Assembly (NCBI RefSeq): GCF_023195925.1
Contig: NZ_JALPRE010000001.1
Span: 372,001 to 436,000, forward strand
Direction of reading: 5' to 3'
Length of the DNA: 64,000 nt
Source: Aquimarina acroporae
Lineage (GTDB): Bacteria > Bacteroidota > Bacteroidia > Flavobacteriales > Flavobacteriaceae
The first letter of the stretch is position 1. The number at the start of each line of letters is the position of its first letter. The notes beneath the pieces were generated by a model. That model was not told where the DNA came from, searched no databases, and saw only the letters and a list, made by a program, of their open reading frames with translations. A program made the translations under genes and the position numbers. This document shows positions 1 through 64,000 of the stretch, one piece after another.

Positions 1-128
1 TGTTGAATAGCCTCTAGATCCAATTCAACTCCAGAAGGGCAACCATCAATGATTCCTCCTATAGCTACACCATGAGATTCTCCAAAAGTGGTAAGTTTAA
101 AAAGGTTTCCGAATGTATTTCCTGCCAT
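1..128 (-). CDS. aroC: Chorismate synthase, N-terminal fragment (cut by window edge)
   Basis: The first 42 codons read on the minus strand from an ATG at 128. They begin [20 protein letters not shown] and continue with [18 protein letters not shown], which is the conserved start of chorismate synthase, including the GESHG motif that helps bind FMN and substrate. The enzyme converts 5-enolpyruvylshikimate-3-phosphate to chorismate, the last shared step of aromatic amino-acid synthesis. The rest of the gene lies to the left of the window. A TACATTTG -7-like box lies 18 bases upstream of the start. Confidence 0.93.
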
Positions 129-145
129 ACACTTAAAATTTTCAA

Positions 146-153
146 CAAATGTA
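146..153 (-). promoter_or_regulatory. Putative -7 box of aroC
   Basis: On the minus strand the octamer reads TACATTTG, matching the Bacteroidota -7 consensus TAnnTTTG, and it sits 18 bases before the aroC ATG. I see no clear TTG -33 element at the usual distance, so this rests on the -7 match and its position. Confidence 0.4.
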
Positions 154-345
154 ATTGTTAATCTCTAAAAACGTACTAGTAATATGACATAAAAAAGACA
201 ATTTATTCATAGAAAATTGAATCAATACAAAATATCAAAGTGTTTTTTTTACACAAACATAATTTTTGAAGATCTGTCAATAAATTTTTCACTTTTTTCT
301 TCTGTTAAAAATCACTCCTGACATATGGTTGTCATACTCCTAATT

Positions 346-353
346 TAATTTTG
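346..353 (+). promoter_or_regulatory. Putative -7 box of alkC-like gene
   Basis: TAATTTTG matches TAnnTTTG and lies 22 bases before the ATG at 376. A TTG at 329-331 is only 14 bases upstream, closer than the usual spacing, so the -33 half is weak. Confidence 0.35.
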
Positions 354-375
354 AAATAAAATAAAAAACCACCTC

Positions 376-1479
376 ATGCCAGAACCATTAAAAAATGTAT
401 ATAACGCTTCTTTCTTTGAAAGTTTTACGAAGCATTTAAGAGCTGTATATCCCTCTTTAAATTCTTCTCAATTTATAGCAGACATATATGCCAATACATG
501 GAATGACAAAGAGCTAAAAGAACGAATGTACCATATCGCTCAAATACTATATATCCATTTACCTAAAGATTATCAAACTGCTACAGGTATTCTGGTAAAA
601 CTGGCTAACCGACTTAAACACTCAGAAGAAAGCATGTCTTTTGAATATATGTTTCTACCCGATTATATTGAAAAGAATGGATTGGATCAGTACGAAATCT
701 CAATCAAAGCCATGGAAGAGATTACAAAATTCACAAGTTGCGAATTTGCTGTTCGTCCGTTTCTTTTGAAATACCCAGACAAAATGCTTTCACAATTACT
801 GCAATGGTCTACACATCCTCATCTTATGGTTCGTCGTCTTGCTTCTGAAGGCACAAGACCAAGATTGCCCTGGGCCATGGGTGTTCCGTATTTAAAAAAA
901 GATCCTAGTGTATTACTTCCTATTCTAGAAAACTTAAAGAAAGACAGCTCAGAAATTGTAAGAAGAAGTGTTGCAAATCATGTAAATGATATTTCCAAAG
1001 ATCATCCTAATATTGCAATAACACTTATTAAAAAATGGAAAGGAATATCTAAAGAAACCGACTGGCTTGTTCGTCATGCCAGCAGAACCCTTTTAAAAGA
1101 AGGAAATCTTGAAATAATGAAATTATTTGGTTTTGGTTCAATCAAAGCTATTAAATTATCAGATTTTCACATTCACACACCAAAGGTAAAAATCGGAAGT
1201 TCCTTAGATTTTGGTTTCAGCATAACCAACACGTCTCCAAAGGATATCAAAGTTAGGCTGGAGTATGGAATCTATTTTATGAAAGCCAATAAGAGTTTAT
1301 CTCGCAAAGTTTTTAAAATAAGTGAAAAAGTATATAATGGTAACTCTACTACAGAGATCCGGAGAAAACAACCTTTCAAAATAATAACCACTCGTAAACT
1401 GCACACTGGTCGCCATCAGGTATCTCTAATCATCAATGGGAAAGAGTTCGATAAACTCGATTTTGAGTTGATATCCTAG
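376..1479 (+). CDS. AlkC-type DNA alkylation repair glycosylase with C-terminal Ig-like domain
   Basis: A 367-residue protein. Residues about 1-255 are helical HEAT-like repeats of the AlkC/AlkD superfamily. The stretch RRLASEGTRPRLPWA (153-167) is typical of the AlkC branch, which excises N3-alkylated adenines without base flipping. Residues about 262-367 are rich in short beta strands with a SSLDFGFSITNTS-like Ig signature, matching the AlkC subset that carries an extra Ig-like DNA-contacting domain. The family fit is strong; the exact lesion spectrum cannot be read from sequence. It stands alone, with a -7-like box just upstream and the gluconate permease converging on it. Confidence 0.85.
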   Translation: MPEPLKNVYNASFFESFTKHLRAVYPSLNSSQFIADIYANTWNDKELKERMYHIAQILYIHLPKDYQTATGILVKLANRLKHSEESMSFEYMFLPDYIEKNGLDQYEISIKAMEEITKFTSCEFAVRPFLLKYPDKMLSQLLQWSTHPHLMVRRLASEGTRPRLPWAMGVPYLKKDPSVLLPILENLKKDSSEIVRRSVANHVNDISKDHPNIAITLIKKWKGISKETDWLVRHASRTLLKEGNLEIMKLFGFGSIKAIKLSDFHIHTPKVKIGSSLDFGFSITNTSPKDIKVRLEYGIYFMKANKSLSRKVFKISEKVYNGNSTTEIRRKQPFKIITTRKLHTGRHQVSLIINGKEFDKLDFELIS

Positions 1480-1495
1480 AAGATAAAATATCATT

Positions 1496-2839
1496 CTAGA
1501 AAACATACCACAATACCAACGAAGTAATTATTCCGATAAGAGCAATAAGTGTGGTCATCACAGTCCATGATCGAAATGTCTGTTTTTCAGTCAAACCCAA
1601 ATATTGACCCACTAACCAAAATCCACTATCGTTAACATGAGAAAGAATGGTTGAACCAGAGGCTATAGCAATTACCATTAATGCAATTTGAGGTGCTCCA
1701 AAATTTCCAGAAAGAATGACTGGGGACATTATTCCCGCACTTGCTATCATAGCAGTGGTTGCAGAACCTTGTAATACTCTTATCAAAGCAGCTATGATAA
1801 ACGCAAATAGTAAAGGGTGGATAGCAGCATCTTGTAAAGTTGAAGCCAATAATTCTCCTACTTTTGTATCTACCAATATTTGTTTAAAAGCACCTCCTGC
1901 ACCTGTTAATAGAATGATGGCTCCAGCGGGTTTAAACGACTTTGTAGACAGTTTTAAAAGATCATCTCGACTAACTCCTCTTTGAATCCCTAATACATAC
2001 CAAGCAATAAGATTAGCAATGATAAGTGCAGTAAAAGGATGTCCTAGCAAAGAAATAGTGTACACCAGTCCCTTTGGAAGTGTTAAATCACTAAACCATT
2101 TACCAAATAACACTGTTTTTACAACGATAAGAAAAATGGGTAGAGCAATAATTGCGAGAATTGTAATAGGGTTTGGAGGTTGACTAACCTCTCTTCCTTC
2201 CTCTACAATTTCGGGAATAGATACTTCTATTTTGTTTGCAATATATTTCGCAAACAATGGCCCGCCAATTATAGCCGAAGGAATACCAACGATAAATCCA
2301 AAAATAATCACCCAACCTAGATTTGCACCTAATATATCTGCTACAGCTATTGGTCCAGGAGTAGGCGGAATAAAACTATGCGTAATTGCTAATCCTGCCA
2401 ATAATGGAATAGCATATAGTAACAATGACTTACCAGTTCTTCTGGCAATAGCATATACCAAAGGAATCAAAATGATAAATGCAACATCAAAAAAAACCGG
2501 AATCGCTACAATAAAACCAGTAGCCATAAGTGCCCATGAAGCATTTTTTTCTCCGAATAATTTTAAAAGATAGGTAGCTAAACCATGGGCTCCGCCGGAA
2601 TTTTCTAATATTCCTCCAAAAAGAGCCCCCAGACCTATTACGGTGGCTACAAAACCAAGGGTATTTCCCATCCCCTTTTTAATACTATTAAATATAATAT
2701 CTGGAGATAATCCTACTAATACTCCAACCAAAATGCAAACAATTAATAGTGCAATAAATGCTTGCATTCTTAACTGTAGAATCATAAACAATAGAGCAGA
2801 GACCCCAATAACAACCGCAACGAGTAATTGATAATCCAT
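1496..2839 (-). CDS. gntP: GntP/GntT-family gluconate:H+ symporter
   Basis: A 447-residue polytopic membrane protein with roughly a dozen hydrophobic segments. Family marks include ILENSGGAHGLA near residue 80, GFIVAIPVFFDVAFIILIPL near 110 and HSFIPPTPGPIAVA near 155, all characteristic of GntP-type gluconate/organic-acid permeases. It starts three bases after the stop of the gluconokinase-6PGDH fusion, so both are almost certainly one transcript: import of gluconate, phosphorylation, then oxidative decarboxylation. Related GntP proteins carry other sugar acids, but the neighbour makes gluconate the best substrate. The symbol names the family rather than a proven orthologue. Confidence 0.88.
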   Translation of the reverse strand: MDYQLLVAVVIGVSALLFMILQLRMQAFIALLIVCILVGVLVGLSPDIIFNSIKKGMGNTLGFVATVIGLGALFGGILENSGGAHGLATYLLKLFGEKNASWALMATGFIVAIPVFFDVAFIILIPLVYAIARRTGKSLLLYAIPLLAGLAITHSFIPPTPGPIAVADILGANLGWVIIFGFIVGIPSAIIGGPLFAKYIANKIEVSIPEIVEEGREVSQPPNPITILAIIALPIFLIVVKTVLFGKWFSDLTLPKGLVYTISLLGHPFTALIIANLIAWYVLGIQRGVSRDDLLKLSTKSFKPAGAIILLTGAGGAFKQILVDTKVGELLASTLQDAAIHPLLFAFIIAALIRVLQGSATTAMIASAGIMSPVILSGNFGAPQIALMVIAIASGSTILSHVNDSGFWLVGQYLGLTEKQTFRSWTVMTTLIALIGIITSLVLWYVF

Positions 2840-2842
2840 AAA

Positions 2843-4753
2843 TTATAGTTTTTTCCAGTCTGTATGAAAATGTTCTCCAAACGCTTTATCATTTCTTTGA
2901 TACGTATGTGCACCAAAGTAATCACGTTGAGCCTGAATAATATTGGCCGACATTTGTGCAGAAGTATAGTTCAAAAAATAATTCGTAGAAGCAGATAATA
3001 TTGGTAGTGGGCATTTCATCTTTAGTGATTTAGATACCACGTTTACTAAAGCATCTAAGTCATTATTAAGAATCTGTACGATTTCTGAAAACATTAGTAA
3101 AGGTTTATCATTTCTATTTCCAAAAAGTGTCACTATTTTTTCCATTAGATCACTTCGTATGATGCATCCTTTGGTCCAGACTCTAGCTACTTCAGAAAAA
3201 TTAAGATTCCAGTTATAATCAGAAGATGCTTGTTTTAAAACATCGAATCCAATAGCATGATTGACGATACTGCCGAAATAAAATGCTTTTTCTAACTCTT
3301 CTAAAAAAAGATCATCGTTAATCGTATTTGAAGAAGTAATTTGATAGACTTTTGAAGCCTCTACACGTTCGTCTTTTTTTGCCGATAGGCATCTCGCCAT
3401 TACCGCTTCAGAAATAGTAGAAAGCGGTGTTCCTAATTCTAGAGCTGCCACCGTAGACCAGCCACCTGTACCTTTTTGACCAGCTTTATCTAACACCTTA
3501 TCGATCAAATACTGATCCCCTTCTTTTTTCAAAAGAATATTCGCGGTAATCTCTAAAAGATAGCTATCTTTTTGTTGTTTTCGCCATACATTAAAAATTT
3601 CTGAAATCTCATCGGGAGTCTTTCCAATGTAGTATCTCAACATATGGTAAATTTCTGCTATTAACTGCATTTCGGCATACTCAATACCATTATGGATCAT
3701 TTTGACAAAATGTCCAGATCCATTTGGGCCTATATAATTACAACAAGCATTTCCAGAATTATCTTTGGCAGCAATAGCTTCAAGAAATTCTTTACAATTT
3801 TGGTATCCTTCTTCAGTTCCTCCTGGCATGATTGAAGGACCTAATAAGGCCCCTTCCTCTCCTCCAGATACTCCTGCTCCAATAAAAGAAATTCCTTTAT
3901 CAGTTAATTGTTTCTCTCTTCGGATAGTGTCTTTAAAATGCGAATTTCCACCATCAATAATGCAATCGCCTTTTTCCAAAAGGGGTAACAACTCTTCAAT
4001 CACCAAATCAACCGCTTTTCCTGCATTAACCATAAGCAAAATTACTTTAGGCGTCTGAAGAGAGTTTACAAATAAGCTCATATCATCAAACCCTTTAGGT
4101 ACATATGAATTATTGGTAGCAAATTTTTTTGCAATATCTACTTCCTTTCCTTCTACATGTCTATTATAAACTGAGACAGAGAACTTTTTAGATAGCATAT
4201 TCTTCGCTAAACTTTTACCCATTACTCCTAAACCAACAACTCCAATTTGAGATTTTTGCATTTTTAGTTTTAATTCAATTTCATTAATAATATTAGATAT
4301 TCCTTGATCAATACCTATAGTGATTCCTCTTTCCCATGTTTCCAACGTTTCGAATTGAGAATCTAACAACTCTTTTGGAAAAAAATGTGCTTCTCTAGAG
4401 GTTAATCGATTAAAAATCAAATCATAGCTTCCTTCCAAAAAAATCCATTCTACGCCTCCGTACAACGAAGACTCCAATTTTTTCCTATAGACAACTTTTA
4501 ACGCAGAGCATGCCAATACTCCTCCTCCATCTTTACTCCATTGTTCTATATTCTTAGATAAATTCTGTAACCAAGGCTCTCTATCTTCATCATTAAGCGC
4601 CATTCCATTTGCCATTTTTTCAACATTGGATCTGGGATGAAAATCATCGGCATCATAAAAAGGGATCTCCAGTTTCTCAGATAGAGCTTTTCCAACGGTA
4701 GACTTTCCACTTCCTGAAACTCCAAATACTACATAAACTGGTTTTGAACTCAT
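2843..4753 (-). CDS. Gluconokinase / 6-phosphogluconate dehydrogenase fusion
   Basis: A 636-residue two-enzyme polypeptide. Residues 1-164 are a GntK-type gluconokinase: P-loop GVSGSGKST (11-19), DADDFHP (34-40), and the KMANG...DREPWL substrate region. Residues about 165-636 are a full-length 6PGDH: Rossmann GLGVMG (174-179), IIDGGNSHFKDT near 266-276, SGGEEGA (297-302), catalytic Lys351 and Asn355 in KMIHNGIEY, and the C-terminal AQRDYFGAHTYQRND tail. ATP phosphorylates gluconate and the product is oxidised and decarboxylated to ribulose 5-phosphate. The junction has a Met (165) exactly where a stand-alone Gnd would start, so internal translation is possible. There is no frameshift; the reading frame is continuous. 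Confidence 0.93.
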   Translation of the reverse strand: MSSKPVYVVFGVSGSGKSTVGKALSEKLEIPFYDADDFHPRSNVEKMANGMALNDEDREPWLQNLSKNIEQWSKDGGGVLACSALKVVYRKKLESSLYGGVEWIFLEGSYDLIFNRLTSREAHFFPKELLDSQFETLETWERGITIGIDQGISNIINEIELKLKMQKSQIGVVGLGVMGKSLAKNMLSKKFSVSVYNRHVEGKEVDIAKKFATNNSYVPKGFDDMSLFVNSLQTPKVILLMVNAGKAVDLVIEELLPLLEKGDCIIDGGNSHFKDTIRREKQLTDKGISFIGAGVSGGEEGALLGPSIMPGGTEEGYQNCKEFLEAIAAKDNSGNACCNYIGPNGSGHFVKMIHNGIEYAEMQLIAEIYHMLRYYIGKTPDEISEIFNVWRKQQKDSYLLEITANILLKKEGDQYLIDKVLDKAGQKGTGGWSTVAALELGTPLSTISEAVMARCLSAKKDERVEASKVYQITSSNTINDDLFLEELEKAFYFGSIVNHAIGFDVLKQASSDYNWNLNFSEVARVWTKGCIIRSDLMEKIVTLFGNRNDKPLLMFSEIVQILNNDLDALVNVVSKSLKMKCPLPILSASTNYFLNYTSAQMSANIIQAQRDYFGAHTYQRNDKAFGEHFHTDWKKL

Positions 4754-5015
4754 TTGCTATTCTAAAGTAGTGTATTATTCTTACTTATATATCCAATTAC
4801 TCTCTAATTAAGAGGTCTAGATACCAAGAATATAGACGTATTTCCTAAAATTAAATTGTATCTCGATAATGTTCAAAACTTTTTGATAATAATTTTTGCA
4901 TAATGTTTTGGTAATACTGAGTAAAAATCTTTAATCACACATAACAATCTGCTTATAATTAGTTAATTATACTTTAACTCGAGAATGTTTTATTTGCAGG
5001 AATAAGTCCTGTTTT

Positions 5016-5870
5016 ATGAAAAAACGTACTGTCGATCTTGTTGTTATTTCTGATGTGCATCTTGGCACTTATGGATGTCATGCCAAAGAACTTCTAAACT
5101 ATTTAAACAGTATTAAGCCCAAAACGCTTATTCTTAATGGAGATATTATTGATATTTGGCAATTTAGGAAACGTTACTTCCCCAAGCCGCATCTTAAGGT
5201 GATCAAGAAAATAATCTCCTTTGCATCCAAAGGCACCGAAGTTGTATACATCACAGGGAACCATGATGAGATGCTGCGCAAATTTAGTGATACCGAAATG
5301 GGTAATTTTAAATTGGTAGACAAATTGGTTTTGGAACTCGACGGAAAAAAAGCTTGGTTTTTTCATGGTGATATTTTTGACACCTCTATTCAAAATGCAA
5401 AATGGTTAGCCAAACTTGGCGGCTGGGGATATGATATGCTCATCTTATTGAATCAGTTTATTAATTGGTTTTTGGTAAAACTGGGTAAAGAAAAATTCTC
5501 ATTATCAAAAAAAATAAAGAACAGTGTAAAAAAAGCTGTAAAATACATTAATGACTTCGAAGATGTTGCAGCCGAACTCGCGGTAAAAAATAGCTATGAA
5601 TTTGTTGTTTGTGGACATATTCATCAACCACAAATGCGAGAATATAAAGATAAAAATGGTTCTTGTATCTATCTCAACTCCGGAGATTGGATCGAAAACC
5701 TTACATCTCTAGAATATCATGATGAGGAATGGAAATTAGTCTATTATCAACAAGAACAATATGAAACTGATAGCGAATCTAATGATGAATTAGAAAATAT
5801 AGAGCTAGATCTTAAAGGTTTACAACCTACTTTTTTTATAAACCCTTTGCTTGACAAAGAAATTCAATAA
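5016..5870 (+). CDS. LpxH-like metallophosphoesterase (UDP-2,3-diacylglucosamine hydrolase family)
   Basis: A 284-residue calcineurin-like phosphoesterase. All metal-binding blocks are present: SDVHLG (Asp13, His15), NGDIID (Asp43), GNHDE (82-85), HGDIFD (117-122) and CGHIHQP (His201, His203). This set and the IDIWQF context fit COG2908, which includes LpxH/YbbF, the lipid A enzyme that splits UDP-2,3-diacylglucosamine. The protein is longer than E. coli LpxH (about 240), with an acidic tail after residue 250. A short inverted repeat (CAGGA/TCCTG) sits just before the start. It is monocistronic and converges with the FAD/Fe-S gene. The lipid A role is inferred from family only. Confidence 0.75.
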   Translation: MKKRTVDLVVISDVHLGTYGCHAKELLNYLNSIKPKTLILNGDIIDIWQFRKRYFPKPHLKVIKKIISFASKGTEVVYITGNHDEMLRKFSDTEMGNFKLVDKLVLELDGKKAWFFHGDIFDTSIQNAKWLAKLGGWGYDMLILLNQFINWFLVKLGKEKFSLSKKIKNSVKKAVKYINDFEDVAAELAVKNSYEFVVCGHIHQPQMREYKDKNGSCIYLNSGDWIENLTSLEYHDEEWKLVYYQQEQYETDSESNDELENIELDLKGLQPTFFINPLLDKEIQ

Positions 5871-5937
5871 AAATTAAGCTAGCCTAAAACTATATATGAA
5901 GATTTTCTATATTCAACTACAACAATTTTAGCAAGTC

Positions 5938-8859
5938 TCAATTCAACGCTCTTCTTAATATCGAGATAGGATGCAACGATTTACGTTGTGTCCCATCTTG
6001 TATTTGATGTCGACAACTAGTACCCACTGCGGCAATAATAGTTTCTTTTGGAGTCTTTCTTATTGATGGAAACAATGTTTGTTCTCCTATTTTCATACTT
6101 ACCTCAAAATGCTCTTTTTCATACCCAAAAGAGCCTGCCATTCCACAACACCCTGAAGGAATTATGGTAACCTTAAAGTTTTCAGGTAAGTTTAATGCCG
6201 TAAATGTATGTTGAATCCCAGACAATGCTTTTTGATGGCAATGACCATGTAACTTAATTGTTTTATTTTCTTTGGTAAACTGTGCACTACTTATATTGCC
6301 CAATTTAATTTCAGAAGCCAAAAACTCATCTATCAAAAAAGTATGAGAGGCCAATAATTTAGCCTTTTCTTTATCGTCACATAATTTAAGATATTCGTCT
6401 CTAAAGGTCAAAATTGCAGACGGTTCTAATCCAATTAATGGTAGATCATTATTAACTAAGGGATTAAATACTTCAAGATTATGATTTGCAAGTTTCTTAG
6501 CTTGTTCTAATAATCCTTTTGAGATAAATGACCGGCCACTTTCTTTATGTTCTACTATCATTACCTCATAATTCAGCTGAGTTAACAATTCTATAGCCTC
6601 TATTCCTATCGATGCATCTAAATGATTTGTAAATTCATCGATAAAGAAATATACCGATTTTATAGGGTGTACTGGCTGTATTTTATCTAGATTCTTAATA
6701 CACCATTTTCTAAGTGAAATTTTACTTAGCTGCGGTAGTTGCCTCTCTTCGGCAATCCCTAAACTAGATTTTAATATTCCCGAAGTAATCCTGTTTTTGA
6801 AAAAAAAGTTAGTCAAACCTGTAGTCATTCTTCCTAACTCATTTAACCGATTATTGTAGGCAAAAAGCTTGGTTCTAAGCGAAATTCCATTTTCTTTTTG
6901 ATATTGATACTCGAATTCTGCTTTTAAGGCTGCTACATCTACATTTGAAGGGCATTCACTTGCACAGCCCTTACAACTTAAACATAAATTGAATACCTCT
7001 TTAAGCTCTGTACTATCAAACTTGTTTAATTTTTCATTGGTAGTTAAAAATTCTCTGAGAGCATTTGCTCTTCCTCTAGTAGTATCTTTTTCATTTTTTG
7101 TAGCTCTATAACTAGGGCACATGGTTCCACCTGCTTCTGAAGACTTACGACAGTCACCACTACCATTACATTTTTCGGCTGCTCTAAGAATCCCCAATGA
7201 ATCTGAAAAATCAAGTAAGGTTTGTATTTCTGGCTCTTCTCGATCTATTTCATAACGCAGATTTTGATCCATAGGATAGGCATCTACAATTTTACCCGGA
7301 TTCAAGATACCTTCGGGATCAAAAGTTTGTTTAACCCTTTTTATAATTTGATAATTTTCCTCTCCTATCATAAACGGAATATAACCAGCTCTAACGATAC
7401 CATCACCGTGCTCACCGCTCATAGAGCCTTTATATTTTTTGACCAGTGCAGCCACATCGTCGGTTATTTTCTTGAAAAGCTGCACATCTTCGCTTTTCTT
7501 AAGATCAAGAATTGGACGTAAATGCAATTCACCTGCTCCTGCATGAGCATAATATACCGCCTGTTGATTATAGGATTTCATAATCTGCGTAAATTCTGAA
7601 ATATAATCTCCCAAATCAGGAATGGCCACAGCTGTATCTTCAATACAAGCTACCGCCTTTTTATCGCCAACAATGTTTCCTAGTAATCCTAATCCTGCTT
7701 TACGTAGTTCTAAAGCTTGATTAATTTCTGATCCGCGTAATATAGAATTTGCATAGCTTAACCCTGAATCAATCAGCTCTTGCAACAAATCTTCCTGTAG
7801 TACTTTTAAATTCTCAATCGTATTACTACGTAACTCAAGCATTAAAATTGCTTCTGGATCATCTACAATAAAAAAGCGATTTTTTAACTGCTCTATATTG
7901 TTTTTGGTACAATCAAGAATAGTTTTATCCATCATTTCACAGGTAAATAACTTGTGATTCATAACAGGTACAACTGCTTTTAAACAATCATCTATTGTAC
8001 GAAAATGGGCTGCAATCATAACTGATTCCCTTGGAGGCAAATCATCTAATTGTACAGTAATACTTGTGGTAATTGCCAATGTTCCCTCACTACCCGATAA
8101 CAATTTACACATATTAAATGGTATCTGAGAATCTGAGAATACCTCTGAATGTATTAATTCATCTATGGCATATCCGGTATTACGCCTATGTATTTCTGCC
8201 TTAGGGAAGTTATTATGTATTTGTTGTTGAATTGCTTCAGGTGATAACTCATCATAGATATTTTTGTATACCTTACCTTCCAGTGTATCCAGCTTACATT
8301 TCTCCCTAAATTCCTTTTCAGAGATATCAGAAAAGACCGCTTCAGAACCATCTGCTAAAATAGTTTCAAGAGCCACAGTTTTATCTCGTGTAACACCATA
8401 TTGAATTGAAGTAGTACCACTACTATTATTTCCTACCATCCCTCCTATCATACATCTATTTGATGTAGATGTGTTAGGCCCAAAAAACAAGCCTAAAGGT
8501 TTCAAAACTCGATTTAAGTCATCACGAATAACACCAGGTTCTACCGTTGCGGTTTTATTTTTTTCATCGATTGAAATTATTTTAGTGAAGTGTTTAGACA
8601 CATCAACTACAATTCCATCTCCAACACATTGGCCTGCTAATGAAGTTCCTGCGGTCCTTGGAATTATACCTATTTTATGTCTTCGCGAAAAAGCAATAAT
8701 TTCTTTCAAATCTTCTTTAGACTTTGGAAACACTACTGCTAAAGGTATTTTTCTATATACCGAAGCATCGGTTGCATACAACGCCTTTGTAAGCTTATCA
8801 AAATAAAGTTCACCTTCCAAATTTGTCTGAAGTGAATCTAATATTTCTTTATTGATCAT
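5938..8859 (-). CDS. FAD-linked and Fe-S 2-hydroxyacid dehydrogenase, probable D-2-hydroxyglutarate dehydrogenase (YdiJ-like)
   Basis: A 973-residue three-module oxidoreductase. Residues about 35-270 are a PCMH-type FAD domain (PRTAGTSLAGQ, GGMVGNNSSGT, GSEGTLA). Residues 270-530 are the FAD-oxidase C domain with SGEHGDG (481-487). Residues 564-636 hold ferredoxin-like Cys clusters (C564, C570, C581; C626, C629, C632, C636). The C-terminal third has a CCG domain (HGHCHQ, SGCCGMAGSFG). This architecture is that of E. coli YdiJ and other respiratory D-2-hydroxyacid dehydrogenases. The start overlaps the Lrp regulator's stop by 11 bases, and a DUF1338 enzyme that would make D-2-hydroxyglutarate is divergent nearby. 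D-lactate or glycolate are alternative substrates. Confidence 0.85.
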   Translation of the reverse strand: MINKEILDSLQTNLEGELYFDKLTKALYATDASVYRKIPLAVVFPKSKEDLKEIIAFSRRHKIGIIPRTAGTSLAGQCVGDGIVVDVSKHFTKIISIDEKNKTATVEPGVIRDDLNRVLKPLGLFFGPNTSTSNRCMIGGMVGNNSSGTTSIQYGVTRDKTVALETILADGSEAVFSDISEKEFREKCKLDTLEGKVYKNIYDELSPEAIQQQIHNNFPKAEIHRRNTGYAIDELIHSEVFSDSQIPFNMCKLLSGSEGTLAITTSITVQLDDLPPRESVMIAAHFRTIDDCLKAVVPVMNHKLFTCEMMDKTILDCTKNNIEQLKNRFFIVDDPEAILMLELRSNTIENLKVLQEDLLQELIDSGLSYANSILRGSEINQALELRKAGLGLLGNIVGDKKAVACIEDTAVAIPDLGDYISEFTQIMKSYNQQAVYYAHAGAGELHLRPILDLKKSEDVQLFKKITDDVAALVKKYKGSMSGEHGDGIVRAGYIPFMIGEENYQIIKRVKQTFDPEGILNPGKIVDAYPMDQNLRYEIDREEPEIQTLLDFSDSLGILRAAEKCNGSGDCRKSSEAGGTMCPSYRATKNEKDTTRGRANALREFLTTNEKLNKFDSTELKEVFNLCLSCKGCASECPSNVDVAALKAEFEYQYQKENGISLRTKLFAYNNRLNELGRMTTGLTNFFFKNRITSGILKSSLGIAEERQLPQLSKISLRKWCIKNLDKIQPVHPIKSVYFFIDEFTNHLDASIGIEAIELLTQLNYEVMIVEHKESGRSFISKGLLEQAKKLANHNLEVFNPLVNNDLPLIGLEPSAILTFRDEYLKLCDDKEKAKLLASHTFLIDEFLASEIKLGNISSAQFTKENKTIKLHGHCHQKALSGIQHTFTALNLPENFKVTIIPSGCCGMAGSFGYEKEHFEVSMKIGEQTLFPSIRKTPKETIIAAVGTSCRHQIQDGTQRKSLHPISILRRALN

Positions 8860-9334
8860 AAATATCTTTCTTTACTAAAATATCTAGAGATACTGGTCTT
8901 TTAAAATTGGTATCAAAACAAATAAAACTATCTGTTCCCGCTACACCATCTATATGATGTACTTTTTCATAAAGTATTTTACGAAGGTGATGGTTATCAT
9001 AAGCAAAAATAAGGATGAAAATGGCATAGTTTCCTGAAACATAATTACATTCCAAAATTTCAGGTATTTGCTTAAGACCTTCAACTACTTGTTCGGCATA
9101 ACGAGCTTCTCTAAGACGAATTCCGACATATGATTTTGTTCTAAAACCAATTCGTTTTTCATTTACAACAAACTCTGCTTTTTGTATAACTCCTTGATCT
9201 CGCAATTTTCGAATACGTTGATGAACCAAAGAATTAGAAATCTTTAACTCCTCAGCTATTTGAGAGAAAGGTTTTCTCGCATCTTTACGAATCTGTAGCA
9301 AGATTTGCTGATCTATATAATCAAAATGATGCAT
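8849..9334 (-). CDS. Lrp/AsnC-family transcriptional regulator
   Basis: 161 residues from the ATG at 9334; a TTG three codons upstream is less likely. The N-terminal HTH is clear (DYIDQQILLQIRKDARKPFS, then ISNSLVHQRIRKLRDQGVI), followed by an RAM/AsnC effector-binding domain (YVGIRLREARYAEQ..., SGNYAIFILIFA). Lrp-type proteins sense amino acids or their keto acids. Its stop overlaps the start of the FAD/Fe-S dehydrogenase and it is divergent from the DUF1338 gene, so it most likely controls both, with a product of amino-acid (possibly lysine) catabolism as ligand. The ligand is inference. Confidence 0.9.
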   Translation of the reverse strand: MHHFDYIDQQILLQIRKDARKPFSQIAEELKISNSLVHQRIRKLRDQGVIQKAEFVVNEKRIGFRTKSYVGIRLREARYAEQVVEGLKQIPEILECNYVSGNYAIFILIFAYDNHHLRKILYEKVHHIDGVAGTDSFICFDTNFKRPVSLDILVKKDIYDQ

Positions 9335-9465
9335 AATAATCAAAAAATTAAATTATCACTTATCAAAAACCATATCACATTAAAGCAACATGATCAATTT
9401 GACATAAAAATAAAAATAACGTAGTTAATTTATCTGTAAAACCAAATAAACACAGTCAAAAATAA

Positions 9466-9473
9466 TAAATTTG
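9466..9473 (+). promoter_or_regulatory. Putative -7 box for the DUF1338/HglS-like gene
   Basis: TAAATTTG matches TAnnTTTG, 23 bases before the ATG at 9497. No good -33 TTG is visible. The 162-base divergent region (9335-9496) is where an Lrp operator would be expected, but I could not pick out a convincing repeat. Confidence 0.35.
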
Positions 9474-9496
9474 TATAAAAATAAACTCAAAACGCT

Positions 9497-10309
9497 ATGA
9501 ATTCTACGTATTATTTTGAAGAACTCTGGAAACAATATTCGGCAAAAACTCCGTCTGCTCAAAAAGTTAAGTTATTATTTGAACTAAAGGGCAATACTGT
9601 TTTTAATGACCATATCGCGATAAGAACCTTTAATGATTCAAGAATTAACATTGATGTCCTTTCCACAGCATTTTTAAAAATGGGATACATTGCAAAAGGT
9701 GAATATCATTTCGAGGCAAAAAAGCTATATGCAAAACATTTTGAACATGAAAACGATCCCAATGCTCCAAAAATATTCATAAGTGAGTTGCTGTTGGAAC
9801 AATGCTCAACTGAGTTACAACAAACTATAAAGAAAACTTTAGATCATGTAGATCAAGACGTATTTAAAGAAGAAGATCTAATACTAAAAGGAAGAGTTTG
9901 GGAAACTCCATCATTTCAAACCTATTTAAGTCTTTTGGAAGAATCTGAATATGCTGCCTGGATGTATGTAAATGGGTTCTGTTCAAATCACTTTACCGTA
10001 GATGTAAACAAGTTGGAAACTTTCGAAAATTTGGTAGAGGTTAACACTTTTTTGAAGGAAAATGGATTCAAACTTAATGCTGCCGGAGGTGAAATAAAAG
10101 GCACTCCAGCACTATTACTTGAACAATCTAGTATTTTGGCAGATACACAAGAAGTTGAATTTGCAGAAGGTTATCAAAAAATAACAACTTGTTATTACGA
10201 ATTTTCTTACCGATACAAAAAGCCTGATGGTATGATTTTTACAGGGTTTATAGCAAATTCAGCAGACAAAATATTTGAAAGCACTGACATGCAAATGCAA
10301 ACCAATTAA
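9497..10309 (+). CDS. DUF1338 protein, 2-oxoadipate dioxygenase/decarboxylase-like (HglS/YdcJ family)
   Basis: A 270-residue DUF1338 protein. It has the family's metal site pattern: DHIAIR places His39 and Arg43 four apart, as in characterised HglS, with later candidate ligands His165 (CSNHFTVD) and Glu235 (YYEFSYRY). Members are Fe(II) enzymes that turn 2-oxoadipate into D-2-hydroxyglutarate plus CO2 in lysine breakdown. The protein is shorter than the Pseudomonas enzyme (about 460 residues), as is usual for the compact form. It diverges from an Lrp regulator and a D-2-hydroxyacid dehydrogenase, which would complete the route to 2-oxoglutarate. Family certain, substrate inferred. Confidence 0.83.
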   Translation: MNSTYYFEELWKQYSAKTPSAQKVKLLFELKGNTVFNDHIAIRTFNDSRINIDVLSTAFLKMGYIAKGEYHFEAKKLYAKHFEHENDPNAPKIFISELLLEQCSTELQQTIKKTLDHVDQDVFKEEDLILKGRVWETPSFQTYLSLLEESEYAAWMYVNGFCSNHFTVDVNKLETFENLVEVNTFLKENGFKLNAAGGEIKGTPALLLEQSSILADTQEVEFAEGYQKITTCYYEFSYRYKKPDGMIFTGFIANSADKIFESTDMQMQTN

Positions 10310-10351
10310 TCCAATATTAACAAAAATTTAAGGTTTCGACTTGCACATAAC

Positions 10352-10359
10352 TACGTTTG
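10352..10359 (+). promoter_or_regulatory. Putative -7 box of barrel-protein gene
   Basis: TACGTTTG matches TAnnTTTG and lies 40 bases before the ATG at 10400. The -33 region is not clear. Confidence 0.35.
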
Positions 10360-10399
10360 TCACGTTATATTCGAGTATTGAACATAAAACCTATTTATA

Positions 10400-10888
10400 A
10401 TGACTAAACGTATTTTAATTATTGCAGCTTTCTTTTTCGGAGCTGTATGTACAATTCAGGCCCAAGAAATTTCTAAAAATGCCCTAGGTGTACGTCTTGG
10501 AGATAATGATGGCTTTGGAGCCGAAGTTTCATATCAAAGAGGATTAAACAATGGTAATCGTCTTGAATTTGATCTTGGTTGGAGAGACTTTGACGCAGGT
10601 AATGCTATCAAAATAGCAGCTTTGTATCAATGGGTATTTAATCTTGACAAGGGATTTAACTGGTATGTAGGACCAGGAGGAGGAGTTGGAATTATAGACT
10701 TCGACGACGATTTCCCCGGAAATGACAGTAGTGATAGTTACTTTTTCTTAGCTGGTGATATTGGTATAGAATATAATTTTGATATTCCTATTCTTATTTC
10801 TCTAGATTTAAGACCAGAAATAGGTTTTGGAGATTATAATGATGATCTAGATTTAGATATCGGAGTTGGTATCAGATATCAATTCTAA
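10400..10888 (+). CDS. Small outer-membrane beta-barrel protein
   Basis: A 162-residue protein with a Sec signal peptide (TKRILIIAAFFFGAVCTIQAQ, cleaved after AQA) followed by alternating amphipathic strands ending RYQF, with terminal Phe, as expected for an outer-membrane barrel inserted by the BAM complex. About eight strands would fit. Loops are acidic (DFDDDFPGNDSSDS, NDDLDLDIG), possibly for cation binding. No enzymatic motif is seen. It is monocistronic with its own promoter-like box; function unknown. Confidence 0.7.
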   Translation: MTKRILIIAAFFFGAVCTIQAQEISKNALGVRLGDNDGFGAEVSYQRGLNNGNRLEFDLGWRDFDAGNAIKIAALYQWVFNLDKGFNWYVGPGGGVGIIDFDDDFPGNDSSDSYFFLAGDIGIEYNFDIPILISLDLRPEIGFGDYNDDLDLDIGVGIRYQF

Positions 10889-10905
10889 AAATAAAAACTT
10901 CTTTT

Positions 10906-10965
10906 AATCGTTCCTAAGTAGTTGCTAATGCGCCTTCGTATAAAGCGACATATTTAGGAACGATT
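10906..10965. repeat. 12-base inverted repeat spanning the 3' end of bshA
   Basis: The arm AATCGTTCCTAA at 10906-10917 is perfectly complementary to TTAGGAACGATT at 10954-10965. The right arm is inside the last codons of bshA and the left arm lies at and just after its stop codon. In bshA mRNA this would form a stem with a 36-base loop containing the stop codon region; a T-rich stretch follows after a few purines. It may serve as a terminator or 3'-end protector between the convergent genes. Confidence 0.45.
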
Positions 10966-12041
10966 TCATTTACATCAAATTTATTTGCTTCCCTAAACGC
11001 ATTTTCTTTAAACCTCTCTAAAGTTGTATCATCCTCAAGGATCTTAATCGCATTTTCTGACATATCTATCACATCTCCCACATCACTCAAATACCCAGAA
11101 ATGCCATGAGAATTCACTTCAGGAATTCCTCCTGCATTACTTGAAATCACAGGTACTTTGTTCATCATGGCTTCTAAAGCCGCCAATCCGAAACTTTCTC
11201 TCTCCGACGGTAATAAAAATAAATCTGAAAAGCATAAGATTTTGTCAATTTCATTACTGTTTCCTAAAAAGATTACCTTTTCCTTAATTCCTAATTCTTT
11301 ACATTTTTGCTCAGCAGGCTTTCTTTCGGGTCCATCTCCTACCATAAGTAATTTTGACGGTATTTTTTGCTGAATATTGTAAAATATATCTATAATATCT
11401 GAAATACGCTTTACAGGTCTAAAATTACTGATATGAGTTACTATACGCTCCTCAGGTAAGGCCATTACATCACGCTGACAATCTGTAAAACTTGTTTTCT
11501 GTTGACTTACATCAATAAAATTTGGAACAACTTGTATATCCTTTTTAATATCGAATAATCGCATTGTGTCTTCCTTAAGACTTTGAGAAACAGAAGTAAC
11601 AATATCACTATTATTAATACTAAAAGTCACAGCTGGTTTGTAATACGGATGATTTCCTACTAGAGTAATATCTGTACCATGCAATGTGGTAACCATAGGA
11701 ATAAAAATACCTTCTTCTTCTAACATCTTTTTAGCCATATAACCAGCATAAGCATGCGGAATGGCATAGTGAACATGTAAAAGGTCGATATTATATTTTT
11801 TGATAGTCCCTACCAGTTTGCTTGACAGAGCCAATTCGTAAGGTTGATAATGAAATAACGGATAGTTAGGAACATTTACTTCATGAAAATGAATATTTGG
11901 ATTTAATAAATTTAACCGAACCGGTTGTTTGTATGTAATAAAGTGTACTTCATGATTTAGTTTAGCAAGAGCAATACCTAACTCAGTTGCAACAACTCCA
12001 CTACCTCCAAAGGTAGGATAACAAACAATAGCAATTTTCAT
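10914..12041 (-). CDS. bshA: N-acetyl-alpha-D-glucosaminyl L-malate synthase (bacillithiol synthesis)
   Basis: A 375-residue GT-B glycosyltransferase (GT4). The start MKIAIVCYPTFGGSGVVATE, the segment TLHGTDITLVG and the donor motif ESFGLAALEAM (E-x7-E type) are characteristic of BshA. It joins N-acetylglucosamine from UDP-GlcNAc to L-malate, the first step of bacillithiol synthesis, in the cytoplasm. Length matches the family (about 375-380). No other bsh genes are in the window; bshB and bshC are usually unlinked in this phylum. It appears monocistronic. Confidence 0.93.
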   Translation of the reverse strand: MKIAIVCYPTFGGSGVVATELGIALAKLNHEVHFITYKQPVRLNLLNPNIHFHEVNVPNYPLFHYQPYELALSSKLVGTIKKYNIDLLHVHYAIPHAYAGYMAKKMLEEEGIFIPMVTTLHGTDITLVGNHPYYKPAVTFSINNSDIVTSVSQSLKEDTMRLFDIKKDIQVVPNFIDVSQQKTSFTDCQRDVMALPEERIVTHISNFRPVKRISDIIDIFYNIQQKIPSKLLMVGDGPERKPAEQKCKELGIKEKVIFLGNSNEIDKILCFSDLFLLPSERESFGLAALEAMMNKVPVISSNAGGIPEVNSHGISGYLSDVGDVIDMSENAIKILEDDTTLERFKENAFREANKFDVNEIVPKYVALYEGALATT

Positions 12042-12199
12042 GTATTATTAACTTTTCTTTGAGGCACAAGGTACAAGAAATTTGGTATTGTCTATTGTTA
12101 AAGTAGTTGTAAAAAAGGGGTAACATAATGATATAAACAAGTTTTGTAGAGTTTCTATTCTAATTACCAAGGATATAATAATTGTACATCAGAAAAAAG

Positions 12200-12500
12200 A
12201 AAAGCAGATCATAAGCCGGATTCTGTTCCTTGAAACATCAAGACCCTTATCATTTATCTGGGCCAACAATTACTCATTGGCTCTAACCGCCTACCCTCCA
12301 ACATTGGACGCGTAATCCTCAAAAGTTGGTATACATGGCGTTGCACCGTATAGAGTTTACCTGATTTCACTACAGCATTACCTGTACATTCTTTCTGTTG
12401 CACTTGTCCTCATCTTACGATGGACGGGCGTTACCCGCTATACTACGCTTTGGTGTCCGGACTTTCCTCGACAAATGCCGCGATAAGGTGATCTGCTTGC
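12200..12500 (-). ncRNA. rnpB: RNase P RNA (M1 RNA)
   Basis: Read on the minus strand the RNA begins with AAGCAGATCACC and ends with GGATTCTG-complement segments and a final GATCTGCTT, so the 5' and 3' ends pair (P1: 12490-12498 with 12202-12210). The universally conserved CGAGGAAAGTCCGGACACCA lies at 12451-12470, and ACAGAAA, the GGGTAACGCCCG hairpin and GGAACAGAATCCGGCTTAT are also present. It is the catalytic RNA that trims tRNA 5' ends. A T-rich stretch (TTTTCTTTTTTC on the minus strand) follows the 3' end. Ends are accurate to a few bases. Confidence 0.95.
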
Positions 12501-12502
12501 TA

Positions 12503-12531
12503 CAAAATTATTATAATTCTAAAACATCCAA
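12503..12531 (-). promoter_or_regulatory. Promoter of rnpB
   Basis: On the minus strand a TTG (12531-12529) is followed after 18 bases by TAATTTTG (12510-12503), an exact TAnnTTTG -7 box. Transcription would start about five bases downstream, which coincides with the 5' end of the RNase P RNA near 12498-12500. The agreement of both boxes, spacing and RNA end makes this one of the best promoters in the window. Confidence 0.65.
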
Positions 12532-12624
12532 GAAGATTATTGTATTATTTTTTCTGTTAATAACTATAAATAAAAAGAGAAAGCTACAATATAATATTTG
12601 GTTGCAATTTTTAACTTTGTAGCG

Positions 12625-14421
12625 ATGGAGCACTTTATAGTATCAGCAAGAAAATACAGACCCCAAACATTTAAAGATGTTGTGGGACAACAGGCTATTA
12701 CCAATACCTTGCTTAATGCTATCGATAACAATCACCTTGCTCAGGCTTTGTTGTTTACTGGCCCACGTGGAGTAGGTAAAACTTCTTGTGCCAGAATTTT
12801 AGCAAAAACCATAAATCAAGATGGGAATGAGCATCCTGATGAAGACTTTGCTTTTAATATCTTTGAGCTTGATGCTGCTTCTAACAACTCTGTAGATGAT
12901 ATTCGTAACCTTATTGATCAAGTAAGAATACCGCCTCAGGTGGGAAAATATAAAGTGTATATCATAGATGAGGTACATATGTTATCTCAAGCTGCTTTTA
13001 ATGCTTTTCTGAAAACATTAGAAGAACCTCCTAAACATGCTATTTTTATATTAGCAACTACGGAAAAACATAAAATTATTCCTACGATTTTATCACGCTG
13101 TCAAATTTTTGATTTTAAACGAATTACTGTAACAGATGCCAAAAATCATCTGATGCAGGTCGCTCAGCAAGAAGGAATCACGGCAGATGAAGATGCTTTA
13201 CAGATTATTGCGCAAAAAGCAGATGGTGCTATGCGTGATGCATTGTCAATTTTTGACCGGGTGGTAAGTTTTAGTGGTAAAAATCTAACACGTCAAGCAG
13301 TAACCGAGAATTTGAATGTTCTCGATTATGAAACTTATTTCAAAACTACAGATCTTATTCTTGAAAATAACATTCCGCAATTATTGATTGCCTTTAATGA
13401 TATTTTATCTCAAGGATTCGATGGTCATCATTTTATTGCTGGTCTCGCTTCTCATTTTAGAGATCTATTGGTTTGTAAAAATCAGGCAACTATTAATCTC
13501 CTTGAAGTTGGAGAGCAGACCAAGGCAAAATATCTCGAACAATCTCAAAAAGCACCACATCAATTTCTTATACGAGGTATCGAATTGTCAAATGATTGCG
13601 ACTTAAAATACAAAACCAGTCGTAACCAAAGACTTTTGGTTGAACTTTGCCTCATGCAACTAGCCTCTATCCTTACCCAGGATGGAGAAAAAAAAAATAG
13701 CAGACCATACATAATTCCCCCAAGTTACTTTAGGGAGAAAGGTATTACTCCAGTTAAGGTGTCTCCCGAACCTAAGGAAAAGACAATACTCGATACACAA
13801 GAGGTTTCATCTCCTGCTTCAGTAGTTCCAGAAAAAGAAACACAACCGCCTTTAGAAACTGAAATAGTTAAAAGTGAGCCCATTCAAACTATAAATAATC
13901 CGAGCCAAACTACTACTGAAACTAAAGTCAAGGAAAAAAAACCTTTACCTATCAAGAGCGCTAGAAAAACATCTGGTCTATCTCTTAGTAGTATTAAAAA
14001 GAAAAAAGAACACGAAGAAAAAAAGGTAGATAATGTTGTGGACCCAAAGAACCTTCCAAAAGAAGATTTTACAGAGTCGCAAATGCAATCGGGATGGGTA
14101 GAGTATGGTAAGCTTCAGGATAAAAAAGGAGAACGTATCATTGGGTCTATGTTTGCAATGAATGTTCCTACATTAAAAGATGGTAAAATTCATGTTGAGC
14201 TTCCTAACCAATCTATGAAAGTAGATTTAGAAAATGCGCTTCCCGGTTTTTTTCAATATATATACAAAGTCCTTAATAACTACAGCGTAGAGCTGGTAAT
14301 TCATGTAAACGAGGAGATTTCTAAAAAATATGCGTTTACTCCCCAGGATAAATATGAGAAACTAAAAGAAAAGAACCCACTTATCGATAAATTACGCTCT
14401 AGCTTTGATTTAGATATCTAA
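12625..14421 (+). CDS. dnaX: DNA polymerase III subunit gamma/tau
   Basis: 598 residues from the ATG at 12625; an in-frame TTG at 12598 would add nine residues unlike the family start. The N-terminus EHFIVSARKYRPQTF is diagnostic. AAA+ motifs: Walker A GPRGVGKT near 43-50, Walker B IIDEVHML near 110, sensor 1 ATTEKHK near 145, SRC arginine finger. The usual zinc-binding Cys module between Walker A and B appears reduced. The tail after 365 is a low-complexity Lys/Glu/Pro linker and a short tau-like C-terminal domain. It loads the beta clamp and bridges the replisome. A TAACTTTG box at 12612-12619 sits only 6 bases upstream, suggesting a nearly leaderless mRNA. Confidence 0.95.
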   Translation: MEHFIVSARKYRPQTFKDVVGQQAITNTLLNAIDNNHLAQALLFTGPRGVGKTSCARILAKTINQDGNEHPDEDFAFNIFELDAASNNSVDDIRNLIDQVRIPPQVGKYKVYIIDEVHMLSQAAFNAFLKTLEEPPKHAIFILATTEKHKIIPTILSRCQIFDFKRITVTDAKNHLMQVAQQEGITADEDALQIIAQKADGAMRDALSIFDRVVSFSGKNLTRQAVTENLNVLDYETYFKTTDLILENNIPQLLIAFNDILSQGFDGHHFIAGLASHFRDLLVCKNQATINLLEVGEQTKAKYLEQSQKAPHQFLIRGIELSNDCDLKYKTSRNQRLLVELCLMQLASILTQDGEKKNSRPYIIPPSYFREKGITPVKVSPEPKEKTILDTQEVSSPASVVPEKETQPPLETEIVKSEPIQTINNPSQTTTETKVKEKKPLPIKSARKTSGLSLSSIKKKKEHEEKKVDNVVDPKNLPKEDFTESQMQSGWVEYGKLQDKKGERIIGSMFAMNVPTLKDGKIHVELPNQSMKVDLENALPGFFQYIYKVLNNYSVELVIHVNEEISKKYAFTPQDKYEKLKEKNPLIDKLRSSFDLDI

Positions 14422-14633
14422 ACCATCCCAATAATTCTCTCTATTTCTTCTTTTTGGTTACATTCAGTTTTTAGCAATAAAACACCCTTATTTAATTATA
14501 AACCATTCTATTATGGCAAAAACGCAAAGAGCTTCCTTCATTTCCTCATCGTACTAAAAACAAGGGATTTACCTATAATTCCAAATGAAAATTTGAGTAT
14601 ATTTAGAAAGTAATAACCTATACTACTAGTATC

Positions 14634-14846
14634 ATGAAAAAATTATTTTTAGTCCTTTTAGGGGTAAGTTTTATTTCTTTAGCTTGTGTCGATAAAAAAG
14701 CAGAAGAAGAAAAGAAAAAAGCAGCAGAAGCAGAATTAAACAAGCAAGTTGAAGCCGTTGAGCAAGAGCTCAATGAAGATTTTGAATCTTTGGAGAAAGA
14801 ATCCGAAGAAATCAATGAGGCATTAAACGAATTAGACAACCTTTAA
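14634..14846 (+). CDS. Small coiled-coil lipoprotein
   Basis: A 70-residue protein. MKKLFLVLLGVSFISLAC is a lipoprotein signal with lipobox SLAC, so mature Cys18 would be acylated. The remaining 52 residues are almost all Glu/Lys/Ala/Leu with heptad spacing, predicting a single charged helix. It is 11 bases ahead of a larger coiled-coil secreted protein, probably in the same transcript. No family recognised; a short periplasmic or outer-membrane helical lipoprotein comparable in style (not sequence) to Lpp. Confidence 0.7.
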   Translation: MKKLFLVLLGVSFISLACVDKKAEEEKKKAAEAELNKQVEAVEQELNEDFESLEKESEEINEALNELDNL

Positions 14847-14857
14847 AAAACATAACC

Positions 14858-15556
14858 ATGAAAATGTTGAAATATATATGTGTCGTAATGTTAATGATAG
14901 GTTTCGCAGGGACTGTTCAGGCACAAAAATCAGAAAAAGCTGTTAAAGAACGAAAGGAAGCTGCTAAACAGAAGAAAGAAGAGATAAAGGCGAAACGTGC
15001 AGAAATGAAAGAAAAGAAGGAGGAGATGAAAGCCAAAAAAGCCGAAATTAAAGAGGCAAAAAAAGAGCTTAAAGAAGAAAAGGATGCTATTCTGGGAGAA
15101 CATAAAGAAAAAATGAAAGGAATGTCTCCAGAAGAAAGAAAAGCTTACCTAAAAGAAAATCCTGAATTAAAAGAAAAACTAAGTGCTTTTAAAGAATCAA
15201 CAAAAGAAAAAAGAGACGAATTAAAGGCCAAAAGAATTGAATTTAAAAATGAAAAAGTCAATGCCGTTCAAAATAGAATAGAAAACAAAAAGGAAAGATT
15301 AACTTTCTTAGAAGAACGAAACAGCAAAGGCACAGCTAAAATTCAAAAAACCAAAGATCGTTTACTAGCCCAAAAAGAAGCTGGAGAAATCACTGAAGAA
15401 CAATACACCGAGAAAATGGCAAAAGTTGCTAAAATTGAAGAGAAGCTTAAGAAGCATGAAGAAAGGGTTAGCAAAGTAAAATCTGGTATTGCAAAAGGAG
15501 AAGAAAAATTAATCAAACTTGATTCAAAAAAAGAAAAAGAAGTAGATGACGATTAA
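14858..15556 (+). CDS. Secreted Lys/Glu-rich coiled-coil protein
   Basis: A 232-residue protein with a signal peptide (MKMLKYICVVMLMIGFAGTV, cleaved after QAQ) and then continuous highly charged helix built of degenerate repeats such as KEEMKAKKAEIKEAKKELKE. A short break near PEERKAYLKENPELKE (about 88-103) separates two helical stretches; the tail is acidic. No enzymatic residues are evident. It follows the small coiled-coil lipoprotein by 11 bases and ends at a strong intrinsic terminator, so the pair forms a two-gene envelope operon. Function unknown; a periplasmic structural or chaperone-like rod is a guess. Confidence 0.7.
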   Translation: MKMLKYICVVMLMIGFAGTVQAQKSEKAVKERKEAAKQKKEEIKAKRAEMKEKKEEMKAKKAEIKEAKKELKEEKDAILGEHKEKMKGMSPEERKAYLKENPELKEKLSAFKESTKEKRDELKAKRIEFKNEKVNAVQNRIENKKERLTFLEERNSKGTAKIQKTKDRLLAQKEAGEITEEQYTEKMAKVAKIEEKLKKHEERVSKVKSGIAKGEEKLIKLDSKKEKEVDDD

Positions 15557-15573
15557 TCTCATTATAATGTACT

Positions 15574-15610
15574 AAGCTTGGAGTAGTATTGCTTCAAGCT
15601 TTTTCACTTT
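15574..15610 (+). terminator. Intrinsic terminator of the coiled-coil operon
   Basis: AAGCTTGGAG (15574-15583) pairs with CTTCAAGCTT (15592-15601) across an 8-base loop, a 10-bp stem with one G-U pair, followed by TTT and a second T tract. It lies 18 bases after the stop at 15556. Confidence 0.75.
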
Positions 15611-15646
15611 TTCATGATTAAACTCTTCTTAAAGCAGTTTACTATT

Positions 15647-15781
15647 CTAATTCTTCTTTTTCTTAGAAGGTTTTCTAAAATACATTCTTGTCTTTATCTT
15701 ATTGTATATTAAAACAGCGAAAGCAAATAACGCTAAAATCATTATTCCTCCTCTGCCGGTTAGATAGTCAAATAATCCCAT
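15647..15781 (-). CDS. Possible 44-residue single-pass membrane protein
   Basis: An ATG-to-TAG frame of 44 codons on the minus strand. It starts MGLFDYLTGRGG, has one hydrophobic segment (IMILALFAFAVLIY, 13-26) and ends in a strongly basic tail (RKPSKKKKN), the positive-inside pattern of a small inner-membrane protein. It is the only coding-looking sequence in the 395-base gap between the coiled-coil gene and miaE. No Shine-Dalgarno, as is normal here. It could be chance; conservation would decide. Confidence 0.45.
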   Translation of the reverse strand: MGLFDYLTGRGGIMILALFAFAVLIYNKIKTRMYFRKPSKKKKN

Positions 15782-15920
15782 TTAAATTCAATTTGATGAT
15801 TAAGTAGTATAACCTTCTGAAAACTTACAGAATAATTTTATTTCATAAAAGTATTCTACAGATATTACTAGACATTATTATTTAACACCCTTTATGTCCT
15901 GAGTTGCCATTAGTTTTGCC

Positions 15921-15928
15921 TAATTTTG
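15921..15928 (+). promoter_or_regulatory. Putative -7 box of miaE
   Basis: TAATTTTG matches TAnnTTTG, 23 bases before the ATG at 15952. A second match, TAGTTTTG, lies at 15911-15918. A TTG at 15904-15906 is a weak, close -33 candidate. Confidence 0.4.
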
Positions 15929-15951
15929 CGTCGTAATGCAAATATAAAAAC

Positions 15952-16533
15952 ATGCTAGGCCTAAAACTTCCTACTGACCCTAGATGGGTAAATATCGTCG
16001 AGAAAAACATAGAGGAGATTCTTACCGATCATGCATATTGCGAGCAAAAAGCTGCTTCAACAGCAATTTCTTTGATGGTAAGTTTTCCTGAATATACAGA
16101 ACTCGTGCAGGAAATGATTAAACTGGTGAAAGAGGAAATAAGCCATTTTAAAATGGTACATGATAAAATTCTTCAACGAGGATGGGTTCTTGGACGTGAT
16201 CGAAAAGACGACTATGTAATTCAATTATTAACTTTTTTCCCAAAAGGAGGAAGTAGAACCACGCAACTGGTACACAGATTACTATACGCCGCACTAATTG
16301 AAGCTAGAAGCTGTGAACGATTTAAACTTTTGTCTGAAGAGCTCGAGGATCAAGAGTTAGCAAAGTTTTATAGAGATCTAATGGTAAGCGAAGCCAATCA
16401 TTACACTATGTTTCTAAATTTTGCAAGACAATATGGAGATCGAAAAGAAGTTGATCTTAAATGGCAAGAACTTCTGGTATACGAAGCTGAAATTATGGAA
16501 GGCTTGGGTACCAATGAAACCATACATGGATAG
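15952..16533 (+). CDS. miaE: tRNA-(ms2io6A)-hydroxylase (MiaE)
   Basis: A 193-residue ferritin-like diiron protein. The ligand set of the family is intact: Glu31 (YCEQKAA), Glu62 and His65 (EEISHFKMVH), Glu117 (IEARSCERF), Glu147 and His150 (SEANHY). MiaE hydroxylates the isopentenyl group of ms2i6A37 in tRNAs reading UNN codons, using O2. Length fits (about 190-200). It stands alone with a -7-like box 23 bases upstream. The gene is widespread in Bacteroidota. Confidence 0.92.
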   Translation: MLGLKLPTDPRWVNIVEKNIEEILTDHAYCEQKAASTAISLMVSFPEYTELVQEMIKLVKEEISHFKMVHDKILQRGWVLGRDRKDDYVIQLLTFFPKGGSRTTQLVHRLLYAALIEARSCERFKLLSEELEDQELAKFYRDLMVSEANHYTMFLNFARQYGDRKEVDLKWQELLVYEAEIMEGLGTNETIHG

Positions 16534-16548
16534 GAAATCACTATTACA

Positions 16549-16586
16549 TGACACGTAAGATTTTGAGAATAGCGTCTTACGTGTCA
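16549..16586. repeat. 12-bp perfect inverted repeat between convergent genes
   Basis: TGACACGTAAGA (16549-16560) and TCTTACGTGTCA (16575-16586) are perfect complements with a 14-base loop, between the stops of miaE and the convergent outer-membrane gene. There is no T tract on either side, so it is not a textbook terminator; it may be a bidirectional transcript end or processing site. Confidence 0.6.
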
Positions 16587-16603
16587 CGAATAAGTTTCTT
16601 CCT

Positions 16604-17329
16604 TTACAATGGAATAAATGCTGAAACTTTATAAAACTCATCAGATGTATTCGCATCTGTATTTAGAGTTGCCCCAGCAGATATTCTAAATGCGATACCT
16701 TTATCAAATTTTAGTTTTACAGACCCTCCCAGCCATTGATATATTAGCAAAGGATCTCCATCTTCCTGTCTAGTGATCCCAAAAGATTCGTAAAAAGCTC
16801 CAAGAACTAACCTATTCCCTACATTTATCCCTGGAGCCATCCAGTTTAACAGGTAATCTTTGGTAATAATATTATCATCTTCACGAACCGATTTATAATA
16901 TGCGAGATATCCCTCAAAATCTACAAGTCCTTTTTGATAGTTTATGTATAAACTTGGAACAATTCCTTCGGCAATTTTGGTTCCTGTGCTATTAGAAGAA
17001 AATTTACCACTAGTAATTCCAAATGAAGGATTCACAAACAATGAATTATCTAAGAATTTAAATCCTAACCCAACAGAAGTTTCTAGCAACAAGTCACTCC
17101 CCGATGGTAAATTACCAAAAGCCGGATTCGTCCAAAAAATGGTATAAAAGGTGATATCAAAACTTTTGTTGGTCTCAAAATTACCGAAGAAAATGGGATA
17201 AAACCCTGCTACGCTATTGTGAATAATTTTAGTTGCAAATGTTGCTTTTTTAGGAGGATCGGCGTCTTGAGAAAAAACACTCCAACCAACCATTAAAAAA
17301 GTGAATACTATACTATTTATTTTTTTCAT
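16604..17329 (-). CDS. Predicted outer-membrane protein (DUF6733-like)
   Basis: About 241 residues from the ATG at 17329, chosen because an upstream TTG would overlap the preceding stop and because MKKINSIVFTFLMVGWSVFS gives a clean signal peptide (cut near FSQ-DAD). The mature part alternates hydrophobic strands and polar turns (HNSVAGFYPIFFGNFE, DITFYTIFWTNPAFG, GLGFKFLDNSLFVNPSFGI) and ends in hydrophobic AFIPL, as for an outer-membrane barrel. It lies 10 bases after the alpha/beta hydrolase stop and could be the distal gene of the decarboxylase/ACP cassette. Function unknown. Confidence 0.6.
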   Translation of the reverse strand: MKKINSIVFTFLMVGWSVFSQDADPPKKATFATKIIHNSVAGFYPIFFGNFETNKSFDITFYTIFWTNPAFGNLPSGSDLLLETSVGLGFKFLDNSLFVNPSFGITSGKFSSNSTGTKIAEGIVPSLYINYQKGLVDFEGYLAYYKSVREDDNIITKDYLLNWMAPGINVGNRLVLGAFYESFGITRQEDGDPLLIYQWLGGSVKLKFDKGIAFRISAGATLNTDANTSDEFYKVSAFIPL

Positions 17330-17339
17330 TATTGTTTTC

Positions 17340-18206
17340 TTATAAAAATTCATTAATTAATTCTGCTATTTCTTTATACCGCTCTTCTAGATGTAAATGG
17401 TGTCCTCCATCAATCCAATGAAGTTCTGCGTTTTGAAACTTATCGAGCCTGGAGTTATGCACACCTTCTGTAAATAGCCCTTGTTTGCCAAGTATCACAA
17501 GAACCTTGCAAGATATAGCACTTATAAAAGATTGAGCCTGGCGCTCTGTCATTCTAAAACATTCAGGAAGGGTAATGCGGGGATCATGACACCAACGATA
17601 GCCTTCTTGAACCTGAATGATCGATCTATCTACCAAACATGTAGACGCATCTGAAGAAATTACCCCAACACTGTTCTTCATACGATCGTGTATGGCATCA
17701 CTTTTAGAAGCAAACTGATATTCGTGAGAAGGCAAGAAACCATATAGTTGTGTTTTTTTTGCCATTTTAAGTTGCTTCACAGATTTACTAAAATGAGAAA
17801 CTATATCATCTTCCTTTATAACGAAAGGAGCTCCTAATCCGTCCAGAAACACCATCTTTTCTACCAATTCTGGCATAGTTCCAGCGACAATAGATGCTAT
17901 TCCTGTACCCATTGAGTGAGCGACTATACTAACTCGCGACAATTGTAGCGTTTCTATAACTTTAATAATATCAAGAGCGTAATCCCATAGGTAGTAAGAT
18001 TGTTGTAAGCTTCGATGATCAGAATGACCATGGCCGGCTAAATCTATTGCAACAAAATAAATGTCCTCAGAAAAGATTGAAGCAATTTTCTCGAAACTAT
18101 TGGCATTGTCTAGCCAGCCATGAATCCCAAGAACCGTTTTGGTTTTATTATTTCCCCAAGTTCTAGCCTTTATCTGGAATGCATCAATATCTAATGTTAA
18201 TTCCAT
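17340..18206 (-). CDS. Alpha/beta hydrolase
   Basis: 288 residues from the ATG at 18206, two bases after the ligase stop. Motifs: oxyanion region GIHGWLDNANSF (27-38), nucleophile elbow VAHSMGTG with Ser98, and the catalytic His in GGHHLHLEER near 269-270; an acid would lie around the VILGKQGLFTEG strand. In context with a carrier protein and a ligase it could be a thioesterase that releases product from the carrier or removes misprimed acyl groups. Similar hydrolases accompany decarboxylase/ligase/ACP sets in exosortase-associated loci. The family is certain, the substrate unknown. Confidence 0.82.
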   Translation of the reverse strand: MELTLDIDAFQIKARTWGNNKTKTVLGIHGWLDNANSFEKIASIFSEDIYFVAIDLAGHGHSDHRSLQQSYYLWDYALDIIKVIETLQLSRVSIVAHSMGTGIASIVAGTMPELVEKMVFLDGLGAPFVIKEDDIVSHFSKSVKQLKMAKKTQLYGFLPSHEYQFASKSDAIHDRMKNSVGVISSDASTCLVDRSIIQVQEGYRWCHDPRITLPECFRMTERQAQSFISAISCKVLVILGKQGLFTEGVHNSRLDKFQNAELHWIDGGHHLHLEERYKEIAELINEFL

Positions 18207-18208
18207 AA

Positions 18209-19792
18209 TCAAACCGATATTGAAGCCACATTTGTCACCATCATTTCTAAGGCTTTTTTCTTGAGAGAAACTATATCAAATTTGCCATTTGGCGTTTTAG
18301 GAATAGTACTTAATAAATGAATGTATTCGGGTATTTTATAATGTTCTAAATGCTTGTGACAAGAAACTAGTATTTCTTTCTTAGATATTGTTTCTTCATT
18401 TTCCAACACTACAAAGGCAAACAGTGCTTCTCCATAATCTTCATGCGGAACACCTGTGATTACCGTAGAATGCACCCCTGGTATATTGGTAATAAAATCT
18501 TCAACCTCCTTAGGGCTCACTTTTATCCCTCGAGAATTGATCATGTGATCCATTCTTCCTTTGAAATATAAGTACCCATCTTCATCGAGGGTACAGAAAT
18601 CACCCGTATACAGTACTTTCTCCCCTGGATACATTCCCTCTTTTAGCTTTTGGGCTGTCTTCTCGGGTTTGTTCCAATATCCTTGCATCACATTCGCTCC
18701 TCTTATCACCAATTGTCCAACCGTATTAGGTGATGTAATCCGATGGTTATTTTGATCTACTAACCATAGTTCTGTATTTGGGATAGGAATACCAACGCTA
18801 TTGGGTTTATTATCTATCTCCGCAGGAGGTAAATACGTACATCTTTTACATTCAGTTAAACCATACATAGAAAAGATATTAGCATCGGGGAATAATTTTT
18901 TGATCATATCAATATTATCCTTGGTAAGTGCTGCCCCAGTATTGGTGACCATTCGAACACTAGATAATTCTAATTGATGCTTTATATTTTGCTCATATAA
19001 CAACATAATCATTGTTGGCACTGCGGGTAAAATGGTTACTTTTTCCTTAATAATTCTTTTCAATAAAAATATTGGCCAGGTAAATTCCTTTTCTAATACA
19101 AGTGTAGCTCCTTGAGATATACACATAATCATTTGATAGAGTCCATAGTCAAATGATAAGGGCAAAGCACATAATACTTTGTCCTGTTTTTGATAGTTCA
19201 GATAGGTATTAAGAGCGCTCGTTGCAGCAATCATATTTTCATGAGACAACATTACTCCTTTTGGTTCTCCAGTTGAACCTGATGTATATAGAATTGCTGC
19301 CAAATCAATACTTATCAATCCGAAGGAGCATAATATATCCTTCTGTTCTCTTATGGCTATTTCATATTTTTTAAAAAAGTTTTGATCTAGATTTGAGTTT
19401 TGATTTACAACTATAACCGATGTAAGTTTCGAATCGATAAGAAGTTTTTGATGTTGTTCTACAATCTCAAAATCTGTGATTAGTATCGTCGCACCAGAAT
19501 CTTCAATGATATATGATAATTTATTGGGCTTTATCTCGGTTCCAACAGGAACCACTATTGCTCCTGTTTTTAATACAGCCCAAAAAGAAACTATAGTTTC
19601 TATGGTATTTCCCAAGAGAAGTATTACCCGATCTCCTCGTTTTACACCTTGCTGTTGAAGACTGATTGCAAGGTTGTTTGACAATGAGTGTAGTTCTGAA
19701 AATGTAACAGATTTTTCTAAAAAAGATACTGCTATTTTTTTGGAATACAGACGTGCTGACTCTTCCAAGAAATTTTGCATTTTTGGTATCAT
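18209..19792 (-). CDS. AMP-forming acyl/aminoacyl ligase (class I adenylating enzyme)
   Basis: A 527-residue ANL-superfamily enzyme. Core motifs: P-loop AAILYTSGSTGEPKGVMLS near 165-185, A5 MYGLTE followed by CKRCTYLPP, A7 YTGDFCTLDEDGYLYFKGR, hinge MINSRGIKVSP, and the catalytic C-terminal Lys in PKTPNGKFD. The GLTE(C/A)xRxTYLPP pattern resembles ligases associated with exosortase A loci and carrier-protein loading. It would activate a carboxylic or amino acid as adenylate and load it on the adjacent carrier protein. Substrate cannot be read from the sequence. It sits between the ACP and hydrolase genes on the same strand. Confidence 0.88.
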   Translation of the reverse strand: MIPKMQNFLEESARLYSKKIAVSFLEKSVTFSELHSLSNNLAISLQQQGVKRGDRVILLLGNTIETIVSFWAVLKTGAIVVPVGTEIKPNKLSYIIEDSGATILITDFEIVEQHQKLLIDSKLTSVIVVNQNSNLDQNFFKKYEIAIREQKDILCSFGLISIDLAAILYTSGSTGEPKGVMLSHENMIAATSALNTYLNYQKQDKVLCALPLSFDYGLYQMIMCISQGATLVLEKEFTWPIFLLKRIIKEKVTILPAVPTMIMLLYEQNIKHQLELSSVRMVTNTGAALTKDNIDMIKKLFPDANIFSMYGLTECKRCTYLPPAEIDNKPNSVGIPIPNTELWLVDQNNHRITSPNTVGQLVIRGANVMQGYWNKPEKTAQKLKEGMYPGEKVLYTGDFCTLDEDGYLYFKGRMDHMINSRGIKVSPKEVEDFITNIPGVHSTVITGVPHEDYGEALFAFVVLENEETISKKEILVSCHKHLEHYKIPEYIHLLSTIPKTPNGKFDIVSLKKKALEMMVTNVASISV

Positions 19793-19880
19793 TACTATTG
19801 TATTTAATAAGTTAAAATAAGAAGCAGCATATGTGCTTCAAAAATGTGAATTACCTCTAAATTTAATATACCCGGCCCTT

Positions 19881-20165
19881 CTAACTTGATGAGACTGAAA
19901 CTGACGCTTTCAAATTCATCTCAAAAAGCACATAATCGTATATGGTTTGTAATGTGTTAAAATGTCTTGCCTCTATGGTATCAGCATTTACTACGAAACC
20001 ATTGATGTTATCTTCGAGATAGGTTAGAAAAAACATAGAAGAAAGTGAATCTATTCCTAAGTCATTTTTAAGGTGTGAGTCTAACTGAATTTGTTCTTTG
20101 GTTATATTTGGTATGCTATCTAGCAAACCTTCTTTTATAGTGTCTAGTATTTTAAGAGTATTCAT
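19881..20165 (-). CDS. Acyl/peptidyl carrier protein
   Basis: A 94-residue four-helix carrier protein. The phosphopantetheine site is LGIDSLS with Ser40, preceded by an acidic helix (SHLKNDLG) and followed by a recognition helix (SSMFFLTYLED). A hydrophilic Ser-rich tail follows. It is distinct from the housekeeping AcpP (which has the DSLD signature and is linked to fabF) and lies 14 bases after the PLP decarboxylase stop, so it is a dedicated carrier for this cassette, probably loaded by the downstream AMP ligase. Confidence 0.88.
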   Translation of the reverse strand: MNTLKILDTIKEGLLDSIPNITKEQIQLDSHLKNDLGIDSLSSMFFLTYLEDNINGFVVNADTIEARHFNTLQTIYDYVLFEMNLKASVSVSSS

Positions 20166-20179
20166 GATGTTAAGTTTAG

Positions 20180-21451
20180 TTAATTGATAAGAAGCTCATT
20201 TTGATGTACATTAATTTCAATTTGCTTATTTATAATATCACTTGTTGTATCTCTTTCTCGTATAAGATGAGTTTTACCTTTAAAAACGAGAATCTCGGAA
20301 GGATACCCATGACTATGAAAAAGTACTGGTGACGAAGTAGGACCATATGCTCCAGACATTTTTATAGATAGAATATCATTAACAGCGACCTCTTTAAGTA
20401 AAATATTACGCCCGATAATGTCATCTGGACTGCATAAAGGTCCAGACACTTGATACTCTTTATTTGTAGCTTCAATTGCAGCGGATATGTTCTCCATAGG
20501 AAAATTACGCTTCACTACTCGTCCTGATCCTGCCGCTGCAGAATGGCAATTGGTGCCGCCATCGGTTACAGCAAATATTTTACCGTGATTAGATTTTAAA
20601 TTATTGACCTGAACTACCATTGAGCCGGCAGTCCCTATAATAAATCTTCCAGATTCCATTATAATTCTAGTATTGGGGTATTTATCATTAAATTGAAGAA
20701 ATAATGGTTTCATAAGGCTCGTAAATGTTTCTATATCTAATTCGGTTTGATTTGAGAAATATGGTATTCCCATTCCACCACCTACATCAACCATAGAAAA
20801 ATCGTAATTGTATTTTTGAGATACCTGTTCATAAAGCTTTAAAATATACTTTGTATTTTCATATACTGAAGCTGCATCTAATATGTTCGTGCCATTATAC
20901 ACATGAATTCCTTTTACCAAAACGTTTGGCATGTCTATATAATTGCCAAAATTCTTTATTGCACGCTGTTCTTCTATTCCGAAATGAGTTGGCCTCCCTC
21001 CCATTTTCCAAGGAGATCCTTCTGCAGAAAAATCTGGATTAATCCTTATTGCAACATTGGCAGTTACCCCAATCTTTTTCGCAAAATTTGATACTCTTTG
21101 TAGTTCAATTTCAGATTCTACCACTATTGCAAAAATGTTTAAAGAAATCGCTTTTTTAAGTTCATAATCTTTTTTGCACGGCCCCAGATAAATAATATCT
21201 GATGGAGAAACTCCTGCTTTAAGAGCTATTTCCATTTCAGTTACCGAACAAACTTCGGTGCATGCGCCAGAAGATCTCAGTAATTTTACCAGCGAGATAT
21301 TTGGGTTTACCTTTAACGCATAGAATACATCTACACAATCTGGCAATGCGTTTTTAAGAGTTTTATAATTATTGATTAACTGTTCTCCATCATATATATA
21401 AGAAGGAGTTCCGTATTTTTCTACGGCTGAAAATATATCAGATTTATTCAT
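20180..21451 (-). CDS. PLP-dependent decarboxylase, fold type III (LysA/ornithine decarboxylase-like)
   Basis: A 423-residue alanine-racemase-fold decarboxylase. Lys47 in VFYALKVNPN is the PLP Schiff-base lysine. Other marks are GIHVYNGTNI, the phosphate-binding DVGGGMGIPY, ESGRFIIGTAG, the GPLCSPDDIIG segment with the intersubunit catalytic Cys and Asp, and MSGAYG. Family members decarboxylate D-meso-diaminopimelate, ornithine, lysine or related acids. Association with an ACP and AMP ligase rather than lysine genes suggests the exosortase-associated or natural-product branch, not housekeeping LysA. It is the first gene of the cassette; a 7-bp inverted repeat lies 17 bases before its ATG. Confidence 0.87.
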   Translation of the reverse strand: MNKSDIFSAVEKYGTPSYIYDGEQLINNYKTLKNALPDCVDVFYALKVNPNISLVKLLRSSGACTEVCSVTEMEIALKAGVSPSDIIYLGPCKKDYELKKAISLNIFAIVVESEIELQRVSNFAKKIGVTANVAIRINPDFSAEGSPWKMGGRPTHFGIEEQRAIKNFGNYIDMPNVLVKGIHVYNGTNILDAASVYENTKYILKLYEQVSQKYNYDFSMVDVGGGMGIPYFSNQTELDIETFTSLMKPLFLQFNDKYPNTRIIMESGRFIIGTAGSMVVQVNNLKSNHGKIFAVTDGGTNCHSAAAGSGRVVKRNFPMENISAAIEATNKEYQVSGPLCSPDDIIGRNILLKEVAVNDILSIKMSGAYGPTSSPVLFHSHGYPSEILVFKGKTHLIRERDTTSDIINKQIEINVHQNELLIN

Positions 21452-21467
21452 TCTAATTGGATTTGAA

Positions 21468-21488
21468 AAAGTAGTTTAATCCTACTTT
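21468..21488. repeat. Inverted repeat in the leader of the decarboxylase cassette
   Basis: AAAGTAG (21468-21474) and CTACTTT (21482-21488) are perfect complements with a 7-base spacer, immediately upstream of the decarboxylase ATG at 21451. It could be an operator or an mRNA hairpin affecting translation. Seven-base arms in AT-rich DNA may occur by chance. Confidence 0.35.
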
Positions 21489-21569
21489 AACTATTGATAA
21501 TTTGTGAGATAAATGGGTACAACTTATTTGTCATACCTAGTTTTAAATTAAAAAGAGAAATAAAGCTAA

Positions 21570-21592
21570 ATTGGGTTAGTAGTATACCCAAT
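21570..21592 (-). terminator. Terminator-like hairpin after the NTF2-like gene
   Basis: On the minus strand ATTGGGT pairs with ACCCAAT (arms 21592-21586 and 21576-21570) across a 9-base loop, five bases past the stop at 21597, with a T-rich sequence following. It separates this gene from the decarboxylase cassette on the same strand. Confidence 0.5.
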
Positions 21593-21596
21593 AACT

Positions 21597-22142
21597 CTAT
21601 TTATCTGCATTGAACATATCATATTCTATAAGCCATGTACCATTCTCTTTTTTCCAGAGAATTACATAAGAGCCTTCAAAAATTGGAGATGGAGATGAGT
21701 TAACATAGCCCAACATATGACATCTTTGAAAAGCAACATCCATATTTCCGAAAAACTGCAATTCATCTTGAAAAAATTCCACCCGATCTACATCTTTTAC
21801 GCTTAAAGAAAATTCTTTCTCTATTTCTAACCTGCCAATTCTTGGCTTTTTACCAGGTTTCATAAAGACAGCATTTTTGCTGGTATACTCCTCCGAAATA
21901 CCTTTAGGATCCTTATTCTTCCATTTTGCTTCAAACCTTCGATCTGCCTTATCGATAAGGTGTGCTTGAATCAGGAGTTCTTTTTTTGTGATTTTTTCCT
22001 TTCCATAGTAGCTTACAACAGAATTTTTGTAATCGATCGTTATCGTATCTGAAATTGGAATTTTTACGAATGAAACGAATACTATCACTCCAATTAAAAG
22101 TACTATAGAAAGTACTGTTTGTTTGTAACTAATTGTCTTCAT
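21597..22142 (-). CDS. Membrane-anchored NTF2-like (SnoaL/DUF4440-type) protein
   Basis: A 181-residue protein. An N-terminal hydrophobic segment (VLSIVLLIGVIVFVSFV) acts as anchor or signal. The exported part, residues about 60-181, has the NTF2-like cone fold pattern: helix with KADRRFEAKWKNKDPKGI, strand EEYTSKNAVFMKPGKKPRIGR, then strands VEFFQDELQFFGNMDVAFQRCHM and GSYVILWKKENGTWLIEYDMFN. Such domains bind small ligands or act as simple isomerases. It is divergent from the Crp-type regulator (258-base spacer), so regulation by it is plausible. Function unknown. Confidence 0.7.
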   Translation of the reverse strand: MKTISYKQTVLSIVLLIGVIVFVSFVKIPISDTITIDYKNSVVSYYGKEKITKKELLIQAHLIDKADRRFEAKWKNKDPKGISEEYTSKNAVFMKPGKKPRIGRLEIEKEFSLSVKDVDRVEFFQDELQFFGNMDVAFQRCHMLGYVNSSPSPIFEGSYVILWKKENGTWLIEYDMFNADK

Positions 22143-22399
22143 TTTGAGTTTTGGTTTTAAGAGTTAATAATCAAGAAATTAGAATTCGAAATTATTTCAA
22201 CCTAAGCTCGTTCGATATAAAAATTCTAACACTAAAATTCTTTATTATTTAGTATCAACCATCTATTTTTATGTGTTTAACTTAAAAAAAATATGTCAAA
22301 ATGATAATAAAAACTCTAATACAATGTTAATAGTCTAATTATTTAACAAAAATCGATAGTCAGTCGTAAATATTTTTAAAATAAGTTGTCTATCGGTAT

Positions 22400-23050
22400 A
22401 TGCCATTTTCATTATTTGATTTATTGATAAACGAAGGTTTGTATGAGAGTCATTCATATAAACAAAATGAAATTATTAAGCATCAACATAATGCTCACCA
22501 TAAGAAAATATACTTTGTAAAAAGAGGTTTCCTAAAACTAAGTTATTCAAGAGAAGATGGAGAAGAAACAATTCCTATTTTATTGAGTGAAAATCAATTT
22601 TTTGGATCTATACAAGTTTTTAATGAATGCCATTATGATTATAACTATGAAACTATACATCCAGAAACATTGATTTATGAATTTAAGATTCTAACGGTAA
22701 AATCTTATATCCAAAACGATAATAATTTACATGAAAAATTATGCGCACTAATTGGGATGGAGTACATTATGCTCGAAAAAAGGATAAAATTACTGCAAAG
22801 ACAATTTGTAAAACAACGGGTTATAGAAACCTTATTAGAATTTAAAGAAAGAAATTACCATCAAGTTACACCAAGTAAAATACAATTGTTTATTCCTATG
22901 ACGCAGGAGGAATTCTCAAATTACATTAGAGCTTCAAGAGTCATAACTAACAAAGTGATCAATGATTTAAGAAAGGAACTTTTAATTGAGTGCCAACACA
23001 ATAGCATAATAATAAATAAAAGCTTTTTTGATGCCTACCCGTGTTGGTAA
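22400..23050 (+). CDS. Crp/Fnr-family transcriptional regulator
   Basis: A 216-residue protein with an N-terminal cupin-like cNMP-binding fold (IKHQHNAHHKKIYFVKRGFLKLSYS, then EETIPILLSENQFFGS) and a long dimer helix (LHEKLCALIGMEYIMLEKRIKLLQRQFV). The C-terminal winged helix (MTQEEFSNYIRASRVITNKV) binds DNA. The canonical cAMP-contacting Arg-Ser is not seen and there is no Fnr Cys cluster, so the ligand is unknown. This is the common flavobacterial YeiL-like form. It diverges from the NTF2-like gene. A hairpin at its 3' end overlaps the final codons. Confidence 0.85.
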   Translation: MPFSLFDLLINEGLYESHSYKQNEIIKHQHNAHHKKIYFVKRGFLKLSYSREDGEETIPILLSENQFFGSIQVFNECHYDYNYETIHPETLIYEFKILTVKSYIQNDNNLHEKLCALIGMEYIMLEKRIKLLQRQFVKQRVIETLLEFKERNYHQVTPSKIQLFIPMTQEEFSNYIRASRVITNKVINDLRKELLIECQHNSIIINKSFFDAYPCW

Positions 23051-23069
23051 CTGATCAAAAAAGCCTTTT
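23022..23069 (+). terminator. Hairpin overlapping the 3' end of the crp-type gene
   Basis: GCTTTTTTGAT (23022-23032) pairs perfectly with ATCAAAAAAGC (23054-23064); the last C starts a CTTTTTG tract. The stop codon is in the 21-base loop. It could terminate this gene; the convergent barrel gene ends 31 bases further on. Confidence 0.5.
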
Positions 23070-23099
23070 TGAATTAGCCTAGATTGAAAAACTCAATCC

Positions 23100-23657
23100 T
23101 TATAATTTATATCCAAAGGATAATTGAATTGTTCTATTATTTCCTTCAGCACCACCTGGAATTCCTTCATCATCTACGATATTTGATAGTCCAAAATCAT
23201 ATCTAAGGTCTGCAAAGAAGTTTTCTGTAATATTCACACCTACACCTGCCACTGCACTAAAATCAAACGTATTAAAATTAGCATCTATACCAGCATTATC
23301 TTCCCACTCCCAAATCTTAAGCCCAACTTGAGGACCAATATGTACATTAACCAAATTAGAAAAATTATATTTCAAGAAAATGGGTAATTGTAAGTAATCT
23401 ACTCGAAGTGTTTCGTCGTCATTACCTTTAGAAGAGTACTGAAATTCAGGCTGAAGACTTAACTTTTCTTTAATTGGAAATTCTGCTAAAAAACCAACAA
23501 CGATACCAAAACGGTTATCTTCCAAATTTTCGGGAATGTCATCTGAACTAATTGAACTCAGGTTTGCTCCTAATCGAATTCCATAGGTACTTTCCTGGGC
23601 CTCACCCCAATAAAACGTTAAAAATAAGAAAGTTACGCACAGTAATGTTTTTTTCAT
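23100..23657 (-). CDS. Outer-membrane beta-barrel protein (PorT-like)
   Basis: A 185-residue protein with a signal peptide (MKKTLLCVTFLFLTFYWGEA, cut before QES). The mature part matches the small OMP_b-brl_2/PorT-type barrel pattern: YGIRLGANLSSIS, RFGIVVGFLAEFPI, KLSLQPEFQYSSKGND, YLQLPIFLKYNF, VNVHIGPQVGLKI, NFFADLRYDFGLSNI, terminal IQLSFGYKL. PorT itself functions in T9SS assembly, but this shorter barrel family is large and mostly uncharacterised, so the role is unknown. It stands alone and converges on the Crp-type gene. Confidence 0.75.
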   Translation of the reverse strand: MKKTLLCVTFLFLTFYWGEAQESTYGIRLGANLSSISSDDIPENLEDNRFGIVVGFLAEFPIKEKLSLQPEFQYSSKGNDDETLRVDYLQLPIFLKYNFSNLVNVHIGPQVGLKIWEWEDNAGIDANFNTFDFSAVAGVGVNITENFFADLRYDFGLSNIVDDEGIPGGAEGNNRTIQLSFGYKL

Positions 23658-23718
23658 AGTTTAAAATTAAGTTAATAGTTGGGGTACTTCTTATAGCAAA
23701 TATACAGATTTTATGAAA

Positions 23719-24618
23719 TTAGTTGTTTTTTAATTTTTCATTATACAGAGACTTTATAATTCCATCTGATAATCCAATTTTAGGTACGTAAATATCTTTG
23801 GCTCCGCTCCATTTCATGGCTGACAGGTATATACGAGCAGCGGGAATAATAACATCTGCCCTATCTTGATTCAAATTTAATTGCCAAATTCGCTCCTCAT
23901 ATGTAAGAGAATTTAATAATTTATAATAGGAACTTAAATATAAAAATGATAGCGGTTTACCAGTACTCTTCCCACTATTTTTGAAAATATTATTAATATT
24001 TCCACCTGAACCGATAAGAGAAATTCTGGAATAGTCTTTTACATGAACTCTTATCCATTGCTCTACTTCTGTCCAGGTATGATCAGGAACCAGATCATTT
24101 AATAACCTTACGGTCCCTAATTTGAAAGATTTCGATACAATAGTTTTTCCATTATGAAAAAGTGTGAATTCTGTACTTCCTCCTCCTACATCCACGTATA
24201 AGTATGTTGCATCAGTATTAATTAATTCATTCAGATCGGTCATCGCTATAATAGCAGCTTCATCTTTACCATCAATAATATCAATTTGAATTCCGGTCTT
24301 TTCCTTGATTAATTGAACTACTTCTTTTCCGTTTTCGGCTTCACGCATTGCCGAGGTTGCACATGCTTTATATCGTACAACTTTATGGGTTTTCATTAAT
24401 AATTGATATGCCTGCATGGCATCGATCATTCTTATTATGTTCTCTTCAGATACCTTTCTATCTTTAAACACATCTGCTCCTAGACGAATAGGAACCCTTA
24501 CCAAACTTGTTTTTTTAAATCGTGGTGTTTTTCCTTCTTCTTCGTGGATACTACTAATTAATAATCTTACAGCATTCGAACCAATATCAATAGCCGCGTA
24601 TTTTTCTATCGTTAACAA
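23719..24618 (-). CDS. ppx: Exopolyphosphatase / Ppx-GppA family phosphatase
   Basis: 299 residues. ASKHA-fold motifs: AAIDIGSNAVRLLI (phosphate 1), YVDVGGGSTEF (phosphate 2) and LIGSGGNINN (adenosine-like). It lacks the HD and C-terminal domains of long E. coli Ppx, as is usual for short Bacteroidota Ppx2-type proteins. It hydrolyses polyphosphate or pppGpp. The only start that gives the conserved N-terminus is TTG at 24618; there is no in-frame ATG before the AIDIGSN motif. It follows ppk1 by five bases in the sixA-ppk1-ppx operon, so synthesis and breakdown of polyP are co-transcribed. Confidence 0.9.
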   Translation of the reverse strand: MLTIEKYAAIDIGSNAVRLLISSIHEEEGKTPRFKKTSLVRVPIRLGADVFKDRKVSEENIIRMIDAMQAYQLLMKTHKVVRYKACATSAMREAENGKEVVQLIKEKTGIQIDIIDGKDEAAIIAMTDLNELINTDATYLYVDVGGGSTEFTLFHNGKTIVSKSFKLGTVRLLNDLVPDHTWTEVEQWIRVHVKDYSRISLIGSGGNINNIFKNSGKSTGKPLSFLYLSSYYKLLNSLTYEERIWQLNLNQDRADVIIPAARIYLSAMKWSGAKDIYVPKIGLSDGIIKSLYNEKLKNN

Positions 24619-24623
24619 AATAA

Positions 24624-26729
24624 TTAATTTCCTAGTTTTTGTAAATAATAATCATAGGTTGCTACCTGAGATCTTATTTTTGTATTCTCGTTTCGAATGT
24701 ACGCATTATCCCCGTCTTTGGAAAGCAACCTGGCTTTAACATTATCATTCCAGCTTATATCGAAGGTTTCCATAAGCTCTAACTTAATCTCTTCATCATA
24801 GATTGGACATGATATTTCCACTCTTCGATCTAAATTACGAGTCATCCAATCGGCAGAAGATATATATACTTTGGGATCTCCTCCATTTTCAAATATAAAT
24901 AGTCTTGGATGTTCCAAAAATTTATCGATCACACTAATAACTTTGATATTCTCACTCATTCCTTCTATTCCTGGAATTAAACAACATATACCTCTTATGA
25001 TTAAATCAATCTTTACCCCCGCTCTACTCGCTTCATATAATTTATCGATCATATCATAATCACTAAGGCTATTGAGTTTTAAACGAATTCTAGCAGGGAT
25101 ACCTTCTTTACTGTTTTTTATTTCTTTTTCAATTAATTTCACCAAAGAAGATCTTGTATAATGAGGAGAAACTAACAGGTGTTTATATCTATTAATTTTA
25201 TAGTTTATTTCGAAAAATTTAAACACTTTATTCGTCTCTTTTAGTATAGACTCTCTAGTTGTAAAAAGAGTATAATCGGTATATATCTTAGCGGTAGATT
25301 CATTAAAATTTCCAGTACTTATAAAACCATACCTTTTTAACTTGCCTTTCTCTTCTCTCTCTATAACACAAGCTTTACAATGTACCTTTAAACCAGTTAC
25401 TCCAAAAATGAGATTAACACCTTCTCGCTGCATTTGCTCTGCATAACGTATATTGGCAGCCTCATCAAAACGAGCTTGTAATTCTATTTGTACTGTAACT
25501 TTCTTTCCATTTTTGGCTGCGTTTACCAAAGAGCTTGCAATATGTGAAATACTTGCCAACCTATAAATGGTAATTTTAATACTCTTTACTTTAGGGTCAA
25601 TCGCTGATTCTCTCAAAAACTTTACCGTATAGGAAAAAGTATGATATGGTGTGTACTGCAGAAAGTCCTTTTTTGCTATCTTATCCAGCAAACTCCCCTG
25701 AAGACTTAAACCGGCAATAGTAAGGGGTTGAATAGGTTGATATATCAAATCTGAATTACCCAAATCTGGGAAATTCATATAATCTCTTCGATTATGATAT
25801 TTCCCCCCAGGAATAATACTATCGGTATTATCAATTCCCATTTTATTCATCAAAAATTCTAGGGTATCTTTTTCAATGGTTTTGTCGTATACAAATCGTA
25901 CAGGCTCTCCATCTCTTCTTGATTTAACACTGCTGGAGATTTTTTGAATAAAACTCTTACTAAGGTCATTATCAAAATCTAATTGTGCATCTCTAGTAAT
26001 TTTGATCATGTGTGCAGAAGCACTGGCATAATCGAAAATACTAAAGTTAATATGCATACAATACCTAATCAGATCATCTAAAATAATAATGTATTGCTTT
26101 CCATCTTTTTCAGGAAGCACAACGAACCTATCTGTATTTTTAGGGATTTCTATAAGCGCGTAAATCTTTTCCTTGGTGGTCTGATTTAATATTTTGGATA
26201 TTCTTCCTTCTTTTGGGATTTTATCTTTCAAAACCAGTTTAACCGCTAAGTAAGCAACACTATCTTTAAGATGCGGCACTTCATCTAGATCATTAAGAAT
26301 AAAGGTAACCAAGGCTGGGCTTACTTTGGTTACAAAGTAATTCCTAATAAATTGATCCTGATCTTCTGTAACTTGAGTTTCGTCTATGATAAAAATATTA
26401 TGATCCTCGAGCTTTTCACGTATCGTATCAATAGTCTTTAAACTTTCAGTTTGTTGTTTAATTACGATTTTGGTAATTTTTTCTAAAAGTGCATTTGCAG
26501 AAATTCCTTTAAGTACATTTTTACCATCCTTTCCTGCGAGATCAATTCTTTTGATCGTTGCGTATCGTACTTTAAAAAATTCGTCTAGATTATTAGAGAA
26601 AATACCTATAAAACGTAACCTTTCCACCAAAGGAACAGTATCATCTGCAGCCTCCTGAAGCACTCTTGCATTAAATTGCAACCAACTTAATTCTCTATTA
26701 ATATATTGATTATTAGCGTTTTCAAGCAT
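24624..26729 (-). CDS. ppk1: Polyphosphate kinase 1
   Basis: 701 residues from the ATG at 26729, whose first base is shared with the last base of the sixA stop (TAATG). The start LENANNQYINRELSWLQFN is typical, whereas a longer frame to 26789 would overlap sixA. Motifs: RELSWLQFN, autophosphorylated His in LKVHCKACV, TGNFNESTAKIYTDYTLFT, and the second His in HPRLFIFENGG, then SSADWMTRNLDRRVE. It polymerises the gamma phosphate of ATP into polyphosphate at the membrane. Length matches PPK1 (about 690-710). Confidence 0.95.
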   Translation of the reverse strand: MLENANNQYINRELSWLQFNARVLQEAADDTVPLVERLRFIGIFSNNLDEFFKVRYATIKRIDLAGKDGKNVLKGISANALLEKITKIVIKQQTESLKTIDTIREKLEDHNIFIIDETQVTEDQDQFIRNYFVTKVSPALVTFILNDLDEVPHLKDSVAYLAVKLVLKDKIPKEGRISKILNQTTKEKIYALIEIPKNTDRFVVLPEKDGKQYIIILDDLIRYCMHINFSIFDYASASAHMIKITRDAQLDFDNDLSKSFIQKISSSVKSRRDGEPVRFVYDKTIEKDTLEFLMNKMGIDNTDSIIPGGKYHNRRDYMNFPDLGNSDLIYQPIQPLTIAGLSLQGSLLDKIAKKDFLQYTPYHTFSYTVKFLRESAIDPKVKSIKITIYRLASISHIASSLVNAAKNGKKVTVQIELQARFDEAANIRYAEQMQREGVNLIFGVTGLKVHCKACVIEREEKGKLKRYGFISTGNFNESTAKIYTDYTLFTTRESILKETNKVFKFFEINYKINRYKHLLVSPHYTRSSLVKLIEKEIKNSKEGIPARIRLKLNSLSDYDMIDKLYEASRAGVKIDLIIRGICCLIPGIEGMSENIKVISVIDKFLEHPRLFIFENGGDPKVYISSADWMTRNLDRRVEISCPIYDEEIKLELMETFDISWNDNVKARLLSKDGDNAYIRNENTKIRSQVATYDYYLQKLGN

Positions 26730-27214
26730 TATCTCAATGATTTTGGAAATATTTTTAATAAGTTTTTTCCTACAGATATACTTTTCCAACTATCCTCTTC
26801 AAATTCTATTCCTACTACTCCTGCTGTAGGTAAGTTATCTATAGTCTCACTCCCAAAAAGATTAACAAGCGATGTAAACGCATGATTATGCCCAAAAATC
26901 ATTAAAGTATTAATTTTATTATCACAGTTTTTAATTGTTTCTATGACCTGATTTCCACCAAAATCATACAGCTCTCTCTCTACTTTAAATATATCTCCTG
27001 AAATATCTAATTTGCTTAGAATAATTTTGGCAGTATCAAATGCTCTTTTCGCAGGACTAGACAACACCAAATCTATTGGTTTTATTAATGTTTTCAAGTG
27101 TTCTCCTACCAATTCTGCATCTCTTAATCCTCTTTTATTAAGAGGACGTTGATCGTCTGGCACATCATACTCCCAAGAGGATTTTGCATGCCTTATCATA
27201 TATAATGTTTTCAT
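26729..27214 (-). CDS. sixA: SixA-type phosphohistidine phosphatase
   Basis: A 161-residue histidine phosphatase. MIRHAKSSWEYD carries the RHG-type motif with catalytic His9; LSSPAKRAFDTA and MIFGHNHAF (second catalytic His) complete the site. E. coli SixA dephosphorylates phosphohistidine on the PTS-Ntr protein NPr. Here it opens the sixA-ppk1-ppx operon, with a TAATG stop/start overlap to ppk1. Since PPK1 works through a phosphohistidine intermediate, a role in polyphosphate metabolism is an attractive inference but unproven. Confidence 0.88.
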   Translation of the reverse strand: MKTLYMIRHAKSSWEYDVPDDQRPLNKRGLRDAELVGEHLKTLIKPIDLVLSSPAKRAFDTAKIILSKLDISGDIFKVERELYDFGGNQVIETIKNCDNKINTLMIFGHNHAFTSLVNLFGSETIDNLPTAGVVGIEFEEDSWKSISVGKNLLKIFPKSLR

Positions 27215-27616
27215 GAACTGATACTATTTTCTATTTATTCGAGTTATATAATACAAGTTTAAGAATAAGCATTTAAAATTTTCTTATTGATAACATAAAA
27301 AAATATATAGAACTGTTTTAGCGCCACTCAAGTCACAAATGTCAAAACCAAAAATTGAGACTATATTATATAGGAAGCAATGCTAATAAATCGCTAATTA
27401 TATGAAAATGAAGGTTATATGAAGATGGTTTTAATCGATAAAAAATGTATTTACATCGAAAAGATGCTTTTTTTCTTATAATTTTAAATGTTAAAATCTA
27501 AATTTACATACGGTTTTCCCTTAAATCACAATGTTTTCTCCCCCCCGAAGCATTATGATCACAGATCATCATAATAAAAAAGGGTTTTAAAAACAGAAAA
27601 AGTGGAAAAAGAGATT
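27215..27616. other. 402-base intergenic gap, no gene seen
   Basis: The stretch between sixA and the OmpA-family gene is AT-rich with no open frame of useful length. Notable parts are a near -7 box TAAATTTA around 27492, a run of Cs at 27541-27546, and a small dyad ATGATC-ACA-GATCAT around 27555-27569 shortly before the start. It probably holds the divergent promoters of both genes, possibly with a regulatory dyad. Confidence 0.5.
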
Positions 27617-29806
27617 ATGAAGAAAAGAAATCGTAATAGATTTCACGACACGAGCCTACTTATTATTCTATTCAGCTTTTGCTCAACATTAGCTTTTAGT
27701 CAAGTAGAGGTACCCCTTAAGAAACGCACCGAGTTTACTTTTAAAGGGGATTTCCAGTTTGTATCTAATACAGTTTTAGGAAAAGTTAGTAACGATGATG
27801 GCTCTGGAGTTTTTGACCCTAATAAAAGCTACAACGATGGTGGCCTAAATAATCAATTCAGAATGGGCTTTATCGATATCGATAATGACCCTACAACTTT
27901 CAACTCTAGTAGTGCAGATTTACATATTGATTCAGAATGTAGCACTATAAAACATGTTGGTTTATATTGGACAGCTTCATATGCAGATGAAAATAGAAAA
28001 CATGATATTACTTCTATTAAAATAAAGTATCCTGGTCAAAAAGTGTACTCAACCATTACAGATGCCCAAATTATTCATGACTATTATAATGATAAAGATG
28101 CTTTGTTTAAACAATATTCATGTTATAAAGATATTACTGAAGAAGTTCTTAGTTTGAAAAACCCACTTGGAACGTATACACTTGCAAATATACCTGCGAC
28201 TACTTCTGAAATAAATGATGATGCAACTTTAGGTAATGGACTTGCAGGAGGTTGGACCATGGTGGTAATTTATGAAGATCAAACTAAACCAAGGAAACGT
28301 TTCTACGTGTATGATGGATTTGTCAACATCGACTCAAAAGCTAAACCAGTTGCTTTTTCTTTTGACAATTTTCAAACCATACCTAATGGTGCGGTACACG
28401 GAAAAATCGGAGTGATAGCATATGAAGGTGACAAAGGAATTAGAGGAGATCGCTTTCAAGTGATGTCAAATGAAACGCATAAATACAAGAGTCTTGTTGA
28501 CGGTACAAACCCGATGAATAACTTCTTTAATGCAAATATTACCGAAAACGGAAGAAACATTACTTCCCGAGTACCTGCTAGTACAAATACTTTGGGATAT
28601 GATGCTGATTTATTTGATATTAAAAACATTAGAAATAGTATTATTGGTAATAATCAAACCGAAGCTAAATTCAGATTAATGACCGACAATGACGGTTATT
28701 CTGTGATGGCAGTTGCTTTTAGTGTAGATATTTATGAGCCGGCAATACATATTATTAAAAGATCAAAATACGCAGACAACGACAAGTTTATACATCCTCA
28801 AGATATTTTAGCACCTAAACAAGAAATTACCTATCAACTTACTATATATAATGATGGGAATGACGATGCAAAAAACACTATTATAAAAGATGTTTTACCA
28901 AGGAATGTGGTTTTTTCCGAAAAATCTTTGATTTTACCTTCACGTAAAATCAAATCTAAATACGATGAAAATACACGCACGCTATCTTTTAGTGTACCTA
29001 ACAAAATGGTAAAACAAGACAGTGAACCTTTTCAAATTAGTTACAAGGTTATTGTAGATACCGGTTGTGATTCTATTGAAACTATAGATGACATCTTGGT
29101 CGTTGACCAACCGGTAACTGCAGAATTTAATGGTTCTTTAAACGAAACTGTAAAATATTCTAAAGGGTACAATCATATTAACAAATGTGATTTGCCAGAT
29201 TTTTATCAATTCAAACTTGCAATAGATATTAGCGAGCTTAATTGCCCTAATGCAAGCAAATTAGCAGCTATTGCAAAAAAGAAGTTTGGTCACGATTTAG
29301 CCCACGTTGATCCTAGCGATTTTGACAATACAAAAAAATCTAACAATACAAAAAGTGGCGGAATAACACCCGGAGATATTGTACAGAGTAATACCCCTCC
29401 TAAAACAGGCTTGGAGTCTGATATGAAACTTAATAGAACGATTAATGATTTAATAAATCTGAATGAAATCTATTTTGATTTTGATAAATGGGACATTACA
29501 CCAAGAGCAGAAACTGAATTAAACAGAATTGTCGAATTAATGACCGAGGATTATCCAGATATGATCATAAAAATTGAGACACATTCTGATAGTAGAGGTA
29601 ATCATGATTACAACTTAGATCTCTCTCAAAAACGAGCAGAATCCATCTATAAATATCTAGTAAGCAAAAGTGTTTCTAAATACAGAATCTTATCCTATGT
29701 TGGATTCGGGGAAACCCGACCTGTAAACGACTGCCTTGATGGTCAAGATTGTGATGAAGAAGAGTACCGAAAAAACAGAAGATCTAATTTTGTGATAATG
29801 GAATAA
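27617..29806 (+). CDS. DUF11/OmpA-family cell-surface protein
   Basis: About 729 residues from the ATG at 27617 (a GTG at 27602 is in frame but MKKRNRNRF gives a better signal start). Signal peptide ends near AFSQ. Residues about 30-375 form a large beta-rich ectodomain. A DUF11-type Ig-like repeat follows (QEITYQLTIYNDGNDDAKNT...VLPRNVVFSE). After a Ser/Asn-rich linker comes an OmpA domain (YFDFDKWDITPRA, THSDSRG, RAESIYKYL, VGFGETRP) with a Cys-loop insertion (CLDGQDC) before NRRSNF, binding peptidoglycan. Probably anchors a surface structure to the cell wall. No PorP partner beside it. Confidence 0.82.
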   Translation: MKKRNRNRFHDTSLLIILFSFCSTLAFSQVEVPLKKRTEFTFKGDFQFVSNTVLGKVSNDDGSGVFDPNKSYNDGGLNNQFRMGFIDIDNDPTTFNSSSADLHIDSECSTIKHVGLYWTASYADENRKHDITSIKIKYPGQKVYSTITDAQIIHDYYNDKDALFKQYSCYKDITEEVLSLKNPLGTYTLANIPATTSEINDDATLGNGLAGGWTMVVIYEDQTKPRKRFYVYDGFVNIDSKAKPVAFSFDNFQTIPNGAVHGKIGVIAYEGDKGIRGDRFQVMSNETHKYKSLVDGTNPMNNFFNANITENGRNITSRVPASTNTLGYDADLFDIKNIRNSIIGNNQTEAKFRLMTDNDGYSVMAVAFSVDIYEPAIHIIKRSKYADNDKFIHPQDILAPKQEITYQLTIYNDGNDDAKNTIIKDVLPRNVVFSEKSLILPSRKIKSKYDENTRTLSFSVPNKMVKQDSEPFQISYKVIVDTGCDSIETIDDILVVDQPVTAEFNGSLNETVKYSKGYNHINKCDLPDFYQFKLAIDISELNCPNASKLAAIAKKKFGHDLAHVDPSDFDNTKKSNNTKSGGITPGDIVQSNTPPKTGLESDMKLNRTINDLINLNEIYFDFDKWDITPRAETELNRIVELMTEDYPDMIIKIETHSDSRGNHDYNLDLSQKRAESIYKYLVSKSVSKYRILSYVGFGETRPVNDCLDGQDCDEEEYRKNRRSNFVIME

Positions 29807-29818
29807 ATGTTTCTGTTA

Positions 29819-30463
29819 TCAGGGAGAAAGACGATCTATACTCCAACTATTATTTTCTAATTTAAATCGAATTCTATCATGTAGACGGTTTGGTCTACCT
29901 TGCCAAAATTCAAATTCGACAGGCGAAACACAGTACCCACCCCAGAATGGAGGTTTTGGAATATCTGTATTTTGATACTGTTCTTCTAAAGACTTTAGTT
30001 TTTGCTCAAGGATTTCTCTTGAATCTATATGCTCACTTTGATTTGATGCCCAAGCTCCTAGTTGACTTCCTCTAGGCCTAGACTTAAAATATGAAGTACT
30101 GCTTTTTTCATCAATTTTAAGAGCTTTTCCTTTGATGATCACCTGTCTTTCCAAATTTGGCCAGAAAAAAGATAAGCATACATTGTTATTATTATCTATG
30201 GCGTTGCCCTTTTCAGAATTATAGTTTGTATAAAACACGAAACCTTCTGTATCATAATGCTTTAATAAAACAATACGGGCCTTGGGAAAACCATCTACCC
30301 CCAAAGTTGTAAGAGTCATAGCATTGGCTTCATCTACTCCTCCGGCTTCTTCAACTTCATTAAACCAATTTGAAAAAAGTGAAAAAGGTGAATCTGGAAG
30401 ATATTCTTCATTTAATTCGCTTTTTTCATAAGACTTTCTGTAGTTGGTTAAATCTTTATTCAT
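29819..30463 (-). CDS. pdxH: Pyridoxamine/pyridoxine 5'-phosphate oxidase
   Basis: A 214-residue FMN enzyme with family motifs: YRKSYEKSEL at the start, NAMTLTTLGVDGFPKARIVLLK, GFVFYTNYNSEKG, FFWPNLERQVIIKGKA, SRPRGSQLGAWASNQS and the C-terminal EFWQGRPNRLHDRI...RLSP. It oxidises pyridoxine or pyridoxamine phosphate to PLP. Length matches E. coli PdxH (218). It is the last gene of the pyrR-to-pdxH run, 68 bases after rnz. PLP is needed by HisC and the decarboxylase elsewhere in this window. Confidence 0.95.
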   Translation of the reverse strand: MNKDLTNYRKSYEKSELNEEYLPDSPFSLFSNWFNEVEEAGGVDEANAMTLTTLGVDGFPKARIVLLKHYDTEGFVFYTNYNSEKGNAIDNNNNVCLSFFWPNLERQVIIKGKALKIDEKSSTSYFKSRPRGSQLGAWASNQSEHIDSREILEQKLKSLEEQYQNTDIPKPPFWGGYCVSPVEFEFWQGRPNRLHDRIRFKLENNSWSIDRLSP

Positions 30464-30531
30464 AATAGCAGTATAAGTATTGCAATTTAATTATTTTCCT
30501 GTTCGGATATTCTTAAAAATTTTATTTCGTT

Positions 30532-31437
30532 TTAGAATTCAAACACTTTCCCATCATCTGCTATTTCAACATTTTCAAAAACTGTTTTTGCTTCATCACG
30601 AAATAGCTCAATATTTTCGTATCTGGTAGAATAATGCCCCAAAATTAATGTTTGCACATTAGATTTTTTAGCAATGGTAGCCGCCTGAATCGCAGAACTA
30701 TGCCCGGTATGTTCACAAAGATGACTATGACTTTCTAAAAAAGTAGATTCATGGTACAACACGGTAGCATTCTTTATAATCTCAATTTTATCTTCATGAT
30801 ATTTAGTATCACTACAATAAGCATAGCTTTTAATAGGTCTTGGGTCATCAGTCAACTCTTTATTTGGGATTACTTTTCCCGAATCTAAAACCACATCTTT
30901 CCCTTTTTTTATAGCGCGATAGTACGCTTGATCAATATCATAATTCAAAACTTTACTCATTAAAAGTTTACGATCTCCTGGTTTTTCTTTAAACAAAAAA
31001 CCATTACAATATACTCTATGCTGTAAAGGTATAGTTTGTACGATTACATTTTCATCTTCAAAAACAACCTCAGATGATGTACCGGTAAGTTCATGAAAAT
31101 GTAAAGGAAAGTTGGTCCACGAATTTGATAGTTTTAACTGAAGTGTAATAATTTCTTTCAACCCTTTGGGCCCATGAATATGGAGAGGTGTTTCTCTGGT
31201 AAGGAGTCTAAAAGTAGATACGAGACCTATTAAACCAAAAAAATGATCTCCATGAAGGTGTGAAATAAAAATATGTTTTATTCGCGAAAATTTAATTTTA
31301 TTCCTCCTTAACTCTACTTGTGTACCTTCACCACAATCTACAAGAAAAACATGATTATTAATCTCAAGAACTTGCGAAGTTGGATTCGTAAATGTTCTTG
31401 GAGTTGCCGAATAACAGCCTAAAATAGTAAGTTTCAA
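30532..31437 (-). CDS. rnz: Ribonuclease Z (tRNA 3' endonuclease)
   Basis: 301 residues. Metallo-beta-lactamase motif SHLHGDHFFGL, N-terminal MKLTILGCYSATPR, the PRPIKSYAYCSDT Asp segment, HESTFLESHSHLCEHTGHSSA and LGHYSTRY. It removes 3' trailers from tRNA precursors. The start codon is TTG at 31437: the family N-terminus begins exactly there and an in-frame stop lies two codons upstream. It follows the thioredoxin gene by 63 bases. Confidence 0.94.
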   Translation of the reverse strand: MKLTILGCYSATPRTFTNPTSQVLEINNHVFLVDCGEGTQVELRRNKIKFSRIKHIFISHLHGDHFFGLIGLVSTFRLLTRETPLHIHGPKGLKEIITLQLKLSNSWTNFPLHFHELTGTSSEVVFEDENVIVQTIPLQHRVYCNGFLFKEKPGDRKLLMSKVLNYDIDQAYYRAIKKGKDVVLDSGKVIPNKELTDDPRPIKSYAYCSDTKYHEDKIEIIKNATVLYHESTFLESHSHLCEHTGHSSAIQAATIAKKSNVQTLILGHYSTRYENIELFRDEAKTVFENVEIADDGKVFEF

Positions 31438-31500
31438 AATTTATTTTACTTCTTAATTTATCAAAGTGTGAAGATAATTTAATCCTAGATATTTATCAAT

Positions 31501-31965
31501 CTATTGATCAAAAGAATCAAAAGAAGTTAGAAGAGAAATATAACCATCAACATCTAAATCACTTCTAAAACCTGTAGTTCCCAACACTAAGCCCTCTTTA
31601 TTTAATATAAGAATTGCAGGAAAAATCAATTTCTTATTATATCTACTGGCAAGTTTCTTATTCTTTTGCTTTTGTTCTTTAGAAATTTTATTCTTTTTAC
31701 GTCTGGGAAAATCTGCCTTTAACCAGACATACTTCTGTTTAGCAAAGGATTTAAACTTCTCACTTGACAACACATATTTTTCCAACTTAATACAGGGAGG
31801 GCACCAATCTGACCCAGTAAAGAAAAGAACAATTTTTTGATCTTTTTCTTTAGCCAGCGACAAAGATTCTTCCAGATCATATTTCCAGTCCTGTGCGATT
31901 GCAGAAAAACCGAAAAACAATAAAAATAATACAGTAATTTTTGGGGCTAGTTTACTCATACCCAT
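31501..31965 (-). CDS. Secreted thioredoxin-fold protein
   Basis: A 154-residue protein with signal peptide (SKLAPKITVLFLLFFGFSAI, cut after AQ) and a thioredoxin-like domain with the redox motif DWCPPC (after FTGS) and the cis-Pro loop IFPAILI. A Lys-rich insertion (RRKKNKISKEQKQKNKK) lies between. The WCPPC site suggests a periplasmic disulfide reductase like the DsbD-gamma or DUF255/SoxW group. It sits in the pyrR-pyrB-rnz run without an obvious functional link. Confidence 0.8.
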   Translation of the reverse strand: MGMSKLAPKITVLFLLFFGFSAIAQDWKYDLEESLSLAKEKDQKIVLFFTGSDWCPPCIKLEKYVLSSEKFKSFAKQKYVWLKADFPRRKKNKISKEQKQKNKKLASRYNKKLIFPAILILNKEGLVLGTTGFRSDLDVDGYISLLTSFDSFDQ

Positions 31966-32002
31966 TAAGACGTAACTAAATCTTAAAGTTTACAAAAAAA
32001 AC

Positions 32003-32335
32003 TTAAAATTCCAGATCACGCTCTATTTCTTCCATTTCTACTAAATCATACGCCTCTTGTAATGTAGGTACGATAGTGATTTCATCTGGTGCCTCGTCAT
32101 AAGAAATTCTTTCAGTAACAATTACAAAAGAATGATTAGAAGCTCTATGCTTGTTAGAAACTCTCAAAAACTCATTAATATCGTCTATTGAAATATCCTT
32201 CAAAGAAAACAAGTTAATGATGATATTATCATTTTTCAAAGAATCGTAAGCATCTTCTAAACGTTTAACAAATTCTACAATGGTAGTCTTTTCCTGTGTG
32301 ATGATAGTTGTAGAACCATCTTTATTAAAAATCAT
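32003..32335 (-). CDS. STAS-like hypothetical protein between pyrB and rnz cluster
   Basis: A 110-residue soluble protein with alternating strands and helices (TTIVEFVKRLEDAYDSLKND, NIIINLFSLKDISIDDINEF, SFVIVTE, ITIVPTLQEAYDLVEMEEIERDLEF), the layout of a STAS/anti-sigma-antagonist fold, without a clear phosphorylated Ser. Orthologues in flavobacteria are often labelled ribonuclease Z from gene order, although it lacks any metallo-beta-lactamase motif; the true Rnz is two genes away. Three bases separate it from pyrB. Function unknown. Confidence 0.75.
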   Translation of the reverse strand: MIFNKDGSTTIITQEKTTIVEFVKRLEDAYDSLKNDNIIINLFSLKDISIDDINEFLRVSNKHRASNHSFVIVTERISYDEAPDEITIVPTLQEAYDLVEMEEIERDLEF

Positions 32336-32338
32336 AAA

Positions 32339-33268
32339 TTATCGTTTAATTTTAGAAGCCAAAAGATATATCACTGCCATTCTCACTGCAACTCCATTTT
32401 GAACCTGATCCAAAATAATGGCTTGGTCTGAATCAGCTACATCGCTCGTTATTTCAACTCCACGATTAATGGGTCCCGGATGCATTATTACTATTTCCTT
32501 ATCTAAACTATCAAGTAATTCTTTGGTTACTCCAAATTGCTGGGTATATTCTCTGGTAGATGGAAAGTAACTAATTTCCATTCTCTCATTTTGAACTCTG
32601 AGCATATTAGCAATGTCGCACCATTCTAAAGCCTTTCTTAAATCTGTTTCTACCTGCACACCTAACTTCTCTATATATTTAGGTATTAATGTCTTAGGCC
32701 CACAGACTTTTACCTCGGCTCCTTGTAAATTTAGAGCAAAAATATTAGAAAGTGCAACTCTTGAGTGTAAAATATCTCCTACTATCACCACTTTTTTTCC
32801 TTCCACCTCGCCTAATCGTTCTCTAATAGAGTAAGAATCTAATAGGGCTTGAGTAGGATGTTCATGCGCTCCATCTCCAGCATTTACAATACTTGCATTT
32901 ACATGTTTTGATAAAAACACACCAGCTCCTGGATTTGGATGTCTCATAACTACCATATCCACTTTCATAGAAAGAATATTGTTAACCGTATCAATAAGGG
33001 TTTCTCCTTTCTTTACAGATGAAGATGCTGCAGAAAAGTTTATTACATCTGCAGACAAACGTTTTTCTGCTAGTTCAAAGGATAATCTTGTCCTCGTACT
33101 ATTCTCAAAAAAAAGATTCGCTACCGTAATATCACGTAATGAAGGAACTTTCTTTATAGGTCTGTTTATGACTTCCTTAAAATGATCAGCAGTCTCGAAG
33201 ATTAAGTCAATATCTTCCTTATTCAAATATTTTATTCCCAGTAAGTGATCTACACTTAATTCGCTCAT
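32339..33268 (-). CDS. pyrB: Aspartate carbamoyltransferase, catalytic subunit
   Basis: 309 residues. Carbamoyl-phosphate motif FFENSTRTRLSFE (about 52-64), MRHPNPGAG, HEHPTQALLDSYSI, and IMHPGPINRGVEI match ATCase. It forms carbamoyl aspartate in pyrimidine synthesis. No pyrI regulatory gene follows. It lies 27 bases after pyrR. Confidence 0.96.
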   Translation of the reverse strand: MSELSVDHLLGIKYLNKEDIDLIFETADHFKEVINRPIKKVPSLRDITVANLFFENSTRTRLSFELAEKRLSADVINFSAASSSVKKGETLIDTVNNILSMKVDMVVMRHPNPGAGVFLSKHVNASIVNAGDGAHEHPTQALLDSYSIRERLGEVEGKKVVIVGDILHSRVALSNIFALNLQGAEVKVCGPKTLIPKYIEKLGVQVETDLRKALEWCDIANMLRVQNERMEISYFPSTREYTQQFGVTKELLDSLDKEIVIMHPGPINRGVEITSDVADSDQAIILDQVQNGVAVRMAVIYLLASKIKR

Positions 33269-33295
33269 CTTAAAACTTTAATTTCTTTTAAGTCT

Positions 33296-33835
33296 TTATT
33301 TCTCTATTAAATACACTGCATCTTCTCCTTCATTCTCTTTCCAGTTTACCTTAACCTTTTCCTGATTTATAGCATCTACCTGACGACCTCTATAATTTGG
33401 CTGTATAGGTAAATGTCTACTAAAACGCCTATCAATCAAAGTTAACAGTTCTATTTCTGAGGGCCTCCCGAAAGATTGTACCGCAGTTAACGCAGCTCGT
33501 ACACTTCTACCCGTATATAAAACATCATCAATAAAAACAACTCTTTTGTCTTCTACCACAAAATTTATATCTGTTTTATTGGCTTCTAAAGGCTTCTCTC
33601 CTCTTCTAAAATCATCACGATAAAAGGTAATATCTAAATACCCCAAATTAACTTCGGCAACCTGATAATCTGTTATCAAAATTTCTTTAATTCGATCTGC
33701 AAGATATGTTCCTCTAGGCTGAACACCTATTAAAACTGTATTCTTAAAATGTGTATGATTTTCGATTAATTGACAAGCCAAACGGTGCAGAATAATATCT
33801 ATCTCTTTTGCACTAAGTAGTAATTTTTGACTCAT
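33296..33835 (-). CDS. pyrR: PyrR bifunctional pyrimidine regulator / uracil phosphoribosyltransferase
   Basis: 179 residues from the ATG at 33835 (a TTG at 33844 would add three). PRPP-binding motif VVFIDDVLYTGRSVRAAL is clear; LIGVQPRGTYLA and LIDRRFSRHLPIQPNYRGRQVD are family marks. PyrR proteins make UMP from uracil and in Firmicutes bind pyr mRNA; I see no PyrR-binding attenuator before this gene, so RNA regulation here is unproven. Transcription probably starts at the TACTTTTG box 26 bases upstream. Confidence 0.94.
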   Translation of the reverse strand: MSQKLLLSAKEIDIILHRLACQLIENHTHFKNTVLIGVQPRGTYLADRIKEILITDYQVAEVNLGYLDITFYRDDFRRGEKPLEANKTDINFVVEDKRVVFIDDVLYTGRSVRAALTAVQSFGRPSEIELLTLIDRRFSRHLPIQPNYRGRQVDAINQEKVKVNWKENEGEDAVYLIEK

Positions 33836-33860
33836 ATTCTCCAAATGGATATCTGGAATA

Positions 33861-33868
33861 CAAAAGTA
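33861..33868 (-). promoter_or_regulatory. Putative -7 box of the pyrR operon
   Basis: On the minus strand TACTTTTG (TAnnTTTG) lies 25 bases before the pyrR ATG. The same octamer serves as the probable rpsA -7 box. No clear -33 TTG. Confidence 0.4.
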
Positions 33869-33938
33869 GTGAAATTTTAGAATTAATTCCTAAGCTATAA
33901 TTCAGAAGTTTTACTCAAACTTAATTTTCTACCCTAAA

Positions 33939-33967
33939 CAAAAAAAGCCACTCTACTGAGTGGCTTT
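33939..33967 (-). terminator. Intrinsic terminator of rpsA
   Basis: GCCACTC and GAGTGGC (33947-33953, 33958-33964) form a 7-bp GC-rich stem with a 4-base loop, flanked by A and T runs; on the minus strand it ends in seven Ts. It lies 22 bases after the rpsA stop at 33989. Confidence 0.9.
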
Positions 33968-33988
33968 TGTATATCAAAAAGTTAGAAA

Positions 33989-35785
33989 CTAGTTTCCTCC
34001 TTTTTCCATTTTTGCTTTAAGATCTGCTAATGCATCGATATCACCAAGCGTTGTCTTTTCTGCTGAACTTGCAGCTTTCTTAGCAGCTTGCTTAACGATT
34101 TTAGCTTCTTCTTCTTTGAATAAAGCAGTGTGAGATGCAACCACTCTCTTGAATTCTTTACTGAACTCAATGATTTGGAATTCTGCCTCTTCTCCTTTTT
34201 TCAATTTGCTTCCATCTTCTTTTTCAAGGTGACGAGAAGGTACAAACGCAACGATATCTTCGTTGAATTCGATAGTTGCTCCTTTATCAACTATTTCAGA
34301 GATAGCTGCAGTGTGCTTAGTACCTAAACCAAACTCAGTCTCATACTTATCCCAAGGATTCTCCTCAGTTTGTTTGTGACCTAAACTTAATTTACGTCCT
34401 TCTACATCTAATTCAAGAACAATTACATCTAGAGTATCACCAACATTAGTAAAGTCTGATGGGTGCTTGATTTTCTTAGTCCATGAAAGGTCAGAGATAT
34501 AAATTAATCCGTCGATTCCTTCTTCTAGCTCAACGAAAACTCCGAAATTAGTGAAGTTACGCACGATACCAGAGTGCTTAGAACCTACAGGGTATTTAGA
34601 AGTAATATCTGTCCATGGGTCTGGTGTTAATTGCTTAATACCTAGGGACATTTTACGCTCTTCTCTATCTAAAGTAAGAATTACTGCTTCAACTTCATCT
34701 CCAACTTTCACGAAGTCCTGTGCAGAACGTAAGTGAGTTGACCAAGACATTTCTGAAACGTGGATCAATCCTTCTACTCCTTCTTCTACTTCGATAAACG
34801 CACCGTAATCTGCGATTACAACTACCTTACCTTTTACTTTGTCACCAACTTTAAGTTCTTTATCAAGAGCTTCCCATGGGTGAGGTTTCAATTGCTTAAG
34901 ACCTAACTGGATACGCGTCTTAGCCTCATCAAAGTCTAAGATTACAACATTCAATTTCTGATCAAGTTCAACGATCTCATTCGGGTGGTTAATTCTTGAC
35001 CAAGAAAGGTCTGTGATATGGATAAGTCCGTCAACTCCTCCAAGATCAACGAATACACCGTAAGAAGTAACATTCTTAACAGTACCTTCTAATACTTGAC
35101 CTTTTTCTAATTGACCAATAATCTCTTTTTTCTGCTCTTCGATATCTGCTTCGATAAGCGCTTTATGTGAAACTACAACGTTTTTGAATTCGTGATTAAT
35201 TTTCACCACTTTGAATTCCATTGTTTTCCCTACATATGCATCATAATCTCTAATTGGTTTTACATCAATTTGAGAACCTGGTAAGAAAGCTTCGATTCCG
35301 AAAACGTCTACGATCATACCTCCTTTAGTTCTACACTTTACAAAACCATTTACGATTTCACCAGAGTCGTGTGCAGCATTTACTCTATCCCATGCTTTAA
35401 TTACACGAGCTTTACGGTGTGATAAGATTAACTGACCTGTAGCATCCTCACGAACATCGATCAATACTTCTACTTTATCACCTACTTTAAGATCTGGGTT
35501 GTAACGAAATTCGTTTAGTGAGATAACCCCTTCACTCTTAGCATTAATGTCGATAATAGCATCACGATCAGTAATATTAATTACTGTTCCCATTACTACC
35601 TCATCATTTAGAGTGTCTACGAAATTTTCAGCAACCAACTTCTCAAATTCTTCTAATTTAGAATCTGCGATAGGATCGATTCCTTCTTCGTAATTGTGCC
35701 AGTTAAAATCTTTTAGAAATTGCTCAGGATTTGCTTGTTGAGCAGATACTTCCTGAACATCTGTGTTTTTTGTTTCTTCAGACAT
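33989..35785 (-). CDS. rpsA: 30S ribosomal protein S1
   Basis: 598 residues with six S1 RNA-binding repeats, each starting with a glycine turn: GTVINITDRDAIIDINAKSE, NGFVKCRTKGGMIVDVFGIE, EGTVKNVTSYGVFVDLGGVD, GKVVVIADYGAFIEVEEGVE, SGIVRNFTNFGVFVELEEGI and AAISEIVDKGATIEFNEDI. N- and C-terminal extensions are longer than E. coli S1 (557). In Bacteroidota, which mostly lack Shine-Dalgarno sequences, S1 is thought to be important for mRNA recruitment. A 110-base leader separates it from a good promoter. It uses noticeably more preferred codons than neighbours. Confidence 0.97.
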   Translation of the reverse strand: MSEETKNTDVQEVSAQQANPEQFLKDFNWHNYEEGIDPIADSKLEEFEKLVAENFVDTLNDEVVMGTVINITDRDAIIDINAKSEGVISLNEFRYNPDLKVGDKVEVLIDVREDATGQLILSHRKARVIKAWDRVNAAHDSGEIVNGFVKCRTKGGMIVDVFGIEAFLPGSQIDVKPIRDYDAYVGKTMEFKVVKINHEFKNVVVSHKALIEADIEEQKKEIIGQLEKGQVLEGTVKNVTSYGVFVDLGGVDGLIHITDLSWSRINHPNEIVELDQKLNVVILDFDEAKTRIQLGLKQLKPHPWEALDKELKVGDKVKGKVVVIADYGAFIEVEEGVEGLIHVSEMSWSTHLRSAQDFVKVGDEVEAVILTLDREERKMSLGIKQLTPDPWTDITSKYPVGSKHSGIVRNFTNFGVFVELEEGIDGLIYISDLSWTKKIKHPSDFTNVGDTLDVIVLELDVEGRKLSLGHKQTEENPWDKYETEFGLGTKHTAAISEIVDKGATIEFNEDIVAFVPSRHLEKEDGSKLKKGEEAEFQIIEFSKEFKRVVASHTALFKEEEAKIVKQAAKKAASSAEKTTLGDIDALADLKAKMEKGGN

Positions 35786-35902
35786 TGAAGATAAAATTTG
35801 TATCCTGTGTATTATTGAAAGTCAAGGCGATAACTACACAGAAGCGTTTTTAAATTATACTAAATAATCCTTTTCTACTCTCTTACTCGCTAAAAAGGAG
35901 TG

Positions 35903-35933
35903 CAAAAGTACAATTTAATTTATTAGAAAACAA
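35903..35933 (-). promoter_or_regulatory. Promoter of rpsA
   Basis: On the minus strand a TTG (35933-35931) is followed after 20 bases by TACTTTTG (35910-35903), matching the Bacteroidota -33/-7 pattern. The predicted 5' leader of about 110 bases could carry autoregulatory structure. Confidence 0.6.
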
Positions 35934-36017
35934 TTATTTAGTTTATGAGTCTGTCTTTAAAAACTCTTTCGAAACTAAAGTTCATTTTTGCATCTAATAA
36001 AACTTATAATTCCTAGA

Positions 36018-38096
36018 CTAGTATTCAATAATTTCAAACTCACTTCGTCTATTTGTTTGATGTTCCTCTTCGGTACACACCTTATTTTCACAATCTATTA
36101 ACGGCTCAGACTCTCCAAAACCAACAAACTGCATTCTTCTGGCATTTACATACCCTATTAATGCTAGATAATTTCGTGTAGACTCTGCTCTTCGTTCAGA
36201 CAATAATTGGTTATACGAACTGGTCCCTCTACTATCGGTATGTGAGCTAATCTTGATATATACCGTTTTATATTTTTCTAATTTAAGTGCTAGTTTATCT
36301 AATACTTTTTTAGAATCTGCTCGAATATTCCATTTGTCATAGTCGAAATAAATCGGAGGCATTTCAAAGTATAGTTTTCCATTTTTTTCTATTACCGGAG
36401 GCCCCTCTGTATCTGCCATTAGCATTTCACGTAATCTGGCTTTAGATATTTCTTCTTCCCTTTTTCTATTAGAACTTGTGTTGGTAATTGAAGTACCTTC
36501 CTTAATGTTTAAACTATCTTTAATTCGAATTCTATCTTCATTTACAGAATCATCTTTCCTCCTATCTTTATCAAGATAGACAATGTACGTTTCATTCTCT
36601 TTTTCTTTCACTAAAACCGCTCTGGTTTTTGTTTTATATCCAAAAGCAGAAGCTTTAAAATTATATTTACCTGAGAACAATTTTATATCGAAACCGGCTA
36701 TAGAGTCTAGTTGACTCTCATACACCACTTCATTATCTTCATCATACAAGACAACTTCAGATTTTGAAATATAGCTATCAGAAGCAAAATCTCTAACTTC
36801 GAAACGAGCAATATATTCTTTAGGAAAAATTTCTCCTATCTGAGTAAAAGAATAAATATCATCCCCTACTTTTTTACGATTAGAAGCAAAGAAGCCATCT
36901 GTTTCGTTATAATATGCTAAAGAAAAATCATCATAACTAGAATTTATCGGTGCTCCCAAATTAATAGGCTTAGTAAGTTCTCCATTCTTAAATTCGGAAA
37001 CAAAATTATCTAGCATCCCCAATCCTAAATGACCGTTGGAAGCAAAAAACAAATGCCCTTTTTCTGAAATAAATGGAAACTGTTCTCTGTTTTTCGTATT
37101 GATAACCTCTCCCAAATTTACTGGTTCCCCAAAGGTTCCGTCAAGGTTTACATCAACATAATAAATATCAAAATCACCGTAACCTCCTGGCATATTCGAA
37201 GCAAAATATAGCTTTTCACCATCGGCAGATAATGAAGGGTGCTCTATAGAATAATTAACATCATTGAAGTCTAATTTTTCTGGTTTACCCCATTCTCCTT
37301 CAACTTTAGTAGCCTTATATAAATGAATAGAATTATTTCTTATACTATCGTACTTTTTCTTCCCTTTTTCAGAATTACTTTTGGAAATATAAATAGTGTT
37401 CCCATCATTCGAAAAACAGAAATTACCCTCATGAAGTTTCGAATTAATCTCTTTGGAAATGATCTCGATATCTGAAACCGGTTGGTTTTTCTTGTCTACT
37501 TTTACTTTGTAGATATCTAAGAAAGGCCTATGTGTCCATTTATAGTTCTTATCAAGAGGACTGTATGGTCTTCTATCGGTAGTAAAGTAGACTGTACTAT
37601 CCTTTTTTATCGCGCCAAATTCGGAAGCATCAGAATTAAAAGAAGCAGACTTTACCTTATAATCGTCATCTTTTAGTTTAAAATTCTCTATAGTTGAGAT
37701 CGCTGAAGTTTTATCAAACTCTTTATCGGTATCATCAGCGGTATACTTGGCTAAAAAAACAATAGATTTATCATATTCTCCCAAGGCCGAGAGTACCTGA
37801 TACATCATAAAATTATACTTATTATCATATGACTTATCACGATCATAAAATTTTCCAGAAGTCAAAATTTTAAGATAGCGATACGCTTTTCTAAACTGAA
37901 AGGTATTATAGTACGAAGTACTAATATGATACAGAATATGCTTAGTATACCCTTCTTGATTTAATTGTTGTTCATATTGCTCTGCTGCATTTAAGAAATC
38001 TCCCTGTTCGAAAAAACGATCTGCTCGGCTTTTCTTCTGAGAAAATGCAAACTGTGCTATTAAAGCTATAATGAGTAGTAATCTTGTTTTTGCCAT
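36018..38096 (-). CDS. TPR/PD40/OmpA-family protein of a T9SS/gliding triad
   Basis: A 692-residue envelope protein. Signal peptide (AKTRLLLIIALIAQFAFSQ), TPR-like helices (25-135), PD40/WD40-like beta-propeller strands (about 150-430: HPSLSADGEKLYFASN, GGYGDFDIYYVDV, QFPFISEKGHLFFASNG), a CarboxypepD-like Ig domain (about 435-510), and a C-terminal OmpA domain (IYFDYDKWNIRADS, SHTDSRGTSSYNQLLSERRAE, GFGESEPL) with a CENKVC loop. This architecture matches PorE/SprE-like and the OmpA partners of PorP/SprF. It follows the PorP/SprF gene by one base and anchors the complex to peptidoglycan. Confidence 0.88.
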   Translation of the reverse strand: MAKTRLLLIIALIAQFAFSQKKSRADRFFEQGDFLNAAEQYEQQLNQEGYTKHILYHISTSYYNTFQFRKAYRYLKILTSGKFYDRDKSYDNKYNFMMYQVLSALGEYDKSIVFLAKYTADDTDKEFDKTSAISTIENFKLKDDDYKVKSASFNSDASEFGAIKKDSTVYFTTDRRPYSPLDKNYKWTHRPFLDIYKVKVDKKNQPVSDIEIISKEINSKLHEGNFCFSNDGNTIYISKSNSEKGKKKYDSIRNNSIHLYKATKVEGEWGKPEKLDFNDVNYSIEHPSLSADGEKLYFASNMPGGYGDFDIYYVDVNLDGTFGEPVNLGEVINTKNREQFPFISEKGHLFFASNGHLGLGMLDNFVSEFKNGELTKPINLGAPINSSYDDFSLAYYNETDGFFASNRKKVGDDIYSFTQIGEIFPKEYIARFEVRDFASDSYISKSEVVLYDEDNEVVYESQLDSIAGFDIKLFSGKYNFKASAFGYKTKTRAVLVKEKENETYIVYLDKDRRKDDSVNEDRIRIKDSLNIKEGTSITNTSSNRKREEEISKARLREMLMADTEGPPVIEKNGKLYFEMPPIYFDYDKWNIRADSKKVLDKLALKLEKYKTVYIKISSHTDSRGTSSYNQLLSERRAESTRNYLALIGYVNARRMQFVGFGESEPLIDCENKVCTEEEHQTNRRSEFEIIEY

Positions 38097-38097
38097 C

Positions 38098-39015
38098 TTA
38101 GAAAAATCTTGGAGAAGTATGTTTATTTCCGAATCTTAGAAGATCAAAATTATACAGGAGTACAATTTCATGACTTCCATTGTTATAACCACTTAGGTCA
38201 CTTACACTAAAATCATATGAATATCCTATTTTTAGGCTTTGGTTAATATTAAACCCAGCCAAAGCAATAAAGGAATCGGTATATCTATATGACACTCCTA
38301 ATTCAAACTTCTCATAAATCAATGAATTTAAAGAAAGGTCAAAAGTCATAGGAGCATCTATTACCTGTTTAATCACAAATGACGGTTTTAGTTTTACCTC
38401 ATCAACAAAATCAAACACATATCCTGCTACCCCATACAGGTGGGTCTTTGTCTCTGCAACTCCAATTCCATCTATATCTACATCACTCGGTAGTAAGTTT
38501 GGTGAAGAAATACCAGCATAAAAATTATGAGTGAACAAAAATATACCCGCTCCAATATTAATTTGAGTGGTGGATGTGTTATCTGCAAAAGCTGGATCAT
38601 TGGCCACATCAGACCCTGAAGGGTCTATTTGAAAATTGTTTATACCCGCTTTTAAACCATATGATAATTTTGCCTGGTCAGAAATTCTAGTGATATATGC
38701 AAAATCTACATTCACATAGTTATTATCTACTGGAATAGCATCACCAATCCTATCATTCACATAGTTGACACTAAGCTCTATTTTTTCACTCATAGGGATA
38801 TTTGCAAAGACATTTGCCGTTTGAGGGCTTCCTTCGATGCCTGTCCATTGCTTTCTAAATAATAACCCAGTAGAAATTAACCCATTTTGATTGGTTACAT
38901 ATGCTGGATTAACCGTACTCATATTATACATATATTGTGAGTACTGAGGTTCTTGCTGTGCGAAGGTTACTGAGCAGAACACTATGGTAATTATACTTAT
39001 TAATCTAAATTTCAT
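38098..39015 (-). CDS. PorP/SprF-family type IX secretion outer-membrane protein
   Basis: A 305-residue barrel protein with signal peptide (cut after FAQ) and the diagnostic PorP/SprF start QEPQYSQYMYNMSTVNPAYV, followed by GLLFRKQWTGIEGSPQTANVF. The remainder alternates transmembrane strands, ending with a terminal PRFF. SprF-type proteins work with a specific type B T9SS cargo (as SprB-SprF) to bring it to the cell surface. It lies between the type B cargo and the OmpA protein, so it is almost surely the partner for that cargo. Confidence 0.92.
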   Translation of the reverse strand: MKFRLISIITIVFCSVTFAQQEPQYSQYMYNMSTVNPAYVTNQNGLISTGLLFRKQWTGIEGSPQTANVFANIPMSEKIELSVNYVNDRIGDAIPVDNNYVNVDFAYITRISDQAKLSYGLKAGINNFQIDPSGSDVANDPAFADNTSTTQINIGAGIFLFTHNFYAGISSPNLLPSDVDIDGIGVAETKTHLYGVAGYVFDFVDEVKLKPSFVIKQVIDAPMTFDLSLNSLIYEKFELGVSYRYTDSFIALAGFNINQSLKIGYSYDFSVSDLSGYNNGSHEIVLLYNFDLLRFGNKHTSPRFF

Positions 39016-39021
39016 AATTGT

Positions 39022-41832
39022 CTATCTGCTTAGGTAAAAACTCCCTTGTATGGGTAAATTATTCTCGAAATTAGGGCTGAATATGTAAAAATATGTCCCC
39101 GAAGGAAGATCATCTCCTAATCTAACTGAAGTATTACTTTCTCCTCTGAATTCTTGAATATCTCGTCTACCTTCATAAACCAAGGTTCCGTAACGGTTAT
39201 AAATCTTAAGATCAAATTCTGGGAATGCCTCCGGAAGGTTGTAAACATCTTCTATAAATAAATCGAAAGTATCATTTTGATTATCTCCATTTGGTGATAC
39301 TCCATCTTGAAAATCTAACGTACATAATTCTCCTGTGGAAGATCGCTCTCCGGTATTTAAGATATTTATCTCTACCGCTACTCGCTCAGACTCACAATTA
39401 TCAACATCAACATTTGCAATGTAATACACTTGATTATCTAAAAGTATGGGATTATCTACAATTGGAATTTCGCTTTCTAATGTAGTATACCAATTAAAAT
39501 TAAGAACATCAACTTCGATATCTTCAAGTCTTGCAGCATCGAGAATACAAAACTCCTGATTAGGAACTTCTGGCTCTGGTAGATCAACAATCTGTACTGC
39601 TACATTTAAAGAAGATTCATCACAAGGTTCTGCATTGGTAACTACATATCTAAAATTATAAACTTCATTGGTCAATGTTTCAAATTCTAGTACTCCTTCA
39701 GGAGTAAGAACTCCTGTTCCATCGGTATCTTCAAACACCCCAGTTCTTGGCGTATCTCTATCAAGAAGAGTGAATAAATTAACCCTACCATCTATCTTAC
39801 AGAAAGTATCTGCCCTATCGGTTCCAATGGTAACAGGCTCGACCACTGTAATTCTAACTATTGCAGTATCTGGGTTAGGACAGCCATCGTTACTTGGGAC
39901 CGTATAGGTATAATTTCCTGGTCCAAGTATTGGCAAAGTCTCATCATCCATATCGAAACGTCCTAAATGATCGGTAGACATATACCCAAATGGACCTGTC
40001 CAGGTTCCTGTAGTGTCCGGAGTTCCGGTAAGCAAATCGAATAACGTAACCGTTAAATCATTTGAACACACAGCAAAATCACTACCTACTCCTGCATCTG
40101 GTGTTGGATGTAAAGTAAAGCTTAATTGCGCATTTTCTACACAACCTCTGCTTGTAGTTGTCGTATAGGTTAGCACATAATCTTGAGGAGCAGAAATCGA
40201 TGGAAACACAAAGTCATTGTCAAACACAGTTCCAGCCCCATCTGTCCAAATACCCGTATCTACAATTGTATCTGTTCCATTGGTATCTAGTAAACTTCTT
40301 AGATCTACCTGTACATCGCCTTCACAAAGGTCTATATCATCGGTATCTTCACCAGCATAATCAAATTCTAGGATTTCTATGGTTACAGTTGCAGTAAGTA
40401 TATCGCAAGGATTATCTGAAAAAGTAGGATCTAAAGGGTCAGTAACAAAAGGATCACATATCTCATCGGGATTCGTACAATTAATATCAGGAGTCACTCC
40501 ATACTCAAAAACATAGGTTCCCGCCGGAGCTAAAGCCAGATTTACCGTTCCTAAATAATAATCTACAGATGTATCAAAAGTTTCTATCGTGTTAGGTTGC
40601 TCCACCAATCCTAACGAACTAGGACCAGAAACCAATCTCCAATTCACATAATAACTATTATCATAAATAAAATCAAAACCACCCTGATTGGTAAACTCCA
40701 GTAAATCAAAAAGATTTATAGTTCCAGAAGTATTTCTACATAATTCTGGTGTTGGTGTAATTTGATTAAAGGGACGCAATTCTTCATATACAGTAAAAAT
40801 GACCGATGTATTTTGATCTTCACATACTCCAGAACGCTGTGCCACATTATATTGGTAGCTAAAAGATTCACAACCGAATCTTAAGTTTGTTCCTCCAGCG
40901 GTAATTTGATCATATACTGCTCGTATGTTTACCATAGCATCTAACTCATTAGAAATTTGACCGGTTGGTTCTGGAGTAGTCCAAATACCCTCAAAATCTT
41001 CTCCCAATAAATATGTATCATCTCTTAAATTGATATCGGTATCGTAGGCACCTGCAAGTATTTCAGACTCACATATATCTATTTCCTGTCCCGCACCAGG
41101 ATCTACCTGTCTAATCATCGAAATACGAACAGTTGTTTCATCAAAAGGATCACAAGGAGAAAGTCCTTCTACTCTATATGTAAACTCAAAAACCTCCTGA
41201 TCTACCAAAGGTAATCCAGGTTGATAAGGTATACGCGCCGAGAACTCAGAACCAACAATTCCCAAAAAATTTGGGCTAGTTCCATTATACACCCATTCTC
41301 CATTTAAGTGAGGTGGCGGATTTAAAACATCTGAAGTAAGAGCATTAAAAAGATCAAAAGCATCCTCGTCACAGGCCTCTACATTTACATTTAGAGTTCC
41401 AAACGGTGCTAAGGCCTTTCCAGAATATGGTCCTAATACTACTCGTGCAGACCGTATAGGAACATCTCCACATGCAACACTGCGTAATTCAAAGAAATAA
41501 TCACTAAAAGTAACTGCAGTGGTGGAAAATTGTAAATCCCAAGTAGATAAATTTCCGGTGGCTTCGTCAAAGGCAACACTAAATCTTGGGTCTATGCTCC
41601 AAGTACCATCTGCGGGAGTTGTTCCTGTTTCATTGTAGATATTAACAATCCCATCTGGATCACCATTTATATCAAAATCAATCGTCTCCATACTACATAC
41701 GTTAATAGTAATAGTACCTGGATCTACACACTGAGCATATAAAAAGTCACAGAGGAAGATAAACCCAAATAGTAGTGTTTTGGTGAAAAATTTTGCTGGA
41801 ACAAATGGTAATTTATTCTCTATATGTTTCAA
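39022..41832 (-). CDS. T9SS type B-sorted adhesin-like surface protein
   Basis: 936 residues. After a long N-terminal signal (KFFTKTLLFGFIFLCDFLYAQ) come repeated Ig/PKD-like beta modules, each with CExD-type Cys motifs (for example EACDEDAFDLFNAL, DLCEGDVQVDLRSLLDT, AVCSNDLTVTLFDLL). The last about 85 residues are the gliding-motility C-terminal sorting domain (DGVSPNGDNQNDTF..., LKIYNRYGTLVYEG, PSGTYFYIF, GSFYLSR), so it is exported by T9SS type B. The start is TTG at 41832; an in-frame stop lies three codons upstream and there is no ATG before the signal. It starts a three-gene operon with PorP/SprF and OmpA partners. Confidence 0.9.
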   Translation of the reverse strand: MKHIENKLPFVPAKFFTKTLLFGFIFLCDFLYAQCVDPGTITINVCSMETIDFDINGDPDGIVNIYNETGTTPADGTWSIDPRFSVAFDEATGNLSTWDLQFSTTAVTFSDYFFELRSVACGDVPIRSARVVLGPYSGKALAPFGTLNVNVEACDEDAFDLFNALTSDVLNPPPHLNGEWVYNGTSPNFLGIVGSEFSARIPYQPGLPLVDQEVFEFTYRVEGLSPCDPFDETTVRISMIRQVDPGAGQEIDICESEILAGAYDTDINLRDDTYLLGEDFEGIWTTPEPTGQISNELDAMVNIRAVYDQITAGGTNLRFGCESFSYQYNVAQRSGVCEDQNTSVIFTVYEELRPFNQITPTPELCRNTSGTINLFDLLEFTNQGGFDFIYDNSYYVNWRLVSGPSSLGLVEQPNTIETFDTSVDYYLGTVNLALAPAGTYVFEYGVTPDINCTNPDEICDPFVTDPLDPTFSDNPCDILTATVTIEILEFDYAGEDTDDIDLCEGDVQVDLRSLLDTNGTDTIVDTGIWTDGAGTVFDNDFVFPSISAPQDYVLTYTTTTSRGCVENAQLSFTLHPTPDAGVGSDFAVCSNDLTVTLFDLLTGTPDTTGTWTGPFGYMSTDHLGRFDMDDETLPILGPGNYTYTVPSNDGCPNPDTAIVRITVVEPVTIGTDRADTFCKIDGRVNLFTLLDRDTPRTGVFEDTDGTGVLTPEGVLEFETLTNEVYNFRYVVTNAEPCDESSLNVAVQIVDLPEPEVPNQEFCILDAARLEDIEVDVLNFNWYTTLESEIPIVDNPILLDNQVYYIANVDVDNCESERVAVEINILNTGERSSTGELCTLDFQDGVSPNGDNQNDTFDLFIEDVYNLPEAFPEFDLKIYNRYGTLVYEGRRDIQEFRGESNTSVRLGDDLPSGTYFYIFSPNFENNLPIQGSFYLSR

Positions 41833-41852
41833 AATTAGTTAGTTTAAGTAAG

Positions 41853-41882
41853 CGAAATTATAATTTTTTGTTAACAAAACAA
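41853..41882 (-). promoter_or_regulatory. Putative promoter of the T9SS type B triad
   Basis: On the minus strand a TTG (41882-41880) is followed after 19 bases by TAATTTCG (41860-41853), one mismatch from TAnnTTTG. The predicted start would give a 5' leader of about 15 bases before the TTG codon. A TAATTTTG octamer also overlaps that TTG codon itself and is probably a coincidence. Confidence 0.35.
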
Positions 41883-41931
41883 GTTTTTATCGATAAATTT
41901 CGCCTTTAATCGATAATTTAATTAAAGTTAT

Positions 41932-42528
41932 TTAACTTCTTGACTTCAAAACATTTACCACATCACTTAACTTATACCCCTTGGCTTGCAGAAGAATTAG
42001 GTAATGAAATAATAAATCGGCACTTTCGTTTAAGAACAACTCTTCATTATCATCTTTAGCTTCAATTACTACCTCTACAGCTTCTTCTCCGACCTTTTGT
42101 GCTACTTTATTGATTCCTTTTCTAAACAATGATGCTACATATGATTTTTCATCATTTTGATTTTCTTTTCTACTCTCTATAATCGACTCCAGTTCAGATA
42201 AAAACCCGAAAGATTGCGTATTCTTACCAGCCCAACAGGTATCTGTTCCTGTATGACATGTAGGCCCTACAGGGTTTACAAAAACAAGCAATGTATCTGA
42301 ATCACAATCGTTCTTGATATCAACAAGGTTTAAAAAATTACCACTTTCTTCGCCTTTGGTCCATAGTCTTTTCTTAGATCGGCTATAAAAGGTTACTTTT
42401 TTAGTAGCCATGGTCTTTTCATAAGCTTCCAAATTCATATACCCAAGCATTAGTACATTTTTTGTAGTTGCATCTTGAATAATTGCTGGCACAAGTCCAT
42501 CTCCATTTTTATTAAAATCTATTTCCAT
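41932..42528 (-). CDS. hisIE: Bifunctional phosphoribosyl-AMP cyclohydrolase / phosphoribosyl-ATP pyrophosphatase
   Basis: A 198-residue fusion. HisI part (1-105): QDATTKNVLMLGYMN, VTFYSRSKKRLWTKGEESGN, zinc-site CDSDTLL and GPTCHTGTDTCW. HisE part (110-198): SYVASLFRKGINKVAQKVGEE AVEVV-type helix with the pyrophosphatase Glu/Asp residues. It performs steps 2 and 3 of histidine synthesis and is the last gene of the his operon, seven bases after hisF. Confidence 0.96.
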   Translation of the reverse strand: MEIDFNKNGDGLVPAIIQDATTKNVLMLGYMNLEAYEKTMATKKVTFYSRSKKRLWTKGEESGNFLNLVDIKNDCDSDTLLVFVNPVGPTCHTGTDTCWAGKNTQSFGFLSELESIIESRKENQNDEKSYVASLFRKGINKVAQKVGEEAVEVVIEAKDDNEELFLNESADLLFHYLILLQAKGYKLSDVVNVLKSRS

Positions 42529-42535
42529 AATATGA

Positions 42536-43291
42536 TTATAACCGCACTGGTATTTTATGATCTTTTAGTTCTTTTTTAAGCTCTTTAATTTCTATTTCTT
42601 TAAAGTGAAAAACACTTGCAGCCAGAGCGGCATCTGCTTTACCTTCTATAAAAGTGTCTACAAAGTGCGTTTTGTTACCTGCTCCGCCTGAAGCAATTAT
42701 AGGAATGTTTAACTCCGTAGATAATTTTGCTAAAGCTTCATTAGCAAAACCGTCTTTTGTCCCATCGTGATCCATAGAGGTAAACAAGATTTCACCAGCG
42801 CCTCGTTGCTCAACTTCTTTTGCCCATTCAAACAAATCTAATTCTGTAGGCACCTTACCTCCTACCAGGTGTACTTTCCATGCTCCATCAATCTGTTTAG
42901 CGTCTATAGCTACAGTAATGCATTGACTACCGAATTTTGAAGCCAAGTCATTTATTAACTGCGGATTCTTAACCGCAGAGGAATTCACTGAGATTTTATC
43001 GGCCCCATTTTGTAACAGAATATCCACATCTTCAACAGAAGATATACCACCACCCACTGTGAATGGGATATTCACCTTCTCAGCAACACGTAATACAAGA
43101 TTGGCCAACGTCTTTCTTCGTTCTTCGGTAGCTGAAATATCAAGAAAAACCAGTTCGTCGGCTCCAGCTTTTGAATATATATCTGCCAATTCTACTGGAT
43201 CTCCGGCATCACGTAAGTCTACAAAGTTCACTCCCTTTACGGTTCTCCCATTTTTTATGTCTAAACAAGGGATTATCCTTTTTGTCAGCAT
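42536..43291 (-). CDS. hisF: Imidazole glycerol phosphate synthase, cyclase subunit
   Basis: A 251-residue TIM barrel. [19 protein letters not shown] holds the first catalytic Asp; [25 protein letters not shown] (second Asp) and [13 protein letters not shown] are family marks. It forms ImGP and AICAR with ammonia from HisH. Its ATG shares one base with the stop of the DinB gene (TAATG), indicating translational coupling. Confidence 0.97.
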
Positions 43292-43806
43292 TAGTCGTTA
43301 TTTTTTATATTTAAATCGAATCCATCATAGAATCCTAAACTTCTTTTATCTTTCAACTGTTTGGTCCAAAATGCTATTTGTCCGGTGTGATACGAATAGT
43401 GCTCAGTAATATGTACAGCAATACCAATTCCCGAAAAAGTAAATCCTTGGACCTCTCTTTTTCTAAGTAATTCATCCTGAGGTAGATTTTTTAAAACATT
43501 TTTTGCTTCATCAACTACATCAACCAGCATATTTAAAAGTTCTGCTTTTCTTAAACCATCTTGGGCAGCAAACTCTTTATCTCGATCCCTATGATCTTCT
43601 TTTTTGCCAAGAGAAGAAATTCCGTATTGGGTAATATTCCCACATAGATGCAAAATTAAATTCCCTACACTATTAGAATTTTTATTGGGTCGTTTCCAAA
43701 TATCATCTTCAGAAAGTTGATCAAAACTTAGTGTGATCATGCGTGTACTTTCTTCAAGTCGATATATAATCTGATCAACAAATTCTTTGGCTACTTGGTC
43801 ATTCAT
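43291..43806 (-). CDS. DinB-family (DUF1572) metal-binding protein inside the his operon
   Basis: A 171-residue four-helix DinB-like protein. The metal triad is intact: His53 (ILHLCGN), His136 and His140 ([13 protein letters not shown]). DinB/YfiT relatives include thiol-dependent transferases using bacillithiol or mycothiol, and bshA in this window shows the cell makes bacillithiol. It lies two bases after hisA and overlaps hisF by one base, so it is fully embedded in the his operon. A specific role in histidine synthesis is unknown. Confidence 0.88.
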
Positions 43807-43808
43807 AA

Positions 43809-44537
43809 CTATGCATTTGAAAGTATATAGTTTTCTAATTCTTTAAGACTAATCTTATTTTCGTAAATAGCTTTGCCAATTATAGTTCCTTCACATCCTA
43901 TTTCTGCCAATTTTGGTAGTTCTTCAAAAGTAGATATACCTCCAGAAGCAATTAATTTCACATTTTTGGTTTCTTCCAAAATTCTGCGGTACAAATCGAA
44001 CGAAGGTCCCTGAAGCATTCCATCCTTACTAATATCAGTACAAATAACATATTCCACTCCTTCCTGTTGATAATTTGAAATAAATGGTATTAGCTCTTTA
44101 TCACTCTCTTCTAGCCATCCGCTCACGGCTATTTTTTCATTTTGAGCATCGGCTCCTAAAATAATTTTGTCGGCTCCATATGTTTTTAACCAAGAAGTAA
44201 AAGTATTTGCATCTTTTACTGCAATACTTCCTCCTGTAATTTGATTTGCTCCGCTTTCGAAGGCGATTCGAAGGTCTTCATTGGATTTTAACCCTCCTCC
44301 AAAATCAATTTTTAAGCTAGTTTTAGAGGCAATTTGCTCAAGAACTTTGTGATTTACAATATGCTTAGACTTTGCTCCATCAAGATCTACCAAATGCAGA
44401 TATTGAATGCCGTGATCTTCGAACTCTTTAGCCACTTCCAAAGGGTTTTCATTGTATATCTTTTTGGTATCATAATCCCCTTTTGAAAGCCTGACACATT
44501 TACCGTCTATAATATCTATTGCTGGTATAATTCTCAT
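43809..44537 (-). CDS. hisA: ProFAR isomerase
   Basis: A 242-residue TIM barrel. [21 protein letters not shown] carries the catalytic Asp; [39 protein letters not shown] (second Asp) and [15 protein letters not shown] match HisA rather than HisF. It isomerises ProFAR to PRFAR. Its ATG overlaps the hisH stop (ATGA). Confidence 0.97.
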
Positions 44538-45115
44538 AATGCTAAGAAATTCTTTAGTATTTGTTCACCCACTTCGCTACTTTTTTCAGGATGAAACTGT
44601 GTTCCGTAAAAATTGTTTTTATGTAACGCTGTACTGTACGTTACTCCATAATTTGTTGTTGCTACCGTATCTGCAGTTACGGGCGCGTAGTAGCTATGTA
44701 CCAAATAGATATAATCACTTTCTCTCACATCGTTAAACAACTCAGATTGTAAAGACTCTATTTGATTCCAACCTATCTGAGGCACCTTAACGTCGCTATT
44801 AAAACGAAGTACATCGACATCAAAAATACCTAAGCCTTGTGTCTCGCCTTCCTCTGTAGAGTTACACATTAATTGCATTCCTAAGCATATTCCTAAAACG
44901 GGTTGTTTTAATGTTGGTATAAGTGTATCAAGACCAGACTCTTTGAGTTTTTTCATAGCACTACTAGCTTCTCCCACTCCAGGAAAAATAACTTTATCTG
45001 CAGCTTTAATTTCCTCTGGATCATTGCTTAAAACCGCTTTAAAGCCCAATCGTTGTATAGCAAATTTTATGGATTGTATATTGCCGGCCCCATAATTTAC
45101 AATGACTATATTCAC
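44534..45115 (-). CDS. hisH: Imidazole glycerol phosphate synthase, glutaminase subunit
   Basis: A 193-residue class I glutamine amidotransferase. [15 protein letters not shown], the nucleophile elbow GICLGMQL, and [10 protein letters not shown] (catalytic His and Glu) are present. It supplies ammonia to HisF. The start codon is GTG at 45115; the second residue onward ([11 protein letters not shown]) matches the family. The stop overlaps the hisA start by four bases. Confidence 0.96.
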
Positions 45116-45154
45116 ACGTTTAAAATTTGATAATTAATTGACACTAGTTTCATA

Positions 45155-46288
45155 TTATAACATTCCTTTTGTGCTGGGTAAAATCATTTTTTCAGGATCT
45201 CTTTTGACCGCTACCTTAATAGCTTTTGCAAATGCCTTGAAAATTGCTTCAATCTTATGGTGTTCATTTGTTCCTTCTGCCTTCACATTAAGATTGGCCT
45301 TGGCACCATCGGTAAAGGACTTAAAAAAGTGAAAGAACATTTCGGTAGGCATTTTACCTATCATTTCTCTATTAAAATCAGCTTCCCACACCAACCAGTT
45401 ACGTCCACCAAAATCTATAGCAACCTGAGCCAAACAATCATCCATAGGAAGACAAAATCCATATCTTTCTATTCCAAGTTTATCTCCCAAAGCACTAGAA
45501 AAAACTTCTCCAAGTGCAATAGCCGTATCCTCAATAGTATGATGTTCATCGACTTCAAGATCGCCTTTTACATTAATTTCAAGATCCATTTGTCCGTGAC
45601 GTGCGATTTGATCCAACATATGATCAAAGAACTCAAGACCAGTACTAATATTACTTTTCCCTGTTCCGTCTAGGTTAAGTTTAATATAAATATCTGTCTC
45701 GTTTGTTTTTCTTGAGATTTCAGCAACCCTATCCTTTAATTTTAAAAACTCATATATCTGTTCCCAATCATTACTCTCAAGTGCAATATGAGTATTTAGC
45801 TCTTCCTGTTTGATTGTAATTTCTCCAGTACCTAGATTGGTGTTATCATTAATAAAAATACCTTTTGCACCTAGATTTTTGGCCAATTCCATATCGGTTA
45901 AGCGATCTCCAATTACAAAAGAGTTTTCTAGATCATATGGTTCGGAGAAGTATTCTGTAAGCAAACCTGTACCAGGTTTTCTAGTATTGGCATTCTCATG
46001 AGGAAAGGTTCTATCTAAAAACACTTTATCGAATACTACCCCTTCGTTTTCAAAAGATTTTAAAATAAAATTATGCACTGGCCAGAAAGTATCTTCAGGA
46101 AACACATCGGTTCCTAAACCATCTTGATTTGTAATCATTACCAGCTCATAATCTAGTTCTTTAGCAATTTTGCCCAAATAGGTGAATGCTTTTGGGTAAA
46201 AGATCATCTTTTCGAATGCATCTATTTGCTCATCTGCTGTTTCTTTAATAATCGTTCCGTCACGATCAATGAATAGTACACGTTTCAT
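45155..46288 (-). CDS. hisB: Bifunctional histidinol-phosphatase / imidazoleglycerol-phosphate dehydratase
   Basis: A 377-residue fusion. N-terminal HAD phosphatase: [11 protein letters not shown] (nucleophile Asp), [22 protein letters not shown]-terminal IGPD from about residue 180: [53 protein letters not shown] with the two Mn-binding His clusters. It performs steps 6 and 8. Fusion HisB is also known from enterobacteria. It follows the DUF2167 gene by 27 bases. Confidence 0.96.
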
Positions 46289-46315
46289 TTGTTGTTATAT
46301 CTTCCTAAAATTAAA

Positions 46316-47251
46316 TTATTCTTTGGCGCCAAAAAGACGCTTTTTAAATGCCATAAATGCACCTCCTATACCAAGTGCAATAAATTTCCAGAACTTAAGT
46401 ATTATGGCTAAAACTCCAGTTTTTGCAAGTATTTTACCTGCTATCAATCCTCCGATACCGTAAGCTGCTACTTCATCAATATCAGGGTTAAAATCATCAT
46501 ATCTGCTTCCTGTTTTAAATTCAACACTTGCAAGGATAGGGTCTAGATTTCCTTTTACATCTTCAAGGTCATTCATATCTCCAATCACATTTAGGTTAAT
46601 AAACCCTTTACGCCCCAGAACCCTAATATTGTAGTTTAATGTATTTTCTTCATAATCACCAAACTTAAGTTCTTTGGCCCAATGTAATTTTTTATTTTCC
46701 TGATCATAAAATGGAGCAGATGCCCAACCTATAAGCTCTACCGAAGGGTACCCTTGCTTAATTCGTTCTGGGTTTACACTTTTTGTATCTTGCTGCATGG
46801 TTTCCAATAGTTCATCGTAGTCAATATCATCGGCATCATCATCTTCGATATACCCTTCTTCAGAATATGAAATTTCGACAGCGTAACTTACATCTACCGG
46901 AGATTCCTCTTCTTTTACCAACATTCCTAATAACCCAGAATCTTGATCTTCTGGGTTTCCCCATAAATCTGTAAGTACATAATTTGCCTGTTTTTTATCC
47001 AAAAACTTATATCCTGCTGGGACTTGCAAAAGTGCCAATTCGTTACCTAACGAAACACTCCCATATTGGTAATTAAAAGTTTGTTCTATACTATCGCTGT
47101 ATTTCTGGAAGGCCATCATAAGCTCTTCTGCATTCACTACTTCTTCCTGAGTAGTATCATTCTCCTGGCTTACTTCTTCTTGTGCCCAACTTTGTATTCC
47201 TTGACATAGTACTAGAGCAACGGTTAATACATTTGATACAATTTTTCTCAT
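46316..47251 (-). CDS. DUF2167 membrane protein inside the his operon
   Basis: A 311-residue exported protein with signal peptide (RKIVSNVLTVALVLCQGIQ, then SWAQ). The ectodomain shows the DUF2167 pattern: YGSVSLGNELALLQVPAGYKF, ADYVLTDLWGNP-like segment, LLGMLV, and WAKELKFG...TLNYNIRVLGRKGFINLNVI. Two C-terminal hydrophobic segments (VAAYGIGGLIAGKI... and AIILKFWKFIALGIGGAFMAF) give a membrane anchor followed by a basic tail. Function of DUF2167 is unknown. It sits between hisC and hisB with 23- and 27-base gaps on the same strand. Confidence 0.85.
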   Translation of the reverse strand: MRKIVSNVLTVALVLCQGIQSWAQEEVSQENDTTQEEVVNAEELMMAFQKYSDSIEQTFNYQYGSVSLGNELALLQVPAGYKFLDKKQANYVLTDLWGNPEDQDSGLLGMLVKEEESPVDVSYAVEISYSEEGYIEDDDADDIDYDELLETMQQDTKSVNPERIKQGYPSVELIGWASAPFYDQENKKLHWAKELKFGDYEENTLNYNIRVLGRKGFINLNVIGDMNDLEDVKGNLDPILASVEFKTGSRYDDFNPDIDEVAAYGIGGLIAGKILAKTGVLAIILKFWKFIALGIGGAFMAFKKRLFGAKE

Positions 47252-47274
47252 TTTACATTTAGATTTAGTTATTG

Positions 47275-48330
47275 TTAGTTATCAATTTTAATCATTTCAT
47301 CAATCAACTTGTGATTCTCCTCCTCTGTACCAACAGTAAATCTAAGCGTGTTTTTGCATAATGGCTGTGTACTACGATTGCGAACTACGATCCCCAATTC
47401 TAATAATTGTTGGTATCGTTTATTTGCATCATCTATTTTCACCAATACAAAATTTGCATCGCTTTCATATATTTTTTCTACAAAGGAGATCTTAGATAAA
47501 GCTTTTATTAAAGCTTCTCTCTCCTTTAGTATCTTAGATACCTCAAATGTTACCTTATCGTAATTTATAACGCGTTCAAGTGCACGCTGCTGGGTTAATT
47601 CGTTAACATTATATGGTGGTTTTATTTTATTCAAGATGTTTATTATTTCTTCGGAAGCATAACACAATCCCAATCGTATCCCAGCCAAACCATATGCCTT
47701 AGACAATGTTTGTGTTATCACTAGATTTGGATAGTATTCTATCTTTTGCAACCAGCTATTTTTGCTAGAAAAATCTATGTATGCCTCATCGATAACCACC
47801 AATCCATTAAAATCTTCCAAAATACTTATGATACTTTCTTCAGAAAATGAATTACCAGTTGGGTTGTTTGGCGAACAAAGAAAAATCACCTTGGTATACT
47901 CGTCTACCGTTTCCAATATCTTGGTAACATCTGGCTGAAAACCTGTTTGCAGTAGTACTTTTCTATTATCAATGGTATTAATATCTGCTAATACTTTATA
48001 CATTCCATATGTAGGTGGTAATGTTATAATATTGTCTACAGATGGTTCGCAGAAAGCTCTAAAAATAAGGTCTAAAACTTCATCACTACCATTACCTAGC
48101 AAAATATTGGTTTCAGAAACGCCTTTTAACTTTGCCAATTCGGCTTTCAAACTTCGCTGTTGGGGATCTGGATACCTATTTACTCCATTTTCAAAAGGGT
48201 TTTCATTGGCATCCAAAAAAATCATAGTTGAACCATCACTTACATATTCATCTCTCGCTGAGGAATAGGGACTTAAGCCTAAAACATTTGGTCTAACTAT
48301 TTGTTTTATATCAAATTTTATATTTTCCAT
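47275..48330 (-). CDS. hisC: Histidinol-phosphate aminotransferase
   Basis: A 351-residue fold type I PLP enzyme: LDANENPFENGVNRYPDP, GNGSDEVLDLIFRAFC, FLCSPNNPTGN, VIDEAYIDF, and the PLP lysine in TQTLSKAYGLAGIRLG. It transaminates imidazole acetol phosphate. It follows hisD by 30 bases. Confidence 0.97.
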   Translation of the reverse strand: MENIKFDIKQIVRPNVLGLSPYSSARDEYVSDGSTMIFLDANENPFENGVNRYPDPQQRSLKAELAKLKGVSETNILLGNGSDEVLDLIFRAFCEPSVDNIITLPPTYGMYKVLADINTIDNRKVLLQTGFQPDVTKILETVDEYTKVIFLCSPNNPTGNSFSEESIISILEDFNGLVVIDEAYIDFSSKNSWLQKIEYYPNLVITQTLSKAYGLAGIRLGLCYASEEIINILNKIKPPYNVNELTQQRALERVINYDKVTFEVSKILKEREALIKALSKISFVEKIYESDANFVLVKIDDANKRYQQLLELGIVVRNRSTQPLCKNTLRFTVGTEEENHKLIDEMIKIDN

Positions 48331-48360
48331 TATTCTGTTCTTTCAAAGGATCTACACCCC

Positions 48361-49656
48361 TTACCGTTGTGCTTTAGTTAGACTTTCTAATCGTAGGGTT
48401 ACCGCATTTTTATGAGCTTGCAAACCTTCTGCTTCCGCCATAAGTTCGATAGCATTCCCAATTACCTGAATTCCTTTTGATGATATCTTTTGAAAAGTCA
48501 TCGACTTCATGAAGCTATCTAAATTAACCCCACTATATTGTTTTGCATATCCATTAGTTGGAAGGGTATGATTAGTTCCTGATGCATAATCTCCTGCACT
48601 TTCTGGAGTATAATTCCCTATAAAAACCGACCCTGCATTTGCGATATTATTGACATAAAAATCTTCATCCTCTACGCAAATGATAAAATGTTCTGGCCCG
48701 TACTCATTTATCAACTTAAGTGCCACTTTATCATCCTCGACATATATAAGTTTTGAATTATTGATAGCCTCCCTTGCAATTTCCTTTCTTGGTAACTCTT
48801 CTAATTGTTTGCTAATCTCATCTTCTACCTCATTAACAATTTCTTTTGAGGTCGTCACCAAAATAACCTGACTATCTTTTCCGTGTTCTGCTTGGCTTAA
48901 CAAATCTGAAGCTACAAAAGCAGGATTTGCACTTGAATCTGCTACCACCAATAATTCACTAGGACCAGCCGGCATATCTATTGCTACATCAAACTTAGTA
49001 GCCAATTGCTTAGCCACAGTTACAAATTGATTTCCTGGTCCAAAAATTTTATATACCTTAGGTATGGTCTGCGTTCCAAAAGACATTCCTGCAATTGCTT
49101 GAATACCTCCGACTTTACAAATTTTGGTTACTCCACATAGACCAGCAGTATACAAAATAGCGGGATTCACGTTCCCGTTACTATCTGGAGGAGTACAAAG
49201 TACAATCTCCTCACACCCTGCTAAATTTGCAGGAACAGCTAACATTAGTATTGTAGAGAACAAAGGTGCAGTTCCCCCAGGAATATACAACCCTACTTTT
49301 TGAATAGGACGTTTTTCCTGCCAACATTCAACTCCTTCTGCAGTTTCTCTATACACCCTTCCTGTTCTTTGCTCTTCATGAAACTTCTCGATATTGGACT
49401 TTGCTAGCTGTATTGCTTCTTTAAGATTTGTATCTAGCATCTTAGTAGCATCTTCAATTTCTGAAGCTGTCACCAAAAAGTCCTGTAAATCGACCTTATC
49501 AAATTTTTTGCTATATCTCAGTACTGCTTCATCTCTATTCGTCTTCACTTCATTAAACACTTCAAGGACAATGTCTTCAATATCGGCTACAGTTTGTGTA
49601 GGTCTTTTTAAAATCTCAGACCAGTCTTCTCTATTAGGATTATATATCTTTTTCAT
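48361..49656 (-). CDS. hisD: Histidinol dehydrogenase
   Basis: 431 residues from the ATG at 49656; an upstream TTG would add nine residues. Zinc-dependent NAD dehydrogenase motifs: PGGTAPLFSTILMLAVPA, IFGPGNQFVTVAKQLA, DMPAGPSELLVVAD, LSQAEHGKDSQVILVT, EHFIICVED and GDYASGTNHTLPTNGYA. It makes the last two oxidations to histidine. It follows the GNAT gene by 84 bases. Confidence 0.96.
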   Translation of the reverse strand: MKKIYNPNREDWSEILKRPTQTVADIEDIVLEVFNEVKTNRDEAVLRYSKKFDKVDLQDFLVTASEIEDATKMLDTNLKEAIQLAKSNIEKFHEEQRTGRVYRETAEGVECWQEKRPIQKVGLYIPGGTAPLFSTILMLAVPANLAGCEEIVLCTPPDSNGNVNPAILYTAGLCGVTKICKVGGIQAIAGMSFGTQTIPKVYKIFGPGNQFVTVAKQLATKFDVAIDMPAGPSELLVVADSSANPAFVASDLLSQAEHGKDSQVILVTTSKEIVNEVEDEISKQLEELPRKEIAREAINNSKLIYVEDDKVALKLINEYGPEHFIICVEDEDFYVNNIANAGSVFIGNYTPESAGDYASGTNHTLPTNGYAKQYSGVNLDSFMKSMTFQKISSKGIQVIGNAIELMAEAEGLQAHKNAVTLRLESLTKAQR

Positions 49657-49740
49657 CTTTTTATGCTTATTTTTTATGATCAAATGGAGTTACCATATAA
49701 TCATTTCTGCTTGATATCCACTTAATGGCAATCGTTTATT

Positions 49741-50160
49741 TTATATTTTCTTCTGATAATGATAAGCTATAAGTTCATATCCCTGACTTTTCCAGAACTT
49801 ATGTCCTTCTTCGTTACCTAGATAACAATTTAGTTCTGAAGCTTCACAACCTTTTGATCTTGCGTAATCTAAAATCCATTCTATTAAAAGCTTACCGATT
49901 CCTTTGCCTTGATATTCTGGCAAAACAAATACATTATCAGGCTCAACGTGCTTTCCTATATAATACTTTGTCAAAAACCACATTCCAGAAATACCAATTA
50001 ATTTTTCACCATCATAGACTCCAACACATTCATAATTCATTTTCAACATATCTTGCAATCGATTACTCAGAGTTTTTGCAGGAATTGTTGGGTTCAATTT
50101 TTTTAGTAATGGTATAATAATTTGTACTTTATTTCTATTAATAAGCTTTATAGTATACAT
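49741..50160 (-). CDS. GNAT-family N-acetyltransferase inside the his operon
   Basis: A 139-residue acetyltransferase. The CoA-binding motif A is EYQGKGIGKLLIEWILDYAR (about 88-107), with the preceding strand DNVFVLPE and the C-terminal ELNCYLGNEEGHKFWKSQGYE typical of GNATs. The acceptor is unknown. It starts 10 bases after the hisG stop, so it is co-transcribed with his genes; a histidine-pathway amine or a protein could be the substrate. Confidence 0.85.
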   Translation of the reverse strand: MYTIKLINRNKVQIIIPLLKKLNPTIPAKTLSNRLQDMLKMNYECVGVYDGEKLIGISGMWFLTKYYIGKHVEPDNVFVLPEYQGKGIGKLLIEWILDYARSKGCEASELNCYLGNEEGHKFWKSQGYELIAYHYQKKI

Positions 50161-50170
50161 TTTTATACGT

Positions 50171-51028
50171 TTACAATACCATTTTTTCTATTGGACAAAC
50201 CAAAATACCCTCTGCTCCTTCTGACCTTAATTCATCTAAAATATCCCAGAACTTATTTTTCTCTACTACCGTATGAATAGAGCTCCATCCTTTTTCAGCA
50301 AGAGGGAGTACTGTAGGGCTCCGCATTCCTGGAAGTATCTTTACGATATCTTCAATTTTTTCGTTGGGTGCATTAAGCAATACATATTTAGAATTTCTAG
50401 CCTTTAAAACCGCTTGAATTCTAAATTGTAATTTGCTTAAAATTTGTTTATTTTCTTCAGAAATTTTTGGTGACACCGCTAATACTGCCTCAGAAGTCAG
50501 CATAACTTCTACCTCTTTCAAATTATTTTTGAATAAGGTGCTTCCACTTGAAACAATATCACATATTGCATCTGCCAGTCCAATATTAGGGGCAATTTCT
50601 ACAGAACCTGAAATTTGGTGTAACTCGGCAGAAATTCCTTTTTGCTCAAGATATTCATTTACTGTATTTGGATAAGAGGTAGCAATTCTTTTACCATTAA
50701 GGTCTTGGATAGAATTATATTCAAAATCTTTAGGTACCGCCAAGGAAACCTTACACTTTGAAAAATTTAATCTCTCGGCAATAGAAATGTCTTTCCCTTT
50801 TTCGATAAGCACATTCTCCCCAATAATGGCGATATCTACCACCCCATCTCGTAAATATTGAGGAATATCTCCATTACGAAGAAACATTACCTCCATAGGA
50901 AAATTACGAGTTTGTGCTTTTAGTTGGTCTTTTCCGTTGTCGATTGAAATACCGCAATCTTTTAAAATCTTAACCGAATCTTCATTAAGTCGGCCACTTT
51001 TTTGAATAGCGATTTTAATTTTTGTCAT
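50171..51028 (-). CDS. hisG: ATP phosphoribosyltransferase, long form
   Basis: 285 residues from the ATG at 51028 (an upstream in-frame ATG at 51058 lies in the terminator-flanking leader and would add 10 atypical residues). IKIAIQKSGRLNEDSVKIL, LAVPKDFEYNSIQDLNGKRI, VSGSTLFKNNLKEV-type PRPP loop and a C-terminal regulatory domain (LLNAPNEKIEDIVKILPGM) identify the long, histidine-inhibited HisG. It performs step 1. Expression is likely set by the leader attenuator just upstream. Confidence 0.95.
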   Translation of the reverse strand: MTKIKIAIQKSGRLNEDSVKILKDCGISIDNGKDQLKAQTRNFPMEVMFLRNGDIPQYLRDGVVDIAIIGENVLIEKGKDISIAERLNFSKCKVSLAVPKDFEYNSIQDLNGKRIATSYPNTVNEYLEQKGISAELHQISGSVEIAPNIGLADAICDIVSSGSTLFKNNLKEVEVMLTSEAVLAVSPKISEENKQILSKLQFRIQAVLKARNSKYVLLNAPNEKIEDIVKILPGMRSPTVLPLAEKGWSSIHTVVEKNKFWDILDELRSEGAEGILVCPIEKMVL

Positions 51029-51066
51029 TTTTGCTGTTGTTGTGTTTGATGAATTCAAGCGATTTT

Positions 51067-51107
51067 TTAAAATAAAAAAACCCGTTTGAATGTCTCAAAC
51101 GGGTTTT
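51067..51107 (-). terminator. Attenuator terminator of the his operon
   Basis: AACCCGTTTGA (51079-51089) and TCAAACGGGTT (51095-51105) form an 11-bp stem with a 5-base loop; on the minus strand the stem is followed by a run of Ts. It sits between the leader peptide stop (51139) and hisG (51028), so transcription must read through it to express the operon. Confidence 0.9.
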
Positions 51108-51152
51108 GATATATAGTTGTTTTATGCACATACCACACTTACCACGCCTGAG
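51094..51152 (-). promoter_or_regulatory. his attenuator antiterminator pairing
   Basis: On the minus strand CTCAGGCG (51152-51145), within the end of the leader peptide frame, can pair with CGTTTGAG (51101-51094), the 5' arm of the terminator, using 8 bp with two G-U pairs. A ribosome stalled on the His codons (51177-51166) would leave this segment free and block the terminator; a ribosome reaching the stop codon at 51139 would cover it and let the terminator form. Confidence 0.7.
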
Positions 51153-51195
51153 CGAAAATGTAAGAATGATGATGATGTACAAATAAATTTTTCAT
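51139..51195 (-). CDS. hisL: his operon leader peptide
   Basis: An 18-codon frame from ATG (51195) to TAA (51139-51141) reading MKNLFVHHHHSYIFAQAW, with four consecutive His codons, all CAT. It precedes a strong terminator and hisG. This is the textbook arrangement for ribosome-mediated attenuation: low charged tRNA-His stalls the ribosome and favours read-through. The symbol is by analogy with enterobacterial hisL; the peptide sequence itself is unrelated. Confidence 0.88.
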   Translation of the reverse strand: MKNLFVHHHHSYIFAQAW

Positions 51196-51215
51196 GTCTT
51201 TTTTCAAATACCCTG

Positions 51216-51246
51216 CGAATTTATGAAAAATATTTTTTTATCAAAA
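51216..51246 (-). promoter_or_regulatory. Putative promoter of the his operon
   Basis: On the minus strand TTTTG (51246-51242), 18 bases, then TAAATTCG (51223-51216), one mismatch from TAnnTTTG. The transcript would begin about 15 bases before the leader peptide ATG. Confidence 0.4.
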
Positions 51247-51370
51247 CGCATTTCAACTTATTTTTTTGCAATTGATCTTTTTTCGCCTAGTTTATTTATT
51301 ATTTATTATTCATAATAGGCTGATAATAAACATTTTTATAACTTTAAAAGACAATACTAATCAACAGCTT

Positions 51371-52300
51371 ATGAAAAACTTCATCTCGTTTCTTATTTTT
51401 TTACTCTTTGCATGGTTGGCCATGTGGTGGTATTACTCATGTGATTGGTGTACAACCAATAATAATCAAAATCCTTCGGTAGTGAACAACGAAAAAGTGA
51501 ATTCTGATGCCGAAGCTCTAACCAAAAAAGCCTATGAGGACAGTATAAAGGTCGCAAATCTAGAATCATCAACTTATTCTATTAAGGATGATAAAGACCA
51601 GGATGTTCTCACTTTTACCAATAGGCTTCAAACCAATAATCAGGATGGCAAAGTTTTTATCCCTTCAACATACAATGGTTTTGAAGAGCAAATTGCAGAC
51701 TACCTTGGGAATAACCAGGACGAAGAACTTATTATTGATGGTTTTGAAACTCCAAAAGAAAAGAATGCAGGTACAAACTTGGGGTTTTCCAGAGCAAATT
51801 ATATTAAAAATCTTTTGGTTAATGCTGGTATTAATGGCGATCGCATTTTAACAGAAGGAAAAGAAAAAGAGTATTCTTATGAATACAACGGTAAATATTA
51901 CGATGGAATCTCTCTTACATTTAATACGTTATCAGAATCTCGTCTAGCCGAGGTTGAGAAAAGTGTAGCCAACAGAACACTATATTCGAATTTTGGAGAA
52001 AAAACTTTCAAAGCTGATGCTACGCTGTCGAACTATGCATTAGAACTAAAAAACTATCTAAATAAGTACCCAAATAAATCTGTTCAAATCGTTGGACATA
52101 CCGATGACATTGGAAGTGCCGAAGCTAACCTATGGTATGGAAAAGAACGCGCTAAAAATGTAAAAAACTACCTGATTTCACAGGGAATTGCCTCTAGCAA
52201 ATTAAAAGCGCTATCTAAAGGAGAATCAAACCCAATAGTGCCTAATACCAATGATGAAAACCGGGCGCAAAACAGAAGAATTGAAATTATTGTAAACTAA
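51371..52300 (+). CDS. OmpA-family protein with N-terminal membrane anchor
   Basis: 309 residues from the ATG at 51371; a longer in-frame opening to 51266 lacks family support. A single N-terminal hydrophobic helix (FISFLIFLLFAWLAMWWYYS) is followed by a Cys-containing linker (CDWCTTNNNQN). Two OmpA-like halves follow: residues about 80-180 (LIIDGFETPKEK, GFSRANYIKNLLVNAGI) and the canonical domain (SVQIVGHTDDIGSAEANLWY, ERAKNVKNYLISQGI, AQNRRIEIIVN). It binds peptidoglycan from the inner membrane side. It is 14 bases ahead of the helix-hairpin-helix protein, as an operon. Confidence 0.83.
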   Translation: MKNFISFLIFLLFAWLAMWWYYSCDWCTTNNNQNPSVVNNEKVNSDAEALTKKAYEDSIKVANLESSTYSIKDDKDQDVLTFTNRLQTNNQDGKVFIPSTYNGFEEQIADYLGNNQDEELIIDGFETPKEKNAGTNLGFSRANYIKNLLVNAGINGDRILTEGKEKEYSYEYNGKYYDGISLTFNTLSESRLAEVEKSVANRTLYSNFGEKTFKADATLSNYALELKNYLNKYPNKSVQIVGHTDDIGSAEANLWYGKERAKNVKNYLISQGIASSKLKALSKGESNPIVPNTNDENRAQNRRIEIIVN

Positions 52301-52314
52301 ATAACAACACAACT

Positions 52315-52845
52315 ATGTTAGATTTTTTAAACGAAGTAAATTGGTGGTGCTTATTATTATTGTTATTCCTGGCGTTTCTATTGGGATGGCTATTATCTAG
52401 ATGGGCACTTAAAAATAAATATAAAGCAGAATTAGAAGATTGTCAAAGAGAAAACTCTAAGCTAAAAAATGCTGGTTATGCCAAGGCAAAATCTACATTT
52501 TCAACACCTGTAGTTCCCGCTGAAAATGAAATTAGAGCAATAAAAACAAGAGATGCTGGAGGAATTGCTGTAAACAATGATGGAGAGACTGGGGAAAAAC
52601 CAAAGTTAAATTTTGCTAGTTTTGGAAAAGCAGATGCTTCAGAAAAAGATGATTTAAAGCTAATTAGTGGTATTGGTCCATTTATTGAGGAAAAGTTAAA
52701 CGGAATAGGTATCTTTACTTTTGATCAAATCAGCAAATTCACTAGAGAAGATATAGAAACTGTTACCGAACTTATTCAATTCTTCCCAGGCCGTATAGAG
52801 CGCGATAATTGGAAAGATCAAGCAGAGAAATTAAAAAATAAGTAG
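52315..52845 (+). CDS. Membrane-anchored helix-hairpin-helix protein
   Basis: A 176-residue protein with an N-terminal transmembrane helix (WWCLLLLLFLAFLLGWLLSRW) and a cytoplasmic part. After a charged linker (65-115), residues about 118-176 form a two-helix HhH-like domain of the type seen in DUF4332/NuoE-tail and ribosomal L21-associated proteins: DLKLISGIGPFIEEKLNGIG then FTFDQISKFTREDIETVTE. Such domains bind DNA or protein non-specifically. Together with the OmpA neighbour it may link the envelope to a cytoplasmic partner. Function unknown. Confidence 0.75.
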   Translation: MLDFLNEVNWWCLLLLLFLAFLLGWLLSRWALKNKYKAELEDCQRENSKLKNAGYAKAKSTFSTPVVPAENEIRAIKTRDAGGIAVNNDGETGEKPKLNFASFGKADASEKDDLKLISGIGPFIEEKLNGIGIFTFDQISKFTREDIETVTELIQFFPGRIERDNWKDQAEKLKNK

Positions 52846-52871
52846 TAATCACTAACCATTTACTATTTTGT

Positions 52872-52906
52872 AAAGCCTTCATAGTTAAAATTATGAAGGC
52901 TTTCTA
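52872..52906 (+). terminator. Intrinsic terminator of the OmpA-HhH operon
   Basis: AAAGCCTTCATA (52872-52883) pairs perfectly with TATGAAGGCTTT (52892-52903) over an 8-base loop, 26 bases after the stop at 52845, followed by a short T-rich tail. Confidence 0.8.
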
Positions 52907-53002
52907 TATATCCGTCGCTTTTACCAAAAAAACCAAACTTTCTATATGATTGTACCTCTACCTCTCTTTTAATGACAACTAGAACTTGGGAAGATACATT
53001 GT

Positions 53003-53041
53003 TTAACAAAAACCCCGTAAACATCAGTTTACGGGGTTTTT
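53003..53041 (-). terminator. Intrinsic terminator of the large T9SS type A gene
   Basis: AAAAACCCCGTAAAC (53008-53022) pairs perfectly with GTTTACGGGGTTTTT (53027-53041) around a 4-base loop. It lies 20 bases past the stop at 53061 and could act in both directions. Confidence 0.88.
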
Positions 53042-53060
53042 AAATATATGTAGTACTATT

Positions 53061-56000
53061 TTATCTTACGATAAAACGTTGAGTCTGTCCATTCATTACT
53101 AAAGTATATACTCCTTTTTGCAATTGAGAAACATTAATTCTATTATCTGTGTTCCCTCTATCCACCAATTGCCCAAGCATATTGAATATTCTATATGATT
53201 TTTGACCAGAAACAGAGCTTACCACGAATAGGTTCCCATCTAATACCGGATTAGGATACACCTGGAAATCTAAAGACGATGCTACGAAGTCATTTAAGTC
53301 TTCTAAAGAACCTGCTCCTGCTACAGCAGTTGCTGCAGTACCGCAAGTACCAAGGTTAATCCATCCTGTAGTAGTTCTTTCATATAACGATCCTCTAAAG
53401 GTAACTCTGTCACCAGCACTATATCCCCGTGAACTATCATATTCTGCAACTCCAGCACAAATATCTGTAGGAGGTGTAGTTGTTCCTCCCCCAGCAGAAA
53501 GAGAAATATTATCTACAGCCATATCACCTTGCCAAGAAGTTCCTGAAGTTCCTACAAAACGCAATTGAACAGAATCTCCTGTATAACTTGTTAAGTCAAC
53601 ATTTGCACTAGCCCAAGCCGCACCTTGATTACCAGATCTACTCCAAACCTCTGTCCAAGAACCTCCATTATTTGCACTAGCCTCGAGCTTTAATTCTCCT
53701 ACGGCATTTCCTGTCATTTGGTATCTGAATGTAAAACTTGCAGACGTTTCACCACTTAAATCAAAACATGGAGAATTTAAGATGGTTGTTCTATTTGGAT
53801 TATTAGGGTTAGACGTTTCTACGTATACATAGAAACTACCTTCTATTGCTCCAGAAGGACCTGTATTATTTGAAGGCGTTCTTCCAGATTGACGAATCCA
53901 ATCAAAATCATCGCCAGACCCTTGTGTCCATGCTCCTAGTCCTGATTCAAATCCTTCATTATAAGGGAATGATGTAATTCCAGATTGACACCCAGAACCA
54001 CCACCTGTTGAACCACCTGTAGTTGTTACATTAACTGTATTACTAAAAGCAGATTCGTTACCTGCAGCATCTTTAGCTCTTACTCTAAATTGATATGCAG
54101 TATTTGCTGTAAGACCTGTAATATTTGCTGTTGTTCCTGTAACACTTCCTAAATTACTGTTTCCTTGGTAAATATCATACCCAACAACTCCCACATTATC
54201 TGTAGCAGTGTTCCAACTCAATGTTAGTGTGGTCTCTGCAACATTAGAAGCCGATAAACCTGTTGGTGCAGAAGGCGCTTGTGTATCTGAAACACTATTG
54301 GATGTAAATGATCCCGTAAATACTCCTCTTCCATAAGTAGAAGCAATGATAATATTATCATTATCGTTTCCATTTTTTGCCCAATAATCAAATGACGTAA
54401 CACTAGCATCACTCATACCATTATAAGCCTGCTCCCAATTTGGGTTAGCATCACTAAAATTAGTAGTCACCCATACACCTAATTGCGTTGCAAGAATTAC
54501 CTCATTTCTATCTAATGGATTTTGTAAAATATCTCTTACCGGGATATCTGGTAGATTTCCTTCTTTGTTTAACCAATTTGCTCCTCCGTCGTTAGAAAAC
54601 CAAACACTTGTCACGCCATAGTTATGAATAGAAACCATAATATCGTTTGCAGTAGCACCCAATCTAACAGAAGAAACAGACCCTACAAATGGAGTGTTAA
54701 TTTCTGTCCAGTTTGCTGAACCTACACCTACATTGGTTAGACGCAATAATCCTCCTCCAGCGGTACCTACATACCAAGTGTTATTAGCAAATGGTGATGC
54801 TATAAAAGCTGTAGGTTTAGAAGTTAATGCTGCATTAGTAATATTATTGTTTCTATTGTTTGCAACGTCTATCGTTTTGATAGAGAAATTACTTCCAGAA
54901 GATGCATTAGACAATAAGAAATTAGCATCACTATCATATCCCATTTGGTTCACAAAATCTCCTGTATTTCTTTCACTTAATAAAGTAGTTGCTCCACCTT
55001 GTCTTCTACCTCGACCATCCCAAGGAAGGTTAAATCTATAAATTACATTATTGGTAAAAGTAGCTGTCATATACTGACCATCTTTATCTACAAACGTATA
55101 AAAACCATCTCCATCAGATAACTCTTCTGATCCATTAATACCTGCAGATGCATTTCTAAAAGCTTGCGATCCATTATCTTGAGCTCCCGCAGTAAATATT
55201 CCAACCACATCATTTCTTCCATTTGGACCAATTCCAGCTTTCACATACTGCGTAACGTTATAATTACTATTTCTAGCTCCAAAAACATTTGAGTTGGATG
55301 CCCTTGAAAGATCTGAAGCATAATATACACCTCCATCGTTTCCAAAAATTGCTTGATTAGAGTTTCCTGGCCTAAATGTCATTGCATGTTGATCCGCATG
55401 TACAAACGAAACACTTAATCCTGCTAAACCTGAATTATTAGACCATTTAGAAATCTGAGCCCATGAATTACCGCTATTGGTAGATCTAAAAAGGTCGATA
55501 CCTCCAACATAAACGATATCATCATTATTTGGGTCTGCTTCAATCATTAAATCGTAGAAAGACTGGCCTCTGGTAAAGTCGTTGGCTGGAATTCCTCCAT
55601 CTGCATCATTAGGTAAGGCTGTTTCTGTTACCGATCCAAACTTATTTGTTGTTCTATAAATATGTACAGGACTAGAAACCCCTTGTGTAAGTGCGTATAA
55701 TTTATTTGCGTCTGTAGCCGACGTTTCAATCTCTACACGATTCGAATCTGCCAAGGGCGAAGCTGCAGCTTCTGTCCAAGTACCTCCATTGGTAGTACTG
55801 AAGACTCTTCCACCTCCACCTCCACCAATTCCGGGTGTCGTGATAGTTCCCATCCATAATGTATTATCTGCTCCTACCTCAAAATCATTAGGAATCATAT
55901 AATAGTTTGTTCCTTGAAAATCGAATGCTAAGTTGGAAGACTCTAATCTACTCCAAGTACTTCCTCCATCTACAGACCTGTATAATCCAGCAGTTTGTAA

Positions 56001-56867
56001 ACCTAGCCAATTTGATGGACTAGAAGCATCACCATAAACGTGAGCACCTACACCAACAAATAATTCTGTTCTATTTTGTGCCGTATTATTCCAAGCTACT
56101 ACATCATTTACATAAAATAATCCCGAAAGGAATAAGTTATTTGTATTAAAACTAAACGTTGCAGCTCCGGCAGCAGGGATGCTTAGCGCCTGCCAACTAG
56201 AACCTCCATCTGTAGATCTATAAACTCCATTACCAACTACATCACCAGCAGTGTACTGCTCTCCTGTACCTACGTACCAAATGTTAGAATTTCTTGGATC
56301 AACAGTAATAGAGGTCACAGAAAGGTTTCCAGGAACATTTTGTACTCTGCTCCACTGTGAAGTAGAAGAAGTAATATCATTATTTACCCAAAGACCACCG
56401 CTAACTCCTCCGGCATATACTCTTCTATTTGAAGAATCATTTGGATCAAACATAATAGCTCTGGTACGACCACCAATATCGTTTGGTCCTCTTTCAATCC
56501 AAGGATTGTTAGGATCATCTCCTGGAGCTCTTTTTGCGAATTTAGCTTTTAATTGTTCCTGAAGTTTAAAAATGTTTTCTGGGTGTGTATTCCCATCTGT
56601 AGGACTTACGGTTAGCTCCCACATTTGCGCAAAATATGCATTTGGAGGAAGCCCTTGTGCTTTTCTTTCTTTTTTTGACAATTTTAAATAATCCTTATAA
56701 GGACTATCTGCCATAAACTCTGCATGTTGTTTTCGCAGGTTTACAATTTCATCATTTTGTTGTTGTTGTTGTTGTGATTTTTCTTTCGTAGAAGGGTTTA
56801 AAAAATAAACCGAAAGAGCGACCAAGCCTAAGCCCAGCGCCATGGGGCGAAACGAATTTCTTTTCAT
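53061..56867 (-). CDS. Large multidomain T9SS type A-sorted protein with BNR-like, FN3 and chitin-binding-like modules
   Basis: 1268 residues. Signal (RNSFRPMALGLGLVALSVYF), poly-Gln tract (33-38), then a sialidase/BNR-like propeller from about 120 to 860 with Asp-box turns (STDGGSSW, SVDGGSTW, SNDGGANW) and WIERGPNDIGGRTRA at its start. FN3 domain 862-957 (APSAPTGLSASN). Cys-bearing jelly-roll, CBM/MAM-like, 958-1134 (SGLGAWTQG..., DMAVDNISLS). ChtBD3/CBM5-12-like 1135-1176 (YSAGDRVTFRGSLYERT). Por secretion tail 1199-1268 (VYPNPVLDG..., LQKGVYTLVM, RFIVR) for T9SS type A export. Likely a secreted polysaccharide-active or adhesive protein; no catalytic residues are certain. Confidence 0.85.
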   Translation of the reverse strand: MKRNSFRPMALGLGLVALSVYFLNPSTKEKSQQQQQQNDEIVNLRKQHAEFMADSPYKDYLKLSKKERKAQGLPPNAYFAQMWELTVSPTDGNTHPENIFKLQEQLKAKFAKRAPGDDPNNPWIERGPNDIGGRTRAIMFDPNDSSNRRVYAGGVSGGLWVNNDITSSTSQWSRVQNVPGNLSVTSITVDPRNSNIWYVGTGEQYTAGDVVGNGVYRSTDGGSSWQALSIPAAGAATFSFNTNNLFLSGLFYVNDVVAWNNTAQNRTELFVGVGAHVYGDASSPSNWLGLQTAGLYRSVDGGSTWSRLESSNLAFDFQGTNYYMIPNDFEVGADNTLWMGTITTPGIGGGGGGRVFSTTNGGTWTEAAASPLADSNRVEIETSATDANKLYALTQGVSSPVHIYRTTNKFGSVTETALPNDADGGIPANDFTRGQSFYDLMIEADPNNDDIVYVGGIDLFRSTNSGNSWAQISKWSNNSGLAGLSVSFVHADQHAMTFRPGNSNQAIFGNDGGVYYASDLSRASNSNVFGARNSNYNVTQYVKAGIGPNGRNDVVGIFTAGAQDNGSQAFRNASAGINGSEELSDGDGFYTFVDKDGQYMTATFTNNVIYRFNLPWDGRGRRQGGATTLLSERNTGDFVNQMGYDSDANFLLSNASSGSNFSIKTIDVANNRNNNITNAALTSKPTAFIASPFANNTWYVGTAGGGLLRLTNVGVGSANWTEINTPFVGSVSSVRLGATANDIMVSIHNYGVTSVWFSNDGGANWLNKEGNLPDIPVRDILQNPLDRNEVILATQLGVWVTTNFSDANPNWEQAYNGMSDASVTSFDYWAKNGNDNDNIIIASTYGRGVFTGSFTSNSVSDTQAPSAPTGLSASNVAETTLTLSWNTATDNVGVVGYDIYQGNSNLGSVTGTTANITGLTANTAYQFRVRAKDAAGNESAFSNTVNVTTTGGSTGGGSGCQSGITSFPYNEGFESGLGAWTQGSGDDFDWIRQSGRTPSNNTGPSGAIEGSFYVYVETSNPNNPNRTTILNSPCFDLSGETSASFTFRYQMTGNAVGELKLEASANNGGSWTEVWSRSGNQGAAWASANVDLTSYTGDSVQLRFVGTSGTSWQGDMAVDNISLSAGGGTTTPPTDICAGVAEYDSSRGYSAGDRVTFRGSLYERTTTGWINLGTCGTAATAVAGAGSLEDLNDFVASSLDFQVYPNPVLDGNLFVVSSVSGQKSYRIFNMLGQLVDRGNTDNRINVSQLQKGVYTLVMNGQTQRFIVR
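56757..56774 (+). repeat. (TTG)6 trinucleotide repeat coding poly-Gln
   Basis: Six tandem TTG units (CAA codons on the coding strand) give six consecutive Gln residues just after the signal region of the 1268-residue T9SS protein. Triplet gain or loss would change the Gln count without frameshift. Confidence 0.9.
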
Positions 56868-57001
56868 ATGTATAAGTTGAGTTTATGGGATAAATGTAAA
56901 ATTTATGCGGTAATTAAGCAAATTTTAACACCCAAAAGCCCATTTCTTAACATACGAATTGCGAATTTAATAAAATTGCTGAAGTGAAATACGAATCTTT
57001 T

Positions 57002-57050
57002 AAAAAAAGAAAATCTGTTTGATAATCACAAAAAACAGATTTTCTTTTTG
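57002..57050 (-). terminator. Intrinsic terminator of the prohibitin gene
   Basis: An A-rich arm AAAGAAAATCTGTTT (57006-57020) pairs with AAACAGATTTTCTTT (57033-57047), a long AT-rich stem with a 12-base loop; on the minus strand it ends in a T run, just past the stop at 57055. Confidence 0.75.
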
Positions 57051-57054
57051 ATGC

Positions 57055-57873
57055 TTATTGATTCCCTAAAATGATAGGCATACCATCTTTTCCAGAACCA
57101 ACAACTACAACTTTTGCATTAGAAGATTTTGATAATTCTAAAGTAGCTTGAATTCCTTTTTCTCTTAAAATCTTATCAGTCAATGACTCATTAAGAATTC
57201 TATTCGCCGTAGCTTTACCTTCAGCATCAATTTTTTGTCGTTCTGCTTCTTTTCTAGCTTTCTCCAATCTGAATTCGTACTCCAAAGCCTCTTGCTCTTG
57301 TTTTAGTTTTCTTTCTATCGCTTCTTTAATAGTAATCGGAAGGGTAACATCTCTAACCAAAACCGCATTTAACTGTACATGTTGTGGCTCTACCTTTTTC
57401 TTTGTCTCTTCAAAAATCTCATTCTGAATAGCATCTCTTTTAGTGGAGTACAATTGCTCGGGTGTATAACGACCTACTACACTTCTGGCAACTGCCCTAA
57501 TTTCGGGAACCAAAACAATATTCAGATAATCGAGTCCTTTTGTCTGGTGTAATAGACCCAACTCCTCTATTTTTGGTTGATATAACACCGAAACATCTAA
57601 CGAAATTTCTAGTCCGTTTGAAGACAAAACCTGCATCTTCTTTTCAAACACTTCTTGTTGCTTAGTATTATATTTATATACCTTGTTCCACGGAGCTATA
57701 ATATGAAAACCTTCTCCTAAAGGAGGTTTTTCGGTTACGACTCCTCCTCCGAAGGTCCTAAACAACACACCTGCTTCACCATAGTCAATATTTACTGACG
57801 ATTTAGAGACAAATACAACTCCCAATATTATTAAAATAAGTACTGGTAAGCCTATTTTAGGTAATTTTTCCAT
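57055..57873 (-). CDS. Prohibitin-family SPFH/band 7 membrane protein
   Basis: A 272-residue protein with one N-terminal transmembrane helix (GLPVLILIILGVVFVS) and an SPFH domain (about 28-190: VNIDYGEAGVLFRTFGG, LSSNGLEISLDVSVLYQP, EIRAVARSVVGRYTPEQLYS, VQLNAVLVRDVTLP), then a Glu/Lys coiled coil (192-235) for ring assembly and a short C-terminal tail. It resembles mitochondrial prohibitin and bacterial HflK/HflC-like proteins that scaffold membrane domains and regulate FtsH-type proteases. It follows the vWA gene by 20 bases. Confidence 0.9.
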   Translation of the reverse strand: MEKLPKIGLPVLILIILGVVFVSKSSVNIDYGEAGVLFRTFGGGVVTEKPPLGEGFHIIAPWNKVYKYNTKQQEVFEKKMQVLSSNGLEISLDVSVLYQPKIEELGLLHQTKGLDYLNIVLVPEIRAVARSVVGRYTPEQLYSTKRDAIQNEIFEETKKKVEPQHVQLNAVLVRDVTLPITIKEAIERKLKQEQEALEYEFRLEKARKEAERQKIDAEGKATANRILNESLTDKILREKGIQATLELSKSSNAKVVVVGSGKDGMPIILGNQ

Positions 57874-57893
57874 AATAATTGTAAATTTTAATT

Positions 57894-59927
57894 TTAAATA
57901 AGTCCGTTATATTTTCGTGCAAACCATTCTATCCCTAATAATATGATTATAATCATTAGGAGATATTTCCAGTCTATTAAAGATACCACATTTTCTTTGC
58001 TCTTTTGTATGGGTTGATACCTAGAATCCTGGATTAAACCCTCAACTAATATCTGATTTTGATCTAAAGTGAATGTTTTACCTTTAGTATTAGTAGCTAA
58101 TTGTTTTAGTTTTGTTACATCTGCATTTAAAAATTGTTGTTCTACATCGTATTCTAAAACCGTAAAACTACCTGAGCGTGATATGTTTTCTCCTACAACA
58201 GTAACTGTATAATCATAATTTCCAGCATTTAAATTACTTAAATCAACTTCATACGAATTATTTCTTAATAGCATTGGAATGGTCTGAGTTGCCTCCGTAT
58301 CTTTATTTTTAACAGCAATTCTCAAATTCCCCCTTCTATCAAATTCATAATTTTTAGTAAAATACTCTGCTCGAATTTTAATATTGGCATTCCCATAATA
58401 AAAAGGATCAGAAATCGTGTTTAATCGACTTTTTCGTTTTGTTGATGTAAGATACTGAACTAGTTTTCCAAAAAACTCATCGAAATTTTCGAAATTTTGA
58501 TTATCCAAATATGAGTGTGCTCTCCAACGCCAAAGCCCTTCTCCAAAGAGAACAGCCTCCCTAACCCCTCCCTGTTCCATAGAAACTAAAAGAGGTTCTT
58601 CTGTTTCAATATTATTCACAGAACGATACAACAATAGATCATAATTGGAGTTTACATTGACCTCACCAAAAACTCCTATTAAAGGAGGATAGCCTGCAAA
58701 ACCAATATCATCAAACAAAAACGCCCCATAGTTACTATTGTATCTTGGAATATAGTATTCGGTTTGCCGGGTAATCTCCTGGGTATACTTATTTTGTACA
58801 CGATTTAAAAACACCCAATCAGTTTTTGCTCCGGTTACGGTTAAATAGTTTTTTCTTTGTGATGATATTTTTTCGTAAGCCGCCCTAAACCTAGTATTTG
58901 GCTGGTATAAAATTATCATTTGATATTCATCCAAGTTATTTACTTCTTCTGGCCTAACTATGGTCACACTTCTCCTCTCGTTGCTTTCTATACTTTTTTT
59001 CATCGCTCCCAAATCAGGGTGCACTATGTCACTAATGATTAAAACATTTGTTTTTTGATCAATGACTTCGACCGCAAAGGACTTGCGGTTATTTATTTTA
59101 TTTTTCTCATTAGACAACGGTAGTAATCTAGCCATATATTTAGCAATACCCGCAGTATTTGCCGGCAAGGTGAAATTAATAACTGTAGAATTTTTTTCTT
59201 TTGAAAAAGACACTTCTTGAGTATACACAGAAGCGTTTCCAGAAGTCACTTGAAAAGTAGTATTGACGTTTTCTAACCCTGAATATGTAAGTATTACTTC
59301 AACTGGGAATTTATTTTTTAAGTAAGCATATCGATTCACATTGAGTTGCTGGATTTTAGTGTCTATTACGTCAATAGTATCACCTGCAATAATCGGATAG
59401 ACTGACTGCTTGTACTGCTCGCTGTTATACTGATAATCTCTACCGTAGGTTTGATTACCATCGGTAATTAAGATAGTAGGTGCCGTTGAATTTTTGTAAA
59501 CCTGATTTAGATCCTCTAGGGTTTTAGAAATATTCGTTTGCTTTTGATCAAATGAGAGGCTAAGTGAATCTTTTAATTCATCTGAAAAGGAGTAATACTG
59601 GATATCAAAACGATCACTAAGATTTTCGTCTTCTTTTAAATTTTTGACAAACTCTTTTACCTCATTATCTTTTTCTAAATGTGCAATAGAATTAGAATTA
59701 TCTGCTGCTATAACCAACTTTGGTTTTTGGGTATAAAATGTTTTTTTCTTGAAAGAAGGATTTATAAGTAATAGTAGTATAGAAAAAACGCTTAAGAAAC
59801 GTAAAAAAGCAAAGAGCAGATTTCTCTTTCCTCTGCGCTTTGCTTTATATAAATATTGATATAACGATACAATCAATGCGACTATAAAAGCTGCTATAAT
59901 CAATAAAATAGTTTCTATTTGCATCAT
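57894..59927 (-). CDS. vWA-domain membrane protein
   Basis: A 677-residue protein. Two N-terminal transmembrane helices (TILLIIAAFIVALIVSLYQY; LLFAFLRFLSVFSILLLLI) flank a short loop. A vWA domain follows with the MIDAS motif DNSNS (in LVIAADNSNSIA) and TILITDGNQTYG. Residues about 190-580 are beta-rich exported segments with a GATase-1-like region (VNVLIISDIVHPDLGAMK..., MIILYQPNTRF). One C-terminal helix (WKYLLMIIIILLGIEWFA). This matches BatA-like/DUF4159-type proteins seen beside membrane stress functions in Bacteroidota. Function unknown; probably co-transcribed with prohibitin. Confidence 0.78.
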   Translation of the reverse strand: MMQIETILLIIAAFIVALIVSLYQYLYKAKRRGKRNLLFAFLRFLSVFSILLLLINPSFKKKTFYTQKPKLVIAADNSNSIAHLEKDNEVKEFVKNLKEDENLSDRFDIQYYSFSDELKDSLSLSFDQKQTNISKTLEDLNQVYKNSTAPTILITDGNQTYGRDYQYNSEQYKQSVYPIIAGDTIDVIDTKIQQLNVNRYAYLKNKFPVEVILTYSGLENVNTTFQVTSGNASVYTQEVSFSKEKNSTVINFTLPANTAGIAKYMARLLPLSNEKNKINNRKSFAVEVIDQKTNVLIISDIVHPDLGAMKKSIESNERRSVTIVRPEEVNNLDEYQMIILYQPNTRFRAAYEKISSQRKNYLTVTGAKTDWVFLNRVQNKYTQEITRQTEYYIPRYNSNYGAFLFDDIGFAGYPPLIGVFGEVNVNSNYDLLLYRSVNNIETEEPLLVSMEQGGVREAVLFGEGLWRWRAHSYLDNQNFENFDEFFGKLVQYLTSTKRKSRLNTISDPFYYGNANIKIRAEYFTKNYEFDRRGNLRIAVKNKDTEATQTIPMLLRNNSYEVDLSNLNAGNYDYTVTVVGENISRSGSFTVLEYDVEQQFLNADVTKLKQLATNTKGKTFTLDQNQILVEGLIQDSRYQPIQKSKENVVSLIDWKYLLMIIIILLGIEWFARKYNGLI

Positions 59928-59996
59928 ATTACATTACAATCTACGACTTTGTTTCAAAACTACATGTTGTGTCGTAAACCTACATCCTCATTTTAA

Positions 59997-60743
59997 TTAT
60001 GTTAACATTCCACCATCAACATTCAACACTTGCCCAGTAACGTAGGCACTCAGATCGCTTGCAAGAAATAAACACATATTTGCAATATCCTCGGGAGTTC
60101 CTCCTCTTTTTAAAGGAATAGCATTTCTCCAGCCTTCTACTACTTTTTCGTCTAATTTTTCTGTCATTTCCGTTTCAATAAAACCAGGAGCCACCACATT
60201 ACTTCTAATATTTCTTGATCCTAATTCTAACGCCACCGATTTTGAAAACCCAATGATTCCCGCCTTCGAGGCTGCATAATTTGCTTGTCCGGCATTACCT
60301 TTTACTCCAACAACAGAACTCATATTAATAATGCTCCCTTTACGTTGTTTAAGCATTGTGCGCTGTACTGCTTTGGTCATGTTAAAAACACTTTTTAGAT
60401 TTACTTCAATTACCTTATCGAAGTCTTCTTCTCCCATGCGCATTAACAAATTATCTTTTGTGATTCCAGCATTATTGACCAGGATATCTATACTCCCAAA
60501 AGTTTCTAAAACATCTTTTACCAGTTCTTGTGCCTGATCAAAATCTGCTGCATTACTTTGGTATCCTTTTGCTTGAATACCTAAATCGTTTAATTCTTTT
60601 TCTAAAACTTTAGCTGCATCTACAGAAGAACTGTAAGTGAATGCCACATTTGCTCCATTTTGAGCAAAAACTTCGGCTATTCCTTTTCCGATACCACGGG
60701 TAGCCCCAGTAATGATGGCAGTTTTACCTTGTAAGAGATTCAT
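59997..60743 (-). CDS. fabG: 3-oxoacyl-ACP reductase
   Basis: A 248-residue short-chain dehydrogenase: TGATRGIGKGIAE (NADP loop), LVNNAGITKDNLLMRM, and catalytic Ser143-Tyr156-Lys160 with Asn115 in GVKGNAGQANYAASKAG. The NLLMRM helix and IETEMTEKL segment match FabG of fatty-acid synthesis, which reduces 3-oxoacyl-ACP. It starts 69 bases before the vWA gene on the same strand; other fab genes are not nearby. Confidence 0.93.
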   Translation of the reverse strand: MNLLQGKTAIITGATRGIGKGIAEVFAQNGANVAFTYSSSVDAAKVLEKELNDLGIQAKGYQSNAADFDQAQELVKDVLETFGSIDILVNNAGITKDNLLMRMGEEDFDKVIEVNLKSVFNMTKAVQRTMLKQRKGSIINMSSVVGVKGNAGQANYAASKAGIIGFSKSVALELGSRNIRSNVVAPGFIETEMTEKLDEKVVEGWRNAIPLKRGGTPEDIANMCLFLASDLSAYVTGQVLNVDGGMLT

Positions 60744-60814
60744 TAGCTCTATTAATTTTGTTGTTTATATTTTGTAATATCAAATATAAGAATAACTACT
60801 AGGTAGCCAACAAT

Positions 60815-60840
60815 AAACCCCGCGATTTCTCACAGGGTTT
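60815..60840 (-). terminator. Intrinsic terminator of the M16 peptidase gene
   Basis: On the minus strand the 26-base segment folds into an 11-bp stem (two G-U pairs) closed by a GAAA tetraloop, with AAACCC/GGGTTT as the outer pairs. It lies 24 bases past the stop at 60865, with a weak T-rich tail. Confidence 0.6.
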
Positions 60841-60864
60841 AATTACTAGCTACTAACAGTTTTT

Positions 60865-63846
60865 TTATAACTTAATATCTTCGTTTTTCTTTTCATAATT
60901 GAAAAGAAAATCAATATCCATTTCCTGCACTTCTCCTAATTTAGAGAGTGCTTTCATATCTACATCTTTTTTATTTCCAATCACCAAAACATTATATGTT
61001 TCTCCTTTAATATTCTCATTAAAGAATGTTTTAAGATCTGCCAGGGACATATCTTTAATCGCATTATACATTGCTTCACGATTATCGTTATCTATACCTC
61101 TCTTTTTTAGGCCCTCATATGTCCAAAATATATTAGATTTTGTAATACGTTGTGCGGCTATTTTCTTCAGTGTAGCCTCTTTTGCCTGATTAAATTGTTT
61201 TTCTGCTTCTGGCATATTTGTCATCAGATCCATCATAGCATCAACGGCTTCTGGCATTTTGTTAGCCTGTGTCCCTATATAGGCATAAACATAATTTGAA
61301 TCTCCTTTTTCAGAAGCATTACTATAAGCAGAAAAAGCAGAGTACGCTAAAGATTTAGATTCTCTTATCTCCTGAAAAACAATAGAAGATAAGCCACTAC
61401 CAAAATAGGTATTAAACAAACTGGAAGCAGCCATTTTGCCAGGATCAAACTCTGATCCCTTAGCCAAAAAGATCATTTCACTTTGTACCATATCATAATC
61501 TACAAAGTATACATTACCTCCCGTTTCCTTCTCTACATATTTCGTTTTCTCAGGATACTCTTTTAAATCTGAACCAACGATATGGTTTTTGTCAAGGGCA
61601 GTAATGGCATTATTGACATCTTTACCATAATAGAAAATTCTTTGTTTATAATCGTACAAACCTTTGATTTTGTCTACCAAATCCTGAGGGTTCATAGCTT
61701 TTAGTTCTGCAATTGTGAAAATATTTCTCAATCTTGAATTATCCCCATATTTACCATAATTAAACAGTCCGTTCCACAGAATATTTCCTTTCTGTGTTTT
61801 ACCATCTTGTCGACCTTTTGCAATCTTATCTATAAATTTATTATATGCCTCCTGATCGGGTACTGCATTTTTCCATAGATCTTCAAACAAAGCTAATCCT
61901 GCATCTAAATTTTCTTTTAATCCTGAAATACTAACATAAGTTCTATCTGCTCCTGTATTTACAGAATAACTAATCCCCAATTTATAAAACTCTTTTTTAA
62001 GATCTTCTGGTGAGTATTTATCGGTACCTAAGTAATCAAAATATCCTGCTGCGATAGGAATTTGTTTGTCATGATCTTGTCCCATGTCAAAAATAATACT
62101 CAGGTCAAATAGATCATTATTTTCATTTTCGATATATGAAACCGATAAGCCACTATTAGTTTTTGCTGATTTTATTGCGGTTTTGAAGTCAATAAACTTT
62201 GGTTGTAAGCTTGGTGTCTCAAGTTTTTTAAATTCCTGAATAAATGTTGATTCTTTGTCTCTGTTTAGTTCTACAGGAGTAATACCAGGGTTTTCTACTT
62301 TTACTATATTTTTATCTTCCCCTTTTATTTTGTGTACTTCGACGTAGTTATTACCATAATGCTTCTTTGCAAAATCGATTACGTCTTGCTTGGTAATTTT
62401 CTTCATATCATCAAGCATTGCTAACCTATCTTTCCAATCTGCAAAATGCACAAAAGCTCCTAAATATGCATATGCAGTAGAACTAGCGTTTTCAAATTGA
62501 GTAATTCTAGAGAGCTTTAAATCGTTAACAACCGCATCGATCAGCCAATCATCAAATTCACCCTTCTTAATTTTTTCAATTTCACTAAGCAGCAGTTTTT
62601 TAACATCATCAAGTGTTTGGTCTGCTTTTGGCATACCAAATAAGATATGCATCCCATAATCATTATTAAAAGTAGTAAATGAAGATGCGTTTTGTACCAA
62701 TTGCTTTTGGTTAAGATTCAAATCAATCAACCCTGCTTGTGAATTAGCAAGCATATAATCGATAAGTGTTATCATAGTTTCCTCTTCGGTACCATATCCT
62801 CCAGTTCTAAAACCAACATAGATAGATTCTGCTGTAGGTCCAAACACTTCTTTTTTAATTGGTGTGGTAATTGCAGTTTCTTCGGGAAATTTAGGATGCG
62901 ATACTTCTTTTGATTCATACTTTCCAAAAGCATCATCAACTTTTTTGATAGTGTTATCAAAATCAATATCACCAACTAATATTACTGCCATATTATTAGG
63001 TACATAATATTTATCAAAATACGCATGAATAGCTTCCATTGATGGATTTTTTAAATGTTCAGACTTACCAATTGTCGTCTGAGTACCATATGGATGAGTT
63101 GGGAATAACCCTTCTAATAGCGCATAATATTGTTTACGACCATCACTATCTTGCCCCCTATTAAACTCTTCATAAACTGCCTCTAACTCTGTATGAAATA
63201 ACCTAAGTACTAATTGGCTAAATCTTTCACTTTCTACTTTTAACCACTTGTCTAATTCATTAGACGGGATTTTATTAACATATACAGTCTGCTCATTTGA
63301 AGTAAAAGCGTTTGTTCCTTCTGCTCCCAAAGAATTTACCATCTTATCGTATTCATTGGCAATAGAAAGCTTCGAAGCTTCTTGAGAAACTTCGTCTATT
63401 TTTTTGTAGATTTCTTTTTTCTTCTCTTCATCCGTTGCAGCCTTATGCTCTTCATATAGATCCGATATTTGCTTAATGATTTCCTTTTCTTTTTCAAAAT
63501 CTAATGTACCAATCTCATCTGTTCCTTTAAAGACCATATGTTCCAAATAGTGTGCAAGACCAGTATTATCTGCAGGGTCATATGTAGAACCGGCTCTAAC
63601 AGCGATAAGCGTTTGTATTTTAGGTTCTTCCTCGTTCTTACCTAAATATACCTTAAGACCATTATCAAGTGTATATAACCTAAGTCCTGTAGGATCATTG
63701 GTGATCGTTTCATAATTAAAACCTGCTGCATCTGTATGCTTTTCAATTTTAATTTCATTGGATGATTTGGTTTCTGATGATGAATTTTTACAATTGCTGA
63801 GTGTAGTTATCAATAGCAATAATAAAATCGATTTGATAATCTTCAT
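60865..63846 (-). CDS. M16-family zinc metallopeptidase lipoprotein
   Basis: 993 residues. Lipoprotein signal ending TLSNC (Cys19 lipidated). The N-terminal half carries the inverted zinc motif HYLEH (His99, Glu102, His103) with a later Glu in AVYEEFNRG, so it is catalytically complete; the C-terminal half is an inactive-type repeat of the same fold (ILWNGLFNYGKYG..., SKSLAYSAFSAYSN). Length matches bacterial two-domain pitrilysin-like proteins (about 900-990) that form a clam-shell and degrade peptides. Likely periplasmic or surface-exposed. Strand and spacing make it monocistronic with terminators on both sides. Confidence 0.93.
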   Translation of the reverse strand: MKIIKSILLLLLITTLSNCKNSSSETKSSNEIKIEKHTDAAGFNYETITNDPTGLRLYTLDNGLKVYLGKNEEEPKIQTLIAVRAGSTYDPADNTGLAHYLEHMVFKGTDEIGTLDFEKEKEIIKQISDLYEEHKAATDEEKKKEIYKKIDEVSQEASKLSIANEYDKMVNSLGAEGTNAFTSNEQTVYVNKIPSNELDKWLKVESERFSQLVLRLFHTELEAVYEEFNRGQDSDGRKQYYALLEGLFPTHPYGTQTTIGKSEHLKNPSMEAIHAYFDKYYVPNNMAVILVGDIDFDNTIKKVDDAFGKYESKEVSHPKFPEETAITTPIKKEVFGPTAESIYVGFRTGGYGTEEETMITLIDYMLANSQAGLIDLNLNQKQLVQNASSFTTFNNDYGMHILFGMPKADQTLDDVKKLLLSEIEKIKKGEFDDWLIDAVVNDLKLSRITQFENASSTAYAYLGAFVHFADWKDRLAMLDDMKKITKQDVIDFAKKHYGNNYVEVHKIKGEDKNIVKVENPGITPVELNRDKESTFIQEFKKLETPSLQPKFIDFKTAIKSAKTNSGLSVSYIENENNDLFDLSIIFDMGQDHDKQIPIAAGYFDYLGTDKYSPEDLKKEFYKLGISYSVNTGADRTYVSISGLKENLDAGLALFEDLWKNAVPDQEAYNKFIDKIAKGRQDGKTQKGNILWNGLFNYGKYGDNSRLRNIFTIAELKAMNPQDLVDKIKGLYDYKQRIFYYGKDVNNAITALDKNHIVGSDLKEYPEKTKYVEKETGGNVYFVDYDMVQSEMIFLAKGSEFDPGKMAASSLFNTYFGSGLSSIVFQEIRESKSLAYSAFSAYSNASEKGDSNYVYAYIGTQANKMPEAVDAMMDLMTNMPEAEKQFNQAKEATLKKIAAQRITKSNIFWTYEGLKKRGIDNDNREAMYNAIKDMSLADLKTFFNENIKGETYNVLVIGNKKDVDMKALSKLGEVQEMDIDFLFNYEKKNEDIKL

Positions 63847-63924
63847 AGATTGATTTTTAGTTTAAATTTCTATAACAGACGTAAAATACATAAATCTGTT
63901 GCAATACCTTGACTTATTCAAATT

Positions 63925-63959
63925 AAAAAACCTCTTGATCATTGATCAAGAGGTTTTTT
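63925..63959 (-). terminator. Intrinsic terminator between the M16 gene and the next gene
   Basis: AAAAAACCTCTTGATC (63925-63940) and GATCAAGAGGTTTTTT (63944-63959) are perfect 16-base complements with a 3-base loop, T-rich on the minus strand. It probably ends the gene whose stop is at 63978. Confidence 0.85.
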
Positions 63960-63977
63960 AAGATAATTTTATATTTT

Positions 63978-64000
63978 TTAGCCTAAAACTTCGGCTACTT
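63978..64000 (-). CDS. C-terminal tail of an off-window gene (probable)
   Basis: A frame entering from the right edge ends VAEVLG then TAA at 63978-63980, directly before the strong terminator at 63925-63959. Only seven codons are visible, too few to name the product; the terminator position supports it being a real 3' end. Confidence 0.35.

Follow-up and report, generated by a model that had tools for sequence, protein, structure and literature searches.

The his operon in the window (the whole stretch of 64,000 nucleotides from Aquimarina acroporae that was analysed) raises the question of whether its transcription is governed by the short region ahead of hisG, for which a preliminary description had proposed ribosome-mediated attenuation in response to histidine. 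Judged from the sequence and from models of RNA folding, this region is very probably a classical ribosome-mediated transcription attenuator that senses charged tRNA-His, and the earlier proposal is supported by a conserved leader, terminator and competing stem. In the his operon of Escherichia coli, attenuation works through the choice between antiterminator and terminator hairpins.

The leader ORF consists of 18 codons followed by TAA (stop codon at 51141-51139, minus strand) and carries a codon run for the operon's own product (Table 1). The claim of an 18-codon leader with four consecutive CAT codons ahead of hisG is thereby confirmed at 51195-51139, with hisG recognised by its match to TIGR00070. 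The (CAY)4 run is unique to this ORF when both strands of the whole window are considered, and among the upstream regions of the 46 window ORFs of at least 150 aa the sole His leader is the one at hisG; E. coli hisL, used as a positive control, was recovered with the identical scan. The leader RNA also folds far above chance (z -5.2).

Table 1. Features of the his leader region and the his operon in the window.
Feature	Position	Strand	Basis or remark
Putative promoter pair: TTTTG (51246-51242), 18 nt, TAAATTCG (51223-51216)	51246-51216	minus	resembles the -33/-7 consensus
Leader peptide ORF, MKNLFVHHHHSYIFAQAW then stop	51195-51139	minus	read from sequence; conserved in relatives
Four consecutive His codons, all CAT (regulatory codons)	51177-51166	minus	read from sequence
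Antiterminator 5' strand, CTCAGGCG	51152-51145	minus	inside the final leader codons; pairing and folds
Shared segment CGTTTGAG: antiterminator 3' strand and part of the terminator 5' arm	51101-51094	minus	pairing and folds
Intrinsic terminator hairpin, 13-14 bp, then T-rich tract to ~51069	51107-51077	minus	terminator scan and fold
hisG, ATP phosphoribosyltransferase, first operon gene	51028-50171	minus	TIGR00070
Acetyltransferase-like ORF between hisG and hisD	50160-49741	minus	N-acetyltransferase matches, all under curated cut-offs
Rest of the his operon: hisD, hisC, hisB, hisH, then hisA, hisF, hisIE	49653-41932	minus	profile matches for the first four; the last three by eye

The element is located ahead of its cognate biosynthetic operon, the ATG of hisG lying at 51028, ~110 nt beyond the leader stop. 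Non-his ORFs within the operon, both without an NCBIfam match, are found on the minus strand at 43291-43806 (DinB-like by eye) and at 46316-47251 (a signal-peptide-like start by eye), and elsewhere in the window a class A RNase P RNA lies at 12197-12499 (minus strand). The promoter consensus of Bacteroidota is a -33/-7 pair, and a pair resembling it had been pointed out just upstream of the leader. In 14 of the 61 Aquimarina rows, inspected by eye, the -7 block is kept as ATAAATTCGC in 13 and as ATACATTCGC in one, but TTTG occurs at the -33 place in just six, so that conservation speaks for the -7 part of the putative promoter and less for its -33 part.

An intrinsic terminator separates the leader from the first gene. 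The terminator scan finds 14 pairs at 51107-51077, and folding of the same segment gives 13 pairs with -16.7 kcal/mol; the hairpin first outlined as 11 bp at 51079-51105 does exist, but was drawn too short. The proposed pairing of the leader end with the terminator 5' arm (8 bp, two G-U) is recovered as the helix of CTCAGGCG with CGTTTGAG, which continues after a one-base bulge with three more pairs. This extended pairing amounts to -14.2 kcal/mol and was equalled by one of 200 mononucleotide shuffles.

The window RNA was folded in each state of the model, with ribosome footprints being assumed. When a ribosome occupies the His run and the terminator 3' arm is still to be made, CTCAGGCG and CGTTTGAG form a long hairpin of -18.8 kcal/mol, and with the ribosome at the stop codon, covering CTCAGGCG, the predicted fold is the terminator. 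Pairing and folds together describe an antiterminator whose 3' strand belongs to the terminator 5' arm and which, given the assumed footprint, would be free beside a ribosome on the regulatory codons. In the full-length RNA the terminator is favoured even when the ribosome is stalled (-27.4 versus -18.8 kcal/mol), so the switch would have to be kinetic and decided during transcription. Before the 3' arm is made, the RNA folds as the antiterminator also without a ribosome; a protector hairpin that would impose termination without translation is therefore unsupported for the window, where a hairpin over the leader appears in the full-length fold and is absent from the pre-terminator untranslated fold.

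The proposed mechanism begins with a short transcript that would start just upstream of the leader ORF, with a ribosome translating it in the wake of the RNA polymerase. With charged tRNA-His in short supply, this ribosome would stall on the four CAT codons and leave CTCAGGCG, a few codons further on, free to pair with the freshly made terminator 5' arm. The resulting antiterminator, which would enclose a small inner hairpin, would allow the polymerase to read into hisG and the rest of the operon. When histidine is plentiful, the ribosome would reach the stop codon and cover CTCAGGCG, the terminator would form, and transcription would end near 51070.

The check suggested for this mechanism was conservation of the His codons and of the competing stems upstream of hisG in relatives. 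HisG was used to locate these regions in overlapping samples, with a match in 64 of 66 genomes of the genus, 354 of 395 of the family, 128 of 196 of the order, 174 of 396 of the class and 252 of 296 of the phylum; the order and class names of the sampled relatives are those presumed to follow from the genus Aquimarina. The loci comprised the genus matches apart from one at a contig end (G037), 102 loci of the family, as a rule one from each genus, and, beyond the family, loci from a range of other families, and since for family, class and phylum they were drawn among the matches listed, the sample leans towards well-scoring HisG. To these, 80 named loci were added (Aquimarina, Maribacter, Zobellia, Cellulophaga, Muricauda, Arenibacter and others), the nearest named relative having 95% HisG identity. 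After three loci with a short upstream sequence (L237, L242, L349), a duplicate (L339) and 34 identical 200-nt copies were left out, the 406 loci gave 368 unique upstream sequences, which divide into 351 and a further 17 of family f89.

A leader was counted where at least three His fell within five codons of an ORF of 7-45 codons within 300 nt. Outside f89, such a leader is found in 335 of the 351 unique hisG upstream regions, against ~3.8 in dinucleotide shuffles and a reverse-strand count of 3. It is present in 62 of 63 regions of the genus, 102 of 102 of the family, 24 of 24 of other families of the order, 77 of 89 of other families of the class, 26 of 27 of other classes of the phylum and 44 of 46 further named loci. 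Since the sequences are related, these counts are not independent, and the breadth across families is the stronger argument: among the other families of the class, at least one locus has the leader in 31 of the 36 sampled, and in 27 of them the terminator too. Among all 80 named loci, 78 have a His-run leader, while L136 has two adjacent His and L139 none. The 16 regions that missed the criterion include L134, where the count used the wrong reading frame and a leader is present, L136 with only its two adjacent His, L170 (on the same contig as L139) with none, and L251 and L274, whose His ORFs lie just beyond the 300-nt limit; doubtful among those counted are, for example, L316 and L322.

The leader is absent from all 17 hisG regions of f89 (L335, L337, L338, L341, L342, L344, L345, L347, L348, L350-L352, L354-L356, L359 and L375), a family of the same order that has kept hisG in genomes of 600 kb, in one case 300 kb. 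This state perhaps represents a loss of regulation in endosymbionts.

A terminator follows the leader in 299 of the 335 loci, compared with ~2.6 in mononucleotide shuffles. By group, it passed in 61 of 62 loci of the genus, 102 of 102 of the family, 22 of 24 of the order, 62 of 77 of the class, 8 of 26 of the phylum and 44 of 44 named loci, with a cut-off that misses some terminators in other classes that look real by eye (L386, L387). These figures bear on the alternative that translation of hisG, and not transcription, is the main target of the leader, by reinitiation or by sequestering of the hisG start. Translational attenuators do exist (PMC9413887), and the low pass rate in other classes of the phylum would suit this reading, even though some of the remaining loci look real by eye; on the other side, the leader is separated from hisG by a T-tract terminator in the window, as it is in 185 of 188 cases from the genus, the family and other families of the order, and the ~110 nt from leader stop to hisG start in the window also argue against it. 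Translational control is thus highly improbable here as the main action, and transcription attenuation is the reading followed below.

Some loci depart from the common arrangement. In L277, L291, L314 (of family f3) and L325, the end of the His-rich ORF lies, as seen by eye, near TCC TCC or TCC TCT, and a complementary GGAGGA or AGGAATG at or after the stop could form a hairpin over the stop codon, the usual terminator not being evident; these loci perhaps hold a different or translational version. In another class of the phylum, L380-L385 and L395 have hisG leaders with 8-12 His, some with a GTG start, and in the three of them that were examined (L380, L385, L395) no clear terminator was found between leader and hisG.

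The competing helix is likewise widespread. In Flavobacteriales the ORF mostly ends in CTCARGCG and the terminator arm is CGTTTGAG or CGTCTGAG, and in several other families the leader strand is GGTAGGC or GGTAAGC, often spanning the stop codon, and is paired with GCTTACC. Cognate antiterminator pairing in the 185 Flavobacteriales loci has a mean of -11.26 kcal/mol versus -10.59 kcal/mol when partners are permuted, and the corresponding means for 62 loci from the class outside this order are -10.84 and -9.00 kcal/mol; in each set the cognate mean is stronger than in every one of 2000 permutations, a test in which related loci are not independent. When the RNA that would be freed by a ribosome stalled on the His run is folded, the antiterminator forms in 288 of 299 loci, against 87 in the null, while it appears in 83 of 299 folds of the untranslated RNA, and 289 of the 299 full-length RNAs adopt the terminator. 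The end of the ORF contains the antiterminator strand, or is crossed by it, in 289 of the 299 loci.

The alignment used for covariation holds 122 of 138 chosen Flavobacteriales loci and, by leaving out eight without the arm motif and eight by length, favours the helix. RNAalifold predicted zero pairs from the 122 rows, and the helix was therefore tested by naming its pairs and by folding each sequence. In 119 distinct rows, 94.5% of the cells of the named helix are paired, as opposed to 20-48% when the helix is slid and 93.2% with partners shuffled. As to the covarying stem that had been expected, 15 cells are altered on both sides versus 6.2 shuffled, but only 2 of the 8 helix pairs change on both sides within the order (shuffled mean 1.6); the helix is largely conserved in sequence, so covariation within the order is modest.

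Codon choice gives a further view of the same strand. Where a leader has a Gln-Ala (QA) pair, the Ala codon at the ORF end is GCG without exception in the genus (57 of 57) and in 86 of 87 cases in the family, whereas GCG makes up 11 of the 158 Ala codons (7%) in the his genes of the window. The preceding Gln codon is CAG in 40 and CAA in 17 leaders of the genus, and in 33 and 54 of the family, both being able to pair. A base-pairing role predicts such a pattern, with GCG fixed and the Gln codon free among pairing-competent forms, and selection on the leader end is visible here at the level of RNA. What the preliminary description had led one to expect of relatives is borne out, in that conservation of the His codons, the terminator and the competing stem goes far beyond chance and other families of the class have different but matched sequences.

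The element is tied to hisG. A pattern for the whole element finds one site each, at hisG by eye, in 47 of 61 genus genomes, and the reversed pattern finds none; as a search for other genes under the element in these 61 genomes, it returned only hisG, again by eye. Of 149 family genomes, 135 have a strong match to the covariance model R1 (E at most 3e-10), the placement of that match at hisG being compared only for those whose hisG place is among the matches listed. The other 14 genomes, when the lists were compared by eye, also proved to have no HisG match, 12 of them being among the HisG-less genomes listed and two (G222, G223) among the no-match genomes that are not listed. Only one of the 135 (G089) is listed without HisG, and the element is absent from 14 of 15 hisG-less genomes. 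This linkage weighs on a simpler explanation, namely a plain terminator for neighbouring transcription with a short ORF beside it by accident. Terminator-like hairpins are common, and the weaker R1 matches that were examined are ordinary terminators. However, the gene upstream of the leader in the window is transcribed divergently, so that a minus-strand terminator would serve no adjoining upstream gene; leader and terminator are jointly conserved with matched pairing; and the genus pattern occurs at one site per genome, at hisG. A chance neighbourhood is accordingly improbable in the extreme, and an attenuator remains the preferred reading.

Strong R1 matches away from hisG were found in G089 and, as a second match, in G186. 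The former (L423, G089:C11:14398-14521, minus strand) has a His leader and a terminator in a genome without a HisG match, with a next ORF ~200 nt on that is CorA-type Mg transporter-like by eye, and looks like a relic after loss of hisG. The latter (L424, G186:C126) is a second strong copy, situated ~400 nt short of the end of its contig, which may be a duplicate or a contaminant. The weaker matches examined (L418; L425-L432, L434-L438) were rejected as ordinary terminators without a His leader.

A leader RNA that binds tRNA or a ligand (T-box, riboswitch), or a protein-binding antiterminator, could likewise switch a terminator before an amino-acid operon. Against this, the Rfam gathering score was reached only by RNase P in the window and by an SRP RNA and a tRNA in 20 diverse relatives, and what has been conserved is a translated His run, spaced such that the antiterminator strand would lie just outside a stalled ribosome; such a sensor has hardly any probability compared with an attenuator read by the ribosome. 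The Rfam His_leader family (RF00514) is unmatched in the window, both at the gathering score and up to E 10, and in the 20 diverse loci, and up to E 10 nothing relevant was found in the window, the best weak match by bits being Thr_leader (28.8 against a threshold of 55). Rfam is thus blind to the element in the window and in these relatives, and his control in this group will probably stay blank in automatic annotation.

The distribution suggests, with slightly better than even probability, that a His attenuator at hisG is ancestral and near-universal in Bacteroidota, kept in free-living members and lost both in a lineage with ~600-kb genomes and together with the his operon, with no fewer than two unrelated sequences for the antiterminator, of which one often lies across the leader stop codon. 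Bacteroidota make little use of Shine-Dalgarno signals. Attenuation of this kind depends on coupling of ribosome and polymerase, which makes a conserved hisG attenuator a ready reporter of coupling, of interest in such a phylum; if ancestral, the attenuator would imply close coupling throughout Bacteroidota. It would also contradict the suggestion of a 2013 survey that such attenuators may stem from gamma-proteobacteria with very few transfers, as given in its accessible text (PMC3766115).

That such attenuators are less often described in this phylum, as the preliminary description held, is true of the searchable literature, but not of the genomes, where the element is present in most hisG regions sampled. 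None of the literature matches listed describes His-codon hisG leaders across Bacteroidota. The abstract of Vitreschak et al. 2004 (FEMS Microbiol Lett) reportedly lists Bacteroidetes/Chlorobi with the groups in which candidate attenuators occur, and the novelty would then be lower. In the searchable text of a 2021 survey of his genes in the superphylum, attenuation is named once, for enterics (PMC8305728). A 2021 transcriptome of Flavobacterium psychrophilum records, ahead of hisG, a structured 5' element that is found also in other Flavobacteriaceae genera and has no Rfam match, along with clues to leader-peptide attenuation at amino-acid operons (PMC9723704), so that, going by the accessible text, the idea is already in print at the level of the family. 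As far as these sources extend, the mechanism is classical and its occurrence in the family partly anticipated (PMC9723704), and what is added is the broad spread in Bacteroidota and the absence from Rfam.

Compared with the element here, that of F. psychrophilum stands before the same gene in the same order, and its published description, in the searchable text, is without sequence, His codons, antiterminator or spread beyond Flavobacteriaceae (PMC9723704). RF01692 is not among the Rfam matches of the window, at the gathering score or up to E 10. The Bacteroid-trp RNA of that family, a Trp attenuator, serves a different amino acid and operon. It has been described in accessible text as a candidate cis-regulatory RNA of Bacteroidetes (PMC2864571). 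With the his attenuator of E. coli and Salmonella (RF00514), the element shares the His-run leader ORF, the competing hairpins and the position before hisG; its design looks simpler, with the antiterminator 5' strand inside the last codons of the ORF and a multi-hairpin series not demonstrated. Similar in outline are the His attenuators of Firmicutes (the Bacillus cereus group and others, in three lineages), which, according to the accessible text, have three to five His in a row, antiterminator and terminator hairpins and no RF00514 match, as here (PMC9413887); they are reported from 17 genomes, whereas the element described here is found in most of the hisG upstream regions sampled.
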